A stretch of DNA of 64,000 bases from Fuerstiella sp. (GTDB lineage Bacteria > Planctomycetota > Planctomycetia > Planctomycetales > Planctomycetaceae), in the NCBI GenBank assembly GCA_022447225.1, contig JAKVAZ010000001.1, positions 186,001-250,000 on the forward strand. The letters are read 5' to 3'. The translations under genes were made by a program, and so were the position numbers. Below are positions 1 to 64,000 of the stretch, piece after piece. A model generated the notes under the pieces. That model was given only the letters and a program-made list of their open reading frames with translations. It made no database searches and had not been told where the DNA came from. Numbering within the stretch: the stretch's first letter is position 1; every line of letters starts with the position of its first letter.

Positions 1-288
1 GGATTGAAATGACCGAACCTCACCACCAAACAGCTTACGCCAGTTTGCAAACCAGCTCTTGAGATAATCACTGGCGATGACGACTTCGGCCACAACGAGT
101 GACGGTGCAGGTTCCACGTGCTTTGCCATGGGGAACGATTTGATCTGAGTAATCAGAAATCCATCGTTCGCCGCATCAAATGCGTCCAGCCGCCGAAAAT
201 GTCGTTTCTCTACGGTCCGTCCGATGACGAGTCCAAAGACGACGAACGGCACTACAAAAATGAGAAGATTAATAACCAAGGGGATCAT
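1..288 (-). CDS. Membrane-anchored YbjQ-like protein, partial
   Basis: The reading frame is open from an ATG at 288 to the window edge, giving 96 residues, so the C-terminus is missing. A GAGGAGG-like ribosome binding site lies just upstream of the start. Residues 2-24 are a strongly hydrophobic anchor, followed by a basic stretch. From about residue 62 the sequence (VVAEVVIASDYLKSW, then a Phe-Gly-Gly turn) resembles the core of YbjQ/UPF0145 proteins, where a DxxRDxxGG-like segment follows the first strand. It lies directly downstream of a second YbjQ-family gene, so the two are probably co-transcribed paralogues, one soluble and one membrane-bound. The function of the family is not established. 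The family call is moderate because half the domain is outside the window. Confidence 0.6.
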   Translation of the reverse strand, partial: MIPLVINLLIFVVPFVVFGLVIGRTVEKRHFRRLDAFDAANDGFLITQIKSFPMAKHVEPAPSLVVAEVVIASDYLKSWFANWRKLFGGEVRSFQS

Positions 289-405
289 GACATTTCCTCC
301 TCAGGAATCCGGTCCGAACTTTCTTTTTGCGTCGTCTTATCCGGGACGCCTGGCCGTGATGACGGCATCAGCATGACGGATACATGGAACAGAGTGACAT
401 TGAGC

Positions 406-741
406 TTAGACAGACTGCTCAAGACTGACGGCTGTGCCGTAGGCATACAGTTCTGCAGCACCGGCAGTGACGGCACTCGTGGTGAAACGTACGTTGACCA
501 CTGCATTCGCGCCCAGCTGCTGTGCCTGAGCCAGCATGCGCTGCATGGCTTCACGGCGTGATTCTGTCAGTAGTTCTGTATATCCCTTCAATTCACCACC
601 AACCAGGTTCTTAAAGCTGGCGGCAATGTCACGGCCGGCATGTTTGGCTCGCACCGTATTTCCCTGTACCAGCCCGCAGATTGCAACGATGTCATACCCG
701 GCTACGGTTTCAGTATTAGTGACAATCATGGCGAACGGCAT
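406..741 (-). CDS. YbjQ family (UPF0145) protein
   Basis: A small protein of about 110 residues matching the whole YbjQ/UPF0145 fold: an opening MIVTNTETVAGYDI strand, an RAKHAGRDI helix, the LVGGELKGYTELL turn and the ANAVVNVRF strand, ending in a YGTAVSL segment like the family's GTAV ending. The family forms homopentamers and is sometimes labelled putative heavy-metal binding, but its role is unknown. The frame stays open much further upstream; similarity begins only at the ATG at 741 or the ATG at 729, which share a GAGGAG ribosome binding site. The 729 start has the better spacing. It lies about 120 bases upstream of the truncated membrane-anchored paralogue on the same strand. Confidence 0.8.
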   Translation of the reverse strand: MPFAMIVTNTETVAGYDIVAICGLVQGNTVRAKHAGRDIAASFKNLVGGELKGYTELLTESRREAMQRMLAQAQQLGANAVVNVRFTTSAVTAGAAELYAYGTAVSLEQSV

Positions 742-892
742 TCTCCTCAGATTCAGTGCACAGAAGACAAGTTCCCAACGATATCGCGCACAGGCAATCT
801 TGTGAATCGTTTGGGAGGAGTCGGCGCTCCCGTCGGAACGATTCAGCCCGTCGGTCAGTCTCAGCAGCCGGAGTGAATCTGTTCGAAAGGAT

Positions 893-2167
893 TTAGTCCT
901 TCCGAATTCGGATTCGGCGATATTCCATTTGTCCGCGGTCACCTTCCAGACCGATCGGACCGGATTCCGGAAGCCTGAATTCGGCTTCCAGAATTTCTCC
1001 ATTGCAGGTGCAGTGAGCCACGTTGTCGTTGACCACAACCACCAGCTCATTCCAGTCCTGCTGGCGATACTTTTTTAGTTCCGTGTACGGACCGGCCAGT
1101 ACGTAGTCTCGACACTGCAGCTGCGGTTTGCGGATGAAGACCCCGCTGTCTGCATTAGGTGTTGCACGGAATTCCAGTTTCAGTGTGAAGTCACCCGTGA
1201 ATTCTTCTTTCGTCCACAATTGCTGGAAACGCCGACCTTCAGCGGGTGTGGTGACGATCAGCCGGTCGTTCAATGCCACATAACGACCATCCGGAGTTGA
1301 CGACGAGCTAAAATACTGAGGTTCATGTTCCTTTGGACGAAAGCCCCAGCCCGTCAGGTCTCTACCATTGAACAAACTGCGGAATCCGGACTCGATTTGA
1401 AAGTCGTCGGGTTTCGTTTCCAGGTAGCCCAGTGTGGCGAAGATTGGAACCAACGCTTTGGCCCACATGGCATAACCAGCCTGGTTGGGATGCAACAGGT
1501 CTGGAAATTCGGTTTGGTTCGCATCACCATGTTCATTGGCAAACAGTGTCCACGTATCCAGAACCGTGATCTGAGCATCACCTCTGACAGCTGTTTCATT
1601 CAGCTCGTTCAGCTTTTGAATAGCGGTGGCCGGACGTTTCAGGTTTGCTGACGACGGGAAAACACGGCAAAGCACAATCGGCATTGTTGCACTGTGTTTC
1701 TTCAATGCCGCAATGATCAATTCGACGTTACCTGAAATTGTCTCGGGAGACGCACCTTCTTCCAGGTCATTGGTGCCCATCAGGATCACGACGGCAGAGG
1801 GATTCAATGAAAGGACATCCTGGTTCAGACGTATCAGCATACCGCGCGTTGTATCGCCACTGATTCCTCGATTGGCAGCATTGAGGCCCGGGAAATGATC
1901 TTTGAATGTGGGCCCCCATCCCTGGGTGATCGAGTCACCCAGAAAGACCACGGCCCCCTGTTTTTTTGAAATTTCTCCGGCAAACGCGGTGCGGCGACTC
2001 TTCCACAATTTCCGAAACCAGTCGTAGCGCCGAATCGGCCCCGTGCCTGGAAGGCCGTCATCCGATTGAGGAAGGGCAAAGGACTGAGGAACGTCATCCG
2101 CGTGAACAAATGTATGCGTGGACGGAATAAAGCACACAGTAACTATTAAACCAATGCGAACAGACAT
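893..2167 (-). CDS. Secreted SGNH/GDSL hydrolase fused to DUF1080 domain
   Basis: About 424 residues. The ATG at 2167 gives a typical signal peptide (MSVRIGLIVTVCF, cleavage near THTFVHA), so the longer upstream frame is probably not translated. The first half is an SGNH hydrolase: GDSITQGW carries the nucleophile Ser (about residue 79), GTND is block III, and DLLHPN supplies the Asp/His pair. The second half is a 3-keto-disaccharide hydrolase-type DUF1080 domain (SLFNGRDLTGW opening, then FTLKLEFR and SGVFIR). The pairing suggests an extracytoplasmic enzyme that deacylates and processes a decorated polysaccharide or glycoside, both modules being common in Planctomycetes. The substrate is unknown. 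Confidence 0.85.
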   Translation of the reverse strand: MSVRIGLIVTVCFIPSTHTFVHADDVPQSFALPQSDDGLPGTGPIRRYDWFRKLWKSRRTAFAGEISKKQGAVVFLGDSITQGWGPTFKDHFPGLNAANRGISGDTTRGMLIRLNQDVLSLNPSAVVILMGTNDLEEGASPETISGNVELIIAALKKHSATMPIVLCRVFPSSANLKRPATAIQKLNELNETAVRGDAQITVLDTWTLFANEHGDANQTEFPDLLHPNQAGYAMWAKALVPIFATLGYLETKPDDFQIESGFRSLFNGRDLTGWGFRPKEHEPQYFSSSSTPDGRYVALNDRLIVTTPAEGRRFQQLWTKEEFTGDFTLKLEFRATPNADSGVFIRKPQLQCRDYVLAGPYTELKKYRQQDWNELVVVVNDNVAHCTCNGEILEAEFRLPESGPIGLEGDRGQMEYRRIRIRKD

Positions 2168-2269
2168 CCCCCAGGCTTTCTTTATGTCTTGCGAAACCAC
2201 GTTGCACGAGGCATAGGACACGAGATTGCATTGTCTACTTCTGTGAATTCTGTGCAAACCCTGCGACAA

Positions 2270-2666
2270 TCCCTGTTAACGGCCGACTTCATTCCTCCAT
2301 GGTAAATGCCGGAATAACCGAACGAAATCGGCAGACAGAAGCCCGGCATCTCAACCTCCGTTGTCGGACCCATGGGGCAAATTCAGGTATTGAACCTGCT
2401 TTGTGACTGAATAATCGCGGGAATTCAGATTCTAACCAGGCAGTGTATGTGACTGATTTCTGCTTTGCCGCGACTGTACGGGCTGCTTTCTCACAGCCGT
2501 TCAGCGCACACATGTCAAGCCAAAGCTAAATGGGTGTCCACGACCTCTTCAATTTCAATAACCGTGGTGAACTGCGCGCAAACCGCAGTTCACCGACCTC
2601 ACAAACCCGGAATCGAAAAAATCCTCACAATATTTGTTGACATGTATCACGTATCCCCGAAACTAA
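2270..2666. other. Intergenic region upstream of bfd
   Basis: About 400 bases between the divergent SGNH hydrolase gene and bfd. Short frames here lack coding features. Apart from the palindrome immediately downstream I see no recognisable element. Confidence 0.5.
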
Positions 2667-2681
2667 TGAGACTGAGTCTCA
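2667..2681. promoter_or_regulatory. Candidate Fur box (7-1-7 palindrome)
   Basis: The 15 bases TGAGACT-G-AGTCTCA form a perfect 7-1-7 inverted repeat, the architecture of classical Fur boxes. It lies about 45 bases upstream of the bfd start codon. A second copy of the half-site TGAGACT begins at about 2692 with a poorly matching partner. Iron control of bfd is well known in other bacteria. Assignment of this site to Fur is an inference. Confidence 0.55.
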
Positions 2682-2726
2682 GCATGGGTGTTGAGACTAG
2701 GAATTGGAGATGCAGGCAAGTTTGAG

Positions 2727-2978
2727 ATGTTGCTCGAAGAGAAGTCCTCAAACCAGGTTGTTTGTCACTGTCTTGGCATTACCGAACGCGAAATTGGCGT
2801 GGCGGGTGTCTCGGGCGGATGTCGTACACTTGCCGATGTGAAAGCCATGACGGCAGCCGGCAGCGGCTGCACAGCGTGTCACCGCCGTATCATTGCTGTT
2901 CTCCGGAAAACCACCGTTCAGACGGTGACTATTTCTCAGGAGATGAATTCCAGCTTTGCATCCCGGAGTTCCTGTTGA
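2727..2978 (+). CDS. bfd: Bacterioferritin-associated ferredoxin (BFD-like [2Fe-2S])
   Basis: An 83-residue protein with the BFD-like [2Fe-2S] pattern: C13-x-C15 near the N-terminus and C48-x2-C51, close to the spacing of E. coli Bfd. Residues 11-16 (VVCHCL) and ADVKAMTAAGSGC match the family core. Bfd binds bacterioferritin and passes electrons to its haem to reduce and release stored ferric iron. The ATG at 2727 was chosen because the longer frame adds only residues upstream of the domain and would begin after the Fur-like palindrome. The C-terminal 25 residues are an unconserved tail. It is convergent with the bacterioferritin gene, which supports a shared function. Confidence 0.85.
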   Translation: MLLEEKSSNQVVCHCLGITEREIGVAGVSGGCRTLADVKAMTAAGSGCTACHRRIIAVLRKTTVQTVTISQEMNSSFASRSSC

Positions 2979-3101
2979 GTACTGCCGCAGGATTATGGCG
3001 TTACCACCGATCTGTTTACGTGGGTTCGTAATGATCGGAGCTGATCAGTGGAGTGACTGTCTCACAAACCTTAACAGTTACCTGACAGTATCAAAAAAGC
3101 G

Positions 3102-3587
3102 TTATTCACTCGCAGGCTCTTCGCCAGTCTGGCCCGCCAGATAAAGTTCTGAACCGATGGTTGCGATCTGGTGAAGTTGAGTCTCCAGCCAGTCGACACT
3201 CTCTTCGGATTCCACCACGATCCGCTCCATAATCTCCTTGCTGCCGGCGTCACCAACCTCGGCCGCCAGCTGCACGCCTCCATTGTAAGTCTTGACGGCG
3301 TTGACTTCGAGCAGCAGATCATTTTCCAGTTGTTCTTTGACGTTCGAACCAACACGGATCACGTCGTATCGTGCAATCTCCGGAACCCCTTCCAAAAACA
3401 GAATACGGTCAATCAGATACTCCGCATGTTTCATCTCTTCGATGGATTCTGCATAGTGGTGGGTAGCCAGTTTATGGAAGCCCCAGTCCTTGCACATTTT
3501 GGACTGCACGAAATACTGATTGATGGCAGTCAGCTCAATGGTCAGTCCAGCGTTGAGTGCTTCGAGGACTTTGTCGTTGCCCTTCAT
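3102..3587 (-). CDS. bfr: Bacterioferritin with altered ferroxidase site
   Basis: A 161-residue ferritin-like protein that aligns without gaps to E. coli Bfr over most of its length (MKGNDKVLEALN, INQYF, ESIEEMKHAE, RILFLEG). The haem-ligand Met52 is present, as are E18, E51, H54 and E94 of the di-iron site. However, the fourth-helix ligands E127 and H130 of E. coli are Ser127 and Ser130 here (segment VVESEESVDWLE). That is the pattern of haem-carrying, ferroxidase-poor subunits that pair with a second, active subunit in some bacteria; no second ferritin gene is in the window. It would store iron as a 24-mer and be reduced by the neighbouring Bfd. Confidence 0.9.
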   Translation of the reverse strand: MKGNDKVLEALNAGLTIELTAINQYFVQSKMCKDWGFHKLATHHYAESIEEMKHAEYLIDRILFLEGVPEIARYDVIRVGSNVKEQLENDLLLEVNAVKTYNGGVQLAAEVGDAGSKEIMERIVVESEESVDWLETQLHQIATIGSELYLAGQTGEEPASE

Positions 3588-3791
3588 GGTCTTCCTTTTA
3601 ATCCTGGGATGATTTCCATCGCGAACGACTTAATTGTAACCAGCTTTCCCGATTCCGATGACTGATCTGAGCTGGTCATCTCACCAAACCATACGATTGA
3701 TATCCGGTCTCTCGCCGTTGCTGCGACAGAATCCCAGTCTCTTCGGCGGCGGGGCAGTCCGAATGTCCGATGCTCACGCAGGTTTGAATAC

Positions 3792-5999
3792 TCAGCCCTG
3801 AGTACCCATTTGCGCTACGAACAGCACAAGACCGATAATTCCAAAACATATGATGAAAGAGAGGATGAACCCACCTGCGTCAACAATTCCTGGGCGTTGA
3901 AATTCCAGATCGGTTCCTGGAAACAGCTTTCTGTGATCAAACCGTGAAGGTTCCGCGTAACTTTTCTCGACTTCTGCTTTATCGAGCTCAGGGTTCGAAT
4001 TCGCCGGGGTTTTCATTTTCACATAATAACGATCCAGTGCTTCCCGGCTGTTTCGTGGTGTGATCATACTAAACACGATCATGACCAAAAACGGCATAAC
4101 GATCTTGGGAACCAGCTCCAGTGCACTCAAGGTTGACGAAGACTGGCTGCCCAGATCAAGTCCGAATGGCCGGTACAACAGCAGGTTCAGTTTCAGGCTG
4201 CCCTGTCCGCGGAAATCTGTATCAGCGGGATATTCCAAAGTTTCGCAACGGGTGAATTCATCAATCTGCTCGGTTTTGACAACCTGCGGCCGGACACTGG
4301 AATCCGACGGAACAATTTTGTCCCAATAGATACTGACACTCGTAGTAACCTTCTCGCTGGTCGTGCGGGTCACTTCGGCCTGGATTTCCTGCATACCGTC
4401 TTCACCGGGAACCAAAATTCTGTCCGCCGATATTTGCTGAGGCTTCAATTGTTCGTGGGCGATCAGTGCATCACCCTCGAGTCCTTCTTTGTCTTCATTC
4501 CAGCTGATTTCGGCGGCAGTCAGCTTTTGTCGCAGTATGGACTTTGAGACAAGTTCCTGTGAGATCGTTCGTATGTGTGGCGTACGGGTCATCAGGTCCT
4601 GGTTATCACGCAGACCGTTGAAAATCATCGGTCCGAAGTAGGGCACGATGAAGAAGAACAGCAAGCAGTAGGTAACGGTAATCCATGCGGCGGCGCTGGT
4701 GGCTCGCCGCCAGTACATACCCACCCAAAACGGAGCGGCGAAGACTAGCGGAAACCAGAATGTCAGTTTCAACTGGCCGAGCATGTCGTAGAACTTCAGG
4801 GAAAAAATGACTGAGCCCGCGACGACGATCACACCGATGAGTCGACCTGCCCACAGACACTGACGTTCATCAGCGTGCGGATTAACAAACGGCACGTACA
4901 GATTGCGCACGATCAGGCCGGCGCCGACAATCATATATGCGTCAACGCTGCTCATCAGTGCCGCCAGCAGACATGCCAGCATCAGACCGCGGAAGCCCGG
5001 TCCCAGTAACTGCATTGAGGCGTAGCCCCACGTCCGGTCCGGGTCGTTGATTAATTCGGGCACGTCGGCATACAGTGTTGCTGCAATCAGTGCCGTCAGT
5101 ACCCAGCCCACCGTACAGAATCGCTTCAGAAAATTACCGATGACCAGTCCAACCCGTGCATCAAATTCGGATTTGGCGGAACCGCCTCCCGTGGCGATGA
5201 AGTGCGGCTGCACTACGATGCCTGTGAGGTTCGCCAGCACGATGGCGACCAGGTAGTACACTGAGAACTCTGCGGCGCTGGAGCTGATAACGTCGAAAAA
5301 TGATTCGGGCAGTTGATCGTGCATGACCTGGAAGCCGTCCTTGCCTTCAGGATTCAGGTCGGCGTTTTCCGCCAGTCGGTTCAGGCCAATGGGAATCAGC
5401 ATCACCGACAGACCGATGATGCACAGACCCTGGACCAAATCGGTAAAATACGCGGCGGCCAGTCCCCCCGCCATTCCGTAAACCACGACCACAATGGCCA
5501 CCACGGGAATCAGCACATACTGCAACTCATACTGATTGTCGAACAGGGCGACGGTATCACCGATCATAGGCGCGGCTGTCTTGGCGAGAGCCGAGAAGAA
5601 CATCGATCCGTAGATCATGAAGAACATGACACCAAAAACACTGTAAGCTGCCCCGAGTCCGCGTGACTCATATCGTTCAACATACCAGTCACCCAGCGTC
5701 AGGTGCCGCATTCGTCGATACCAAACGCCTGTGATCCAGTAAAACGGTGTGACGAACAGCCAGAACATCACGCTCCACATACCGCTCATTCCGCCGACGA
5801 ACGTTGCACGTCCGGTGTTGATCGGATCGCTCGATCCGGTGCCTGCACCAAACGCCGCAAACGTTTGCAGCAGTTTGCCGAATGAGCGACCGCCCATGAA
5901 GAAATCCTCCTGACCCTTCACGCGACTCATAGCCCAGATGCCAATTCCTGCCATCCCGATGAAATAAACAGCAATTACCAGATAATCGATTGAGTCCAT
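3792..5999 (-). CDS. Sodium:solute symporter (SSS family) with soluble insert
   Basis: A 735-residue inner-membrane protein. Residues 1 to about 480 carry the helices of the SSS/LeuT-fold family: IDYLVIAVYFIGMAGIGIW at the start, the FFMGGRSFGK loop, a GGLAAAYFTDLVQG segment typical of SSS helix 5, and LACLLAALMSSVDAYM. About 150 polar residues (roughly 485-635) then interrupt the hydrophobic pattern before one helix near 640-660 and a last helix near 710-730. Ordinary family members are 450-550 residues long. The substrate cannot be read from the sequence. The gene stands alone, with an untranslated region of about 460 bases upstream. Confidence 0.85.
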   Translation of the reverse strand: MDSIDYLVIAVYFIGMAGIGIWAMSRVKGQEDFFMGGRSFGKLLQTFAAFGAGTGSSDPINTGRATFVGGMSGMWSVMFWLFVTPFYWITGVWYRRMRHLTLGDWYVERYESRGLGAAYSVFGVMFFMIYGSMFFSALAKTAAPMIGDTVALFDNQYELQYVLIPVVAIVVVVYGMAGGLAAAYFTDLVQGLCIIGLSVMLIPIGLNRLAENADLNPEGKDGFQVMHDQLPESFFDVISSSAAEFSVYYLVAIVLANLTGIVVQPHFIATGGGSAKSEFDARVGLVIGNFLKRFCTVGWVLTALIAATLYADVPELINDPDRTWGYASMQLLGPGFRGLMLACLLAALMSSVDAYMIVGAGLIVRNLYVPFVNPHADERQCLWAGRLIGVIVVAGSVIFSLKFYDMLGQLKLTFWFPLVFAAPFWVGMYWRRATSAAAWITVTYCLLFFFIVPYFGPMIFNGLRDNQDLMTRTPHIRTISQELVSKSILRQKLTAAEISWNEDKEGLEGDALIAHEQLKPQQISADRILVPGEDGMQEIQAEVTRTTSEKVTTSVSIYWDKIVPSDSSVRPQVVKTEQIDEFTRCETLEYPADTDFRGQGSLKLNLLLYRPFGLDLGSQSSSTLSALELVPKIVMPFLVMIVFSMITPRNSREALDRYYVKMKTPANSNPELDKAEVEKSYAEPSRFDHRKLFPGTDLEFQRPGIVDAGGFILSFIICFGIIGLVLFVAQMGTQG

Positions 6000-6459
6000 A
6001 TTTTCGCAGCCCGTCTGAGTGCATTGACAATGTTAGTCAGGAAACCGGCGAAATCTTCGTTGGTGATTGAGATAAGACCGCCGCAGCCTGATCACACAAC
6101 ACCAGAAGTCCTGAATCGCATTCGGTATCTTTCAGGATCTGCCTGTGCAGGCACAGTCTGAAGACGATTGTTCCTCAACTGCACATCACGATATCAGATG
6201 CGACCTTTTTGTTTTACCTGTCGGGTGTTCGTCTTTCCGTCAATCACACCAGGTGTTTCATTAAGACTTTCGCATGATAAGAAGTGGTGAACCATTCGAT
6301 AGACCGGACAGAGTCCGATTTGCGCGGGCCGGCAGCAGGTCTGGTCCTGACCTGTCTGAAATCAAGGACTCACCCCGGACTTCGATGTTGGATGTTCTGC
6401 CGGTGGAACGGAGGTCAGGAACACTCTGACGCTCACTCTGGCGGAACGTGTCATCAATT
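6000..6459. other. Intergenic region upstream of the symporter
   Basis: About 460 bases between the symporter start and the end of the next minus-strand gene. Short frames on both strands look like chance. It presumably holds the symporter promoter, but I see no clear -35/-10 pair, riboswitch or repeat. Confidence 0.4.
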
Positions 6460-7674
6460 TCAGCCGCATGCTGAGGGTCCCTGACACAGTTGCTGCCGAA
6501 CAATTTTCACGGCATTCATTGTCAGTGAGATGAGTTTAGGATTCAGTGGCAGTGGCTGTGACGACAGACTCGCGATCACAAGTGCATTTGTACGATCGAC
6601 AAACACATTTTGTCCGTGAATTCCGAGTCCAAACAGCAACGGGGCCTCGTCGTCCAGCACGTACCACTGGGATCGATAACAGATCGGCAGACCGGGATAA
6701 TACGCCGTGAATGAACCCTGGGCCCATGCCTGGGAACTCCCGCCGCTGTAAAGATCGTTGATCCATCCGACAGGCAGTATCTGCCGGCCGTCTCGCCGAC
6801 CATCCTGGCTCAGTAACTGTCCCAGCCGAGCCAGATCCCGGACGGTTGCACACATGCCACCCGCTGCCCGAGGTGCCCCCAGCCGATCCACGGTGATGTA
6901 GGCACTTTGTTCAGCACCCATCGGTTTCCAGAGGAGCTCGCTGACCAGATCGCAGTATCGCCGACCGGAAGCACGTTCGATGATCCATGCCAAAAGGTCT
7001 GTATTCGGGGAGACATATTGAAACCTCTGCCCATGTTGCCCGTCATTTTCTTTCAGCAGCTGATAAAATGAACGCAGGTCTGTTGGCTTCGTTTCCTGTT
7101 CAGGCGGGTTCCAGTTTGTTGCTCTGCGGTATTCGATCAGAGGTCCCGAATCCGCCAGATAGTCTTCATCGAACAGAATTCCTGCTCTCATATCCAGAAG
7201 ATTCCGCAGTGTTGCTCCCTGGTAGGCAGTGCATGACAACTCAGGTACATAATCGGTTACCTGATCTTCGACATCAATCGTGCCCATCGTCTCCAGGATA
7301 CCGGCCAGCAGTCCCAGCACAGACTTGGACACTGACATAAGGATGTGCGGAGTATGGCATGTGAGGCCATTGGCATAGCTTTCATAGACCAGTCTGCCCT
7401 GGTGCAGAATCACCAACCCGTCACAATGAGTTTGCTGGAGGAAATCCGGCCAGGAAAGTTCCTCGCCGCGGGTGCCGGGGACTCGGCATTCCGTTAGTTC
7501 ACATTGACGGGATTCCAGTTCCCAGACATTTTGCGGGTCGTTGGAAATTTCTGCTGACGGAACAATTTCCCGAACATGATGAAAGGCCCACACGTTGAAT
7601 GGCGGTGTGCGCCAGTTGGCAAGCGTGACCTGCGCGTTTTGTTTGGGAGGAAATCCGTCCATCATTTCGATCAT
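6460..7674 (-). CDS. Serine hydrolase of the beta-lactamase / 6-aminohexanoate-dimer hydrolase type
   Basis: A 404-residue protein without a signal peptide. It has the class C beta-lactamase/esterase catalytic set: S114-V-S-K117 (SxxK) and a tyrosine at about 220 in FQYVSPNTDLLAW, about 100 residues later as in NylB-type hydrolases, plus a GIHGQ segment near residue 355 that matches the position of the third motif. The DMRAGILFDEDY loop and the APRAAGGMCATVRDLARLG stretch are also typical of the NylB group. It probably hydrolyses amides or esters of small molecules. The substrate is unknown and antibiotic resistance should not be inferred. It is monocistronic by spacing (about 320 bases from thiC). 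Confidence 0.8.
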   Translation of the reverse strand: MIEMMDGFPPKQNAQVTLANWRTPPFNVWAFHHVREIVPSAEISNDPQNVWELESRQCELTECRVPGTRGEELSWPDFLQQTHCDGLVILHQGRLVYESYANGLTCHTPHILMSVSKSVLGLLAGILETMGTIDVEDQVTDYVPELSCTAYQGATLRNLLDMRAGILFDEDYLADSGPLIEYRRATNWNPPEQETKPTDLRSFYQLLKENDGQHGQRFQYVSPNTDLLAWIIERASGRRYCDLVSELLWKPMGAEQSAYITVDRLGAPRAAGGMCATVRDLARLGQLLSQDGRRDGRQILPVGWINDLYSGGSSQAWAQGSFTAYYPGLPICYRSQWYVLDDEAPLLFGLGIHGQNVFVDRTNALVIASLSSQPLPLNPKLISLTMNAVKIVRQQLCQGPSACG

Positions 7675-7993
7675 GGCATTTGTCCACGCCCAACTGCGTA
7701 TGTACTGCAGAAAAATCTATACGGACAGTGGCGGCACTGTCCGGAATCCATCAGGTGATCGCACGCGGTTCCAACGGCCTCTGGTGCACGAGTGACCAGA
7801 CACCCATTCCAGCCGGCTGCACGCGGCAATCATTCTGTACCTGACGCATTCCCGGAACAAAGTTGACAGCCACCCGGATTGCGCAGAGGTGTTGACGATT
7901 GTAGAAATACCGATTTGTCTCGGAGTGTGATGTTACGTCGGTCGAAGATGTTAGCATCAGGAATCATCTCAGAGCGTATTCTGGTCAACGGCT

Positions 7994-9802
7994 CTAAGGT
8001 GCAGAAATGTCCAGCTCCACGGTCTGGATTTCCTGGGCAGATTGTGCATTGGCTACGTCACTGTGGCAGACAGCCTTACCTTCATTGGCGCCGACGTTTT
8101 TGCGGGTCTTGCTGGCAAGGCGATGGATCTCTTCCGGTGACAGGATTCCTCTTTTCTCGAGAATCTCCTGCTGTTCAGGGGTGAGCGCTTCGGACACCTT
8201 CGCCTTGTCCCACTGATACTGTTTGTCCTTGCCACTGGTAAATTCCACGATCTCGCGGCTGATGCGCACACTGCACCAGTCGTGCCCGCACATCGCGCAG
8301 AAGTCCGTGTCGACATCGAGATCCTCGTCGTGGTAGGCCCGTGCCGTATCCGGATCAAAGCTCAGTTCAAAGTGCTTTTCCCAGTTCAGGGCGGCCCGGG
8401 CACGTGTCAGCTCATCGTCCTGATCACGTGTGCCAGGAATTCCGAGCGCCACGTCAGCCGAATGCGCGGCAATCTTGTATGCAACACAGCCCTGCTTAAC
8501 ATCGTCTTTCTTGGGAAGTCCAAGGTGTTCCTTGGGTGTGACGTAGCACAACATACTGGCACCATGCCACGCCGCCGACGTGGCTCCGATACAACTGGTG
8601 ATGTGGTCATATCCAGGGAAGATGTCAGTTACCAGCGGGCCAAGTACGTAGAAGGGTGCTCCATGGCACAGACGACGCTGAAGTTTCATATTGAATTCGA
8701 TCTGATCCAGCGGCACATGTCCTGGACCTTCGATCATCACCTGAATCCCCTTTTTCCAAGCGCGTTCGGTCAGCTCTCCGAGTGTTGACAATTCAGCAAG
8801 TTGAGCTTCATCCGTTGCATCGGCCAGGCCTCCCGGTCGCAGGCCGTCACCGATACTGAATGTGACGTCGTATTGACGCATCACATCGCAAATGTCTTCC
8901 CAAATGGTAAACATGGGATTTTGCCTGCCATGATGGATCATCCACTTGGCCAGCAGCGAACCACCGCGGCTCACGATTCCGATCAGGCGATCTTTAATCA
9001 ATGGCAGGTGTTCCTGCAGGACTCCGGCGTGAATCGTAAAGTAGTCGACGCCCTGCCGAGCCTGATGCTCGAGTGCTTCAAGTATGATTTCACGATCCAG
9101 ATCTTCAATTTTTCGATCGAGGATCATTGAATAGATGGGTACGGTACCAATGGGCACGGTGCTATTCTGAATGATGGCTTCACGGCAGGCGTCCAGGTCT
9201 CCTCCCGTGGACAGGTCCATCACAGTGTCCGCACCCCACTGCTCCGACCATCGGAGTTTTTCAATTTCTGCATCCATGCCGGATGACACGGGCGAGGCGC
9301 CCAGATTGGCATTGACTTTGGTGCGTGACGCTCGCCCAATCGCCATAGGATCCAGTTCGTATTTCAGGTGCTGTCGATTGGCCGGAATGACCATGCGTCC
9401 GGCCGCGACTTCATCTCGGACCTGTTCAGCGGTGAGATGAGCTTCGCGTTCGGCCACGCGTCTCATTTCCGGAGTAATCAATCCTCGTCGAGCTGACTCC
9501 AGTTGTGTGATCGGGATAAATCCGGCAGGCGGCAGCCAGGCCTGCGCATGTTCGTAGTCGTCCTCAAATCCAGGGCAAAGCGTCCAGTCATCCGGCATAT
9601 AGTCCCATGCTGTCTGATGCGACGGGGAAGGCATACCGGGGGTGTCGGGTGAAGAATATGTGTACGCCCCGTCGCGCCCGGATTTGATGCCGGCAGCCCG
9701 GGAAAAACTGCCGGGTGTTGTTCCCGCGTGACTGCTGCTGGGATCATCGGCTTCGATCGCCGGCAGATACTCGGCTGCACGAGCCGCGTGATCGATGGTC
9801 AT
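7994..9802 (-). CDS. thiC: Phosphomethylpyrimidine synthase ThiC
   Basis: A 602-residue radical SAM enzyme that converts 5-aminoimidazole ribotide to the HMP-phosphate moiety of thiamine. The diagnostic C-terminal cluster motif C-x2-C-x4-C is present ([15 protein letters not shown], near residue 505). The family core is recognisable: [59 protein letters not shown] and DHITSCIGA. About 85 residues follow the cluster motif, somewhat more variable than usual. No other thiamine gene is nearby and I do not see a TPP riboswitch in the 230 bases separating it from the divergent kinase gene. Identification is secure. Confidence 0.97.
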
Positions 9803-10033
9803 CAGTCGGATTCCTGAAATTCAATCGACTCGAAGTGAGGCCGATCATTCGGTCTGTAAAGCATTCACATCGTATCGTAGCGGACCTGGAATTCAACGCG
9901 ATGATTGTGGCGCAAATCTTGGATGTCGACTGGGGAGTTTCTGAATGATTCGTTATCCTCTCGCGCCGGTCGGCTGCAAATGGGCGGCAACGAAGAATCG
10001 TCACCGGATTTTTGGCACTTGAGGCAGGGGCTC

Positions 10034-11020
10034 ATGACATTTGATGTCTTTGGAATCGGAAATGCGCTGGTCGATATACAGGTACAGGTCAGCGATGAAC
10101 AGTTGTGTGCTGCCGGCTTTGATAAGGGTATTATGACGCTTGTCGACGACGAACAGCAGCGACAGGTGCTTAAGTCGCTGGACGGGCTGCCGCTGAACCG
10201 GTGTGCGGGCGGGTCGGCGGCGAACACGATCATGGGGATTGCCGGTCTTGGGGGAAAGGCTGCTTACGCCGGGAAAGTTGCAGCAGACGAAACGGGAACG
10301 TTCTTTCTCAACGACATGCGCAGGCAGGGCGTGACGATTGAAGTGGCACCTTCGACAGATGGTCAGACGGGTACCTGTGCCGTGATGATCACGGAAGATG
10401 CTCAACGCACTATGCTGACGAACCTGGCGGTTTCGAGCACATTGACAGAGTCGGATATTGATGAATCCGCGATCGCGGATTCGAAATACGTGTATATCGA
10501 AGGGTATCTGCTGACAGGCGACGCGACGAAAGCGGCTGCCTACAAAGCGATCGAATTGGCAAAAAAGCACAGGGTGAAGCTGGCGTTTACAGCATCGGAC
10601 CCGTTTCTGGTGAACATGCTGCGAGATGAAATGATGCAGCTCATTGAAGGCCCCGTTGATTTGTTTTTCTGCAATGAAGATGAAGCGAAAAGTCTGACTC
10701 AGAATGACGATCCGGTGCAATGTGCCCGTCAAATTCACCGCCACGCGGAGAATGTTGCGCTGACGCTGGGGCCGAACGGCTCACTGCTCATGCACGAGGG
10801 AGAATTGATTCCGATTGAAGGAGTTGAAGTGAATGCGATCGATACCACCGGTGCGGGTGATCTGTTCGCGGGGGCACTGCTGTACGGTGTCACCAACGGG
10901 TTGACATGGAAGCAGTCCGGACAACTGGCCTCATATGCGTCAGCCCGGGTTGTCAGTCAGCTGGGAGCGAGGATGGAAGTCGGTTTCACAAAAGATGAGA
11001 TCAGGGCTGTTACTTCGTAA
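10034..11020 (+). CDS. PfkB-family carbohydrate/adenosine kinase
   Basis: A 328-residue ribokinase-fold kinase. The start is the ATG at 10034, preceded by GAGGCAGGGG; the frame is open upstream but similarity begins with [16 protein letters not shown]. Both PfkB signatures are visible: [22 protein letters not shown] near residue 60 and [14 protein letters not shown] near residue 275, which holds the catalytic Asp and anion hole. The order and the first signature resemble bacterial adenosine kinase-like proteins, but sugar kinases of this fold cannot be separated by eye. It is divergent from thiC and followed after 56 bases by a gene of unknown function on the same strand. Confidence 0.85.
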
Positions 11021-11076
11021 AGCGGTCACACCTGGTTGTCGCGGAAAGTGTGCAGGAGTCGCGAGAAAGGCATCTG

Positions 11077-11946
11077 ATGACAGAATCGAACCAGCTGCCG
11101 CAGGAAGAATACATTGAGCAGGAATATTTTTTTCGGACGTATCGGGAAAGACTGCAGGACAACATTCCTTCGCAGGAGTTTCTGAAGACGGTCCAGCAGG
11201 AATTGCTCAGTACGTGCCGGCTTTCTGTGGCAGTCGACATTCTTCGGACGGAAATCGTGCACAGCGGGCGGATTGGCCCGGCGATGAAGCGGATGCCGCA
11301 CTATTTTTCTGCGTTTCAATCATTTGTGATTCATCAGTCTGAAGAGGACCGATCGCGGTTTGACCATTCCGACGCACTGCAGATTTTAGAACGAGAGGCT
11401 CGATACCGTGCTGCCAATGTTTCACCGGCAGGTTTGTTCATGTTCCAGCTGGAATGCATTTCCCGGAATCGGCTGGGTTACCATTCCGGACTGGAAGCCA
11501 TGTCGGCCGACGTGATCTACAGCCCGGACTGGAAGAAATGGTTTCAGCATTTGAGGCTGCAGCTGGGGGCCCGAGACCTGGCTGATCTGGTCTATCGGGT
11601 GTCAGAATATTATCACTCACGTCGTTTGTCCCAGACGACAGAAAATGATGTTCCCCCGGATGCGGTGGTGCTGTTCGAGAAACAGACGGGGCGAATTGCC
11701 CGGGCGAACATAGGGCGTGACCCGGTCTACTTTTTTTCTGCCCTGCAGCGACACCTGAACTATCCGCGTGTTCCGGTTCCGGAAAAATCTCAGATCGAAC
11801 GAATTCACCCGGTCGTGGAAAGTCGTCTCACCCGGGTTGAGCAGCGTCTTAAGCTGCTGGAATCGGAGCAGAAGGGCGGGATCGATCTGTCTCAGTTCTA
11901 CGGGAAGCACAGATTCATCTCTGAAAGCGACGATCCACTGACATGA
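11077..11946 (+). CDS. Conserved protein of unknown function
   Basis: A 289-residue soluble, charged protein that I do not recognise. The ATG at 11077 has a GAGAAAGG ribosome binding site 8 bases upstream. There is no signal peptide or membrane segment. A predicted helical region spans residues 10-130. A stretch near residue 200 (DAVVLFEKQTGRIARAN) could be a small beta hairpin. A C-terminal heptad-like helix (SRLTRVEQRLKLLESEQ, about 255-272) may mediate oligomerisation. Codon use resembles the neighbours. It probably forms an operon with the kinase gene. Confidence 0.75.
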   Translation: MTESNQLPQEEYIEQEYFFRTYRERLQDNIPSQEFLKTVQQELLSTCRLSVAVDILRTEIVHSGRIGPAMKRMPHYFSAFQSFVIHQSEEDRSRFDHSDALQILEREARYRAANVSPAGLFMFQLECISRNRLGYHSGLEAMSADVIYSPDWKKWFQHLRLQLGARDLADLVYRVSEYYHSRRLSQTTENDVPPDAVVLFEKQTGRIARANIGRDPVYFFSALQRHLNYPRVPVPEKSQIERIHPVVESRLTRVEQRLKLLESEQKGGIDLSQFYGKHRFISESDDPLT

Positions 11947-11989
11947 CTGGTCTGGCCGTTCAACCAGCAGCGCTTCTGTGGCAGATCAC

Positions 11990-13480
11990 TCATTCGGAGA
12001 CCGGCTTGGCTGTCCCGCCTTCCTTCAGTGAGTTCCCGCGGAGATCCGTTTTTGAACTGCCGTCTGCGGTTTTTTTCTGAGGAACTGTCAGCGGGCGCGT
12101 TGTCGTACCGGGTTCACGGTCCGGACTTTTGGATTCCGTTTCTTTGTCTGCTGCCCTGCCAGAAAGTACTGATCGTTGATCTGATTTTACAAAAGCGGGA
12201 CCAGTGGTGACCGTCAATTTTGTCGGTTTGGAATCAGAGATACGGTTGACAGGAATGTTGCTGAGACGAGTTGCTTCTGGTTTATCCACTGCGCTGAAGG
12301 GTCGCTCTGTTTCGACAGCATCGGCGACTTCTGCCGAGGGCTGGACCTGCACGCGGTCGAGGTAGATATTCAGGCCATTAACTGCGTGGTACAGGGGCGA
12401 GCAGCGGACTTCGGCTTTTCGATTGTTGATAAGATCCCGGGCTGTCGCGTCAATTGCCCGACGAACCCAGGTTTCTGAAAGCTCATCCTGTGGAAGAGAG
12501 ATCATCAGGAATTCCAGAATATGCCCTGCACTGGCCATGCGTTTATTGAAGTTGTGTTTATATTCGCGGCCGCGAAAATAATTGCTTGAAAGCATTCCGT
12601 TGCTGTTTTGCTGGACGCGCGCCGTATTGATCTGACGGCGAATTTTGTATTCTGCATCAAGCCAGACACCGCGCAGTGGTTTGCCGGACCTCAGATAGAC
12701 GTTGCGTGCGTGGGCCAGAGCGAACATTCCGTGCGTGCCCCCGCATGCCGCTCCCTGTAATGGTTTCTCTTTCTGTATGGATACCAGCCGCTCAATGCTC
12801 CAGGTTTCTTCGGAAGCATTGAGCCACACGGCCTCCGGCGGTAAATAACGACTGAGTGCCCACAGAGTCCATGTTGGTTCATCTTTTGTACTGATGGATT
12901 TCTGTGCATGTTCCACCATGTCGGCAATCGTGATCGGGCCGTCAGGTGTCATAAATTTGTGATCCAGTGGCAACGCCGACATTGACAGGATTGCCAGAAA
13001 CTGATTGGCGTGACCTTCGAACGCCCAGGGCCGACTGTAGGGATGAGCTCTGCCGCCATGCTGTGTCTTTTCGAACCAGGGTTCGTCATTAAATGTTGGC
13101 CCCTCAGACACCCAGTCCAGTCCGGAAACAATCTGCCCGTCCATTCGGATTTCAAAGTTACGGCGCAATGCCAACAGTCCGTGCATGATTTGCCAGGGTG
13201 TATTGATGTCCGTCGACAGCAGTCGGCGACGTGTTGAATCGACGGCATCCCGGACCAGCTGAATCAGTTGGCTCTGGTCTTTAAACGAGGGCAAACTGCG
13301 TGACTGCGAAATCGAACGAAAGGGTGAACCCACATTGATTTCCGGAAGACGGACCAGTGGTTCTTCGACCGGCGAATTCAGTTCGTTAGGTACGGGAAGA
13401 TCATCAGCCCGACAGATTGGGGCAGAGACCAGGCAAATCAGCAGAAACTGCCGGGTGACGCGGTCCAAATGTGGACGCAT
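11990..13480 (-). CDS. Secreted protein of unknown function, alpha/alpha-toroid-like
   Basis: A 496-residue protein with a signal peptide (FLLICLVSAPICRA, cleavage near residue 25). The middle of the protein, residues 75-370, is a series of helices with Trp/His/Gly-rich turns (PWQIMHGLLAL, RPWAFEGHANQFLAIL, GAACGGTHGMFAL, KRMASAGHILEFLM). This pattern suggests an alpha/alpha barrel like those of terpene cyclases or glycoside hydrolases, but no catalytic motif can be named. The last 110 residues are low-complexity, rich in Ser, Thr, Lys and Pro, and probably disordered. It lies downstream of pyrH on the same strand with a gap of about 290 bases, so it may have its own promoter. Confidence 0.75.
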   Translation of the reverse strand: MRPHLDRVTRQFLLICLVSAPICRADDLPVPNELNSPVEEPLVRLPEINVGSPFRSISQSRSLPSFKDQSQLIQLVRDAVDSTRRRLLSTDINTPWQIMHGLLALRRNFEIRMDGQIVSGLDWVSEGPTFNDEPWFEKTQHGGRAHPYSRPWAFEGHANQFLAILSMSALPLDHKFMTPDGPITIADMVEHAQKSISTKDEPTWTLWALSRYLPPEAVWLNASEETWSIERLVSIQKEKPLQGAACGGTHGMFALAHARNVYLRSGKPLRGVWLDAEYKIRRQINTARVQQNSNGMLSSNYFRGREYKHNFNKRMASAGHILEFLMISLPQDELSETWVRRAIDATARDLINNRKAEVRCSPLYHAVNGLNIYLDRVQVQPSAEVADAVETERPFSAVDKPEATRLSNIPVNRISDSKPTKLTVTTGPAFVKSDQRSVLSGRAADKETESKSPDREPGTTTRPLTVPQKKTADGSSKTDLRGNSLKEGGTAKPVSE

Positions 13481-13766
13481 TAGGTGGCTCCGACGACTGG
13501 ACGATAAAACGGATCACAACAGTGCGACAGGAACATTTTCGACCAGCTGAAGACGGGTCTTGATTCCTCCATTGCGGGGAATCACCGTACAGTGGAGATT
13601 TGATACTGATTCCGGTGACAATGGCGATATCGAGGGTGTTTGCCCTGTTGGCTCAGCAGATTTGACCGAAACGGCACAGGCCTGATGGCTCGCTTTCTGT
13701 GGCCTGGCAGCGACGTGGAACCAGTTCGTTGCGCAGTCTATTGAACGAATTACGCCTGGAAATTCC
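13481..13766. other. Intergenic region downstream of pyrH
   Basis: About 285 bases between pyrH and the secreted toroid-like gene. A 95-codon minus-strand frame here overlaps the end of pyrH and lacks recognisable features. It probably holds the promoter of the downstream gene, which I cannot place. Confidence 0.35.
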
Positions 13767-14525
13767 TCAGGAGCACGGTCCACCTGAGGAACCGTGTGCA
13801 CTGACTCGCGTGCCGATCGTATCGCCGCTGATCACGCGGCCGATATTTCCGATTCGTTTGTAGTTGAAGACCACAATTGGAAGCCTGTGTTCCATGCAGT
13901 GATGGAATGCCTGGGCATCCATGACCTGCAGATTCTGATCCAGGACCTCCCGGTAGCTGATTTCCGTGTAACGAATCGCATGAGGGTTCTTGACAGGATC
14001 ATCAGAATAGATTCCATCGACTTTTGTGGCTTTCATTACCACGCTCGCATCGATTTCACGCGCTCTTAATGCTGCCGCCGTATCCGTTGTCACGAACGGA
14101 CTGCCGGTGCCGGCAGCAAGAATAACGACGCGACCTTTTTCCAGATGCCGAATACATCGTCGTCGAATAAAGGGTTCTGCCACACCTTCCATACGAATCG
14201 CACTCTGGACACGTGTGGCGACTCCTGCGGTTTCCAGAGCGTCCTGCAGCGCCAGTGCGTTGATGACCGTTGCCAGCATGCCCATATAATGAGCAGTTGA
14301 CGGGATGATTGTGTGACTGACTTCAGCAAAATCCTTGCCACGCAGAATATTTCCACCCCCACAGACAATGGCAAGTTCCACACCCGAAGTCATTACTTCG
14401 CGAATCTGTTCCGCAATACAGGTGACCTCCGGCATACTGATGCCCGACTCACCATTGTGGCAAAAACTTTCACCGCTGATTTTCAGCAGGACGCGTTTGT
14501 ATGCAGGGGAACCGTCAGCAGTCAT
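13767..14525 (-). CDS. pyrH: Uridylate kinase
   Basis: A 252-residue amino acid kinase-fold enzyme that phosphorylates UMP to UDP, the committed step of pyrimidine nucleotide supply. Family motifs are clear: [13 protein letters not shown] at the N-terminus, [18 protein letters not shown]-like [34 protein letters not shown] and [14 protein letters not shown]. It is third in the rpsB-tsf-pyrH order conserved in many bacteria, about 130 bases after tsf. The tail after GDTIGTRV is slightly longer than usual. Confidence 0.96.
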
Positions 14526-14657
14526 GGTTTTGCTGTGGCGAAGGAGTGTGAGTCATTGAGGAGGATCCTGTTGCCGTCGACAGTCGATGAAGTTTCTGGT
14601 CGGGGTCAGTAAAGATCGGTACAGCAGGGCAGAAACAAGCGATATGAATCGGGTTGC

Positions 14658-15497
14658 CTAAGCGTCTGCTGCGCCGCCCACCTGCCACCGATGAAATCCA
14701 ACCGCTTCGAGCCCGCACTCTGTCAGCGCCTTTTCCACGGTTTTACTGTCGTCTTTGGCAAACGGTTGTGCGAGCAGCACCCCCTGCTCGACAAAGAAAT
14801 TTTTCATTCTGCCGTCCACGATCTTATCGATAATGTTGTCAGGCTTGCCGGTCGCGCGTGCTTCTTCAGACAAACGGTCACGTTCCTGCTGCACGAGTGA
14901 TGCGTCGACATCTTCCGGACGCGTCACCGAAGGTCGCAGAGCCGCAATATGCATCGCCACGTCGCGCAGAATACCGCCACTGTTTTCTCCGGTCGCCTGG
15001 AACAAGACGCCCGTTTTTCCGTCGTGATGCACATAGCCCCCAACCGGACCTGAAACCCGTTCCACACGATTAACAACGATCTTTTCACGGATCTTGTTGA
15101 CCAGTTCCTCGAACTGGGACTGCAGTGTTGTGCCGTTATCCGTGCATTGGCTCATCAGCTCTTCCGGGGATTCTGCCCCAGGGCCGTTCAGTAGCTGACT
15201 CACCATGGCACTGCCGAATTCTGAGAGTGACTGGCCTGTGGCAACCGGCGCCGATTCGCATTGGATTTCAACCATGGCTGCCTGCTTGCCGTCATCAGAG
15301 AGCTGGAAGAAGATGCGCCCCTCTTCGGTTGCGTTGTCGGCACGTTTGTCCTGAATCTTTCGGAACTGAGCTTTCAGGATCTCCACGGCCTTTTCCATAT
15401 CCCCCTCCGCTTCAACCAGCGCCTTCTTGCATTCCATCATCGGAAGGTCGGTGCGCTCACGGAGTGCTTTGACGGATGCAGCAGTGATTTCTGACAT
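14658..15497 (-). CDS. tsf: Elongation factor Ts
   Basis: A 279-residue guanine-nucleotide exchange factor for EF-Tu. The N-terminal UBA-like domain carries [19 protein letters not shown], matching the family signature, followed by DMEKAVEIL. The core includes [14 protein letters not shown] and [11 protein letters not shown], a variant of the usual HIAA motif. The C-terminal half has [16 protein letters not shown], the segment that precedes the coiled-coil exit. It follows rpsB after about 210 bases and precedes pyrH. Confidence 0.96.
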
Positions 15498-15706
15498 CAG
15501 ACTATCTCCTTGATATTCGTAACTGAGTTATTGCAGTGATCCGGCAAGTCAGGCCTCTACCACGGTGCTGTTGACGTGACCGGTTGAATTCACAGGTCCG
15601 CTCCCGCTCTGCCGACAGATACACACGCAGAAAAGAGACGAGGGCTATGATCCGACGGACTTAACGCCACTCTTGTTGTCCCGTTAAATTCGCAACAAAG
15701 CGACCG

Positions 15707-16453
15707 TCAGGAAATCGTCGGTACTGCTTTTGGTTCTTCGCCGGGATCTGCTTTTTTTGGTTCTTCCGGCCGCATGGACTTACCCTGTTTGATTGCATCG
15801 ATCAGATGCTGAATGATCAGCCGAATCGATCGGAGGCTGTCATCGTTCCCTGGAATGACCAAGTCAACCAGATCCGGGTCCGAGTCGGTGTCGATCAGTG
15901 AAACGACTTTGATTCCGAGCAGGCGAGCCTCGTGGACAGCGTTCTTTTCTTTACCTGGATCCACGACGACCAGACACTCCGGAAGTCGGTTCATATCCCG
16001 GATACCGTTCAGATTGCGGTAGATCTTGCGATACTCCCGCAAAAGTGTGGACTGCATTTTCTTACTGTAGGTTCGGATTTCACCGGATTCCCGCAGTGCC
16101 TCCAGTTCTTCCAGTCGTTTGAGTCGGCTTCGAACTGTCCGAAAGTTGGTCAGTGTTCCTCCCAGCCAGCGTTCTGTACAGAAGGGCATATCGACTTCGC
16201 TTGCCAGTTCCTGTACTGATGCAGATGCTTGGCGTTTGGTGCCCACAAACAGAATCAGACTGCCTTGGGCGGCGACTCGCATCAGATATTTTTTGGCACG
16301 GATTAACCCGCGAATCGTTTCTTTTAAATCAATAATGTGAATCTGATTTCGCCGACCGTAGATGTACGGACGCATCTTCGGATTCCAGCGACTTGACCGG
16401 TGACCGTAATGGACGCCGGCATCCAAAATCTCTTTCACAACAATCTCAGCCAT
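15707..16453 (-). CDS. rpsB: 30S ribosomal protein S2
   Basis: A 248-residue ribosomal protein. The start is the ATG at 16453 ([19 protein letters not shown]), which matches the conserved N-terminus; the frame extends 24 codons upstream without similarity. Diagnostic segments are [59 protein letters not shown] and [11 protein letters not shown]. The C-terminal tail is Lys/Glu/Pro-rich. It is the first gene of the rpsB-tsf-pyrH cluster and is preceded by a long non-coding region of about 575 bases. Confidence 0.97.
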
Positions 16454-17029
16454 TGCCGATCTCCTGTGTTCCACAATGTGATGTGGACAGAACAATTGTG
16501 TGAAGGTCGAACAGACGTTCGACATTCAACTGCGGCCAATACTCTGGTGACCGTCAGACCCAGCCCCTTCCGCACCGGAACGGGTAGAAAAACAAGTCGA
16601 GAAGCATACCGTGGTCCCGACAGGTGGTCAAACCGCGTTTCCTCTTCTCTCACAAGGATTTAAGCGATTCCTGGCCAGTGGAAGCCCACGTCGTTTCGTG
16701 CCCCTTGATGATCTTTGCTGCATTCGAATTAATTTTTGTCGGTTTCTGTAACGGCTGTCATCGACCCACCCTCCTGAAGGCATGCCGACACATCGTCGGA
16801 CAGGTGATCGAATGCTTGTGCAAATTCAAAAAAATTCGTCAAAAGGAGCGACTGAGATAAAAATTTACGAAACCTCACATCAATAGCGGTTGTTGTATGC
16901 GGATCCTGTCTTGCGACCGCGGAAACAGATCGTGGTGGTCACCGGGACCACCATCATCACGGCCACTTCCGTGGTTTCCGCCGAAGCATTCACCGTTAGG
17001 ACGATATGAAGACACCGTTTTCGAAACGA
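16454..17029. other. Long non-coding region upstream of rpsB
   Basis: About 575 bases separate rpsB from the end of tsaE on the same strand. The short frames inside have no coding signs. In many bacteria the rpsB leader binds S2 for autoregulation, and a leader of this type could lie in the proximal 150 bases, but I cannot identify a specific fold or promoter here. Confidence 0.4.
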
Positions 17030-17575
17030 TCAGTCCCCTGACAATTGTCCGCCAGGGGGCTTCGTGTGTCCGTGAACACTCCGCAACGCCTGTTCACCAG
17101 TCAGTTTTCCTCGGACTTTGTTTACTATGTTGTCACTAACCGGACCCCGGGATATCAAATCAAACCGGCGTGCCGTGGGTCCCGACTGTCTGATTTCCAC
17201 CAACAGATGATCCTTCGGAAGAATTTCAGTAATACGTTCAGCCCATTCCACGAAACAAATCCGTTGGGGGTCAAACAGGTCGTCTTCTGCTCCCAGTGCA
17301 AGAAACTCATCGTGGTCGGCAAGACGGTAAGTATCAAAATGGCTCACTGTCCATTCAGGACACTCATACACCTGCTGTAATACGAAGGTGGGACTTGTGA
17401 TGATCGACGGATCGATGCCTAGATGCCGGCAGAACGATCTCACGAAATAGGTTTTCCCCGACCCGAGCTGCCCGTTGAGTGCAATCGTCAGGCCCACGCT
17501 GACTGAAGTTGCGCACACAGCGGCAAAATTGTGAGTCTGTGCTTCTGACTCACTGTGAAACGTAATGTGTGACAT
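17030..17575 (-). CDS. tsaE: tRNA threonylcarbamoyladenosine biosynthesis ATPase TsaE
   Basis: A 181-residue P-loop protein. It has a Walker A motif GQLGSGKT followed by FVRSFCRHLG, the SPTFVLQQVYE loop, the HFDTYRL segment that replaces a normal Walker B, and FVEWAERI, all typical of TsaE. The protein energises the TsaB-TsaD-TsaE complex that makes t6A37 on ANN-decoding tRNAs. The ATG at 17575 was chosen because similarity starts at MSHITFHSES; the frame continues 29 codons upstream. TsaB and TsaD are not in the window. The C-terminal 35 residues are a poorly conserved tail. Confidence 0.92.
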   Translation of the reverse strand: MSHITFHSESEAQTHNFAAVCATSVSVGLTIALNGQLGSGKTYFVRSFCRHLGIDPSIITSPTFVLQQVYECPEWTVSHFDTYRLADHDEFLALGAEDDLFDPQRICFVEWAERITEILPKDHLLVEIRQSGPTARRFDLISRGPVSDNIVNKVRGKLTGEQALRSVHGHTKPPGGQLSGD

Positions 17576-17709
17576 CAATTTAAGTCGTTCTGCATGACGA
17601 TACTCGATTTGTGTCTGTGTCCTGTTCTGACTTTGCGGGGAATCGTTTTTTGTGCTGTGCACACAGATGTAGCGCGGACGGGCAGGCTTTCTGTTCGCAC
17701 CGACCTGTT

Positions 17710-18675
17710 TTATTCGTCGTCGATGTCTAATGTGTCGTCGTGATCCTCATCGTCCGGGTGCAGAGGATCACCGGGGTTAAAAAAGAAATCCCCCAGTCCC
17801 ATTGGAACGATGTTGCCTCCAAGTGACTGACTGCGACGTTCGGCGAGATTTTCAAGATCGACCGCGTCTTCTCCCAAACACTTTTCCAGCGCTTCGCGCC
17901 AGGCATCATCGCGGGCGACGGGGTGTTCCGCAGTCTGCGCCAGTCTCTTGATGGCGAATCTCAGCAGATTGATTCCGTCTCGAGTACTAAAGTCCAGATT
18001 GAGCGTATGAGCCTGCTGCAGAAAGTCCACGGTGAGGCTCAGCATTTGGTCGTCAGCAAACGGAAGATGGTACCGGAGGATGGCCATTTCGTCGTCTCGG
18101 TCGGGATGTCCCAGACTGAGAGTTGGCTGCAGGCGGCTCATGATGTAATCCGGTATCTCGAAAGTTGAGGCATCCTCATTCATTGTGACGGCGCAGCGAA
18201 AATCGGGATGAGCGTGAATGGTGATTCCGGCAACGATTGATTCCACGTAGCGCCGATGGTCCAGCAAAGGCGCCAGGCTGGCCCACGATTTTTCATTCAT
18301 GCGGTTTCCTTCATCCAGCACACAGATTCCGCCTTGAATCATGGCGGTTACCATGGGGGATGCGTGGTAAGCGATTTTCCCGCTTTCGGCGAGTACCGGT
18401 GTTACGAGCAGATCTTCCGGGCGCGTGTCCGAAGTGCATTGATAGATATACAGATCCTGCTCACGAACCCTGGTTGCCGATATGGCGAGAGTTGTCTTAC
18501 CGATTCCCGGAGTTCCCACAATTCGCGGTGTCAGTGGCAGATCCCGATTGTCCACAACGAGCCAGCAGGCCAGCAGTTGCTGAAGTACTTCCGTCTGTCC
18601 GATCCAGTTGCCGGAGGTCGTGTCGGGCGTTGACAGGTGCAGTGAAACGCCGTCCACGTTATGAATTTCAGCCAT
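17710..18675 (-). CDS. MoxR-like AAA+ ATPase
   Basis: A 321-residue ATPase of the AAA_5/MoxR type. It has Walker [10 protein letters not shown], Walker B with sensor context [10 protein letters not shown], and a sensor-1-like [10 protein letters not shown]. The segment [15 protein letters not shown] after Walker A is typical of MoxR chaperone-like ATPases, and [13 protein letters not shown] contains the arginine-finger region. Relatives usually act with a von Willebrand factor A protein, but none is adjacent here. The ATG at 18675 gives a normal start; the upstream frame covers about 100 codons without family similarity. The last 30 residues are very acidic (HPDDEDHDD). Confidence 0.88.
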
Positions 18676-18989
18676 GATGAACCTAATCTGAACCGTTGAT
18701 GGGGGAAACACGGGAGCAGGCCGCACAACGGGGAAAGAGCTGTATAACTCGCAGTTGACAAGTGTTTTTCTGCCAGCGGCAGGAACACAGATTGCTGTCA
18801 CCAGGAATGTCTTGCGGGCTGTCTGTGGTTTCAGGACAGGGGATTGAGTCCAGCGTTTGACATCGCAGATTTCGATCCCTACCGTCACTAAGGTATATAC
18901 TTTACCAACCGCTGACGGGGTTTCCTCCATTCGCGGGATCTCAACTCTCTTCGGCCAGTATTTTCCGTCATTCCGCATTCCGGGAGACT

Positions 18990-19991
18990 ATGTCGATGGC
19001 TCGTACCGTAACCCTGTTCACCGGCCAGTGGGCCGATTTGCCTCTCGAAGAGCTTTGTAAGAAGTCCAAAGAATTCGGTTATGATGGACTTGAACTGGCA
19101 TGTTGGGGCGATCATTTCGAAGTTGATAAGGCCCTTTCTGACGACAGCTATTGTCAGAAGAAGCGTGATTTACTGGACAAATACGAACTCAAACTGTTTT
19201 CCATTTCCAATCACCTTGTTGGCCAGGCAGTACTGGACAATATCGATCAGCGACACCAAGCTATTCTTCCGGAGTATGTCTGGGGCGACGGTGACCCGGA
19301 TGGTGTGAACGCGCGAGCGGTCGAGGAAATGAAGAATACGGCCCGTGCTGCCCAAAAACTCGGCGTGAGTATTGTGAACGGGTTTACCGGTTCCAGCATC
19401 TGGCATCTTCTCTACGATTTTCCGCCGACACCGCCGGAGATGATTGATGCCGGATTCGATTTGCTGGCAGAGCGATGGAATCCGATCCTGGACGTCTTCC
19501 AGGAATGTGGCATTAAGTTCGGACTGGAAGTCCACCCTTCAGAAATTGCATTCGACATTTATTCTGCAGAGCGTGCTCTCAAATCACTTAATCACCGTGA
19601 AGAATTCGGCTTCAACTTTGATCCAAGCCATCTTATCTGGCAGGGAGTGGACCCCGTTGAGTTTCTTAGATACTTTCCGGAGCGGATTTATCATGTGCAT
19701 ATGAAAGATGCCTCGGTGACGCTGAACGGCCGAACGGGAATTCTAACGAGTCATCTTCCCTGGGGTGACAACCGACGAGGCTGGGACTTCCGCAGTGTCG
19801 GACGTGGTGGAGTACGATTCGAAGAGATCATCCGCGAGCTCAACGCCATCAACTACAGCGGACCGCTGTCAGTCGAATGGGAAGATATCGGGATGGATCG
19901 GGAACAGGGTGCAGCCGAAGCGGCGCAGTTCTGCAAGAACGTGGACTTCGAACCGTCCGGCCGCCGATTTGACGACGCTTTTGCCGATTAA
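18990..19991 (+). CDS. Sugar phosphate isomerase/epimerase-like TIM-barrel protein
   Basis: A 333-residue xylose isomerase-like TIM barrel (AP endonuclease 2 superfamily). Metal-ligand segments are visible in order: [31 protein letters not shown] and LSVEWEDI. The motif [13 protein letters not shown] near the N-terminus and the final acidic strand are typical of sugar phosphate isomerase/epimerase proteins, which are numerous in Planctomycetes and usually take part in catabolism of uncommon sugars or inositols. The ATG at 18990 is preceded by CGGGAG. It is divergent from the MoxR gene. The substrate is unknown. Confidence 0.88.
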
Positions 19992-20072
19992 AGCTGCGGG
20001 GGGAAATCCAGTATCGATCGCTCCAACTGTGTTCAACAGTCGGGGTGCTGTTGTATTGGAGCACAGTCACGG

Positions 20073-21155
20073 ATGAATCAGGATCCTGTTCGTGTCAATC
20101 AGGTGCACTGGACTCGGGTTTTCCCGTTTTTGCGCCTGTTCAAAGCGGCTACGCTTGGGTGCCGTTTATCAGCGATACTAATTGCAGGCGTTGCTGTCCA
20201 GGTCAGCTGGAACGGCTCGAATGTCATCTGTTACGCAATGACCGGCTCTGTCGTCGATTTTCCGACAATCACCGGACCGTCAGTAACTCCAGCCACGATC
20301 AGCATACTGCAGAACGTTCCGGCCCAGCTGCTTCCGCGACTGACTGACAATGTTCTCGCGTTTGCATCGGACTGCTTCCTGATGCCTCCGTCACGGGATG
20401 CTTTTCTTTCGTGCCGGTTGATTACGGGAAGCCAGGGCTACTGGCCGGCCTTTGTCCTGATGGTGTGGAATGCGCTGAATCTGGGATTTTTTGGGACAGC
20501 TCTGGCACGTTTGGTCTCGACACAATTTTGTTGTCAGTCACGAACCGGAATTTTCGCATCGGTGTGCTATGCCGCCCGGCACTGGAAAGAAACGCTGCTG
20601 GCGGCCGGACTCATCATTACGATTCTGTTGATCCTCAGATCTCTGCTTGTGCTGGCGGGATATGTTTCGGGATTCGGATTCGCCGGTCAGACAACGGTGA
20701 GCGTCTTGTGGATACTGATCGAGCTGACTGGCGTCGGCCTGGTGCTTGGATTCCTGGTGGGAGGGGCTGCCTGGCTGTTGTCGCCGGCTGCGACGGGTGT
20801 CGATGGATGTTCGGGCGCAGAATCAGTCAGTCGCTGCATCAGCTACTGTTTGTCGCATCCTCTGTTGCTGTTGATCGGCCTTGCGACAATTACTGCCCTT
20901 GCGTTTACCGTGCGCAAGCTGTGTGAAGCATTACTCATCGCCGGCAGTACGGCCCTGCCCCCTGCTCTGAAAGCTCAGGATCCCGACGATGTTCGTCAAA
21001 TAGGGATGTATGTGATGGCGCAGATTCCTGAAGCCGTTCATCTCGCCGTGTTCCTTGCGGGTACTACGATTCTGTACATATTGTTACGACAGAGAGAAGA
21101 CGGTATCAGTACAGATGAGATTGACGGGGCCGTTTCGCCTCGACGTACTACCTGA
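20073..21155 (+). CDS. Multi-pass membrane protein of unknown function
   Basis: A 360-residue integral membrane protein not assignable to a family. Hydrophobic segments lie near residues 30-46, 123-145, 172-195, 207-232, 263-283 and 318-338, giving about six spans. A long loop (50-120) lies between the first two spans. There is no obvious transporter or enzyme motif. Its last 8 bases overlap the end of the convergent cmoA gene. It follows the isomerase-like gene after 81 bases. Confidence 0.7.
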   Translation: MNQDPVRVNQVHWTRVFPFLRLFKAATLGCRLSAILIAGVAVQVSWNGSNVICYAMTGSVVDFPTITGPSVTPATISILQNVPAQLLPRLTDNVLAFASDCFLMPPSRDAFLSCRLITGSQGYWPAFVLMVWNALNLGFFGTALARLVSTQFCCQSRTGIFASVCYAARHWKETLLAAGLIITILLILRSLLVLAGYVSGFGFAGQTTVSVLWILIELTGVGLVLGFLVGGAAWLLSPAATGVDGCSGAESVSRCISYCLSHPLLLLIGLATITALAFTVRKLCEALLIAGSTALPPALKAQDPDDVRQIGMYVMAQIPEAVHLAVFLAGTTILYILLRQREDGISTDEIDGAVSPRRTT

Positions 21156-21873
21156 TCGCAATCATCGATGCAAAATTGAAATGCCGTAACCAGACTCCTG
21201 CCTGACAGAAACCGCAGGCTTTTATTCGGTCAACGTGAACAGCCAGTGTTTCAGTGATCAGTGATTCTTCCAAAGCAGCTCGTTTTTGAGCAATCTCAAG
21301 TTCGCTGTATCCGTGGGCCCTCTTGAAATCCAGGTGGAGCTCTGTCATCAGCTGTTGTTCCTGCAGGTCATCGAAACACACCTTTTCAGAGACCAGCAGA
21401 GCTCCGCCGGGCCGCATCCCTGCGTAGATTGACCGGAGCAGGGGCAAACGTTCACGGCAAGGCACGAACTGCAGGGTTAGATTGAGTACGACGACAGAAG
21501 CGTTTTCCACAGAGACAGACCGAATATCATTTTCATGCGTGATGATTTCGCAGGTCGTTCCACTGGTTTCTTTCAGCCGATTCCTGAGACGGGTGATCAT
21601 CGCATGTGAATTGTCAACAGCGTGAAGAGTACATGAGGTTGGGGCACGAAGCCGCATGCGTTCGGTTGCAGCTCCCAGTGAACAGCCTAAATCATAAAGC
21701 TGACTGTTCGGAGCAGCGTGTGTCAGTGTGATTTGCTCAACCATTGCCAGCATCGACGCGTAGCCAGGCACCGACCGGGCAATCATATCAGGGAAGACAC
21801 GGGCTACACTGTCGTCAAACTCAAACTGTTCAATCCGGGCAAGAGGCTTGGAATAGATCCGGTCCTGATTCAT
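21148..21873 (-). CDS. cmoA: Carboxy-S-adenosyl-L-methionine synthase CmoA
   Basis: A 241-residue SAM-dependent enzyme that uses prephenate to make carboxy-SAM for wobble uridine modification (cmo5U34) in tRNA. The start chosen is the ATG at 21873, where family similarity begins (IEQFEFDDSVARVFPDMI). Key segments: RSVPGYASML, the SAM-binding DLGCSLGAATERM, AVDNSHAMI, VVLNLTLQFV, LLVSEKVCFDD and the C-terminal HGYSELEIAQKRAALEESL, ending with a LRHFNF strand. In Proteobacteria cmoA is normally beside cmoB; no cmoB is in this window. Confidence 0.92.
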   Translation of the reverse strand: MNQDRIYSKPLARIEQFEFDDSVARVFPDMIARSVPGYASMLAMVEQITLTHAAPNSQLYDLGCSLGAATERMRLRAPTSCTLHAVDNSHAMITRLRNRLKETSGTTCEIITHENDIRSVSVENASVVVLNLTLQFVPCRERLPLLRSIYAGMRPGGALLVSEKVCFDDLQEQQLMTELHLDFKRAHGYSELEIAQKRAALEESLITETLAVHVDRIKACGFCQAGVWLRHFNFASMIAIR

Positions 21874-22665
21874 GGTGACGTGCCGGGAGAAGCAAGAGAA
21901 GTACAGCAGGCCGGATGTCCGGTACAACACGGGCATATGTCATCGCACCGGGCGAGTCGAAAAAAAACCTTCATGAGCGGTCCCCGGGATGACTCAAACA
22001 GTTTTCGGTTCCGGTGCCGTCTGCAGAAAGCAGACCAATTCTGCTGTTCCTGTTACGGATTTGCAAGATTTGAGGATGTCGTTTCGTGAGTGAATCCATA
22101 CGCCCGTGTTCTTTCCAAGAAAATTCCTGCGGTCAGGTGCATCAACGAACATCGCTCACTGCAACGCAATACCGTCCGCTTCCCCATCAGTATACAGGGG
22201 GTGGGGATCCGATCATTTTTCTGGAAGGTTGATTGGCGGCTGGTCCGGTCATTTCATTATTTCGGCAGGATGAGTCTGACTTCACGCTTTAGCCTTTTTC
22301 AGCACCCGTTGCCGGTATGGCTGTGGCCGAGTGGGCGTCCAGGCTGGCTGCCAGTGTCTCGGCCCCGAAGTCTGCGGGCAACCTGGTGCGAATTTGTGTA
22401 CCTGTGGGTGCCCCGTGATCGGTTGAATGGCGGGAAATCTCTTCTTCGGAAGAGACTCTTCTATCCGGCCATCGAGAAGAAAACTGTGTCCGGCCTGCGG
22501 CACACGAACATCATGATTTGAGTGATGTCATTCGGAAACATGCCGGACATCGTTGTTTCAGAAACAGCGTTTACCATCGGCAACGCTTGAGTTTTCCCCT
22601 GATTGATCCACGGCGCAGCTGTCTGTGCGACATAGAGTTCAGAAGTTCTCCAGTTCCTTTCACCG
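21874..22665. other. Intergenic region upstream of the GGDEF gene
   Basis: About 790 bases between the divergent cmoA and the tandem-GGDEF gene. A 143-codon plus-strand frame (22090-22521) has the composition of a chance frame, rich in Arg, Ser and Trp with no recognisable domain. I see no RNA gene or clear promoter. Confidence 0.35.
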
Positions 22666-24189
22666 ATGCTTATTCCGGATCTTATTCCGGATCTTATTGC
22701 GGTACCGGGGTTTATGCTCTGTTCCAAAAAGCTCATTCGAGTCCACTGGTTTGCCGGTGCTCCCTATTCTTCGTCGTCAAGGCTGGAGATCAAGCCGTGT
22801 GATTTGTCTACGGATGACTGTTCCGGTGAATGTGATGTGCGAGTTCTGGAATTTTTTGACAAAAAGAATGCGTTGAAAATTCGGAACATTGTCACGTCTC
22901 ACAAGACTCCGGTTCTGTTGCTTGTTGGCAACGATTGTTTTGATGAAGCGTTCGATCTGATCCGGGAAGAAGACGATCTTTGTTTGATTGACAGTCCCTG
23001 GATGCTGATAGAACACCGTCTTTGCCGGCTTCAGAAAAATGCTGCAAACCGACTGGATTCGCTCACTGCTTTGCGAAGTCGCAAAGAGTTGATTCGTCAT
23101 CTGGGAGAGTGTTGTGCCGAGGCAGATTCAAGCCGACCCGTGTCCGTTATTTTTCTGGACCTGGACCACTTCAAGGCACTCAACGATCAGCACGGGCATG
23201 CTGTCGGGGACAATCTGCTGGTTGAGTGCGGTGAGCTGCTGAATGAATACACCAGCCAGGATTTCTTTGTCGCTCGATTCGGTGGCGAAGAATTTGTACT
23301 CGTCAGTCGTCTGGACGAAGAATCGACGCGACGGACAGCCGAGCACATTCGAATTACGATTGCTTCGCATGAGTTTCCTGGCCAGATCAGGATGTCCACC
23401 AGCATCGGCATCAGCACTACTGAAACGTCGATGGAAGTTTCTGATTTGCTGAGTCAGGCTGACGAAGCTTTGTATGCTGCCAAGGCGGGAGGTCGAGATC
23501 TGGTCTACACCTGGAATCAGCTGAAAGCAGAGTCTTCAAGTGCCGGCGAAGATGTGGATGTGACAGGCCTGGAGAATCATGCACGCGTTTTTTCAGAACG
23601 TGTGACGAGTTTCATTACCCGGCGCAGTAAAAAGCTGATTTCCGGACTGAAACACGAGGCATCGACTGACGGGCTGACACAAATATACAACCGACGTTAT
23701 CTGGACAGCCAGCTTTCCGTGGAACTGGCAGCAGCGGAACAGCACGCGTATCCGCTGTGTATCGCTCTGATCGACGTTGATCATTTTGGCCAGGTGAACA
23801 AAACTCATGGCTGGCCAACCGGTGACCTTGTTCTGAAGCAGGTTAGCTCCCTCATTCAATCCAACCTTCGAAAGACCGACTGGGTGGGGCGTTATGGCGG
23901 AGAGGAGTTCTGCGTCGTGCTGATCGACGCCACTTTATCCCAGGCGAGATTTGTGCTGGAGCGTCTCAGATCAGCGGTAGAGAAGTCCCTGTTTGAATCC
24001 ACAGCCGGCGTACCGCTGGCAGTCACGATTAGTATCGGGCTTGTTGAGCAGGACGTTGCAGACACCACACCAGTGCAGTTGCTCGAACGAGCCAGTCGCG
24101 AGACACTTGCTGCGAAGAATGCGGGACGCAACTGCCTGCGTCCGCAGCCGGAACAACGGGTTCATCAGATTTGCCAGCCGCAACATTGA
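22666..24189 (+). CDS. Protein with two GGDEF (diguanylate cyclase) domains
   Basis: About 507 residues. Residues 55-125 look like a divergent receiver domain (TPVLLLVGND and LCLIDSPWMLIEHRL) without an evident phosphoacceptor site. The first GGDEF domain spans about 132-285, with DLDHFKALND and GGEEF at 206-210; it lacks an RxxD inhibitory site. A linker of about 45 residues follows. The second spans about 333-490, with DVDHFGQVNK and GGEEF at 411-415, and has RKTD at 402-405, the correct position for a product-inhibition I-site. Both active sites look intact, so both may make c-di-GMP from GTP. The true start may be the ATG at 22714. Confidence 0.9.
   Translation: MLIPDLIPDLIAVPGFMLCSKKLIRVHWFAGAPYSSSSRLEIKPCDLSTDDCSGECDVRVLEFFDKKNALKIRNIVTSHKTPVLLLVGNDCFDEAFDLIREEDDLCLIDSPWMLIEHRLCRLQKNAANRLDSLTALRSRKELIRHLGECCAEADSSRPVSVIFLDLDHFKALNDQHGHAVGDNLLVECGELLNEYTSQDFFVARFGGEEFVLVSRLDEESTRRTAEHIRITIASHEFPGQIRMSTSIGISTTETSMEVSDLLSQADEALYAAKAGGRDLVYTWNQLKAESSSAGEDVDVTGLENHARVFSERVTSFITRRSKKLISGLKHEASTDGLTQIYNRRYLDSQLSVELAAAEQHAYPLCIALIDVDHFGQVNKTHGWPTGDLVLKQVSSLIQSNLRKTDWVGRYGGEEFCVVLIDATLSQARFVLERLRSAVEKSLFESTAGVPLAVTISIGLVEQDVADTTPVQLLERASRETLAAKNAGRNCLRPQPEQRVHQICQPQH
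22668..22691 (+). repeat. 12-base tandem direct repeat at the start of the GGDEF gene
   Basis: Two exact copies of CTTATTCCGGAT stand head to tail, followed by a third partial copy (CTTATTGCGG). In the reading frame they encode a repeated Leu-Ile-Pro-Asp unit at the very N-terminus. If translation starts at the later ATG (22714), the repeat is in the leader. Confidence 0.8.
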
Positions 24190-24419
24190 TCAGAAGTACA
24201 GCCACAGGTGTGCAGAACAGACCGTCGCGCCGGGAGTGTCTGTATGTGGTCTAACGGCCGTTGTCGCAACAGCGAACTTCTTTTGTCTGTCTGCAGTTTC
24301 AGGTTTAATGTTTTTCATCCTGGATGCCCACGGCGATGAGCACATGACCCCTGGTGTGCGTACTTCGGATACAGCTGGTGAGTTTTGATCCGGCGGCGAA
24401 TGATCGGATCATCACGTCG

Positions 24420-25322
24420 TCACGGCGAATTTCGTTCTGCCTGCTTCGCCGCCTGGTAGGCTTCTTCCATTTGTGGCAGTGAGGCTTCTTCGATGGACTG
24501 ACCATCCGTCTTCATCGCTGCCTCTATGGCTCGAAACCGGCGGTTGAACTTTGCATTGCTCTGACGAAGTGCTTCTTCGGGATCGATCCCCCAGCGACGG
24601 GCAATATTTGCCAGTACGAACAAAACGTCGCCGAGTTCGTTCCGCACTCGTGCTTTGCGTTCTGAACACTCAATCGGCCGATCGGGGACAGGTTCACCCT
24701 CAACACCGGCCGGCACGTGCGGAATTCGGCCATCATCAAACAGTTCGGCTGCCAGTTCGTTCAGCTCCTCATTGAGCTTGTCAAACAACATATCACGATC
24801 CGGGAAGTCATAGCCGGCAGATGCGGCTCGCGACGTAATGCGCGACGCTCGAGCCAGCTGGGGCATCGTTACCGGAATTCCGTCCAGCCTGGAATCACGT
24901 GATTGTTTTTCGGCAGCCTTGGCGGCTCGCCAGTGACGCTTAACCTCGTCGGCTGAATCTGCTGAGACATTGCCAAAAACATGGGGATGTCGTCGCACCA
25001 TTTTGTCTGCAATCTGTCTGACGACATCGATCAGTTGAAATCGATTTTCATCGGCAGCAATCTGCGCATGCAGCACCACCTGCAAAAGCACATCTCCTAA
25101 CTCTTCCTGGATGGCTGCATTGTCGCCTGAATCGATCGCTTCCAGGAGTTCGCAGGTCTCTTCCAGTGTGTACGGTTTGATACTTTGCAGTGTCTGCTGA
25201 CGATCCCACGGGCATCCGTCGGGGGCTCGCAGACGAGCAATCACTTCGCACAGTCGGCGGAATTCGGGTAACAGCTGATCAAAGCCTGGAGGTTGACCGA
25301 ACATGTCTGGATCGTGCTTCAC
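24420..25322 (-). CDS. mazG: Nucleoside triphosphate pyrophosphohydrolase MazG
   Basis: A 300-residue all-alpha NTP pyrophosphohydrolase. The first MazG domain holds LRAPDGCPWDRQQT, the EETCELLEAI metal-binding helix and EELGDVLLQVV. The second, looser domain has KLNEELNELAAEL and NELGDVLFVLANIAR, with the ExxE and ExxD ligands of the family. MazG hydrolyses NTPs and dNTPs to the monophosphate, removing aberrant nucleotides and lowering the stringent response. The start is a GTG whose GTGA overlaps the stop of the upstream Nudix gene, a sign of translational coupling. The second domain carries an insert of about 25 residues (PHVPAGVEGEPV). Confidence 0.95.
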   Translation of the reverse strand: MKHDPDMFGQPPGFDQLLPEFRRLCEVIARLRAPDGCPWDRQQTLQSIKPYTLEETCELLEAIDSGDNAAIQEELGDVLLQVVLHAQIAADENRFQLIDVVRQIADKMVRRHPHVFGNVSADSADEVKRHWRAAKAAEKQSRDSRLDGIPVTMPQLARASRITSRAASAGYDFPDRDMLFDKLNEELNELAAELFDDGRIPHVPAGVEGEPVPDRPIECSERKARVRNELGDVLFVLANIARRWGIDPEEALRQSNAKFNRRFRAIEAAMKTDGQSIEEASLPQMEEAYQAAKQAERNSP

Positions 25323-25771
25323 TGTCCGGCTCCGGAACTGGTTTTGAGGTAAACTTCCAGCTGAGCGAGCAGCGGATCAATCGTTCGTTCCTGAATCCGA
25401 TGCGGAGGATCCCATGAAAACCACTTGAATCCTATATGTTCTGTGAGTTCGGGTTCGAGTGGTTCAGCGATTGATGCCAGAAATAACCGCAGTGTCTTTT
25501 CAATTTTTTCGGAGTGCTGATTTTTTTTTCCGTAACGTCGGCCGGGGACACGATATCGCTGTTCGTAACAAAATCCAGGATCAATCTGCAGTACCTGTTC
25601 TCCAAATCCGGTTTCTTCTTCCAGTTCCCGCAATGCGCACTCGAGATCGGATTCACCGGGATCGACATGACCCTTTGGAAGATCCCAGCGATCCTCATGT
25701 TCCATCAGCAGAAAAGACTCGACCGGATTGCCTGTTACGATTAAGAATCCGCAGCTGCGTGGTTGTTTCAA
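25319..25771 (-). CDS. Nudix hydrolase, Ap4A hydrolase-like
   Basis: A 150-residue Nudix enzyme with a complete box near residues 34-56 (GHVDPGESDLECALRELEEE, then TGF), which supplies the Mg2+-binding glutamates. The N-terminal CGFLIVTGN and the WDLPKGHVDPGE segment resemble bis(5'-nucleosyl)-tetraphosphatases. The start codon is probably the TTG at 25771, with GGAG about 7 bases before it. Its stop overlaps the GTG start of mazG by four bases. It may clear dinucleoside polyphosphates or other toxic nucleotides. Confidence 0.88.
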   Translation of the reverse strand: MKQPRSCGFLIVTGNPVESFLLMEHEDRWDLPKGHVDPGESDLECALRELEEETGFGEQVLQIDPGFCYEQRYRVPGRRYGKKNQHSEKIEKTLRLFLASIAEPLEPELTEHIGFKWFSWDPPHRIQERTIDPLLAQLEVYLKTSSGAGQ

Positions 25772-25879
25772 GAGAGAGTACTCCGAAACCTGATGAGTTG
25801 TGTGAGAGCGTCCGGAAACATGTCTTCAAAAGGTGTGCCCGTTTTGGAATTCCGCTGTAGCTAACGGTTAACGGATATC

Positions 25880-26467
25880 TCAGCTTTTTGGCAGAGTATA
25901 GTCGGGATGGCAGTCGACGGGAGGCAGGCGGTCCTCGAGTCGATCGGGAGTCACTGAAAATGGCTGTGCAGGTGGCCGTCCTTCCAGGCTGAGATAGTCC
26001 TGAAGTGTCCAGTGATTCACTGGAAAAGCCAGTTCATCCCACGGGATTTCTTTGAGGGAGACCATGGCGACTTCCAGCGATTCCGTACCGGCGACGATTT
26101 CGGGGCTGTTCAGATGCGTGAGATACACCAGGTGCACCTGTCCGATTCGTGGAATGGAATAGACTCCCAGCAATGACGATGCAGCGACGCGTGCACCGGC
26201 CTCTTCGAATGACTCACGAACAGCTGCATTCTCTGCTGTTTCACCCATTTCCATGAACCCTCCTGGCAATGTCCAGAAACCGTAACGGGGCAGGATCGCC
26301 CGACGGCACAGCAGGACTTGATCTCCTTCAATGCACAGCGCGGCAGCAATGACGCGGGGATTTTCGTAGTGAATCCAGCCGCAGCGGTCACAGACAGAAC
26401 GCTCGTGGTCATCACCCTCAGGAATGCGCCGTCGGAAATTCTCAAATTTGCTGATCGGAATATTCAT
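25880..26467 (-). CDS. Nudix hydrolase with N-terminal zinc-ribbon-like segment
   Basis: A 195-residue protein starting at the ATG at 26467; the longer frame has no similarity. Residues 20-30 carry a CDRCGWIHYENP motif that precedes the Nudix domain in the group related to NADH pyrophosphatases and COG1051 enzymes. The Nudix box lies near residues 74-96 (GGFMEMGETAENAAVRESFE, then EAGA) and is intact. The preceding strands (VLLCRRAILPRYGFWTLPGG) are typical for ADP-ribose or nucleoside diphosphate-X hydrolases. It stands 108 bases upstream of the Ap4A-type Nudix gene and 120 bases downstream of ppk2 on the same strand. Confidence 0.87.
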   Translation of the reverse strand: MNIPISKFENFRRRIPEGDDHERSVCDRCGWIHYENPRVIAAALCIEGDQVLLCRRAILPRYGFWTLPGGFMEMGETAENAAVRESFEEAGARVAASSLLGVYSIPRIGQVHLVYLTHLNSPEIVAGTESLEVAMVSLKEIPWDELAFPVNHWTLQDYLSLEGRPPAQPFSVTPDRLEDRLPPVDCHPDYTLPKS

Positions 26468-26587
26468 TCCGCCACGATAACGGAATTGAACCGTCGGTGC
26501 AGCTGTCAACACAAACCCTGACAGAATACCGCAGTGCCGGAAGCCGAACATGGCAGCATCTGCCGGCACCGGTCCGGCGGGAACCGG

Positions 26588-27388
26588 TCAATCGATCACA
26601 ATTCTGCTGAGGTCATCGGATTTCGGATAGTGCGGATTCATCCCGTGCAGTGCACTGGTGATGATGCGCATCACGGCCAGATTGCGATACCACTTCTGAT
26701 CTGCCGGGATCACGTACCATGGAACCGATTCTGTTGTGCAGTGATTCAGCATGTCTTCAAAAGCCTGCTGATAATCATCCCACAAGGCCCGTTTGTTCAG
26801 ATCATCAATATCGAATTTCCAGTGCTTGTCCGGTCTGTCCAGTCGGTCCTGAAGGCGTTCCTTCTGCTCGTCTCGGGAAATATGCAGAAAGATCTTCAGA
26901 ATCGTGGTTCCGGTAGACGTGAGGTGCTGCTCGAATCCGTTGATCAGTTCGTATCTTGGACGCCAGACAGCTTCGGGCACGATGTGGTGAACTCGCACGA
27001 CCAAAACATCTTCGTAGTGTGAGCGATTGAAAATCCCGATCATTCCGTTTGCCGGCGCGGCGTTATGGACTCGCCACAGAAAATCGTGGTTCAGTTCTTC
27101 CACTGACGGTTTTTTGAACGAAGTAACGCGCACTCCCTGGGGGTTAACTCCTTCACATACTTTGCGAATGGTTCCGTCTTTGCCTCCGGCATCCATGGCC
27201 TGAAGTACGATCAGTAATTTCTGTTTACCTTCGGCATACAGCTTTGCCTGCATTCGAATGAATTGCTCCCGCAAATCCCGGAATTCTGTTTCAGCTGCCG
27301 CACGATCGTCGCAGTAGTCTCGCCCCTTTGTACTGATCTGAGCCAGTTGAACGGGTGTTCCTGGAGTCAGTCGGTGTGTCTGTGGCAT
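26588..27388 (-). CDS. ppk2: Polyphosphate kinase 2 family protein
   Basis: A 266-residue PPK2 enzyme that transfers phosphate between polyphosphate and nucleotides. It has Walker A LQAMDAGGKDGT, the lid-side VRVTSFKKPS segment, the Walker B-like FNRSHYEDVLVVRVH, and KIFLHISRDEQKERL followed by RLDRPDKHWKF, all typical. The single domain and length match class I or III enzymes acting on NMP or NDP, which cannot be separated by eye. It leads a same-strand group with two Nudix genes and mazG, which suggests nucleotide-pool maintenance. Confidence 0.93.
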   Translation of the reverse strand: MPQTHRLTPGTPVQLAQISTKGRDYCDDRAAAETEFRDLREQFIRMQAKLYAEGKQKLLIVLQAMDAGGKDGTIRKVCEGVNPQGVRVTSFKKPSVEELNHDFLWRVHNAAPANGMIGIFNRSHYEDVLVVRVHHIVPEAVWRPRYELINGFEQHLTSTGTTILKIFLHISRDEQKERLQDRLDRPDKHWKFDIDDLNKRALWDDYQQAFEDMLNHCTTESVPWYVIPADQKWYRNLAVMRIITSALHGMNPHYPKSDDLSRIVID

Positions 27389-27417
27389 GGTGTTTTCTGA
27401 TTGGCAGGTGCGAATTT

Positions 27418-28350
27418 TTATTCGCCGGGGGACAGGAGTGACGGAGACGATGAGTCGAAAGTTTTGATGTGGTTAGCGGCGGACGTACGAGGAAATCGAT
27501 TTAGTAGTTCGCGTCTCAGCCGACCTGCTGATGCCGACCGGCCGGTTGCCTCCAGACACACGATTGCCTCAGCCAGTCCGGAGGCGGCCAGGTTTGGGTC
27601 GTGGTTCTGCATCAGCGGCAGCCAAAGCAGCTCCAGTGCCGCCTGATCCGGTTTATGACGCAGCTGGAATGCACGGCCAACAATGAATTGTGGGCCGGAA
27701 CGCAGAGATTCAGGCAATCCCGCAGCTCGTTTCTGCCAGCGTCGCACGGTTGGGAGGTGAACAGAGTCTGTCATCGTCAGCTGAATTCGCCACAACTGAG
27801 TCTCAGCTATAATGCCCACCGGCAAATGCCGGTTCGACCTAAGTTCTTTCAGAATCTCCACACACCGTTCGGTGTACCGGGAATCCTGCAGAAGTGCAGA
27901 CGCAGAGGACAGCTGTCGGAGGATTGACTCACTGCGAAGGTCGCCCGGCGATGCAACGTAACGTTCGTGACTCGGGAGACGATCATCCCAGACCAAAGGA
28001 AGCAGGCTCAGGTACGGAGATGCCGGATCACGTTCATAGATGGTTTCGACTCGCCGGACCGCATCTTCAGGACGGTTGAGCATCAGACAACAGCGAATTG
28101 CAGTGGCCTGAATTCGGTTGTAAACCCGCGACGGGATTCCTTTGTCCAGCAACCGGTCACAGTTCCCAAGTGCCTGGACATATTTTTCCTGTTCAAAGAG
28201 TCGCTCATTTTCGGTGTACAGCGTTCGATTGTCGCCACGGTCAGATTGCAGGATTGAATCAACCTGCTGTGCGCCACATACGTGGCACCAGATGGGTATC
28301 AGCAATATGCTGACAATCGCACTAAACCGGATTCCGAAGCCGTTTTGCAT
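27418..28350 (-). CDS. Secreted TPR-like protein of unknown function
   Basis: A 310-residue protein with an N-terminal signal peptide (IVSILLIPIWCHVCGA, cleavage near residue 27). The rest is helical, with tetratricopeptide-like pairs (RLFEQEKYVQALGNCDRLL, and CCLMLNRPEDAVRRVETIY), suggesting a solenoid in the periplasm. I recognise no catalytic motif. Its C-terminus faces ppk2 and it stands 10 bases downstream of the GT-C-like gene on the same strand, so those two are probably co-transcribed. Confidence 0.7.
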   Translation of the reverse strand: MQNGFGIRFSAIVSILLIPIWCHVCGAQQVDSILQSDRGDNRTLYTENERLFEQEKYVQALGNCDRLLDKGIPSRVYNRIQATAIRCCLMLNRPEDAVRRVETIYERDPASPYLSLLPLVWDDRLPSHERYVASPGDLRSESILRQLSSASALLQDSRYTERCVEILKELRSNRHLPVGIIAETQLWRIQLTMTDSVHLPTVRRWQKRAAGLPESLRSGPQFIVGRAFQLRHKPDQAALELLWLPLMQNHDPNLAASGLAEAIVCLEATGRSASAGRLRRELLNRFPRTSAANHIKTFDSSSPSLLSPGE

Positions 28351-28360
28351 TTGAACTTCG

Positions 28361-30286
28361 CTAGTGGGAAGGCAGGACGTTCCAGACCTGCACTTTCACG
28401 ACGCTACCTGAGCTTTCCTGCGTAATTGTCTGTTTCCATCGGAGTACGCCGAACGGGACATCATCACAATACCAGACATCGCATCGATGCCAGCATCTGC
28501 CCAGGTGTTGATCTGTGATACTGACGCGCGACGCGGCCCGTTCACATCGATATCCTGTGGAATCCGGGGTTTGCTGATACCAGCGGACACCGGCCGCAAC
28601 GTAGGGACGAGGGAGCGGCAGGCCCTGGATTAGCTGAGTTAGTCGGTTCTGCGGTTTTTCCAGTTCTCGTCTGTCATTCAATACGCGCAGCCAGTTGCCG
28701 ACCGGCTGACCGGTTTCGAATTCATCAAGCAGAACGCAAATTCGTACGAAGTGGTCTGTCTCACGAGAATCGTCGGAAATCCTGACTTCAATCACGCAAA
28801 CGCGATGACCATTCAGAGACCGATGTCCCTGACTGACCAGTTTCACCGAATGCTCTGATCCTTCGAGTTTCCACACACCGGTCGTTCCGGCGATCTGTGG
28901 CCAGGACCTGAAAATGCTGTGGCGCTCTGTTTTAAACGGAGCAACGGGCGTCCGATAGTCGATCCAGCCCGCCTGACGCATGGCTTTGTATATCCAGGAC
29001 GGACGCCAGGGATCCGGCAGCGAAATCGTTGCTGTAGTGACGGAAGCCAACAGGAGCGCGCCAGCTATCCTGCGTCCACGAACTGACGTCATCAGTCGTT
29101 CAGTCGGTTCCAGCATGGCGAACCACCAAAAAGGTGTCAGCCACAGCATCCAGCGAAGCGCGACGGAATTTCCACCATAGTTGTAGTTCTGTGTCCGTGT
29201 CAGATAAAAGACAAGCACTATCCCGGATGTCATCGCCCCGGCAAGCATGATTCCCTCAAGACCATTGCGGTATTTGGCCTGACGCATACGACACCATCCC
29301 CACACGGAAAGCAGAAATACGGGTGTGTGCGAGAGCAGGCCATGATGGCCGATGACACAGTGAAACAGGTAGATCATCGCATTTTCAGCACTGGCATCGA
29401 GTCCCTGGGGGTTACTCCAGTAGCTTGGAATTCCCTGGTGGATGTAGACATATTTGTCGGTGCCATAAAATGCATAAAATGGAAGAATTCCGCCGGTTAC
29501 CAGCCAGTTCGTAATGAAATGTGCTGACAGCGGCAGCAGTGCGGCCGGCACGAACCACCGCAGAGTCAAACGTGCATTGTTCTTCAGCATCCAAAAAAAT
29601 GCTGTAACGCCGAAGAGTGCCGCCGGCAATTCGAAGCAACATGTCAAAGCCGCAGTCAGTCCCGTGAGCGCGAACTCATGAGGTTGGGACCGCTGCGGGG
29701 CCTGTTGAATTTTCACGATCGTCACAAGACAGATCAGCAAAGAGACAACCGCGGGAGTGTGATTGTTCAGCGTCGACAGGTAAGGATTGATCATCGACCC
29801 GAACCCTGCCACCAGCAGCACGAAACACTGTGTGATCAGTGACAGGTTTAGTTGCAGTAACAGTCGCTGAAACATCCACAGAGCCAGCAGCATCGGCAGG
29901 CCGTTGATCAGGAGCAATGTGAATCTTGTTACCGGCAGCGTATCGCGTTTGAGATCCGCACCAAGAATTCGACGCTGAACACCGTACACACCGGCAGCAA
30001 TTGACGACAGCAGCGGAGGTTTTGACGAATAAAAATGAAATGGTGCATTATCATCCGTTCGATGTCTCACCTTGTCGATTGTGGACCAGCGGGGGTCTCG
30101 GTCGATTTCGTCGATTTGCCATGTGTGACGGTGGATCAGCGACCACACAGTGGACCATCGCGAACGGTCATTTGCACTTTGCAGAGGCGTTCCACATAAA
30201 ATCCCACCGATGATTACGCCGGCGGACGCCAGCAGAATCAATCGTGGAATCGTCTGATTTACAGTTGATGCGGAATCGGCAGTCAC
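28361..30286 (-). CDS. GT-C-like multi-pass membrane protein (putative glycosyltransferase)
   Basis: A 641-residue membrane protein starting at a GTG. A first membrane span (about 15-32) is followed by an acidic stretch, WQIDEIDRDPRW, in the first external loop, the place where GT-C glycosyltransferases carry their acidic motif. The loop also has HFYSSKPPLLS, reminiscent of PMT/ArnT-type enzymes. About ten further spans lie between residues 110 and 430. A soluble C-terminal domain of about 190 residues follows. It probably transfers sugars from a lipid carrier in the periplasm, but the family is assigned only by architecture. Confidence 0.6.
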   Translation of the reverse strand: MTADSASTVNQTIPRLILLASAGVIIGGILCGTPLQSANDRSRWSTVWSLIHRHTWQIDEIDRDPRWSTIDKVRHRTDDNAPFHFYSSKPPLLSSIAAGVYGVQRRILGADLKRDTLPVTRFTLLLINGLPMLLALWMFQRLLLQLNLSLITQCFVLLVAGFGSMINPYLSTLNNHTPAVVSLLICLVTIVKIQQAPQRSQPHEFALTGLTAALTCCFELPAALFGVTAFFWMLKNNARLTLRWFVPAALLPLSAHFITNWLVTGGILPFYAFYGTDKYVYIHQGIPSYWSNPQGLDASAENAMIYLFHCVIGHHGLLSHTPVFLLSVWGWCRMRQAKYRNGLEGIMLAGAMTSGIVLVFYLTRTQNYNYGGNSVALRWMLWLTPFWWFAMLEPTERLMTSVRGRRIAGALLLASVTTATISLPDPWRPSWIYKAMRQAGWIDYRTPVAPFKTERHSIFRSWPQIAGTTGVWKLEGSEHSVKLVSQGHRSLNGHRVCVIEVRISDDSRETDHFVRICVLLDEFETGQPVGNWLRVLNDRRELEKPQNRLTQLIQGLPLPRPYVAAGVRWYQQTPDSTGYRCERAASRVSITDQHLGRCWHRCDVWYCDDVPFGVLRWKQTITQESSGSVVKVQVWNVLPSH

Positions 30287-30351
30287 GATGACTCACATTT
30301 AAACAGAACGATTCTAACCGGCAGACAGGCCGAACGGCCGGAATCAGGAAC

Positions 30352-31701
30352 TCAGTGATTGAATGTTGACTTGCCACGGAGTAGATGATGATAGTGCTGA
30401 GCAAATCGGTGAGATTCGTCCCGGACATACTGCAGTAAACGCAGAGCATACGAGTGTCGACTTAATCGATGCGGTTCACTTTGGCCGGGTACGTAGATCT
30501 CTTCTTCTCGCTTGGCCAGTGAAATCGTCAGAGGCGGAGTGATTCCCAGCTGCTGCATTGCGCCCGTCACAGCGTTGAGTTGTCCTTTACCGCCGTCGAC
30601 AAGTAACAGGTCAGGAAAAGATTCTCCTTCCTGGTCTAGCCGACGAAATCGTCGCGTGATGACTTCACGCATTGATGCAAAGTCATCGACGCCGTCTACT
30701 GTTCGGATTTTGTACCTCTTGTAACCATGCTTAAACGGCAGCCCATCGATAAACTGAACCACGCCGGCAACAGTTTCACCTCCCTGAAGGTGGGCGATGT
30801 CCACTCCCTCGATCCGCCGCGGAAGTTCGGGCAGCTGCAGTACTTTTTTCAGACCAGCCAGGCCTTTTTGGGGATCCTGATAGAACACCTCAGGCTGGGC
30901 ATGTTCTTCGAGGTCCCCTTTAAGGTTGAGCCCTTTGAGAGCTTCGATGTCGTCACGAATCCGGGCTGCTTTTTCGTAGTTCCGATCTACTGACGCTTCA
31001 AGCATCTCTTTATTCATCTGCTTCAGCAGACGATCCCGACCGCCATCGAGGAACAGGCGCAGACGTCGGATGTCATCCCGATAATCGGCTTTACTGATCC
31101 GTTGGTTGCACGGTGCTGTACACTGGTTGATACTGGCCAGCAGGCAGGGCCGAAACCATCGCCAGCGTTCATCTGACTCTTCAATGTCCAGCGTGCACGT
31201 TCGGAATCGAAAAATTTTTTGCAGGACGGCAATCATTCCGCGAAGTTTGCCGGCACTCGTGAACGGACCGTAGAGCTTCACGTTTTTTGCGGCTGGTGTT
31301 CGAGTGAACTCGATCCGGGGAAAATCTTCACGGGTGGAGATTTGCAGGTAAGGAAACGTTTTGTCGTCCTTAAGCTGCGAATTGAATCGCGGGCGAATGT
31401 CTTTGATCAGCCGCGCTTCCATAAGTAATGCATCGACTTCGCTGTCTGTTTCGACACAGTCGATGTCATGGATCTCCTGAACAAGCTCTGCGGTTCGCCG
31501 TTCGACCTGTGCTGCTCTGGTAAAGTAACTGCCGGCACGACTGCGGAGATTGACCGCCTTGCCTACATAAATCACACGGTCCAGTCGATCCTTCATCAGG
31601 TAGACGCCTGGTGTTGTGGGAAAACTGCGCACACGTTCAGCAGCCGGAGATCCCGAAGAATCACCCGGTTCCGGCAGAGGTGTATCGGTCGTTGACTCCA
31701 T
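30352..31701 (-). CDS. uvrC: Compact UvrC excinuclease subunit
   Basis: A 449-residue protein against about 600 for usual UvrC. The GIY-YIG nuclease domain (about 25-105: TTPGVYLMKDRL, VIYVGKAVNLRSR) is intact. Four cysteines, C169, C186, C194 and C198, match the Fe-S ligands of E. coli UvrC. The UvrB-binding UVR helix pair lies at about 225-258. The RNase H-like endonuclease then follows with D301, D339/D340, D369 and H431 of the DDH triad. Two parts are missing: the interdomain of about 100 residues that normally separates the UVR and RNase H regions, and the C-terminal double helix-hairpin-helix. The stop falls right after the catalytic His region. I see no HhH sequence in the next 60 bases. 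Confidence 0.88.
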   Translation of the reverse strand: MESTTDTPLPEPGDSSGSPAAERVRSFPTTPGVYLMKDRLDRVIYVGKAVNLRSRAGSYFTRAAQVERRTAELVQEIHDIDCVETDSEVDALLMEARLIKDIRPRFNSQLKDDKTFPYLQISTREDFPRIEFTRTPAAKNVKLYGPFTSAGKLRGMIAVLQKIFRFRTCTLDIEESDERWRWFRPCLLASINQCTAPCNQRISKADYRDDIRRLRLFLDGGRDRLLKQMNKEMLEASVDRNYEKAARIRDDIEALKGLNLKGDLEEHAQPEVFYQDPQKGLAGLKKVLQLPELPRRIEGVDIAHLQGGETVAGVVQFIDGLPFKHGYKRYKIRTVDGVDDFASMREVITRRFRRLDQEGESFPDLLLVDGGKGQLNAVTGAMQQLGITPPLTISLAKREEEIYVPGQSEPHRLSRHSYALRLLQYVRDESHRFAQHYHHLLRGKSTFNH

Positions 31702-31955
31702 AACAAACTTCAGTGTGAATCATGAAATGAGAACAGTGACATCATAGAACGCGCAAACGTGTGCTGACAATTCCCGATTGAGGGACCGCAGTGCGGAGAA
31801 TCAGTCCGACTTCAGGGGAATCCTGCTTGAATTCTGTGACAGATATGCAAAATGCTCCCAAAACAGTGTACGGCGAGTCCACATAGCTTCGCCGCAGGAA
31901 ATCCTCATTCGGTCGGACAGGATTCCGACTTAAACTTTCCAAAGAGAAAAAAATC

Positions 31956-32090
31956 ATGTCACGATTGATCAGCATGTTGTGTCTGTGTGCCGGAATCCTG
32001 CTTTGCGCGGGCTGCGAGCCGGCGACGATGGAGTCAGGTTCCGGAACAGGGGGAGGAAATGACGCTGCAGCTCCGGACGATTCTAATTAG
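31956..32090 (+). CDS. Small lipoprotein, 44 residues
   Basis: An ATG with an AAAGAG ribosome binding site opens a 44-codon frame. The product has two basic or polar residues, a hydrophobic core (LISMLCLCAGILLCAGC) and a lipobox-like cysteine at residue 20, followed by a Gly/Ser/Asp-rich tail of about 24 residues. The residue at -3 is Cys, which is not ideal for a lipobox, but small Gly-rich lipoproteins like this are frequent in Planctomycetes. No function can be proposed. It is isolated, between uvrC and the DEAD-box helicase, both on the other strand. Confidence 0.65.
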   Translation: MSRLISMLCLCAGILLCAGCEPATMESGSGTGGGNDAAAPDDSN

Positions 32091-32252
32091 ATCTGTTTCC
32101 GCGGACGGCTAATCGAACTCACATACGTGCTGTGATCACGGCGATATTTTCGCACGGTTGCCGTCGGAGTCCGGTGTGCGGTCATAAATTCTCACCGGTC
32201 TGTTGCGGTACAAAACCGTCATCAGACCGGCTGAGTTGAATTGTCCGTCTGT

Positions 32253-33530
32253 CTATGTAATTCCGAAACGGCGCACCTGCCGTCGCGGGCGATCCTGTGG
32301 ACGGAACGACTGGAAGTTTGGCACCGTGTACTGCGGGAGAACGGTGTTGATCCGCATTTCGATATTCGTCAGTTCGTTACCCTGAGCGAGTGTGACAAAG
32401 GTGATTGCCCGCCCGTTTGCCGAGGACGATAATCGACCGGTGCGTCCCACGCGGTGAATATAATCATCACAGTACTCAGGAATGTCGTAGTTGATGATGT
32501 GTGAAACTCCGCTGATGTCGATCCCGCGGCCAACCACGTCTGTGGCGATCAGCAGTCGCAGTTTTCCGGCTCTCAGATCCCGAATCACACGGTCACGCCT
32601 GCGCTGTGGCATGTCTCCGTGAATGGCTGCAATTCGGTTTGATTTCAAACGCCTGGAAAATCTTTCGAAAAGGCGGTCAGCACCGCGTTTGGTTCGAGTG
32701 AACACAATAGCCTGTGCAGGTTTTTCTTTGGCCAGCACACGCAAAAGCAGAGAAGCTTTGCGGTCCTCGTCCACGGTGACATAGAACTGTTCAATCGTGT
32801 CAACCACCACGTGGTCTTCTGACAAGTCCACCATTTTCGGTCTGGACATGAAGCGGCGTGCCAGTCGTTCAACAGATTCCGGCATCGTGGCGGACAGCAG
32901 TAACGTTTGTCGCTCTTTTGGACAACTGCCAAGGATACGTTCGATATCCGGCCGGAAGCCAATATCCAGCATGCGATCCGCTTCGTCGAGAACGACAATC
33001 CGCAGATTGCGCAGGTCGAGTGCTTTGCGTCGCAACAGATCAATCACGCGACCCGGTGTTCCGATGACTACCTGAGCACCGCCTTCCAGTGATTTGATCT
33101 GGCTGTGGATTGGACGTCCACCAACTGCGATTGCGATCTTGATTCTGCCACCGCACAATTTCCTGGATTCAATCATGACCTGCTCGCTGAGTTCACGAGT
33201 CGGCGCCATAACGAGCAACTGGACTCCGGGACGGCGATGATCGATTCGCTCCATTGACGGCAGCATAAATGCTGCCGTTTTTCCGGTCCCGGTGCGAGCC
33301 TGACCCATACAGTCGTTTCCCGACAGTGCGACCGGGATGAATTCTGCCTGAACAGGGCTTGGAGTTTCGTAACCGGCTCTGCTGACGGCTTTCAGGGTTT
33401 CTGCTTTCAAACCCAGTTCTTCAAACGTTGATTCTGAAATTACCTGCAAGTCAATCGTTTCAATAAATCTGATAAAAGGAATTTTGTTTGTCGCGAACGA
33501 CCCGGCGACAAACCGGAGGAGAAATCGCAC
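32253..33530 (-). CDS. DEAD-box RNA helicase
   Basis: A helicase of about 400 residues with all core motifs: the Q motif region (TPSPVQAEFIP), ARTGTGKT, PTRELSEQV, GTPGRVIDLL, DEADRML, SAT, VFTRTKRGADRL, DVVGRGIDI and HRVGRTGR. The C-terminus is short and basic (RPRRQVRRF), as in RhlE-type proteins that unwind RNA in ribosome assembly or decay. The frame begins with a GTG at 33530, but the conserved domain starts only at STFEELGLKAETL near residue 34, so a TTG at about 33453 is an alternative start. It stands alone. Confidence 0.92.
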   Translation of the reverse strand: MRFLLRFVAGSFATNKIPFIRFIETIDLQVISESTFEELGLKAETLKAVSRAGYETPSPVQAEFIPVALSGNDCMGQARTGTGKTAAFMLPSMERIDHRRPGVQLLVMAPTRELSEQVMIESRKLCGGRIKIAIAVGGRPIHSQIKSLEGGAQVVIGTPGRVIDLLRRKALDLRNLRIVVLDEADRMLDIGFRPDIERILGSCPKERQTLLLSATMPESVERLARRFMSRPKMVDLSEDHVVVDTIEQFYVTVDEDRKASLLLRVLAKEKPAQAIVFTRTKRGADRLFERFSRRLKSNRIAAIHGDMPQRRRDRVIRDLRAGKLRLLIATDVVGRGIDISGVSHIINYDIPEYCDDYIHRVGRTGRLSSSANGRAITFVTLAQGNELTNIEMRINTVLPQYTVPNFQSFRPQDRPRRQVRRFGIT

Positions 33531-34160
33531 CAGACACTCGACCCAACAATAACGGTCGTCGACCCAGTCTCATGCAGTAGGTCACCGCAACGACGATGAT
33601 CGGGCTTGAACGAACCAGAGAGACAGAGGTCTGCTGCAAGGGGCCCGAACGGTTGCCGCATCAAAAAAGGTGCAACCGGTGGAATCCAGCTTTGCTGACG
33701 CTTTCAACAGTCGCCTGTTGAAAAACAGCTTCTTTTTCAAGGAAAGAGGAAGTCTAGAACGTTTTACCATTCCCGTCAATTTTTTCCTCTGCTCCGGCCA
33801 TGAAACGTCCGGTATTGGCTCCGAATGTCGTAAATTCGGGCTGAATTTCCTGCTTTTCAACACATTGAACCGGTCAGTGGGCCCGAAAGGCTTCGAAACC
33901 GGTGACAATTGACACCGATGTCGAATTCCTCCACAGGAAGTGATACGAACACTGGTCCGGTCTGCTTTGCGGGATACGGCTTGCCGTTCACTGCTGCCTT
34001 TTTGAGGTCTCGCAGTGGGAATCAGCCTCGTCTGCCGAGATAATCCGGACTGTTCTGCGGCAATGTTAGTCTGTCCGACCGGCCGCCGACAAAAAGATAA
34101 TCCGGAGTCAATATCCAAATCGCCCTCAGCAACTGTTGAACCTGTCCGGAGCCAGATCTG
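33531..34160. other. Intergenic region with a small inverted repeat
   Basis: About 630 bases between the helicase start and the divergent radical SAM gene. A 309-codon minus-strand frame overlaps the radical SAM gene by 350 bases and has a chance-like composition. TTGAAAAA at 33718 and TTTTTCAA at 33733 form an 8-base inverted repeat around a 7-base loop, perhaps a weak terminator. Nothing else stands out. Confidence 0.4.
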
Positions 34161-35516
34161 ATGTACACGCTGCAAATGGCAAAACGCGTTCTGTTTGAAA
34201 CCAATAAACGACTGCTCTGGAAACTGTGCTGGAATCTTGGGATCAAAGGAGCCCGTTCTGTCCTGCTTCACAAACGTCGGATGCGCCGAGGACAGTTCTT
34301 TCCACCGTTCCTGTATGTTTCCATCATCAATAGCTGCAATCTGCGATGCCAGGGGTGCTGGGTGGACATTGGTCACAAACAGGAAATCATTGACCTGCAG
34401 GCGATGAATCGATTGATCAGTGAAGCGAAGGAGGCCGGAAACAGCTTTTTTGGAATTGTCGGCGGTGAACCTTTCATGCATCCTGAATTGTTCGACATCC
34501 TGGCCGCACATCCGGATTGTTATTTTCAGATATTTACCAATGGCCAGTTCATTACAGAGGACAAAGCCAGACAGCTGTTCGACCTGGGAAATGTGACTCC
34601 GCTGATCAGCGTTGAGGGCAATGAATTCATCAGTGACGAACGCCGCGGTCGTTCAGGTGTTTACAGCAAAACACTGGCCGGAGTAGAAAATTGTCTCAGT
34701 CACAACGTGATGACAGGCGTTTGCACGAGTCTTTGTCGGACTAACATAGACGACCTGCTGACAGAAGCCTGGGTTGATCGACTGATTGACATGGGGGTGC
34801 TGTATACCTGGTTTCATGTCTATCGTCCGATGGGTCCGGACGCGACTCCTGATCTGTGTCTGACACCCGAACAGCAGCGACGGGCGCGCGAGTTTGTGGT
34901 CGAAATGAGAGCTCGCAAGCCCATTATTATTATTGATGCATATTACGACGGTGAAGGACAGGCTCTTTGTCCGGCAGCCAACGGCATCAGCCACCACATC
35001 AATCCCTGGGGCGATATTGAACCCTGCCCGATTGTACAGTTTTCGCGGGAATCTATTCATTCTGATGAGGATGACCGCTCACTGTTTGACAAGTTCACTC
35101 AGTCCCGGTTTCTTTCGGATTTTCGACAGCTGTCCAGCGAAACCACCCGCGGCTGCATCGTGCTTGAACGACCCGATTTGCTGAATCAACTGGTTACCAA
35201 ACACGGAGCCAAAGATTCCACGGCGCGCCAGACGGCTCATCAGGAACTTGAGGCGATGATTTCGCGTACATCCCAGTATCATCCAGGAAACGAAATTGCG
35301 GAGCGAAACTGGTATTACCGGGTTGCAAAGAAGCTTCTCTTTAATGACTTCGGGGTCTATTCCGGGCATGACCACACGAATTCTGCGGCACCCTATCTGA
35401 TTCCCTCATCAGCCGATGGCTCGCCGGACGGCATCACAGACACATCCGAAAGCCGTTGTTGCTCGGCTGACACAGAGGTTGCTCTGGGTATACCGGATTC
35501 ACCGCCTGCACTGTAA
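34161..35516 (+). CDS. Radical SAM protein with C-terminal auxiliary cysteine region
   Basis: A 451-residue radical SAM enzyme. The cluster motif C59-x3-C63-x2-C66 lies in SIINSCNLRCQGCW, followed by GNSFFGIVGGEPFMHPEL and IFTNGQFI, as in the HpnH/MoaA-like groups. A later CPAANGISHHINPWGDIEPC stretch (near residue 272) resembles the beginning of a SPASM or Twitch-type auxiliary cluster. The last 80 residues are poorly conserved. Its reaction cannot be named. There is no associated precursor peptide or modification gene next to it; the neighbour downstream is convergent. Confidence 0.85.
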   Translation: MYTLQMAKRVLFETNKRLLWKLCWNLGIKGARSVLLHKRRMRRGQFFPPFLYVSIINSCNLRCQGCWVDIGHKQEIIDLQAMNRLISEAKEAGNSFFGIVGGEPFMHPELFDILAAHPDCYFQIFTNGQFITEDKARQLFDLGNVTPLISVEGNEFISDERRGRSGVYSKTLAGVENCLSHNVMTGVCTSLCRTNIDDLLTEAWVDRLIDMGVLYTWFHVYRPMGPDATPDLCLTPEQQRRAREFVVEMRARKPIIIIDAYYDGEGQALCPAANGISHHINPWGDIEPCPIVQFSRESIHSDEDDRSLFDKFTQSRFLSDFRQLSSETTRGCIVLERPDLLNQLVTKHGAKDSTARQTAHQELEAMISRTSQYHPGNEIAERNWYYRVAKKLLFNDFGVYSGHDHTNSAAPYLIPSSADGSPDGITDTSESRCCSADTEVALGIPDSPPAL

Positions 35517-35572
35517 CCTGTTGTGCGCTGTGATCGGTGTCCGCCATTTCTTTTCACCTCGACACCTGATTT

Positions 35573-37024
35573 TCAGGGTGCGGCTGGCTGGTTGCCCGAC
35601 GGCTCATCCTGGGCGGCTGTCTCAGGTGTCTCCGTGTTGTCCGATGAAGTGGCACCGGCATCAACGTCATCCGAACTCGGCTCCTCTGTATCGGAATCTT
35701 CTGTGGTTTCCGACGACGATTCGGATTTGACGCTCGTTGTTTTTCTGAAAGCCGCATCAATAGGTACCAGCAGCTGATTGGTAAGCTTGAGGTCTTGTTT
35801 TCGCCTTGCCAATGCGACCTGAAGTCCCTGACTCTGAGCGACATTGGCTGCGCGATCAATCCAGAAACCGGCTTCTTCTAAACGGCCAAGGGCCACGGCC
35901 GCGTCAGCAACACTCAAACGCAGTTCCGGATCCTTCATGTCATCTCCGATGGCAAGGATCTTTTCCTGCAACTGATTTTCAAGTTCGTGAATAGCTTCCA
36001 GATTATCGATACAGGCCTGTGACAGATCAGTCTGATTGTTCTTGTCTGCAGCCTCTTTCAGCTGTTCAAAGACCTGAGAGGATCGGGGCATCCCGATTAC
36101 AGCCTGGGCCAGCATTGCAACGGCTTTGTCCCAGCTGCCCGCGTCGAGCGCACGAATACCTTCCAGTTGTGCGAACAACGGATTGTGCGGATGAGCTTCC
36201 ATTTTCTGGAGCAGATTAGCAGCTTCAGTCAGCATCTTGTTTCCCATCAACAATTCAAGCTGGGTCCCTTCATCACTCAGCAGCTGATAATTTTCCTCAG
36301 CGAAATTGAAAGCGACTTCAGCCCCGTTCGTTTTCAGCAACAAATGGACGTAGTTCTTAATCATATCGGGACTGGCGGTCAGTCGGTCCTGTTCCGTTTC
36401 CAGTAAAGTGTTGTACAGATCTTTTGCAGCCTCGAAGTCCCCTGTGGACATTTTGATTTCCGCAATCATTTGCATGGCCTTGCGGTTATCCGGATCCAGT
36501 TCAAGCACAGATTCTGCTGTTTTTAAGGCAGACTGGAGTGCGCCCACCGAGTTGTACAAATTCATCAGGAACAGGCGAGGATTGACGTTTGTTGGATCAA
36601 TCGATTGATACTGTTCATAAAGTTGTCGTGCCCGATCGGAGTTGCCTAATGTTTGATGTGCAATCGCAGAATATCTCAGAGCCACTTTCTGATACCTGAG
36701 ATTGGGATCATTCAGAAAGGGTTCCATTATCTTTACAGACCGCGGGAACCGGTTTGTGGCACAGGCTTCAATTCCTTTAAGAAGAGTGATCTGTCCTTCA
36801 TCGGCACCTTTTGTGCGCTGAATAGCAACAACGCACTCCTTGATAGCATCCCCATCCCTGTCGTCGGCTGCCATCAGGCCGCGAGAAAAGACCTGCTCAG
36901 CGGACTCTTTATCTTGGCCGGAAAAAATGACAAAAATGACGAGTAACGTGGAAAACCCCACAAACAGCCACAACCACCATGGCACACCAACAGATACCCG
37001 CGGAACTGAATTGCCCTGACTCAT
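35573..37024 (-). CDS. TPR protein with N-terminal membrane anchor
   Basis: A 483-residue protein. One membrane span lies near residues 14-35 (PWWLWLFVGFSTLLVIFVIF), so the bulk is probably periplasmic. Residues 80-330 show tetratricopeptide-like helix pairs (ALRYSAIAHQTLGNSDRARQ, LKTAESVLELDPDNRKAM, IAEIKMSTGDFEAAKDLY). The last 55 residues are an acidic Ser/Thr/Glu-rich tail, probably disordered. Such proteins usually scaffold others; no partner is apparent. Upstream at about 37080 is the palindrome TCTTTATAAAGA, which may be part of its promoter. Confidence 0.8.
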   Translation of the reverse strand: MSQGNSVPRVSVGVPWWLWLFVGFSTLLVIFVIFSGQDKESAEQVFSRGLMAADDRDGDAIKECVVAIQRTKGADEGQITLLKGIEACATNRFPRSVKIMEPFLNDPNLRYQKVALRYSAIAHQTLGNSDRARQLYEQYQSIDPTNVNPRLFLMNLYNSVGALQSALKTAESVLELDPDNRKAMQMIAEIKMSTGDFEAAKDLYNTLLETEQDRLTASPDMIKNYVHLLLKTNGAEVAFNFAEENYQLLSDEGTQLELLMGNKMLTEAANLLQKMEAHPHNPLFAQLEGIRALDAGSWDKAVAMLAQAVIGMPRSSQVFEQLKEAADKNNQTDLSQACIDNLEAIHELENQLQEKILAIGDDMKDPELRLSVADAAVALGRLEEAGFWIDRAANVAQSQGLQVALARRKQDLKLTNQLLVPIDAAFRKTTSVKSESSSETTEDSDTEEPSSDDVDAGATSSDNTETPETAAQDEPSGNQPAAP

Positions 37025-37216
37025 GACTCTGCAATACCTCAACTGAATTTAGGAAACCGATTCTGCCGACCGCCCGTAAACTCTTTATAAAGAATAAGTT
37101 GTGACAGGTGTGTCGGTCGATCGAGACCGCAGACCCGTTCCTACGCTGACAGGTTTTCGAACATTGGAGAATCTCGCAATTCGGGCAGGCCTCTTTGTTA
37201 GTTCACGTTTATTCCA

Positions 37217-38368
37217 TCAACGGTGCCGTGCAACGTGGCGACTACCGGAATCTGACCTGTTAGGTGAAAGTTGGCACAATTCAGCAGCCGTGATCACAGA
37301 CTGGATCATACCAGCCGGGTCGGCCGGTGTTTCCGGATTCCATGCCCGATCGAACGCCGTTCCGTGGGTCGGACTTGTTCGTATGATTGGTAGCCCAAGC
37401 GTTATATTGACGGCCGCGTCGAAACCAATCAGCTTGATGGGGATATGGCCCTGGTCATGATACATTGCGATGACAGCGTCGAATTCACCACAAATGGCAC
37501 GTCGGATCAGGGTATCTGCCGGCAGGGGGCCGCAGACGCGGCTGCCCCGGGATTTGGCTGCATTCACGGCGGGTGCAATCAGTCCTGCTTCTTCATCGCC
37601 AAACAGGCCGTTTTCACCTGCGTGAGGGTTCAGGGCTGCAACACCGATTGACTGTCGGTCACAGCCGATATCTTTCAGAAAATTGCTCATTAAGAGTATC
37701 GTTGCTGCAATGGAATCTCTGGTCAGCAGACTGGGTACGCTGGCGATGGAAGTGTGGAGCGTAACGTGAGCGATACTGAGTCCGTGTCCTTTGGTCCGGA
37801 GGGCATCTGCATCCCTGGAACCGACGTTTTCCCTCAGGGGTTTTAATTGGGATTCCGGAAGATACAGTGTCATGGCAAATTCATCGACGCCACACTGTTC
37901 GGCGAGGATTTCTGTATGGCCTGGGTAGTGGTATCCGGCGGCATGCAGCGACATCTTGTTGAGTGGCGCCGTTGCAATACCGTCAACGGATCCTTCGAGT
38001 GCCATTCGGCCGGCAGTCGTCAGACATCGATACGCGACATCTCCGGCGACTGCTGAAACCTCATTTGGCCGGACCTCGAGGGCTTTGTCGCTGCAGGGAT
38101 TGATCACCGCCACGCAGTCCGATGCCGACTGTGTGACAGCGGACCGGATTTCGTCTCTTTCGGTCAAACTGTCAGGCAGAGCAAAAAACTTTAGTTCTCC
38201 GGCAGCAGTCCTGCTTTTTTCTACCCGACTCAGTATCCTGGGATCTCCGATGATCAGAGGGTGGCAGGCCGCACGCACCGTAGAGTTCCGAATTGCGTGG
38301 AACACGACTTCCGGGCCGATTCCGGCAACGTCTCCTGGCGTGATTGCTATGATGGGGAGGTGGGTCAT
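37217..38368 (-). CDS. pdxA: 4-hydroxythreonine-4-phosphate dehydrogenase
   Basis: A 383-residue NAD-dependent dehydrogenase of pyridoxal 5'-phosphate synthesis (DXP-dependent route). Motifs: ITPGDVAGIGPE at the N-terminus, TAPLNKMSLHAAGYHYPGHTEILAE with the metal-ligand His, ALNPHAGENGLFGDEE, AMYHDQGHIPIKL and RTSPTHGTAFDRA. About 20 extra residues (ESQLKPLRENVGSRDADA) extend the domain boundary near residue 180, making it longer than E. coli PdxA. No other pdx gene is nearby. Confidence 0.94.
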   Translation of the reverse strand: MTHLPIIAITPGDVAGIGPEVVFHAIRNSTVRAACHPLIIGDPRILSRVEKSRTAAGELKFFALPDSLTERDEIRSAVTQSASDCVAVINPCSDKALEVRPNEVSAVAGDVAYRCLTTAGRMALEGSVDGIATAPLNKMSLHAAGYHYPGHTEILAEQCGVDEFAMTLYLPESQLKPLRENVGSRDADALRTKGHGLSIAHVTLHTSIASVPSLLTRDSIAATILLMSNFLKDIGCDRQSIGVAALNPHAGENGLFGDEEAGLIAPAVNAAKSRGSRVCGPLPADTLIRRAICGEFDAVIAMYHDQGHIPIKLIGFDAAVNITLGLPIIRTSPTHGTAFDRAWNPETPADPAGMIQSVITAAELCQLSPNRSDSGSRHVARHR

Positions 38369-38573
38369 CGTCTTATGGCCGGGTTCATCAGGATGCAGCC
38401 GGTTGTCTGTTTTCGAAATGCCTGTCCGGTAAACTATAGCGTCTAAGATCGGGCTGACGATCGCACAGACATCGACGACTGAGTTCCGTTCCCGGGTCAG
38501 CCGGGCTGCGAATGTTGTTCCTGCTCTGCCGACGACAGACCGGGTTTGTGCCGTATGCCTGTCTGGATTTTCT

Positions 38574-38601
38574 TGACCTCAGCCGTCAGCCGGATAGAAT
38601 T
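38574..38601 (+). promoter_or_regulatory. Candidate sigma-70 promoter of dnaG-rpoD
   Basis: TTGACC and TAGAAT are separated by 16 bases, close to the vegetative consensus, in the 370-base gap upstream of dnaG. The start codon is about 140 bases downstream, leaving a moderately long leader. Prediction by eye only. Confidence 0.45.
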
Positions 38602-38741
38602 GTTCGGCACCAGACCAGGGCTTAACGTCCACTCCATCTAGTGTCTGTACTCTCGGTTGAGACACCCCGGTTCCTGATGAAGAAGTCTCCTGAGTTCACT
38701 ATACCCATAATCGGGCCAGTTCCCCGCGCCGGAGTTCATTT

Positions 38742-40637
38742 GTGTCCACAGGTTTCGGGGAGGACTTTAAAGAGCAGGTTCGGGCCAGTACCAATCTGGT
38801 CGAACTGATTTCTTCAACGGTGGCTCTGATTCCCAATGGACGTGATTATAAGGGGTTGTGTCCATTTCACGATGATCGTAACCCATCGTTCAACGTATAC
38901 CCTGATCGACAGACTTATCGCTGCTGGGTCTGTGATATGGGTGGAGACTGCTTTACCTGGATTCAGGAAATTGAAAAGGTCAGTTTTCCCGAGGCCGTGA
39001 GGATTCTTGCTGAACGGGCTCGAATGGATCTTCCGGCAGCCTGGAGTAACAAAGGAAAACGTGGACCTTCGAACAGTCAGAAATCGGATTTGATAGCCGT
39101 CGTCGAATGGGCTGCCAATCTGATGGAGCAGTCTCTGTGGACCGGAACCCAGGGTCAATCGGCACGACGCTATCTGCTGGAACGTAACATTAACGAGGAA
39201 ACAATCCGGAAGTTTCGTCTGGGATATCATCCGGAAGACTGGAACTGGCTGCTGAACACATCACAGGGGCGCTTTACAGGAAAACAGCTGGTCGACGTGA
39301 GTCTGGCCGGAGAACGGGAGGACGGCACTCGATATGACAATCTTGTTGGTCGTTTGATCTTTCCGATTCTTGACGAACAGGGAAGAGCCGTTTCGTTTGG
39401 TGGACGTTTGTTGCCAGGAAGCAACATTACCAGCGACGCCAAATACTGGAACGGAACCGAAACCAGCATTTTTCACAAACGCAGAGTTTTGTACGCCTTC
39501 GATAAGGCCCGGGAGTCGATTCGTAGGCGGAAACAGGCGATTGTGGTTGAGGGATATATGGACTGCATTGCCTGTCATCAGGCAGGAATCACCAATACTG
39601 TGGCCACGCTCGGCACAGCAATGACTGACGATCATGTGCGTTTTCTCAGCCGATTCGCCGAGACAATTGTACTCAACTATGATGGAGACCAGCCAGGACG
39701 AAATGCGGCCGAACGATCTGTGGCGCGATTTATAGCTCAGGATGTGGATCTGCGAGTACTCATTCTGGCCGACGAACAGGACCCGGCAGACTATCTGGAA
39801 CGAAATTCGCCTGACGAGTTTCAGGCTCTGATTGATTCAGCACCTGAAGCATGGGAATACAAGTTGCAGACAGTGTTGTCACGATATGGAACAACATCGG
39901 TTCATGGTAAGCAGCAGGTACTCAATGAAATGCTGGAATTTCTTGCTGTGGGCCCAGGACTGCAGGGAACGGTTCGTGAAGACTTGATCCTGCGTCGAGT
40001 TTGCGGACTCATTCGGACAGATGAACTCAGAGCCCGGCAGCAATTAAAGGACCTGCGTCGGCATCAGTCAACACGTCGAACTTTTCGCAAGGATGAAGAA
40101 CATTCCGCACCTTCTGTTCCGGTCGCCAAGACGGGGTTGGAGCGGGCGGAGCGGGAATTGCTGGAGATTATTGTCAGCTGCCCGCAACACACTACATACA
40201 TCCGTCATCACATTGGACCTGATGATTTTGAACAACCACAGCACCGGCGGCTGCTGGAACTGTGTTTTGATTTGGAGGAAGCCGGAGAACTTCCTGAAAT
40301 TCAGCGAATTGTAACGGCCGCGAATTCCAGTGCAGAGATTCTCTCACTGGCAAACTCGGTCGCCGATTCTGCTCAGGAGAAAGGAATGTCCGAACTCATG
40401 GCTGAGCAGTCAGTTGATGAGAATGGCAGCGGCACTTCCGTGCCGCTGCATCTGGAACGGGTTCTTCACCCGCTTCTGGAACGGCGCGCTAGGTACCACA
40501 CTTTGCAGTCGACGCACAAAATGACTCAGACGGAAACGTCATTGAGTTCACTCAACAGCGACGCAAAAGAAGCACTCCGCCGAATATACAATTTTCGACA
40601 GGGTCAGATGGGGAACGAACCCCCTTCTTTTAAGTAA
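38742..40637 (+). CDS. dnaG: DNA primase
   Basis: A 631-residue primase that makes RNA primers at the replication fork. It starts at a GTG with GGAG seven bases upstream. The CHC2-type zinc finger is complete (C40, H43, C61, C64: GLCPFHDDRNPSF, YRCWVCD). The catalytic core has FPILDEQGRAVSFGGR, the TOPRIM strand IVVEGYMDCIACH and LNYDGDQPGRNAAERS with the metal-binding acidic residues. The C-terminal region (480-631) should contact DnaB. It is followed 20 bases later by rpoD, the macromolecular synthesis arrangement, but rpsU is absent. Confidence 0.96.
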   Translation: MSTGFGEDFKEQVRASTNLVELISSTVALIPNGRDYKGLCPFHDDRNPSFNVYPDRQTYRCWVCDMGGDCFTWIQEIEKVSFPEAVRILAERARMDLPAAWSNKGKRGPSNSQKSDLIAVVEWAANLMEQSLWTGTQGQSARRYLLERNINEETIRKFRLGYHPEDWNWLLNTSQGRFTGKQLVDVSLAGEREDGTRYDNLVGRLIFPILDEQGRAVSFGGRLLPGSNITSDAKYWNGTETSIFHKRRVLYAFDKARESIRRRKQAIVVEGYMDCIACHQAGITNTVATLGTAMTDDHVRFLSRFAETIVLNYDGDQPGRNAAERSVARFIAQDVDLRVLILADEQDPADYLERNSPDEFQALIDSAPEAWEYKLQTVLSRYGTTSVHGKQQVLNEMLEFLAVGPGLQGTVREDLILRRVCGLIRTDELRARQQLKDLRRHQSTRRTFRKDEEHSAPSVPVAKTGLERAERELLEIIVSCPQHTTYIRHHIGPDDFEQPQHRRLLELCFDLEEAGELPEIQRIVTAANSSAEILSLANSVADSAQEKGMSELMAEQSVDENGSGTSVPLHLERVLHPLLERRARYHTLQSTHKMTQTETSLSSLNSDAKEALRRIYNFRQGQMGNEPPSFK

Positions 40638-40657
40638 TCGTTGAGGAGCACTGTCTC

Positions 40658-42295
40658 ATGCACCGCCTAGATGAAACACTGAGTCAATTGATCTCCACCG
40701 GACTCAGGCAGGGGCATTTGTATTTTTCACAGGTTCACCAGTATCTGCCGGACGAAGCGGAAACTCCGGAGAAGCTGGATCACCTGCTGATGTCGCTCGA
40801 AGAACTTGGGTTGCAGATTGCCACGGACCCTGTTTCCGAGGAACCGCTCGGCGCAAACAGTCGTCGTCGTCGTCCGGAAATCCGTCTTGAGGAAGATTCG
40901 CGGGGGACGGAAGATCCGATCCGTATGTATCTGACTCAAATGGGAGAGATTCCGCTGCTGACCCGAGAAGAGGAAATCTTTCTCGCCAAGCAGATTGAAG
41001 TCACAAGACGTCGATTTCGTCGTGCTCTGCTGTGCTGTGATTTTGCGATGAATTTTGCGTTCGGAACCCTCTCGCAGGTCCATCGCGGTGAGCTGCCGTT
41101 CGACCGCACGATCAAAGTTTCCATGACGGAGAGCCTGGAAAAGGAACAGATCCAGGGCCGTCTGCCCCACAATCTGGCCACGGTGGCTTCCATACGCGAA
41201 CGAGATCTCACTGATTTTGCTGCGGCGCAGTCAGTTGGCCTGGACAGTGAAACAGGCCAGGCCGTTTTGGGAAAAATTGCTCGACGTCGTCGTCGCAGCG
41301 TAACATTGCTGGAAGAACTCAGCCTGCGTACGCAGCGCCTGCTGCCCTGTATGAAACGTCTGCTGCAGATTTCCGCGCGGATGGTCGATTTGCAGGATCA
41401 AATCTGCAATCTTCAGGACCTGGCTTCTGCCCGGGATGAATGCGCAGCCATGCAGAAGGAGCTTGATGACCTCATCTGTCTGACGATGGAGTCTCCAAAC
41501 TCGCTTGCTGAGAAGATGCGGTTTCTGGAACAGCGGTACCAGGAATACGAAAAGGCAATGCGAGACCTGTCCGGCGGTAATCTCAGGCTGGTTGTGTCGA
41601 TTGCAAAAAAATACCGAAACCGTGGCCTGACGTTCCTCGATCTGATCCAGGAGGGCAACACGGGTCTGATGCGCGCGGTTGACAAGTACGAATATCGGCG
41701 AGGCTACAAGTTTTCGACCTATGCAACCTGGTGGATCCGGCAGGCGATCACACGGGCGATTGCAGATCAGGCGCGCACCATTCGTATCCCTGTCCATATG
41801 ATTGAAACCATGTCACGACTTCGGGCAGCCGGTCGAGATCTTCTGCAGGAAATGGGTCGGGAGCCGACTGTCGAAGAAATGGCTGAAGTCGCAGATGTTC
41901 CAATCGATGAAGCTCGCCGAGTGTTGCGAATTTCCCGTCAGCCGATCAGTCTGGATAAACCAATTGGAGAAAGTGAAGACAACAGCTTCGGCGAATTTGT
42001 GGAAGACAAGAATAATGACAGTCCGGTCAGCAACGCGGCTTCGGAAATGCTGAAGGACAAAATTGACTCGGTTCTCAAGACGCTGACCTATCGCGAGCGT
42101 GAAATTATCAAGCTTCGATACGGATTGGGTGACGGGTACACCTATACGCTTGAAGAGGTGGGAAGGATCTTCAAAGTCACACGAGAGCGTGTTCGGCAGA
42201 TCGAAGCGAAGGCTGTACGCAAGCTGCAACACCCGGTTCGCAGCCGTCAGCTTCAGGGTTTTCTTGAAGGGATCACTGCGATTGCCGGCCACTAG
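40658..42295 (+). CDS. rpoD: Primary RNA polymerase sigma factor (sigma-70)
   Basis: A 545-residue sigma-70 factor. Residues 85-120 hold region 1.2 (DPIRMYLTQMGEIPLLTREEE). Regions 2.1-2.4 are the highly conserved NLRLVVSIAKKYRNRGL, FLDLIQEGNTGLMRAV, KYEYRRGYKFSTYATWWIRQ and AIADQARTIRIPVHM. Region 3 follows, then region 4.2 with TLEEVGRIFKVTRERVRQIE. The first 80 residues are short and divergent compared with E. coli region 1.1. An ATG with GAGGAG at 40643 gives the start. It is co-transcribed with dnaG and ends before a strong terminator. Confidence 0.95.
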   Translation: MHRLDETLSQLISTGLRQGHLYFSQVHQYLPDEAETPEKLDHLLMSLEELGLQIATDPVSEEPLGANSRRRRPEIRLEEDSRGTEDPIRMYLTQMGEIPLLTREEEIFLAKQIEVTRRRFRRALLCCDFAMNFAFGTLSQVHRGELPFDRTIKVSMTESLEKEQIQGRLPHNLATVASIRERDLTDFAAAQSVGLDSETGQAVLGKIARRRRRSVTLLEELSLRTQRLLPCMKRLLQISARMVDLQDQICNLQDLASARDECAAMQKELDDLICLTMESPNSLAEKMRFLEQRYQEYEKAMRDLSGGNLRLVVSIAKKYRNRGLTFLDLIQEGNTGLMRAVDKYEYRRGYKFSTYATWWIRQAITRAIADQARTIRIPVHMIETMSRLRAAGRDLLQEMGREPTVEEMAEVADVPIDEARRVLRISRQPISLDKPIGESEDNSFGEFVEDKNNDSPVSNAASEMLKDKIDSVLKTLTYREREIIKLRYGLGDGYTYTLEEVGRIFKVTRERVRQIEAKAVRKLQHPVRSRQLQGFLEGITAIAGH

Positions 42296-42330
42296 GCGGT
42301 TGAGTCGAGTGATGTCAGTGGAGTTCGGAA

Positions 42331-42358
42331 CCCCGACTGGTAACAGTCGGGGTTTTTT
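42331..42358 (+). terminator. Rho-independent terminator after rpoD
   Basis: A perfect 8-base stem (CCCCGACT / AGTCGGGG) with a six-base loop is followed by six T residues. It lies 35 bases after the rpoD stop codon and closes the dnaG-rpoD unit. Confidence 0.9.
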
Positions 42359-42536
42359 GTGATGCAGCGACCGCCCGGTCGTCAACGCGGCTGGCAGACC
42401 TGAGTCTGCCAGGTGACCCATTTGCCCCGATCCGGTTAATCGAGGCTGATCCCCCTACCCTATGTAGAGAAACTCCTTACCGCTGGCTAGAATCGCAGTG
42501 CAGCTGGACACATCACGCTTTTTATGGAATTTTTAC

Positions 42537-43244
42537 ATGGCTGTTGATACCTCTCAGGCCCTGCATCACCTGCATTATCTGCTTCAGCAGCTGGAAGAAG
42601 CAGAAACGATGCTCGTCCACGGCCCACGGAGGATTGCCGCAGCAAAGAACAAGATTGCTGCTGCCGAGTTGGTTTGTGAAGAACACAAGAACCAAATCCA
42701 AACGCTTCGTAAGACGTCAGACCAGAAGTCTATGAATCTGAAGTCGAATGAAGACAGGATTCTGAAGCTGAACGGGCGTCTGAATGAAGCCAGTTCCAAT
42801 AGAGAATTTGATATTATTCAGGGTGAGTTGGAATCAGAACGGTCGGTCGGTAACAGCCTCGAAGATGAAGTGCTCAGCCTGTTGTCGGAGGTTGACGACG
42901 CCGGGGTTACGTTGGAGGCCGCTGAGCAGGATGTCGGGCAGCTCGTTGAACGCTGTCAGGAAATCGAAGCTGATGTCCTCGCAAAAGAACCTGGGATCCG
43001 TGAGGAAATAGAACGTCTCAATGGTGAGGTCACAGAAGCAGAGTCAGCGATTCCCACAGGAGAATCTCGCGGAAACTATGAACGTTTGCGGGCGTCGATG
43101 AAGTCCGGGGCATTGTCCGAATTACGAAATGCGTTTTGTGTGGCATGCAATACCAAGGTGATTGCTCAGGACTGCGTGCGGGTCAAAATCGGCGAGTTTG
43201 TCACCTGTCGTGAGTGTGGCCGGATCCTCTATTCTGCTGAGTAG
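42537..43244 (+). CDS. Coiled-coil protein with C-terminal C4 zinc ribbon
   Basis: A 235-residue protein starting at the ATG at 42537. Residues 10-175 are an almost continuous coiled coil, rich in Glu, Leu, Lys and Gln. The C-terminus has C-x2-C (CVACN) and C-x2-C (CRECG), a four-cysteine zinc ribbon as in the DUF164/zf-RING_7 family. Members include the chlamydial CdsZ and bind RNA or partner proteins in some lineages, but their role is generally unclear. It has its own terminator and the upstream gap of 240 bases contains a TAGAAT element near 42490. Confidence 0.85.
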   Translation: MAVDTSQALHHLHYLLQQLEEAETMLVHGPRRIAAAKNKIAAAELVCEEHKNQIQTLRKTSDQKSMNLKSNEDRILKLNGRLNEASSNREFDIIQGELESERSVGNSLEDEVLSLLSEVDDAGVTLEAAEQDVGQLVERCQEIEADVLAKEPGIREEIERLNGEVTEAESAIPTGESRGNYERLRASMKSGALSELRNAFCVACNTKVIAQDCVRVKIGEFVTCRECGRILYSAE

Positions 43245-43316
43245 CACACATCACTTTAGTGCCTTCCCTGACGGCAGGTACCACATTAAGCGCTTTGTTG
43301 GCGTTCACAGAATCCC

Positions 43317-43338
43317 AACCGGATGCAGCCGGTTTTTT
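43317..43338 (+). terminator. Rho-independent terminator after the coiled-coil gene
   Basis: A six-base stem AACCGG/CCGGTT with a six-base loop runs directly into six T residues, 73 bases after the stop codon and before the convergent gcvP. Confidence 0.75.
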
Positions 43339-43437
43339 GCAGATTCTGTTGTGTTCTGTCTGCAGTTGCAGTTTCTCTCTGGTCCGATTGAAACAGAGAG
43401 ATCAATTCCGGTAGTAATCGATGAATGCCCCGGGACA

Positions 43438-46293
43438 TCAGATTGATTCGTCATGAACGTAGGTAGCCATATCGGGACAGGTGCACACAAGATTCCGGTC
43501 TCCAAATGCCTGATCCAGTCGCCCGACAGGTGGCCAGTATTTGAAGTCCTTTAGCCAGGGGGCGGGATAGGCTGCCTGTGACCTCGCATAACTCCGGTTC
43601 CAGTCGTCTGTAGTGACGCATTCCGCCGTGTGGGGCGCATGCCGCAGAACGCTGTTTTCGGCATCAATTTTTCCGGATTCCACCTCTTTCATCTCAGCGT
43701 GAATCGCAATCAATGCATCACAGAATCGATCCAGTTCGGTCTGTGATTCACTCTCTGTGGGTTCAATCATAAGCGTTCCCACCACCGGCCAGGACATTGT
43801 TGGAGCATGAAATCCGAAGTCCATCAGCCGCTTGGCGACGTCATCGATCAGCAATCCGGTTGCTTCGCACAATGGTCGCAGATCAAGAATACACTCGTGA
43901 GCAACGAGCCCGTTGGCACCTCGGTAGAGCACAGGAAAATATGGCTCGAGCCGCTGAGCAACATAGTTGGCATTCAAAATCGCCATCCGCGTTGCCTGCG
44001 TCAGACCGTCAGCCCCCATCATGGCGATGTACATCCATGAGATTGTTAAGATACTGGCGCTGCCGTATGGAGCTCCTGCAATGGCACCTTCGCAACGTTC
44101 CAGATGCCAGGGATGTCCTGGCAAAAACTCTGCCAGATGTTCCGCAACACCGATTGGTCCAACGCCGGGCCCCCCGCCTCCGTGGGGAATGCAAAATGTC
44201 TTGTGGAGGTTGAGATGGCAGACATCTGCTCCCAGTTCGGCCGGGGAACAGAGACCCAGCTGCGCATTGAGATTGGCGCCATCCATGTAAACCTGTCCAC
44301 CGTGTTCGTGAACGATATTGCACATATCGCGAATGCCGGTTTCAAAGACGCCGTGTGTCGATGGGTAGGTAATCATTAACGCAGCAAGCCGGCCAGCATG
44401 TTTTTCAGCCTGAAGCTGCAGATCACCCAGGTCGATATTACCTTCGTCATCACAGTTGACTGAAACAACTTTCATTCCCGCCATGACAGCGCTGGCCGGA
44501 TTTGTTCCGTGAGCTGAAATCGGAATAAGACAGACGTCTCGCTGCTGATCCTGTGATCGATGGAACTCGCGGATCGCGAGCAATCCGGCAAGTTCTCCCT
44601 GAGAACCCGCATTGGGCTGGACACTGACCGCGTCAAACCCGGTGCACGCAGCCAGCCAGTTTTCCAGTCGGGAAATCATCGATTGATATCCCCGCGACTG
44701 TTCGGCAGGAACGAACGGGTGCAACTGACTGACCGCAGGCCAGCTCAGCGGTATCATTTCAGCGGCAGCATTCAGCTTCATGGTGCAGGATCCCAGAGGA
44801 ATCATGCTGGTGTTGAGTGCAAGGTCACGGGATTCCAGCTGATGCAAATATCGCATCATTTCAGTTTCAGTGTGATAGCACTGGAAAACCGGCTGGTTCA
44901 ACACACTTCCCTGCCGTCGGGCTGATACGGGAATTTGCTGTTGGCTCGATTCAGCTGCGACAGGGTCTGTCCCGGTCAGGGCTTTCAGCAATGAACAGAT
45001 CTCTTCTGCTGAGCTTTGTTCGTCCAGAGAAATTCCCAGATCGCCGTTGTCAAACCGACGCAGGTTGAAGCCGGCGGCCAGGGCTCTGTCAAATGACTGC
45101 TGTTTCGATACCACGCGCAGGGTGTCGAAAAACGACGAATGTCTTAGTTCAAAACCAGCTGAAATTAGGCCGACTGCCAGCTGGCAGGTTAAGTCGTGGA
45201 TTCGTTGAGCGATCGCTTTCAGGCCATCCGGACCGTGCCATGCCGCATACATTCCGGCAACCACAGCAAGTAGTACCTGGGCAGTACAAATATTGCTCGT
45301 GGCTTTTTCACGGCGAATATGCTGTTCACGTGTTTGTAGCGACAGTCGAAAAGCCGGCTTGCCGGACGCGTCCCGGGACACTCCCACGATTCGCCCAGGT
45401 AACTTACGTTTGAGACGGTCTGTACAGGCAATCCAGCCGGCATGCGGTCCTCCAAATCCCATTGGAACACCGAAACGCTGTGCACTGCCCACCGCAATAT
45501 CGGCCCCAATCGTTCCTGGTGATTCCAGCAGCATCAGTGACAGTAAATCACAGGCCATAACTGTCATAACGCCGGCATTCTGTGCCTCCGCAACAATTTT
45601 TTCCGGGCTGCCGATCCCGCCGCTGGTTCCTGGATACTGAAGAAGAATTCCGCCCACTGTCCTGTCGAAACTCCAGTCATGTTCCTCGCCAACTTCAATC
45701 TGTATACCGAGCGGTTCTGCTCGCGTTCGCAGAACTGCGATCGTTTGAGGATGACATTCTGCCGATACGAGAAACCGTGACGCGTCCCGACGCGACGCCA
45801 GACACATTGCCATTGCTTCTGCCGCGGCGGTGGACTCATCGAGTAGCGAAGCGTTGGAGACCGGAAGCCCGCTGAGTTCTGTAATCAGTGTCTGAAAAAC
45901 CAGGCAGGCTTCCAGCCGGCCCTGAGAGATTTCCGGCTGGTAAGGTGTGTAGGCCGTATACCAACCCGGGTTTTCCAGTATGTTGCGAAGAAGGACGGGA
46001 GGAGTGATGCATGCATAGTATCCCGTCCCGATGAGTGATCGAATCAGCTGATTCTGATTCATCAAATCGGCCAGTTCATCCAGCGCCTGTTGCTCTGATT
46101 TCGCTTTCGGCAGTCCGGAGAACTTTTCCTGCCGCCGAATTTCCGCGGGAACCGCAGAATCGATCAGATCATCTACGCTTAGATATCCAATTTGCCGGGC
46201 CATCATCTCAGCATCGGCACCCGACGTCCCAAGATGTCGGCGATCGAACTGAGAATTGATCTGTGATGCTTTTGCGATGACATCCGTCATCAT
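43438..46293 (-). CDS. gcvP: Glycine dehydrogenase (decarboxylating), P-protein
   Basis: A 951-residue single-chain P-protein of the glycine cleavage system, which decarboxylates glycine and passes aminomethyl to the lipoyl arm of GcvH. Both halves are present: the N-terminal [15 protein letters not shown] region and the C-terminal catalytic half with [29 protein letters not shown] and the PLP lysine K698 in [17 protein letters not shown]. Some bacteria split this protein into two subunits; here it is fused, as in E. coli. It lies 76 bases after gcvH. Confidence 0.97.
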
Positions 46294-46369
46294 CGATAGA
46301 CTCCCGAAAAAAAAACGGACTCCGCCATGCCTGTTGTTGAGTGGATGAGTTATGCAGGACTGGTCGACA

Positions 46370-46753
46370 TCATTCGCTGATCAACCGCTGATAGGCCGCG
46401 GCATCCATCAGGCCATTGACTGAATTCAAGTCACGAATACGAATACGAAACAGCCATCCGTCACTGTACGGAGCATTATTGGCAAGGGTTGGGTCATCCT
46501 CGAGAGCCGCATTGGACTCGGTCACTACGCCGCTTACCGGAGTATAAATGTCGCTGGCAGACTTGACAGATTCGACTACGGCCAGCTCGTCGCCGGCCTC
46601 CACCTCACGCCCGGTACTCGGTAGTTCGATGTAGACCAGTTCGGTCATTTTTTCCTGAGCAAAGTCCGTAATTCCGATGGTAACCACACCGTCGCCCTCT
46701 TCACGTAACCACTCGTGCGACTCCGAGTATTTCAGGTTCTCGGGAACGTTCAT
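46370..46753 (-). CDS. gcvH: Glycine cleavage system H protein
   Basis: A 127-residue lipoyl carrier protein that shuttles the aminomethyl group between the P, T and L proteins. The lipoylated lysine is K64 in [16 protein letters not shown]. The N-terminal [13 protein letters not shown] and the [17 protein letters not shown] segment are canonical. It stands between gcvT and gcvP on the same strand, giving the order gcvT-gcvH-gcvP. Confidence 0.97.
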
Positions 46754-46928
46754 CTTATTCTCCTGGTGCCTTCCCCGCTGCGGGGTGCAAGATCAGATCG
46801 GTGATCCGCCTACTATTCGGATCATTGATCTGCGACGAGTCTGATCTGTCTTGACACACTCTTCTGTCGGGAGCTGTGTAAAAACAGCAGGTTCCTGCAT
46901 CGATTACGAATAACCCGTAAAGAGAATC

Positions 46929-48026
46929 CTAAACAAACGGCTTCTTTACCACCTGGCAGGGGAACTGTTTTCCTCGAATTTCCATCATCAATTCAGTTCC
47001 CAGGCTGTGATGTCCGGTCTGAATCCATACCAAAGCAATTCCGCACCCCAGAGACGGTGACACGCCACCACTGGTGACGTGTCCTACTGAGTGACCGCCG
47101 GAAAGGATTGAATAGCCTGTTCGCGGGGGTGGTGCCTTGCCGGTCTGGCGTGCGGCCACCAGACGGTACTGAACCCCAGTGACCTGCTGTTCTGTAAGAA
47201 CTGATTTTCCGATGAACTCTGACTTCGACAAGTCGACTGCGAATCGAAGGCCGCACTCAATCGGTGTGCGTTCGGTCGTCAGATCGTTTCCGTTCAGCGG
47301 ATAACATTTCTCCAGACGCAGAATGTCACGAGCACCCAGTCCGGCAGGTGTTGCCCCGGCATCAATCACTGCGTCCCACCAGAGACCCAGAAATTCGGAT
47401 GTACAAAACAACTCGAAACCGTCCTCACCCGTGTAGCCAGTGCGACAAACAAGAAAGGTTCCGGCACTCCGCGGCAGGTCAAGTATTCCGAAGCGTTCCG
47501 GCAAAGGAACGGGGTTGGGTTCACCGGCTGCTCGCTGAATCGACGCGAACCATTCTGCCGAATCCGGGCCCTGCACCGCAATCCCGCCAAAATTGCGACT
47601 CGCATTCTCCAGCGAAACGTTCTTCGGCAGATGCTGAGCCAGCCAGTTGTAGTCTTCCTCGGTTTTGGACGCGTTAACAACCAGGAAGCACGTCGTAGCA
47701 TCCAGACAATATACGATGAGATCGTCGATGATGCCGCCGGCATCGTTCAGGATCAGACTGTATTGTCCCTCCCCAGGATTCAGTGATGTGACCGAAGACG
47801 TAAGAATACTATCCAGCGCAGCGGCAGCGGCACCTTTCTCACCTGAACGCACGAAGATCTGGCCCATATGAGAGATATCAAAGACTCCCCCGGTGGACCG
47901 CACCGCGATCGCTTCCTGTTGAATTCCGACATATTGCACTGGTAAGTGCCAGCCGGCGAAGTCGACCATTCGTCCCTTCAGTTCAAGATGACGGTTGTTA
48001 AGCGGTGAAAGTGCAGGTTCAGACAT
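46929..48026 (-). CDS. gcvT: Aminomethyltransferase (T-protein)
   Basis: A 365-residue folate-dependent T-protein that releases ammonia and makes 5,10-methylene-tetrahydrofolate from aminomethyl-lipoyl-GcvH. Signature segments: FDISHMGQIFV near the N-terminus, GGIIDDLIVY, RTGYTGEDGFELF, ARDILRLEKCYPLNGNDL and a C-terminal GHVTSGGVSPSLG barrel. It is the first gene of the gcv unit, with a 175-base gap to gcvH. I do not recognise a glycine riboswitch upstream. GcvL (lipoamide dehydrogenase) is not in the window. Confidence 0.96.
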   Translation of the reverse strand: MSEPALSPLNNRHLELKGRMVDFAGWHLPVQYVGIQQEAIAVRSTGGVFDISHMGQIFVRSGEKGAAAAALDSILTSSVTSLNPGEGQYSLILNDAGGIIDDLIVYCLDATTCFLVVNASKTEEDYNWLAQHLPKNVSLENASRNFGGIAVQGPDSAEWFASIQRAAGEPNPVPLPERFGILDLPRSAGTFLVCRTGYTGEDGFELFCTSEFLGLWWDAVIDAGATPAGLGARDILRLEKCYPLNGNDLTTERTPIECGLRFAVDLSKSEFIGKSVLTEQQVTGVQYRLVAARQTGKAPPPRTGYSILSGGHSVGHVTSGGVSPSLGCGIALVWIQTGHHSLGTELMMEIRGKQFPCQVVKKPFV

Positions 48027-48347
48027 TAATCTATCGTGTCCAGGTTAAAAGCTTTTGAATCGTCAACCCACAAGATCAGCAAGGGGCGACGGCCATCATG
48101 AGAGTATCAGCTTATTGCCCGTATGTTTCAAAATTTGTGTAGAATCGTTTCGTCCATCTGTTTCCATGCGGCCGGATCTCGTCAGGAGAGTTTTGGCTAC
48201 TGCATTTGCTTCGGCACGTGGTCATACCGGAACAGGCGATGATGGACTTGAAGCCGCTTTCGAACGCCCGGCTTGACCATCCGCTATATCGGGGGGGCGA
48301 TCGCAGAGCGAAGCTCACGCTGGCGAAGTGGGTTTTGCTTTTCCTCC
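48027..48347. other. Intergenic region upstream of gcvT
   Basis: About 320 bases between gcvT and the frameshifted lipoprotein gene. An in-frame 79-codon frame overlaps the lipoprotein stop codon but has no recognisable features. I see no clear riboswitch or repeat. Confidence 0.35.
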
Positions 48348-48664
48348 TCATTCCTCGCTCGACACTTCTTGGCCATTTTTTGAATGGTCGAGTACCTTCG
48401 GTGTTATGTCCGGTTCACGCACATTTGGCTCAACGTTGCCCCGGACCGATGTCACTGAGATCTGCACGGTCAATCCAGAATCGGCGCGTCGCTCAGCTCT
48501 TGTTACCTCATACAGGATTTGCTTGGGGTCTGCACAGGTTCGCTTGACTTTATCCAATGTCATTTGCGCCGCTTCGTGTAAGGAACCCGAGCATCCAGCG
48601 CACGATGCGATCAGAAAAATGGCGGCATGAACAACAGGGCACTGAGTCGTTTATGCTGCCGCAT
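48348..48664 (-). pseudogene. Small lipoprotein gene interrupted by a one-base frameshift
   Basis: From the ATG at 48664 the frame encodes MRQHKRLSALLFM and then meets a TGA. A second frame, offset by one base, continues through a lipobox (IASCAGC), then Gly-Ser and about 70 residues to a stop at 48348. Adding one T to the T5 run (A run at 48615-48619 on the plus strand) would restore a single frame with a full signal peptide, a lipobox and a charged mature protein of about 78 residues. Neither part alone has a proper start and export signal. It is either a recent pseudogene or a sequencing or assembly error in a homopolymer. The mature protein matches no family I know. Confidence 0.65.
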
Positions 48665-48767
48665 CCTGTTTTTTCACCTTGAGTTTACCTTGGTTCTCGA
48701 TGGACCTGACCTTTTCCTGTGTTCGGTCCTTCGGCAGCCATGCGGGCAGTTGAAGGGACGTCAGGTG

Positions 48768-49412
48768 TCATGACGATTGATTCCCGGATGCTGCCAACAG
48801 CTCATCACCAGCGTACATTGCTGGTGAACAGCAGGAGCAGCATGTGTAACGTCGATTGAGGAGATGTGCTGAAACCAGCAGCAGACCGCCCAAAGGTGTC
48901 CACCAGGTTGCCATGGCACTCAGGTTCCGGAAAGAACCATCGGTATTTGTCTCGAACGCTGCCGGAGTCGCTACGCCGGTCTCTGCCGGGGATTGACAGC
49001 AATCAAACGGACAGGCTTCGTCCTGCGGCGCACCTTGTGTAACCGATGATTCGTTCGCTTCCGTTTCCGCCGCTGCGGTGGCTGCAGCACAGCATTCGTC
49101 TGTGTGACCATATGCGGCCGAGGCAATGATTATCAGGCCGACTCCCGCTGTCATTCCTGGAAGCCATCGCCGGTGTGTCCGCCATCCGGGAACGAAAGCG
49201 ATCAGAGCCAACAGCAGACAGGTGACGGTCATCCATTGATGAAACGATTCGTCAGCGAGGAAACTCAAGCCCAACGCTGGCAGATAGGCAATCAGAAACG
49301 GCATTGCCGCACAATGGACAGCGCATACTAAAGAGGCAGCGATTCCCAGAAAATCCCGCCAGGCAGAAGTGGGCTGTTCAGGCAATATTTCGGCGGAAGC
49401 AGCCTGCGACAT
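48768..49412 (-). CDS. MerC-like membrane protein with Cys-rich loop and tail
   Basis: A 214-residue membrane protein starting at the ATG at 49412 (AAGGAAA ribosome binding site). Residues 20-50 contain the MerC-type helix pair with LVCAVHCAAMPFL, in which two Cys and a His face the pore; MerC proteins import Hg2+ but in planctomycete loci relatives more often accompany zinc genes. Two further spans follow at about 62-78 and 88-103. A cytoplasmic or periplasmic loop has two Cys clusters (DECCAA, CPFDCC). A last span near 180 is followed by CCSCC. This Cys content suggests metal binding. Confidence 0.75.
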   Translation of the reverse strand: MSQAASAEILPEQPTSAWRDFLGIAASLVCAVHCAAMPFLIAYLPALGLSFLADESFHQWMTVTCLLLALIAFVPGWRTHRRWLPGMTAGVGLIIIASAAYGHTDECCAAATAAAETEANESSVTQGAPQDEACPFDCCQSPAETGVATPAAFETNTDGSFRNLSAMATWWTPLGGLLLVSAHLLNRRYTCCSCCSPAMYAGDELLAASGNQSS

Positions 49413-49554
49413 TTCAGATTTCCTTTTTGCGCTCTCGTTGTTTCTCAGGGAAAATGCAGAGAACGTTCGTCCGTTTTCGAACGCCGTCAACACATTAATG
49501 CTCATGGCTCTGAGCTGGTACTTTCCACCGAGGGACTGGATCCTCGAATATCTT

Positions 49555-49872
49555 TCACTTGTTCCGATCGACTTTGAATTTTCCATCCGTCAGCAGGCGC
49601 TGATCGAACCTGTCCCGAAAAATGGCTTGGTTCAGGTCATTGACAATCAGAGTCACACGCAGTCCCTGGCGGTTGTTCAGGACATGATTCCGAAGAGTTG
49701 TTGTACCGGCCCCCGGAAACTCAGACAGCACAGCCACCGGGACCGGTTCAGAAATTTCCTCCCGGACCGGCAGCGACATCAGCACCGGTGAGACATCATA
49801 GTTCGATGCTGCCTGTTCCGAGGAACCCCGGTCAGGTAATTCGGCATGGCTGCTGTTCTTTGAATCAGTCAT
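49555..49872 (-). pseudogene. CobW-family GTPase fragment, decayed
   Basis: The 105-codon frame contains the beginning of a CobW/ZNG-type G3E GTPase: VPVAVLSEFPGAGTTTLRNH followed by VLNNRQGLRVTLIVND. In functional members the P-loop reads GFLGAGKTT; here the lysine is replaced by Thr and the preceding Gly-Phe-Leu by Glu-Phe-Pro. After IVND the similarity stops, so the switch regions, the CxCC metal site and the C-terminal domain are missing (about 300 residues). The fragment is preceded by 40 residues without similarity. It should not bind GTP normally. It points to an earlier zinc-metallochaperone gene at this site. Confidence 0.72.
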
Positions 49873-50051
49873 CTTGTTGCCCTGAGACGCTCAGCGCAGA
49901 TTATTGTGTGCGGTCTGTGGTTGCACTCAGACACGGTTCTTTCAGAGATTAAATTGACCGGCTGAATATTTGGTCCATGCGGAGATTTTGGTTTGTTCAG
50001 TAGTAGTTGTCACGTCAATTCCAATGTTGAGGCTGGTCACCACAGAGTGGT

Positions 50052-52238
50052 TTATTTTCCGGTCGGCGATGAGCCGAATGATGCACCAGAGGTTACACGT
50101 CGGCTTGGGAACCAGGCCAGTGCTGTGCCCAGCGTCAGCACGACAGCCGAGACTGCCAGCCAGCACCACGGGAGGTGCTCTGCTTCAACCTGTCCGATAT
50201 TCCACTTCGCCAGCAGTTCACGCGACTGGACAACGATCAGTAGTGTACTGTTGTGAATCACGTGAACAATGATTGACGGAATGGTGCTTCCGCTCTGCCA
50301 GGTAACCCAACCGAGCAATATTCCCATAAGCGTACTTGGAAGAACTCGCTCCGGGGCAGCCCCTCCCGCCAGAATGACATGGAACATGCCGAATGCAAAG
50401 GCAGAGCAAAAAATTGTCCCTACGCCACGGAGATGTTGTTTCAGCCCATTGAATAGAAAACCGCGAAAAAAACACTCTTCACAGATGCCCGGTACGACAC
50501 CAAGACACACAACCACCACCCACAACGGGACGTTCTTCCAGCCTGCCAGCAGGCTGTCAATGTTCTCAATCTGTTCCGGATCGAATCCTCGAATTCCAAT
50601 GCTTTGAGCAAAGACAACCAATTCAAAGATCCAGGGCCACACCGCCACTCCAAGAATCGGTGCTGCCAGCCACCAGGACCATGCCGGTTTCGTCAGACCG
50701 AGCCCATGTGAGCGCGAGACGCGTTGCCAGCCCAGCAGCAGACAGGGGACCACAACGAACAGTACGGTCGTGGTTATTGCAGACCATGTCAGACGAACCG
50801 TCGGTTGTGCTTCACCGCGGCCCAGAATACCGGAGACGATGAAGTGTCCGGGGAACAGCAAAGCCAGGGTCAACAGGGTCGAAGTCAGTGAAGGTAGCAG
50901 TGTTCGAAGTTTCGGTCGCCGCAGGAAGTCTCCCCAGCGACCTTGGCTTCCAACTGCGACCGCATCATTGCCAAACACCTGTGATGCCAGTGCCAGAGCT
51001 GATACTCCGTACAGAAGCGTTGAGATGACTGCGACGATGGCAGGAAGTCGCTGTGCTGTTCCTTCTAAAAAATCCCGGGACAGGAGCAGAATGTTTACCA
51101 GCGGTAAAGCAGCCGTTCCGCCGGCTAACTTCCAGCCAGGTATCAGGATGACCAGTCCCGGTGCAATTGACAGCAGCAGCAGGGGAATCAGGTAGGCCTG
51201 TGCTTCCTTAAAACTTCGGGCTGAACTGGTGAGCAACAGCAGTACTGCCGCATAAAACACAGCAAAAGCACCCAGTCCAAGAAACAGCTTTGCTGCCAGC
51301 GCAGCCGTGAAGCCACTTTCCCCCAACAAGGTTTTATCTAACTGCAGTGCGTAAAGCGTGACGCTCATGGCCACCAGATTTATGATCCCTGTTAGCAACG
51401 TCACGGTCACTACCGCAACATACTTCGCCGCCAGCAGGCGAAATCGCAGGACCGGCAACGCCATCAGTGTTTCCATCGTGTTTCGTTCACGCTCGCCGGC
51501 GGTCAGGTCGATTGCAGGATAGACACCTCCGGTCACAGTCATCAGCAGCAGGATCAGGGGCAGTAAACCCAAAACTGTCGAGGGTTCCTGTGCGGGCTCG
51601 AGCAATACACGGGATTGTTCGATCGGCACCGGCAATTTTTGGCCTTTCTCCTGGGCCCAGCCTTCGATCAACTCGATATTTGCTGCTGTCAGTCTTCTTG
51701 CGATATAGTCATACAGATCACGACTTCGTGAAGAGGATTTGTTTTGGAGTAGTTGTACCCGAGCCTGTTGTCTGCCGTTCGTGAAAGACTCTCCGAACTC
51801 AATGCGGACACCAAGATCGGCTGCAGAATCCGTGACGATGGAACCCAGATCAAAACCAGCAGGGTCTTCAGGTACCAACAACTGAACCTCGGGCCTCGGT
51901 TCGGAAGTCACTGAGGCCGCCGTCAGTACTCGATCTCCGGTGCTCAGCGTCTCCCGCAGCCACTGAGCCTCCGTCCTGGTGTTGACTGCCAGGTGGTACT
52001 CCAGTCGGGAATCAGTCGACTGCTGAAATGCGAGGAATCGCAGGCCCAAACCGAGCAGAGGATAAAGCAGCAGCGGCATCACCAGCAGCGTGACGATCGT
52101 GCGACGGTCGCGAAGCGTCTCCCGCAGTTCTTTTCGAGTGAACTCGATCTGTTGAACAACTGAGAAGAGAAATCGGTTTTCGGAATCCGAGTGAGGCATG
52201 CCGAGTTGTTCAGAGAGATTGTTTGTGCGATCACTCAT
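50052..52238 (-). CDS. ABC-2 type permease fused to CPBP intramembrane protease domain
   Basis: A 728-residue membrane protein. Residues 30-420 form an ABC-2 export permease of the NatB type: a span near 50, a large external domain (70-210), then spans beginning with [34 protein letters not shown]. The C-terminal 230 residues are a CPBP (CAAX protease/bacteriocin-processing) domain with the catalytic EExxxR motif in [14 protein letters not shown] and the downstream His motifs FGMFHVIL and HVIHNS. Such fusions occur in several Planctomycetes. It overlaps the ATPase gene by 8 bases, so the two are translationally coupled. Substrate unknown. Confidence 0.9.
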
Positions 52239-52995
52239 GGCCTGCGCGCTTCCCTAAAGTTTTGGTTTTCGGAGGGGCTTCACGCATCAGGCGCAGAAAT
52301 ATCTCCACCAGAGATGGTTGTCCGGTTTTTGTTTTCAATTCATCGAGTGTTCCCTGGTACTTAAGTTTTGCTCGATACAGAAGGCCAAATCGATCGCAAA
52401 ATCGTTCCGCTTCCTCGAGTTGATGAGTGCAGACAATAATTGCTTTGCCGGCTTCTCGAAGGACCTGAACAAAGTCGATAACCACCTTGGCACCAACAAC
52501 ATCCAGTCCGCGAGTGGGCTCGTCCAGCAGAACAACGGGCGGATCATGAACCAGGGCTCGGGCCAGATTGACCCGCTGTGCCTGCCCGGTACTCAAAGTT
52601 GCGCAGCGACGATCCAGGAAGTGACTGAGTTCCATGCGGTGCGACAGTTCATCGATACGCTGATGCGCCTTTTCTCTGTTCAAGCCGAAACCAAATGCGA
52701 AATACTGAAGCAATTCACGAGGCGTCAGCCACTGATACAGGCCGGCACTGGCTGATACGAGCCCGATCAGACGCTTCATCCTGAGCGGACCGGCAGAGAC
52801 TTCGCAGTCTAGAATGGAAGCGTTTCCGCTGGTGGGTTCCAGCAGGCCGAGAATCATTCGCAGCGTGGTTGTCTTGCCCGCGCCGTTTGGACCCAGCAGT
52901 CCGTAAACTTCCCCCGGACCGACGGTGAGAGACAACCGATCGACTGCGACGACATCGTCACCAAAGACCTTTGTGAGTTGATTCAGTTCAATCAT
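52231..52995 (-). CDS. ABC transporter ATP-binding protein (NatA-like)
   Basis: A 254-residue ATPase. It has Walker [12 protein letters not shown], a Q-loop region, signature [15 protein letters not shown] (the usual LSGGQ is LSTGQ), Walker [13 protein letters not shown] and an H-switch CTHQLEEAE. The short N-terminal domain and the C-terminal extension resemble drug or sodium exporter ATPases of the NatA type. Paired with the overlapping permease-CPBP gene, it makes an ABC exporter half. Neighbouring genes hint that the export relates to metal stress or surface proteins, but this is not shown. Confidence 0.92.
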
Positions 52996-53029
52996 AGAGA
53001 TGGGCCATTTAGGCTGTCCGTGGGCAGTT

Positions 53030-53566
53030 TCAGATTTCTATGCGAGCACATATGTCCTTTACGATCTGAAGATTGTCCTCAATTTGCAGGGATGCCTCAC
53101 CGTATGAGATACCTTCCTTTCCGTGCATCGTCGCATCAACCGCCGCGAAGGCTTCAAACAGCTTGGCCACTGCCATCTGCACGGCATTTCGCTGCTCTTG
53201 TGTCGTCTTCGCATTTTTGATGAGTTCATGCATGTTCTTAAGAATGTGACCCATTTCGTGCAGAAGACCGTCAGCTGAAGTGGCATTGTTCGTGTGAAAT
53301 GCCCGGCTGATCGCCTCATTCAACCCCACAATCACCTCGACGGCTTCCTGGAGTGTGTCCGGAGGCGATTCATCCGGAGCGTCGGGTTCAGATTCTTCGT
53401 GTCCGCGGTGTCCATGCCGGTGGTGATCACCGTCATCGGAGGGCGACTGAGCCAGTGAGACGGTGGTTGCAGAAGAGCAGCCATTCATGGTTGTCACAGC
53501 GACGGTGAGGCACAAAAGGATCAGGAAATGAGTTTCGGAGATTCCGTGCCTTTGTTTGATCAACAT
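53030..53566 (-). CDS. His-rich lipoprotein, putative periplasmic metal-binding protein
   Basis: A 178-residue lipoprotein starting at the ATG at 53566. The signal sequence ends at a lipobox with Cys30 (TTMNGC). Soon after comes a metal-binding-like segment, [15 protein letters not shown] (His 48, 49, 51, 53 and 56), followed by an acidic stretch. The remaining 110 residues form a helical domain ([39 protein letters not shown]) that I do not recognise. Histidine-rich lipoproteins of this type commonly bind zinc or nickel outside the inner membrane. It is divergent from the Cys-rich gene and the site at 53667 is about 100 bases upstream. Confidence 0.75.
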
Positions 53567-53666
53567 GATTCCGTTCCAGCAGGCGAAAGCGGGTATTTCG
53601 GGGTGTTTCCGGCGAGTCAACGGACAGGTGTTCTACGAACCTCGCTGTTAATGCGTTTGAAATGCA

Positions 53667-53685
53667 TTTGCAAATAAGTTGCATA
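53667..53685. promoter_or_regulatory. Candidate Zur operator, site 2
   Basis: TTTGCAA-ATAAG-TTGCATA: half-sites TGCAA and TTGCA in inverted orientation with a 5-base spacer, the same layout as the palindrome at 54024. It lies about 100 bases upstream of the His-rich lipoprotein start. Assignment to Zur is an inference from position near a Fur/Zur gene. Confidence 0.45.
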
Positions 53686-53689
53686 TAAG

Positions 53690-54023
53690 GAATCTGGCGA
53701 GGTTTGGCAACACGCCACATGAGGCCTCCGTTTCCGCAGACCTTCCCGGGGGGTCGAACATTCGTTCCCCAACGACTGCGATATCGCCACTTTGGAGTTT
53801 TTTTTCCGAAACAGACAGTTCGGATCGACTTCACGACAGGCTGCTCCCGCAAACGGCTTCACTTTGATCAGAATGGTTTCGGCATCACTGTCCGGATAAA
53901 TGGAGTTCTTCTCCGAGTTCGATACCTGCCCTGCGCACTCCATAGAGAAGCTGCTGTCCCGGATACGGTGTGAAGCTCCGGCCTTTAATTGTTAAGAACA
54001 AAAGAAAAACAGCTCACGGCAGT
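53690..54023. other. Region between the two candidate operators
   Basis: About 330 bases between the two palindromes and upstream of both divergent genes. Frames on both strands are short and overlapping with no recognisable product. It probably contains back-to-back promoters, which I cannot place confidently. Confidence 0.4.
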
Positions 54024-54046
54024 TACATGCAATTCGATTGCATGTA
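54024..54046. promoter_or_regulatory. Candidate Zur operator, site 1 (perfect palindrome)
   Basis: TACATGCAAT and ATTGCATGTA form a perfect 10-base inverted repeat around TCG. The inner core is TGCAA-N5-TTGCA, shared with the site at 53667. It lies about 125 bases upstream of the Cys-rich gene. The arrangement is like a Fur-family operator, and a Fur/Zur gene lies 3 kb away. Confidence 0.55.
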
Positions 54047-54171
54047 CAGTTCGGGGGACGGGGGCATTCAAGACTGAATTGTGTGCCGTGGTTGAATCCA
54101 CCATGCGATGCCAGTGTCCCTGTCTTGAGATCTTCATTTCTTTTGCTGAACGCTGAATTCCACGCCATCTG

Positions 54172-54561
54172 GTGTCCATATCATCCACAAAAATACGGGT
54201 TCCCGTAGCCACGTGCGTTGCACTGCTGCAGCTTGTTCTGCTGCCTGCGACGTCCGTCCTTCACAGGTGCGAGGTTCCATCCGGTTTTCACGCTGGGGCT
54301 TCCGGCGGATGTGGCGACGCATGCTGCTATCGAGGTCTTCGTAAAGACCGCCGGAATAGTGAGCAGCGGGAACGTCCCGGATGGCCTGATTCAGGGCAGT
54401 GCCAAATCTGCCATACACTTTTCGCTCCTGTTACTCCTCCTCCGGATGCTGACGAACTGAATTGTTCCGGAACGGTCACGGTTCTGCGCCAACGGCGCGT
54501 GATTTTACCCTGTGTGGCAGTGTCATACCGCTTTCCGAGTCGCGGACCGCCCCTTGGCTGA
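54172..54561 (+). CDS. Cys-rich secreted protein of unknown function
   Basis: A 129-residue protein starting at a GTG, with an N-terminal hydrophobic signal segment (VPVATCVALLQLVLLPATS). Cysteines follow at positions 33, 47, 51, 52, 77 and 80; the last pair with H81 forms C-x2-C-H (CQICHTLF), the arrangement of a c-type haem site, although metal binding is also possible. It resembles short exported proteins of the DUF2946 kind that accompany metal genes, but this is a weak match. It lies downstream of the palindrome at 54024 and may be metal-regulated. Confidence 0.5.
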   Translation: MSISSTKIRVPVATCVALLQLVLLPATSVLHRCEVPSGFHAGASGGCGDACCYRGLRKDRRNSEQRERPGWPDSGQCQICHTLFAPVTPPPDADELNCSGTVTVLRQRRVILPCVAVSYRFPSRGPPLG

Positions 54562-54889
54562 TCAGCGCCGACGTCATTCCGTGCGTCCACTCAAACTGAA
54601 ACTCGTCAGTTCGACGCTTACATGAGGCAAGTAACGCGCGCCTCCGCAGCGCAGGCCTTGTCCGCGTCTTTTTCGCCGTGTTTTTTGCATCGCGATGTGG
54701 ACAGCAATCTGTTTCCGGCGGGGAACGTACGCCTGTCACATCATCCGGCTCGGACCGTTTCGGCCCTTTGCCGGCCGGCATCTCTTCGTCCAGTAACTTC
54801 ATTAACGCTGTCAGGTAGGTAACCACCTGCGCTGGCGCGTCACCTCTTTGGCATAAACCAAAAATCTGTAAACAGGAAATAAATACGAA
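54562..54889. other. Intergenic region upstream of the DUF1559 gene
   Basis: About 330 bases without a credible gene. The final 15 bases contain AGGAAA, the ribosome binding site of the DUF1559 gene. I see no clear repeat or terminator. Confidence 0.4.
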
Positions 54890-55834
54890 ATGAAAGTTTC
54901 ACCACAGAAACAAAGTGGGTTTACTCTGATTGAGCTTCTCGTCGTCATCGCTATCATCGCCGTCCTGATTTCGCTGTTATTGCCTGCAGTGCAGCAGGCC
55001 CGAGAAGCGGCACGCAGGGCCCGGTGTCGCAGCAATCTGAAGCAAATCGGGCTGGCTCTGCACAATTATCACGACGTTCACATGATGTTTCCCCCCGGTT
55101 GGGTGGGGGCCACTTTGTCTCCTTATCAGCAACACACGGGAATGGAAGATCCGGCGGTACCAACCAGCTTTCGCAATGGTTTCAGCTGGGCCACATTTAT
55201 TCTTCCTATGCTGGATCAGGACACTCTCTATGCCTCACTGGATTTTTCCCGTCAGGTCAACGGCGGTTCGGGAAATCAGGCAGTAATCAAAACGTTTTTG
55301 GATGTTTACACGTGTCCTTCTGATTCCATACCCAATACTTTTCTGTTGAACGATGGAGTCAGCGACGTTGAGTTGGCGACCACAAATTACGCAGCTGTCT
55401 TTGGGACACGCGAACTGGAAGAGTGTGAAATCAACGGCGCCCCCGGTCACGTGACTGCGGGTCAGCAATGTACATCAGACGGCATGTTCTTTCACAATAG
55501 TGCAATCAAAATTGGTGGTGTCACCGATGGCACAAGCAACACGATCATGGTGGGAGAGCGCACAACATTCGTGGAACCGGGTGAGGACGATTTTTACGGT
55601 GCCTGGGCAGGGATTATTACCGGCACCGAAGAGGCGGCGGCCCGATTTATGGGAATTGCTGATCACGTGCCCAACGAGCTGGTACATCCGGAAGACTTTG
55701 CAAGTAACCACCCTGGCGGTGCACACTTTGTTCTCGGCGACGGTTCGGTTCACTTCATGAGCGAAAACATGGATGAAGGTGTGTTTCAATCGCTGGCGAC
55801 TCGGACAGGTGGTGAAATCGTTGGTGAATTCTGA
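54890..55834 (+). CDS. DUF1559 protein with type IV pilin-like N-terminus
   Basis: A 314-residue protein of the DUF1559 family, which is amplified in Planctomycetes. The N-terminus is a prepilin signal: QSGFTLIELLVVIAIIAVL, with cleavage expected after Gly10 and Glu at +5 of the mature protein, followed by the typical LPAVQQAREAARRARC and NLKQIGLALHNYHD. The C-terminal region has the GGAHFVLGDGSVHF motif common to the family. It probably assembles into pseudopili or a surface layer associated with type II secretion. Here it stands between metal genes rather than with secretion genes. Confidence 0.95.
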   Translation: MKVSPQKQSGFTLIELLVVIAIIAVLISLLLPAVQQAREAARRARCRSNLKQIGLALHNYHDVHMMFPPGWVGATLSPYQQHTGMEDPAVPTSFRNGFSWATFILPMLDQDTLYASLDFSRQVNGGSGNQAVIKTFLDVYTCPSDSIPNTFLLNDGVSDVELATTNYAAVFGTRELEECEINGAPGHVTAGQQCTSDGMFFHNSAIKIGGVTDGTSNTIMVGERTTFVEPGEDDFYGAWAGIITGTEEAAARFMGIADHVPNELVHPEDFASNHPGGAHFVLGDGSVHFMSENMDEGVFQSLATRTGGEIVGEF

Positions 55835-56179
55835 CACCGGCCAGGTCTGCTTGCGGGGACAATTCCGGATCAGAACCGATGGCAACTTCTGCAATCTTTG
55901 AGCTGCGTCATTGTTACTAACGTTTCCGGTGTTTCTGGAAAAAATTTCGCCTGACTTGTTTTTTCCTCATGTGCCCTGCCCTCGATCGCAGATTCTGCTG
56001 TGGTCGAGGGCGTTCTGTTTTTCTGGTTCCGAAATCTTCACAGCCTGTCTGGGCACCGGCTGTCGGAAAGTCCATGCCATTGTAAATACCAGAGGCCCGG
56101 AGTATTCTCAGGGCAGAATGGAGTCTGGGTTCAGTCCTGCAGTGGATGGTGCTGTTTTATCAAAACCGGTCTTTTGAAT
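55835..56179. other. Intergenic region between DUF1559 and the NicO-like gene
   Basis: About 345 bases. Apart from the hairpin at 55978 there is no recognisable element. The open frame upstream of the NicO-like gene has a composition rich in Cys, Ser and Trp and no similarity. Confidence 0.35.
55978..56016 (+). terminator. Candidate terminator after the DUF1559 gene
   Basis: GCCCTCGA and TCGAGGGC form a perfect 8-base stem with an 18-base loop, about 145 bases after the stop codon. A short run of five T residues follows six bases further on. The large loop lowers confidence. Confidence 0.4.
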
Positions 56180-56878
56180 ATGCATGAGCATACTCATCAG
56201 CTGACTCTTGGCCTCGGCGCACTGCATGCACTTGAACCAGGACATGGCAAGACCGCGATGCTGGTCTATCTGTCTGGTGAAAGACGAAGTTTGCTGCATC
56301 CGCTGGTGATGGGATTATCCAGCGCAGTTGCTCACAGTGTTTCATTAATTGGAATCGCTGCTTCCGTTCATTTGACGCATCATCTCATCACCGGTGACCA
56401 TGGCCATCATGACCAGTTGGTGACTCGCAGCATGCAGTGGATCAGTGCCGCATTGGTCACGACTGTTGGTCTGTGGATGGCGGCGGCAGCATGGAGGACC
56501 CGGCCCGCTCGATGCGGGTGCAGATCCGCCCCACACGAATGTGGTGGCGATACTTTCGCCGTCAAAGCCACCGCGAAAACGAGTTATTCGATGAGTGCGC
56601 TACTGGGGGTTGCGTTTGGTCTTTTACCATGCCCCTCTGCCATGGCCGCTTACTTCACGAGCATTTCGTCCGGTTCTCCTGTTGCTGCGTACGGTGTGAT
56701 AGGTCTGTTTGCAGCTGGGATTGCTTCTTCTTTGACACTCGTCGGTATACTGATTCAGGTCTTTGGGGGTCGTCTGTTGGAATCGGAGTCTTGGCTCTCC
56801 CGATTACCATGGCAGCCGATTCGCGCCGGATTGATTCTCTCTGTCGGAATATTTTACACGTGGCAGCTGGTTAGCTAG
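56180..56878 (+). CDS. Nickel/cobalt-type (NicO/RcnA-like) transporter
   Basis: A 232-residue membrane protein starting at the ATG at 56180. The first span carries ALHALEPGHGKTAMLVYLSG, the HxxxPGHGK signature of NicO/RcnA metal permeases. A His-rich loop (HLTHHLITGDHGHH) lies between the next spans, typical of metal efflux proteins, and a CGC/HEC pair follows. Later spans include LLGVAFGLLPCPSAMAAY, another conserved motif. The frame is open upstream but without similarity. With Zur, the His-rich lipoprotein and the MerC-like protein it forms a metal-homeostasis neighbourhood; the cation could be Zn2+, Ni2+ or Co2+. Confidence 0.8.
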   Translation: MHEHTHQLTLGLGALHALEPGHGKTAMLVYLSGERRSLLHPLVMGLSSAVAHSVSLIGIAASVHLTHHLITGDHGHHDQLVTRSMQWISAALVTTVGLWMAAAAWRTRPARCGCRSAPHECGGDTFAVKATAKTSYSMSALLGVAFGLLPCPSAMAAYFTSISSGSPVAAYGVIGLFAAGIASSLTLVGILIQVFGGRLLESESWLSRLPWQPIRAGLILSVGIFYTWQLVS

Positions 56879-57177
56879 AGGCTGTGTGGCAGCTTCCGAG
56901 TGAGAGATTTCCCTGAAGTTCAAAGGAATGTGTCAGGAGGGTCGCCGTTACGGAGGGGGCAAACTGCTCAGCGGGAAAAAAAACTCACAAGTACGGTGTT
57001 TCCCCGCCACTCGTTACGTTTCTGAAGTCGGTCAGGCCGACAGGACGGTATCATTTGTGTCCATGGAACGATCCGGAGTTTCCGCTCCACTGCACTTGAA
57101 GCGACCATGCGTTTACGATAGACAAAGATTAGCCACGTGGACAGGAGGCCCGGAGGCCAGAATAATGGAGTGTCGCT
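56879..57177. other. Intergenic region upstream of zur
   Basis: About 300 bases. I did not find the TGCAA-N5-TTGCA pattern here, so zur is not evidently autoregulated by the candidate operator motif. No gene or terminator is evident. Confidence 0.35.
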
Positions 57178-57651
57178 GTGTCCATCAATGTCTCAACTTT
57201 CACTCTGTCGGAGCTGATGAAGCCGAAATCTGATACAGCTGAAGTCAAAGAAACGATCCGGTCAGTCGGCCTTCGCGCCACACCGGCTCGAGTGGCAACG
57301 CTCATCCTGATTCGGGACATGAGTGCTCCCATGACACATGCGGAAGTTGCTTCTCGACTTAGTGAGAGCGGTGTTGACAAGGCCACTGCGTTTCGAAACC
57401 TCAACGACCTGGCGGATGCCGGTTTGCTGCGTCGTGCTGAATTAGGTGATCACGTTTATCGGTTCGAGGAAGTGAGAAGTGACGAGCACGGTCATGATCC
57501 TCATCCACATTTTTTGTGTGTGACATGTGGTGTGGTGACATGCCTCGACAGCGTGCGACTGACGGTGGGAAGTCAGCGAGCCAGCGAGGAAGTTGGTGAA
57601 GTCAACGAGATACTTCTTCGCGGTTGTTGTAACGACTGCAAACAGGACTGA
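57178..57651 (+). CDS. zur: Fur-family metalloregulator, Zur-like
   Basis: A 157-residue Fur-family repressor. The start is a GTG with GGAG eight bases upstream. The winged-helix part holds LRATPARVATLILI, MTHAEVASRLSESGVDKATAFRNLNDLADAGLLRRAE, with the recognition helix. The metal-binding half has HGHDPHPHFLCVTCGVVTC and a C-terminal CCNDC, supplying the structural zinc site and the regulatory His/Asp ligands. The His-rich loop favours Zur or Nur over iron-type Fur. It is close to the candidate operators at 53667 and 54024 and to metal genes. Confidence 0.8.
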   Translation: MSINVSTFTLSELMKPKSDTAEVKETIRSVGLRATPARVATLILIRDMSAPMTHAEVASRLSESGVDKATAFRNLNDLADAGLLRRAELGDHVYRFEEVRSDEHGHDPHPHFLCVTCGVVTCLDSVRLTVGSQRASEEVGEVNEILLRGCCNDCKQD

Positions 57652-58020
57652 TACGGTAGAAAAGTGGGCGATCAGGGACCCGGCGTCAGCACGGGTGGTC
57701 TCCGGTTCGTATCGAATGGCATTTTGTTGACACCAGGAGGATTCAGGCTGCGACCGATTTCGGTGACAGTGACATTGCTGGAAGCAGGCTCAAACGGTTG
57801 ATTCATGGCGGTGTCTTTCCTGGATTCCGTCATATGTTCCCAATGGGCGACTTATTCGCAATTCCGCCGGAAGTGTCAACTCACTTGATCGCGCCGGTGA
57901 CTATTGTGAGCACCTGCACGGCTCTATAATTGCGAACTGCCCTATTGTCGGGGCTCGCTAAACAGCCCTGATTCACTGAATCTGATCTGCTCGAATCGGA
58001 CATATTTTCGGACGTCAACC
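57652..58020. other. Intergenic region upstream of aspS
   Basis: About 370 bases. It contains a good -10 element and an inverted repeat TTCGCAATT (57855) / AATTGCGAA (57928) with a 64-base loop overlapping it. No coding frame is credible. Confidence 0.45.
57902..57930 (+). promoter_or_regulatory. Candidate aspS promoter
   Basis: A perfect TATAAT lies at 57925-57930, 90 bases before the aspS GTG. A weak -35 (TATTGT at 57902-57907) gives 17-base spacing. Prediction by eye. Confidence 0.45.
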
Positions 58021-59796
58021 GTGTACAGAACTCACACCTGCGGCGAGCTTCGTCGTGATCATGTCGACCAGTCCACCACTCTCTGTGGGTGGGTCCATAG
58101 TTATCGGGATCACGGTGAAAACCTTGTTTTTGTCGACCTTCGTGACCGCTACGGAAAGACTCAGGTCGTTTTTAATACTGAAGAAGACAGTCAGATCGAT
58201 TCCATCGCCCGGAAGCTGCGCCGTGAGGACGTCATCCGGATTCGCGGTGAAGTTCGCTATCGCGGAGACGATTTGATTAATCCGAAACTCTCTACCGGAG
58301 AAATCGAAGTTCGCGCGCACGAACTCACCGTGTTCAGCAGCAGCAAAACTCCACCCTTTGAGCTCGACGGAATTGAACTCCCCAATGAAGAAATGCGACT
58401 GAAGCATCGATTTGTCGATCTGCGTCGGGAATCACTTCAAAAGAACATCATTGTTCGACACAAAATGAGTCAGGCGGTACGTGAGTACTTCAACAACCTT
58501 GACTTTCTTGAAGTTGAAACTCCGATGCTGGGTCGCAGTACTCCGGAAGGTGCTCGAGACTATCTTGTTCCCAGCCGTGTCCATCAAGGGAGCTTCTATG
58601 CACTGCCGCAGTCACCACAAATCTATAAGCAGATTCTGATGGTTTCCGGTTTTGACCGTTACTATCAGATTGCCCGCTGTTTTCGAGACGAAGACCTGCG
58701 AGCCGATCGTCAGCCTGAGTTTACCCAAATCGATGTCGAAATGTCCTTTGTCGATCGTGACGACATTCTGTCGCTCATCGACGGTCTCGTTTCCACTGTC
58801 GTTAAACAGGTCAAAGACATCGACCTGCCAACTCCGCTGCCGCGTTTTACGTATGCCGATGTCATGGAACGATACGGCTCTGATAAACCGGATCTGCGTT
58901 TTGGTATGGAACTGATCGATGTGGGCGAGGCAGCTGCCGCGAGCAGTTTCGGTGTGTTCAAGTCCGTCATTGAAGGTGGTGGCCGCGTTCGTGGTATCAA
59001 CGCAAAGGGTGCCGCCGATAAATACAGCCGCCGACTGCTGGACAAAGAGCTCAAAGATTTTGTGGGTGAGCATGGCGCCAGGGGACTGGCTTATATGAAG
59101 GTGGCTGACGGCAAACTGGAATCAACGATTGCCAAGTTCTTCGAACCGGAGCAGCAGCAGGAAATCATTCGGCTTATGAATGGTGAAGATGGTGACCTGT
59201 TGCTGTTCGTGGCAGACCAACCGGCTGTAACTTCAGCGGCGCTGTCCGCGTTACGAAACCGCCTGGGTCGTGAACTGGAACTTTACGATCCGGACGAGTT
59301 CAACGCACTGTGGGTCGTCGACTTTCCTATGGTAACGTGGAACGAAGAGGCAAATCGATACGACGCTGAACACCATCCGTTCTGTCAGCCCAACAGCGAG
59401 GATCTTGAGTATTTCAGTTCAGACCCCGGCAAAGTTCGGGCTGACTCCTACGACCTTGTCGTCAACGGCAACGAAGCTGCCAGCGGCAGTGTTCGTATCC
59501 ATGACGCGAAGGTACAGCAACAGATCTTTGACCTGCTGAACATCTCTCCGGACGAAGCGGAATCGAGATTCGGATTCCTTCTGGAGGCATTGCGGTATGG
59601 AGCACCGCCTCATGCAGGAATTGCTCTGGGACTGGACCGCTGGGTGATGATTCTGACAGGGGACGACAATATCCGCGATGTCATTGCTTTCCCGAAAACC
59701 CAGCGAGCATCGGACCTGCTGTCGGGAGCCCCGGCAACAGTAGACGATCACCAGTTGCGTGATCTAAAAATTACTGTTGAAGAAATCGAAGATTAG
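58021..59796 (+). CDS. aspS: Aspartyl-tRNA synthetase
   Basis: A 591-residue class II synthetase starting at a GTG ([10 protein letters not shown]). The N-terminal OB fold binds the anticodon ([25 protein letters not shown]). Motif 2 is in [18 protein letters not shown], and motif 3 in [11 protein letters not shown]. The bacterial GAD insertion domain lies about residues 290-420. The length and insert are of the bacterial type, which may charge both tRNA-Asp and tRNA-Asn in organisms lacking asparaginyl-tRNA synthetase; discriminating residues cannot be judged here. Confidence 0.97.
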
Positions 59797-59828
59797 CAGT
59801 TTGTGAAGCCGACAATCGAGTTTGCACT

Positions 59829-59902
59829 TTTAACACCGAACTGGAAGACACTCACGGGATTCACCGTCCGGCAATGGCCGTGTCTTCCAGTTCGGTGTTA
59901 AA
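59829..59902. repeat. 23-base perfect inverted repeat between aspS and the helicase gene
   Basis: Arms at 59829-59851 and 59880-59902 are perfect reverse complements over 23 bases, starting TTTAACACCG and ending CGGTGTTAAA, with a 28-base loop. The transcript would form a very stable hairpin. A real poly-T tract does not follow, so it is not a standard intrinsic terminator. It could act as a processing or bidirectional termination element, or be a trace of a small mobile repeat. I did not notice another copy in the window. Confidence 0.9.
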
Positions 59903-59937
59903 GGATTAGTCGGCTGTTCATCGGCAGGACGCAATCA

Positions 59938-62205
59938 ATGTCCGAACCCCTGACGACGGCTCAGCAGGCGGCCGTAAACCATTTTGAGGGACCACTGCTG
60001 GTTCTTGCCGGCCCAGGTTCCGGCAAGACACGTGTTATCACACATCGTATCGCCCGATTGATCGAACGCGGTGTGCCGGCCGACTCAATTCTTGCTTTGA
60101 CCTTCACCAACAAAGCGGCTCGGGAAATGGCTTCACGGGTTGACGCTTTGGTGCACGGCCACCGGGTTCTGGTCAGCACCTTTCATCGGTTCTGTTCCCG
60201 CATGTTGCGTACATGGCCCGAAGAAGCTGGACTCAGGGCCAATTTCAGTATTCTCGACAGTAAGGACCAGGTTCAACTCGTCCGACGCCTTATGAAAGAC
60301 GCTGGCTATGACACTGTTCATTTTGAACCGAGAAAAATTCTGAATCGCATCAGTCGTGCCCGCAACGATCTTGTAACGGCAGAAACCTTCCGACGTCGTT
60401 TCGAAGAGCGTGTCGGTGACCCGCTGGATGCCGTTGTCAGCGACGTGTTTCCGCAATACGAACAGCAGCTGCTGAGTCAGAACGCGGTCGACTTCGACAC
60501 GCTGTTGCTGCATGTCGTCGACATCCTGGCAAGTACGCCGGAGCGTCGCGAGTATCTCGACAGCCGGTTTCGCTTTGTCCTTGTTGATGAGTACCAGGAC
60601 ACCAACCAGGCTCAGTACCGGATTCTTACAGGTCTGTCCCAACTCTTTCCCAATCTCTGTGCAACGGGTGATCCCGACCAGTCGATCTACGGCTGGCGAG
60701 GTGCCCGGCCGGACAATATAGCTCACTTTGAACGTGATTTTGATGGTGTCAAGATCGTACAACTGGACGAGAACTTCAGAAGCACGGCGTCCATTGTCGA
60801 CTGCGCCGATCAATTGATTTCGTACAACAACCGCCGACATCCACGAAAACTAACCACTCCCAACGCACAGGGACAACCGGTCAAATTGCGTCAGTTTGCC
60901 AATAGCGAAGCCGAATCTGACGCGATTGCGACAGAAATCGCGGAAGCTGTTCGAGAACATGGTCATACCTATGCAGACTTCGCTGTCTTCTATCGTGTCA
61001 ACGCATTGTCTCGACCCGTTGAAACGGCGTTTTCCCGACATGGGATTCCGTTTCAGGTCGCCGCTGGATTCTCATTTTATGAGCGGGCGGAAATTCGGGA
61101 CCTGATCGGTTACCTGAGAGTCATCGAAAATCCAGCCGACGAAACAGCCTTGATACGCGTTATCAATCGCCCGGCCCGGGGAATTGGAGACAGAACACTG
61201 CTGAAGTTGCGCAATTTCGCCGCAAAACATTCGATCAGCATGTTTGAAGCCGCCTGTCGCTGCGACGAAGTTCCAATGCTCACTGGTCGTACTCAAAAAC
61301 CTCTCAGGGCTTTTTCAGATCTGATCGAGCGACTGCACGAACAGTCCGCTCAGAAATCCGTATCCTCGCTCATCGAGCAGTTGCTGGCAGAAACTGACTA
61401 TCAGTCGCTCTGGCGAGATCACGACAACGAGATTGATCAGGACCGCGCTGCCAACATTCATGAACTCATCAGTGCCGCCCGACAATATGAGCAACTGACG
61501 GAAGAGGAGGATGCGGGTGGCCCGTCGCTGCAGGGTTTCCTGGAACTGGCTAGTCTTACCAGCGAGGTCGACAATGTGGATCAGTCTCGCGGCGCCGTCA
61601 CACTCATGACGATGCACGCCGCCAAAGGACTGGAATTTCCGGTGGTGTACCTTATGGGGCTTGAGAGTGGTCTGATTCCTCATGAACGGGCGATCAACGA
61701 CGGTGATCCTGCCAGCTACGAAGAAGAACGTCGGCTGTTATTTGTGGCGGTGACCCGGGCTCAAAAGGAACTCCACCTGACTCAAACGCTCGAACGGACC
61801 TTTCGAGGACAGCGGCGAGCAACAATCTCGAGCCTGTTCACTCAGGAAATGCCGCTGGAATTTGACCAGGAGATTCCGGAAGCACGTCCATTGACCGCAA
61901 CAGAATTGGATGAACGATTGCAGCAGGCCCGGCAGCGCTACGAAAATTCGTACAATTCTTCCGGGATTTCCGCAATCATGTCCGGGTCTGAACTGCTCAA
62001 ACAACGCGAGAGTTCAGGGGGGGCAACCGACGCAACATCACTGTTTCGTGTTGGTGCCAAAGTACGGCACCCGCAATACGGACGCGGTACAATTGTCAGT
62101 GCCACCGGCGGGACCAGTCGATCGACTGTGACAGTCCATTTTGAATCCAGTGATCTCCAGCAAACATTTGTCACCGGCAGATGCCCGCTGCAGCCGATTG
62201 GCTGA
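59938..62205 (+). CDS. UvrD/PcrA-type DNA helicase
   Basis: A 755-residue superfamily 1 helicase, 3'-5' type. Motifs: Walker A LVLAGPGSGKT (K30), Ia FTNKAAREM, II VDEYQDTNQAQ, III ATGDPDQSIYGWRGA, IV LDENFRS, V TLMTMHAAKGLEFPVV and VI EEERRLLFVAVTRAQ. The C-terminal part (680-755) has a Tudor-like fold with RVGAKVRHPQYGRGTI, as in PcrA, the domain that contacts RNA polymerase. It is likely to serve in nucleotide excision or conflict repair; PcrA and UvrD cannot be separated by eye. It lies 140 bases after aspS. Confidence 0.95.
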   Translation: MSEPLTTAQQAAVNHFEGPLLVLAGPGSGKTRVITHRIARLIERGVPADSILALTFTNKAAREMASRVDALVHGHRVLVSTFHRFCSRMLRTWPEEAGLRANFSILDSKDQVQLVRRLMKDAGYDTVHFEPRKILNRISRARNDLVTAETFRRRFEERVGDPLDAVVSDVFPQYEQQLLSQNAVDFDTLLLHVVDILASTPERREYLDSRFRFVLVDEYQDTNQAQYRILTGLSQLFPNLCATGDPDQSIYGWRGARPDNIAHFERDFDGVKIVQLDENFRSTASIVDCADQLISYNNRRHPRKLTTPNAQGQPVKLRQFANSEAESDAIATEIAEAVREHGHTYADFAVFYRVNALSRPVETAFSRHGIPFQVAAGFSFYERAEIRDLIGYLRVIENPADETALIRVINRPARGIGDRTLLKLRNFAAKHSISMFEAACRCDEVPMLTGRTQKPLRAFSDLIERLHEQSAQKSVSSLIEQLLAETDYQSLWRDHDNEIDQDRAANIHELISAARQYEQLTEEEDAGGPSLQGFLELASLTSEVDNVDQSRGAVTLMTMHAAKGLEFPVVYLMGLESGLIPHERAINDGDPASYEEERRLLFVAVTRAQKELHLTQTLERTFRGQRRATISSLFTQEMPLEFDQEIPEARPLTATELDERLQQARQRYENSYNSSGISAIMSGSELLKQRESSGGATDATSLFRVGAKVRHPQYGRGTIVSATGGTSRSTVTVHFESSDLQQTFVTGRCPLQPIG

Positions 62206-62284
62206 GACTGAACCATTGGATGCCGTGTTGTAATGTCGAATGACGGTCAGGCTGGACGCCCCGGAAGGAAACCGACGCCCCACA

Positions 62285-63400
62285 TCAGGCACCTTCGGGG
62301 CGGGACCCCCATTCGACACAATTCCGAACAGAATTTTGTCCGTCCTGCAGGGAAACAGCCCTGATGATTGCAGTCAGATTCTGATTCATTCGCTGAATCA
62401 GTGTCTGCTGACCATCTGCATGTTCGCACAGATCGACAAGCACAACCGGCACCAGGCTTTGTCCGTTCAGGTCATCGCGCAGTGTCGCAAGTGTGGATCG
62501 CAAAAATACGACTGTTGGCTCGTACTCAGCAATCGCTGTTTGAATTGACGCATGATCTTCGTCTGACAAAAGCCCTGTCGACGGAAGATGAATGTATTTC
62601 AAATTCCAGCCCAGTCGTTTCGTCAAATACTGATAAACCGGCGCATCACCAACAACGGTGACAGCAGTATCCGAAGTCACAGTTGCCAATTCCTCCAGTC
62701 GATCATCCAGTCGTCGAAAATCTTCAGCGAGTCTGTCGGCGACCTTACGAATGTTTGCTTGGGAGTCCGGAAGGACGCTCAGCAGTACGTCGCTGGTCTG
62801 GTACAACTGTGATGTTGCCAGTTGTGGGTCGAGCCAGGTGGCCCACACCACACCCGGGTGAGAATGATCTCCGTCCGGACCGTGTTGATGAATCACGGCA
62901 TCGGGAATCCGCACAAATTGATCGTAAAAACCCTGAGATGTATCGATCAGCCGAGATCGAGGAACAGTCACTCGCTGCAGCCACGGTTCATAGTCGGCTC
63001 CGCTGATGAGAATTCTGGTTGCCTGCTGCATCCTGCGTACAGCATCGGAATCCGGTTTCCAGTCCGGTGACGTGGTGCTGCGACTGACCACAAGTTCAAC
63101 ATCCGCCGCGTCACCCGCCATTTCCTCTGCCATGGCCAGCAGAGGATAACTGGTCACGGCAATCTTAACCCTCCGGGAAACAGTGTCTTCCTGATGTTCG
63201 ACTGTCTGATCACATCCGAGAAACAACCAAGTTATGACGAACAGGAGGGTGACCGGATTCGCGAAAGGTTGCCAGCCGGAGAGTGTGGTCGCGATGGGGT
63301 TTCGAAAGTCTTTCCGTACGAAACCACAGGGATTCCGGGATAATCCGGATTCCTCCGCCCGCCGTACGGCCGATGTGGTGAAATCCGCGTACAGTTGCAC
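62285..63400 (-). CDS. ZnuA-like metal ABC transporter substrate-binding lipoprotein
   Basis: A protein of about 371 residues related to cluster A-I zinc/manganese binding proteins. A lipobox-like sequence with Cys63 (VITWLFLGC) follows a hydrophobic segment, giving a long n-region, so the true start may be internal; the GTG at 63400, four bases after the asd stop, was chosen because no ATG precedes the signal. Core segments: KIAVTSYPLLAMAEEM, the ISGADYEPWL turn, a His-rich loop (HQHGPDGDHSHPGVVW) and the DPQLA motif, and the second lobe YQYLTKRLGWN. ZnuB and ZnuC are not in the window. Probably in an operon with asd. Confidence 0.8.
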   Translation of the reverse strand: MQLYADFTTSAVRRAEESGLSRNPCGFVRKDFRNPIATTLSGWQPFANPVTLLFVITWLFLGCDQTVEHQEDTVSRRVKIAVTSYPLLAMAEEMAGDAADVELVVSRSTTSPDWKPDSDAVRRMQQATRILISGADYEPWLQRVTVPRSRLIDTSQGFYDQFVRIPDAVIHQHGPDGDHSHPGVVWATWLDPQLATSQLYQTSDVLLSVLPDSQANIRKVADRLAEDFRRLDDRLEELATVTSDTAVTVVGDAPVYQYLTKRLGWNLKYIHLPSTGLLSDEDHASIQTAIAEYEPTVVFLRSTLATLRDDLNGQSLVPVVLVDLCEHADGQQTLIQRMNQNLTAIIRAVSLQDGQNSVRNCVEWGSRPEGA

Positions 63401-63404
63401 CTGC

Positions 63405-64000
63405 CTACGCACGATGTTGCGCCAAAAGTTCTGCGATCTGTACGGCATTCGTTGCGGCTCCCTTTCTGAGATTGTCCGACACACACCAGAACGCCAAACC
63501 ATTTGGATGGGACAAGTCCCGCCGGATTCGACCTACAAACACATCGTCACTGCCGCTGCAGGCTGAAGGGAGAGGATACTGACCGCTGGAGACGTCATCG
63601 ATGACCGTCACTCCAGGAGTTGCGGCAAACAGTTTCCTTGCTTCATCAACACTCACCGGGCGTTTGGTTTCGACAAGGATGCTTTCACTGTGACAGTTCA
63701 TGACAGGAACCCGCACACAGGTGGGGCAGACCTGCAGTGACTCATCCCCAAAAATCTTACGGGTTTCATATACCATTTTTAGTTCTTCACTGGTGTAGCC
63801 TGCTTCCTTTTCGCTCCCAATCTGGGGAATCGCGTTGAAGGCAATCGGGTGTGAAAACACCTGGTACTCATAGTCTTTGCCGTCCAGTGCCGCCTGGGTT
63901 CCTTCGGTCAGATCTGTTGTTCCCTGGAGTCCTGCACCACTGGTGGCCTGGTAGGTACTGACGATTACCCGATCAATTCCGGTTGCGTCATACAGCGGTT
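63405..64000 (-). CDS. asd: Aspartate-semialdehyde dehydrogenase, C-terminal part
   Basis: Partial gene running off the window's right end; 198 C-terminal residues are visible. They match the catalytic and dimerisation domain of bacterial Asd: STYQATSGAG, FNAIPQIG, CVRVPVMNCHSESILVE, VFVGRIRRDLS and WCVSDNLRKGAATNAVQIAE. The enzyme reduces aspartyl phosphate to aspartate semialdehyde for lysine, threonine, methionine and diaminopimelate. The N-terminal NADP-binding part with the catalytic Cys is outside. It precedes the ZnuA-like gene with a four-base gap. Confidence 0.93.
   Translation of the reverse strand, partial: PLYDATGIDRVIVSTYQATSGAGLQGTTDLTEGTQAALDGKDYEYQVFSHPIAFNAIPQIGSEKEAGYTSEELKMVYETRKIFGDESLQVCPTCVRVPVMNCHSESILVETKRPVSVDEARKLFAATPGVTVIDDVSSGQYPLPSACSGSDDVFVGRIRRDLSHPNGLAFWCVSDNLRKGAATNAVQIAELLAQHRA

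Follow-up and report, generated by a model that had tools for sequence, protein, structure and literature searches.

Candidate Zur-type operators between divergent metal-related genes of a Fuerstiella genome and their recurrence at zinc-related genes of Planctomycetota

INTRODUCTION

In other bacteria, ZigA is a target of the zinc-responsive repressor Zur. Proteins of this kind are zinc chaperones of COG0523 (PMC2770081). The closest described counterparts of the sites analyzed here are the predicted Zur box of Desulfovibrio, ATGCAACNNNGTTGCAT, located at znuABC-zur of two species (Rodionov 2004, PMC545781), and the feoAB1 Fur operator of Magnetospirillum gryphiswaldense, a near-perfect version of which, TTGCAAATCATTTGCAA, was solved with a Fur-family protein (PMC4506495). 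According to the excerpted text of these reports, the Desulfovibrio box shares with the planctomycete sites the core TGCAA-N5-TTGCA and the linkage to a zur-like Fur-family gene and zinc genes, and the feoAB1 operator has identical half-sites and spacing. The differences lie in the full consensus and in the genes and metals concerned. The planctomycete consensus is TTGCAATYSRATTGCAA and is found at zur, ZIP, ZigA, MerC-like, and DUF1559 genes. Its linkage is to zinc genes, whereas Fur carried manganese in the Magnetospirillum crystal (PMC4506495). In contrast to the classical AT-rich Zur boxes, e.g., the Escherichia coli motif TRWNAYRWTATAWYRTNWCA (PMC6103462), the planctomycete box represents a different sequence class, and its TTGCAA half-site matches the Desulfovibrio type.

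Zur-type operators are also present at zepA, the gene of a secreted zinc protein with relatives in Planctomycetota (PMC10957091). In the excerpts of that study, the described motifs apply to Cyanobacteria and Proteobacteria, supplemented by a Clostridia-like site in one Verrucomicrobium, Luteolibacter, and cover no Planctomycetota. A study of ribosomal protein S4, as excerpted, scanned for Zur sites with profiles of other phyla (PMC3087516), and Zur and zinc are absent from PMC6461901. Among the matches listed in our limited literature searches, no report of a TGCAA-N5-TTGCA box from Planctomycetota was found, which is a weak indication of its absence from print. DUF1559 proteins will be considered below as possible members of a zinc regulon. 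Planctopirus limnophila has 68 such paralogues without known function (PMC10632474), and Rhodopirellula baltica has 74, nine of which rose in high salinity (PMC2754498). A term search in the available text of these two papers retrieved neither zinc nor Zur, and no literature linking DUF1559 with zinc was found.

RESULTS

The window, i.e., the complete 64,000-nucleotide stretch of Fuerstiella sp. contig JAKVAZ010000001.1 that was analyzed, harbors two palindromes in front of two divergent genes (Table 1). A preliminary description of this DNA had noted a perfect 10-3-10 palindrome, a second site with the same core, TGCAA-N5-TTGCA, their location upstream of divergent genes, and a Fur/Zur gene about 3 kb away, and all of these points held upon remeasurement. 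The core of operator 1 starts 103 bp before the ATG (position 53566) of the lipoprotein gene, or about 49 bp before an alternative TTG start at 53620. Between the end of the operator 2 core (54042) and the GTG (54172) of the gene for the Cys-rich protein lie 129 bases, and the distance from the sites to the Fur-family gene is 3.1 kb. A sigma-70-like promoter was not found between 53400 and 54300.

TABLE 1 Candidate operators and genes in the analyzed part of the Fuerstiella sp. contig
Feature	Position	Strand	Remarks
ABC permease fused to CPBP intramembrane protease	50052-52238	-	NF041647, 438.1 bits (cut-off 435)
ABC transporter ATPase	52231-52995	-	PF00005; directly after lipoprotein gene
MerC-like membrane protein	48768-49586	-	PF03203, 9.1e-25; not preceded by a box in the window
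His-rich putative lipoprotein	53030-53566	-	First gene downstream of operator 1
Overlapping, weaker motif copies next to operator 1	53652-53666 and 53658-53672		May be auxiliary sites
Operator 1, Zur-type (candidate)	53667-53685		Core at 53669-53683
Operator 2, Zur-type (candidate)	54024-54046		Perfect 10-3-10 palindrome; core TGCAA-N5-TTGCA at 54028-54042
Small secreted Cys-rich protein	54172-54561	+	CxxC, SRGPP at the C terminus; first gene behind operator 2; putative start codon
DUF1559 pseudopilin	54890-55834	+	PF07596, 8.3e-55; N-methyl motif
NicO/RcnA-like membrane transporter	56180-56878	+	NicO below cut-off, DsbD_2 over cut-off
Fur-family regulator, proposed Zur binding the operators	57178-57651	+	PF01475, 2.1e-10; AlphaFold model; tree

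Apart from operator 2, the window contains no perfect 10-3-10 palindrome. In 30 simulated windows (first-order Markov), such a palindrome was absent from 27 and present once in 3. The core without mismatch occurs exactly twice in the window. With one mismatch allowed, 4 matches stand against 3.1 expected, and the relaxed core was therefore uninformative and dropped as evidence. The core is not enriched genome-wide either, because 6 matches in the whole 5.43-Mb genome compare with 7 of a reversed control pattern. The probability that two of six random genome positions fall within 360 bp is 0.002, and the core flanked by A or T on both sides (W-flanked) is represented in this genome by exactly the two sites of the window, compared with one control match. 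Taken by itself, this sequence evidence makes the pair of sites suspicious, no more.

In a first set of 28 orthologues of the Fur-family gene from relatives, a perfect core was present in three loci (L040, L041, and L067), 80 to 108 bp upstream of the matched part of the orthologue, and two cores were located upstream of nicO in L045. In the best 80 of 274 orthologous loci from a scan of named genomes, 46 cores were counted in 1.23 Mb, compared with 0 to 2 for each of four control palindromes of the same form. For 24 of 79 of these orthologues, the 300 bp upstream contained a perfect core (0 for each control), and with up to one mismatch the number increased to 31 of 79 versus 0, 1, 2, and 2 for the controls. 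The remaining 49 of these best 80 orthologues had no site in the 300 bp upstream, one mismatch included.

A matrix was built from 23 distinct sites upstream of orthologues in other genomes, without use of the window. The half-site in its counts is TTGCAA, the consensus is the one given above, and additional preferences exist outside. The training sites score 23.9 to 34.1 bits. The two top-ranked matches of the window are operator 2 with 27.1 bits, inside the training range, and operator 1 with 20.6 bits, below it, and the best score in 20 simulated windows was 16.4 bits. Ranks 3 and 4 are the two weaker copies beside operator 1 (9.2 and 6.1 bits), both within reach of simulated windows. The matrix scan detected no box at the window's own zur or at its znuA-like gene (62285-63502). 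A third credible site of this genome (21.0 bits) is located directly upstream of a ZigA gene (NF038288, 600.8 bits; cut-off 600). The expectation of the preliminary description that such a motif would turn up at zinc genes was thus confirmed for zur orthologues, ZIP, and COG0523/ZigA genes in relatives and for zigA in the own genome, i.e., the box is an inverted repeat at zinc-gene promoters that recurs among relatives. Among the targets recognised beside the inspected sites, a zinc-free ribosomal protein paralogue was not encountered. The other three core matches of the genome were judged to be fortuitous. Two of them are intragenic, with 4.3 bits in a troA-like coding sequence (C1:396851) and -3.2 bits in a TPR gene (C11:121025), and the third, C11:214016, scores 4.0 bits.

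The product of 57178-57651 is one of two Fur-family proteins of this genome (the second is encoded at C11:36569), and its PF01475 domain scores 41.2 bits (cut-off 23.1). Its AlphaFold model (pLDDT 81) has a Fur fold and structurally matches Fur (1mzb, Z 14.2, 128 residues, rmsd 5.1), PerR, and Zur (4mtd, Z 11.1; 3mwm, Z 10.8), a model comparison that does not separate the three types. No NCBIfam model exceeded its cut-off, with those for Fur, PerR, and Irr far below, and a PDB profile search returned Fur, PerR, and Zur chains with Fur in first place. The structural zinc site of Zur consists of two CxxC pairs. In the regulator, the corresponding residues C114, C117, C151, and C154 are invariant in 24 of 24 rows, so that FUR-family domain, fold, and structural zinc site of a Zur protein are all present. 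The sensory zinc site of Zur has two nitrogen, one oxygen, and one sulfur ligand, according to the excerpt of PMC6103462; the candidate ligands H109, H111, and E97 are kept in 24 of 24 rows, and a cysteine replaces the glutamate of Fur (CGxVTC) in 79 of 80 orthologues, a substitution that would fit the sulfur ligand. Judged by the motif in front of ZIP, ZigA, and zur itself, this protein family would control zinc uptake and handling genes.

In a tree of 82 proteins, which is based on few columns and leaves many forks unresolved, the window's protein belongs to a mainly Pirellulaceae clade of 42 rows (support 90/93). Perfect upstream sites are found in 24 of 41 other members of this clade (one of which, L100, has no upstream sequence) and in 0 of 39 proteins outside of it (Fisher p 9e-10, not corrected for kinship). 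Outside the clade, two orthologues have a site with one mismatch within 300 bp upstream, one of them (L137) together with a perfect site at -327, and boxes near zur precede ZigA in L110 (25.6 bits), ZIP in L145 (26.5 bits), a small Cys/His gene in L140 (22.2 bits), and DUF1559/ArsR genes in L132 (29.8 bits; the same site as in L205). At the level of genomes, 9 of the 23 relatives that possess a zur orthologue have sites at recognised gene classes, compared with 1 of the 35 that lack it (p 6e-4), as counted in hand-made presence tables of 58 relatives with an orthologue defined by an E value below 1e-15. Inclusion of the own genome changes the numbers to 10/24 versus 1/35, and restriction to zur, ZigA, ZIP, and MerC leaves 5/23 versus 1/35 (p 0.03). 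Both genomes of the same genus lack this zur as well as any W-flanked site. A 32.1-bit box at ZigA in G036 (99% complete) is not accompanied by a zur-type gene; this genome has one Fur-like match, and another protein may therefore read the box there. All of the six zur-less genomes checked by profile encode a Fur-like protein.

Orthologues from the window's own family that are represented in the tree fall outside the clade of Pirellulaceae-type proteins to which its zur belongs. Together with this grouping and the lack of zur in the same-genus genomes, a horizontal acquisition of the gene is likely. Zur proteins on contigs labelled Nitrospinaceae (L096) and Verrucomicrobia (L108 and L136) are nested in the Pirellulaceae-type clade too, which reflects transfer or wrong binning.

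With respect to the leftward genes of the window, the His-rich lipoprotein matched no curated family over cut-off, and a similar sequence was found in 2 of 113 loci searched (L058 and L086). The ABC genes have homologues in L111 (ATPase 79%, permease 67% identical), where the ATPase gene is located about 0.4 kb behind two boxes of 30.0 and 20.2 bits. Among 29 loci of permease relatives, a box within 1.5 kb upstream was present in one, the more distant operon L305, and absent from the nearest relatives G073 (62%) and G171 (53%). The comparison thus supports the leftward ABC genes as a possible box target of this locus, not as a general one. Homologues of the NicO-like transporter with 66 to 71% identity occur in L072, L111, and L122, with a box upstream in L072 and L122. 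In the examined set of 10 NicO relatives, a box at a distance of up to about 310 bp upstream was present in 1. ABC and NicO genes as general targets of the box are weakly supported by these counts (1/29 and 1/10). Relatives of the MerC-like gene are preceded by a box in L079, L085, L124, L183, and L225. A truncated CobW/COG0523 N-terminus, whose P-loop reads GAGTTTL, overlaps the MerC-like gene of the window at 49555-49872 and is perhaps the remnant of a second ZigA-type gene.

The Cys-rich protein of the rightward side has no Pfam or NCBIfam match and could be aligned with six proteins that are encoded next to zur or linked to a box at other loci. Residues M1, D73, C77, C80, R124, P126, and P127 are invariant in this alignment, and the six relatives have in common the CxxC motif and a C-terminal RGPP (RAPP in one of them). 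Two of the six show a weak DUF2946 match below cut-off.

In other planctomycetes, boxes separate zur from a divergently oriented gene for ZIP, COG0523/ZigA, or a MerC-like protein, and further sites were found at NicO, ArsR, HisI, and PEP-CTERM choice-of-anchor M genes. The 97 distinct sites of at least 17 bits in the fetched loci, a collection that includes the training sites and many loci chosen around zur, are associated with zur (22), ZIP (17), ZigA (16), DUF1559 (10), and MerC (5), with double assignment possible; 23 are intergenic without recognised neighbour and 7 are inside coding sequence. In 11 genomes that were reached through zur loci, 51 W-flanked sites were counted versus 10 control matches. 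New stretches of these zur-bearing genomes contributed 34 further sites. Called ORFs of at least 150 amino acids contain 21 of them, one in a DUF1559 ORF that was called too long, and 7 have a recognised class as neighbor.

A less biased sample is provided by the own genome and 58 relatives, with 75 W-flanked sites versus 40 of the control. Inspection covered 63 of the 75 (first 20 regions picked by eye by sequence, the rest fetched after), the 12 others being the two sites of the window, G049:C35 and G057:C6 upstream of zur, and eight of the nine copies of a repeat in G035. Twenty-five of the 63 sites are inside ORFs of at least 150 amino acids and 38 are intergenic. The first gene behind the latter encodes DUF1559 (7 sites), ZigA (2), ZIP (2), MerC (1), a small Cys/His protein (1), an ABC ATPase (1), or a 175-amino-acid protein followed by ZigA (2 sites of one locus), and 22 of the 38 have no recognised neighbour. 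DUF1559 is undercounted by one in this list, because the L264 site, assigned to a 383-amino-acid ORF, is the L379 site of G003, about 138 bp before a DUF1559 gene. The G035 repeat, found mostly at contig ends (C25, C79, C84, C86, C88, C116, C125, C162, and C177), carries ATGCAAACAGTTTGCAT or its complement and is perhaps a mobile element unrelated to zinc. In L072, L076, and L132, an ArsR-family regulator gene is located behind or beside a box near zur, together with a His-rich protein in L072 and L076, and two metal sensors may therefore be wired together.

The share of DUF1559 among the intergenic sites (7/38) is above expectation (binomial p about 1e-5 at 2%), in a family with at least 21 to 124 copies per genome in the 7 genomes counted. 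In a motif-independent test, 148 genomes were searched by protein similarity with the DUF1559 proteins of the window and of L219 as queries, and for the 30 best loci per query, 420 bp of upstream sequence were scored at a threshold of at least 14 bits. A site was present at 25 of 60 loci (14 + 11). Elsewhere in these loci, 5 of 418 windows had a site, and so did 114 of 2,000 random windows that were able to overlap the sites. The reversed matrix had no match at any of the 60 loci, and none of 100 symmetric permuted matrices matched more than 1 of them. Six of the 25 were known beforehand (L322, which is the query's own gene, L323, L345, L353, L366, and L379), and 15 of the 25 genes belong to genus g54; counted by genus, the matches amount to 4/14 and 4/17. 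Alignments of the upstream regions show boxes conserved between diverged flanks, with two boxes about 30 bp apart in one subfamily. For the relatives of the window's DUF1559 protein in L132 and L353 (74 to 75% identical; L353, with 75%, is the closest), the gene is preceded at a distance of about 275 bp by a box of 29.8 bits, and zur is in the vicinity. In the window itself, 862 bp and the small Cys-rich gene lie between operator and DUF1559 gene, so that control of the latter by the operator is inferred. The idea that box-bearing DUF1559 proteins are metal-rich was not supported by a comparison of 26 box-bearing (window's included) with 34 other proteins (His, p 0.66; Cys, p 0.10). The two DUF1559 proteins near zur in L106 and L107 have a His/Asp-rich stretch.

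DISCUSSION

Since the two sites of the window are top-ranked by a matrix derived from elsewhere, linked to one zur clade, and neighbored by zinc genes, a Zur-type operator system is the most likely explanation, and the palindromes are very probably operators of a zinc-responsive repressor encoded at 57178-57651. A zinc-bound Zur dimer, or perhaps several at operator 1, would sit on TTGCAA-N5-TTGCAA-type DNA and block two divergent promoters. When zinc runs short, Zur would leave the DNA and both gene sets would be expressed. The leftward set would start with the His-rich lipoprotein gene and probably extend into the ABC ATPase and permease/CPBP genes. The rightward set would consist of the gene for the small Cys-rich secreted protein, perhaps joined by that of the DUF1559 pseudopilin behind it. 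In other planctomycetes, the same kind of site would serve ZIP, ZigA, MerC-like, regulator, and DUF1559 genes. The preliminary description had suggested that this may be an undescribed Zur box of Planctomycetes. The Zur-type reading is supported, and our limited searches revealed no description from Planctomycetota, but the core itself is not new; it was predicted for Desulfovibrio as early as 2004 and is close to the Magnetospirillum Fur operator.

The latter operator, with its identical half-sites and spacing, is also an argument for another member of the Fur family with iron, manganese, or nickel as the sensed metal (Fur, Mur, or Nur), e.g., the protein encoded at C11:36569. A NicO-type gene (nickel/cobalt family) in the window's cluster and the G036 box in a genome without zur-type gene point in the same direction. 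We nevertheless regard this as unlikely, since ZIP, ZigA/COG0523, and the zur orthologue make up the recognised targets, in scans that did not cover iron and nickel genes as a class, and since the recognised sites track zur and not the Fur-like genes that all six checked zur-less genomes possess. A further alternative is that one palindrome is a real site and the other, most likely operator 1, a chance occurrence. Its score below the training range and the three low-scoring, probably fortuitous core matches elsewhere in the genome speak for this view. Operator 1 nevertheless exceeds the best simulated window by several bits, the homologous ABC genes of L111 are preceded by a pair of boxes, and the close spacing of two of the six genomic sites is improbable, so that we give a single genuine site little credence.

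The palindromes might also be RNA hairpins, which a perfect inverted repeat could in principle form, or terminators or repeats, with no part in the binding of a regulator. This is very improbable: the terminator scan returned nothing at operator 1 or operator 2, the six core matches of the genome have six different spacers and are therefore not copies of one repeat, and other genomes have the half-sites, with identical spacing, in front of unrelated genes. With Zur-type operators as the preferred reading, Planctomycetota would gain a candidate zinc operator, and their regulons would become readable from sequence.

The frequent occurrence of the box at DUF1559 genes was unexpected and leads to a more tentative proposal. 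On balance, and with some reservation, we consider it probable that dedicated DUF1559 pseudopilins are direct targets of Zur in planctomycetes, in part jointly with a small, secreted, Cys/His-rich protein that has RGPP at its C terminus. If so, these members of the family would be made only in zinc starvation, which offers a testable condition for part of the DUF1559 family, and they may build a zinc-capturing surface structure or replace a zinc-needing one. In L224, L326, and L329, the box-linked DUF1559 gene is followed by a short lipoprotein-like gene and by the gene of a longer secreted protein, which comprises 461 amino acids without Pfam match in L224 and is present in L322 too.
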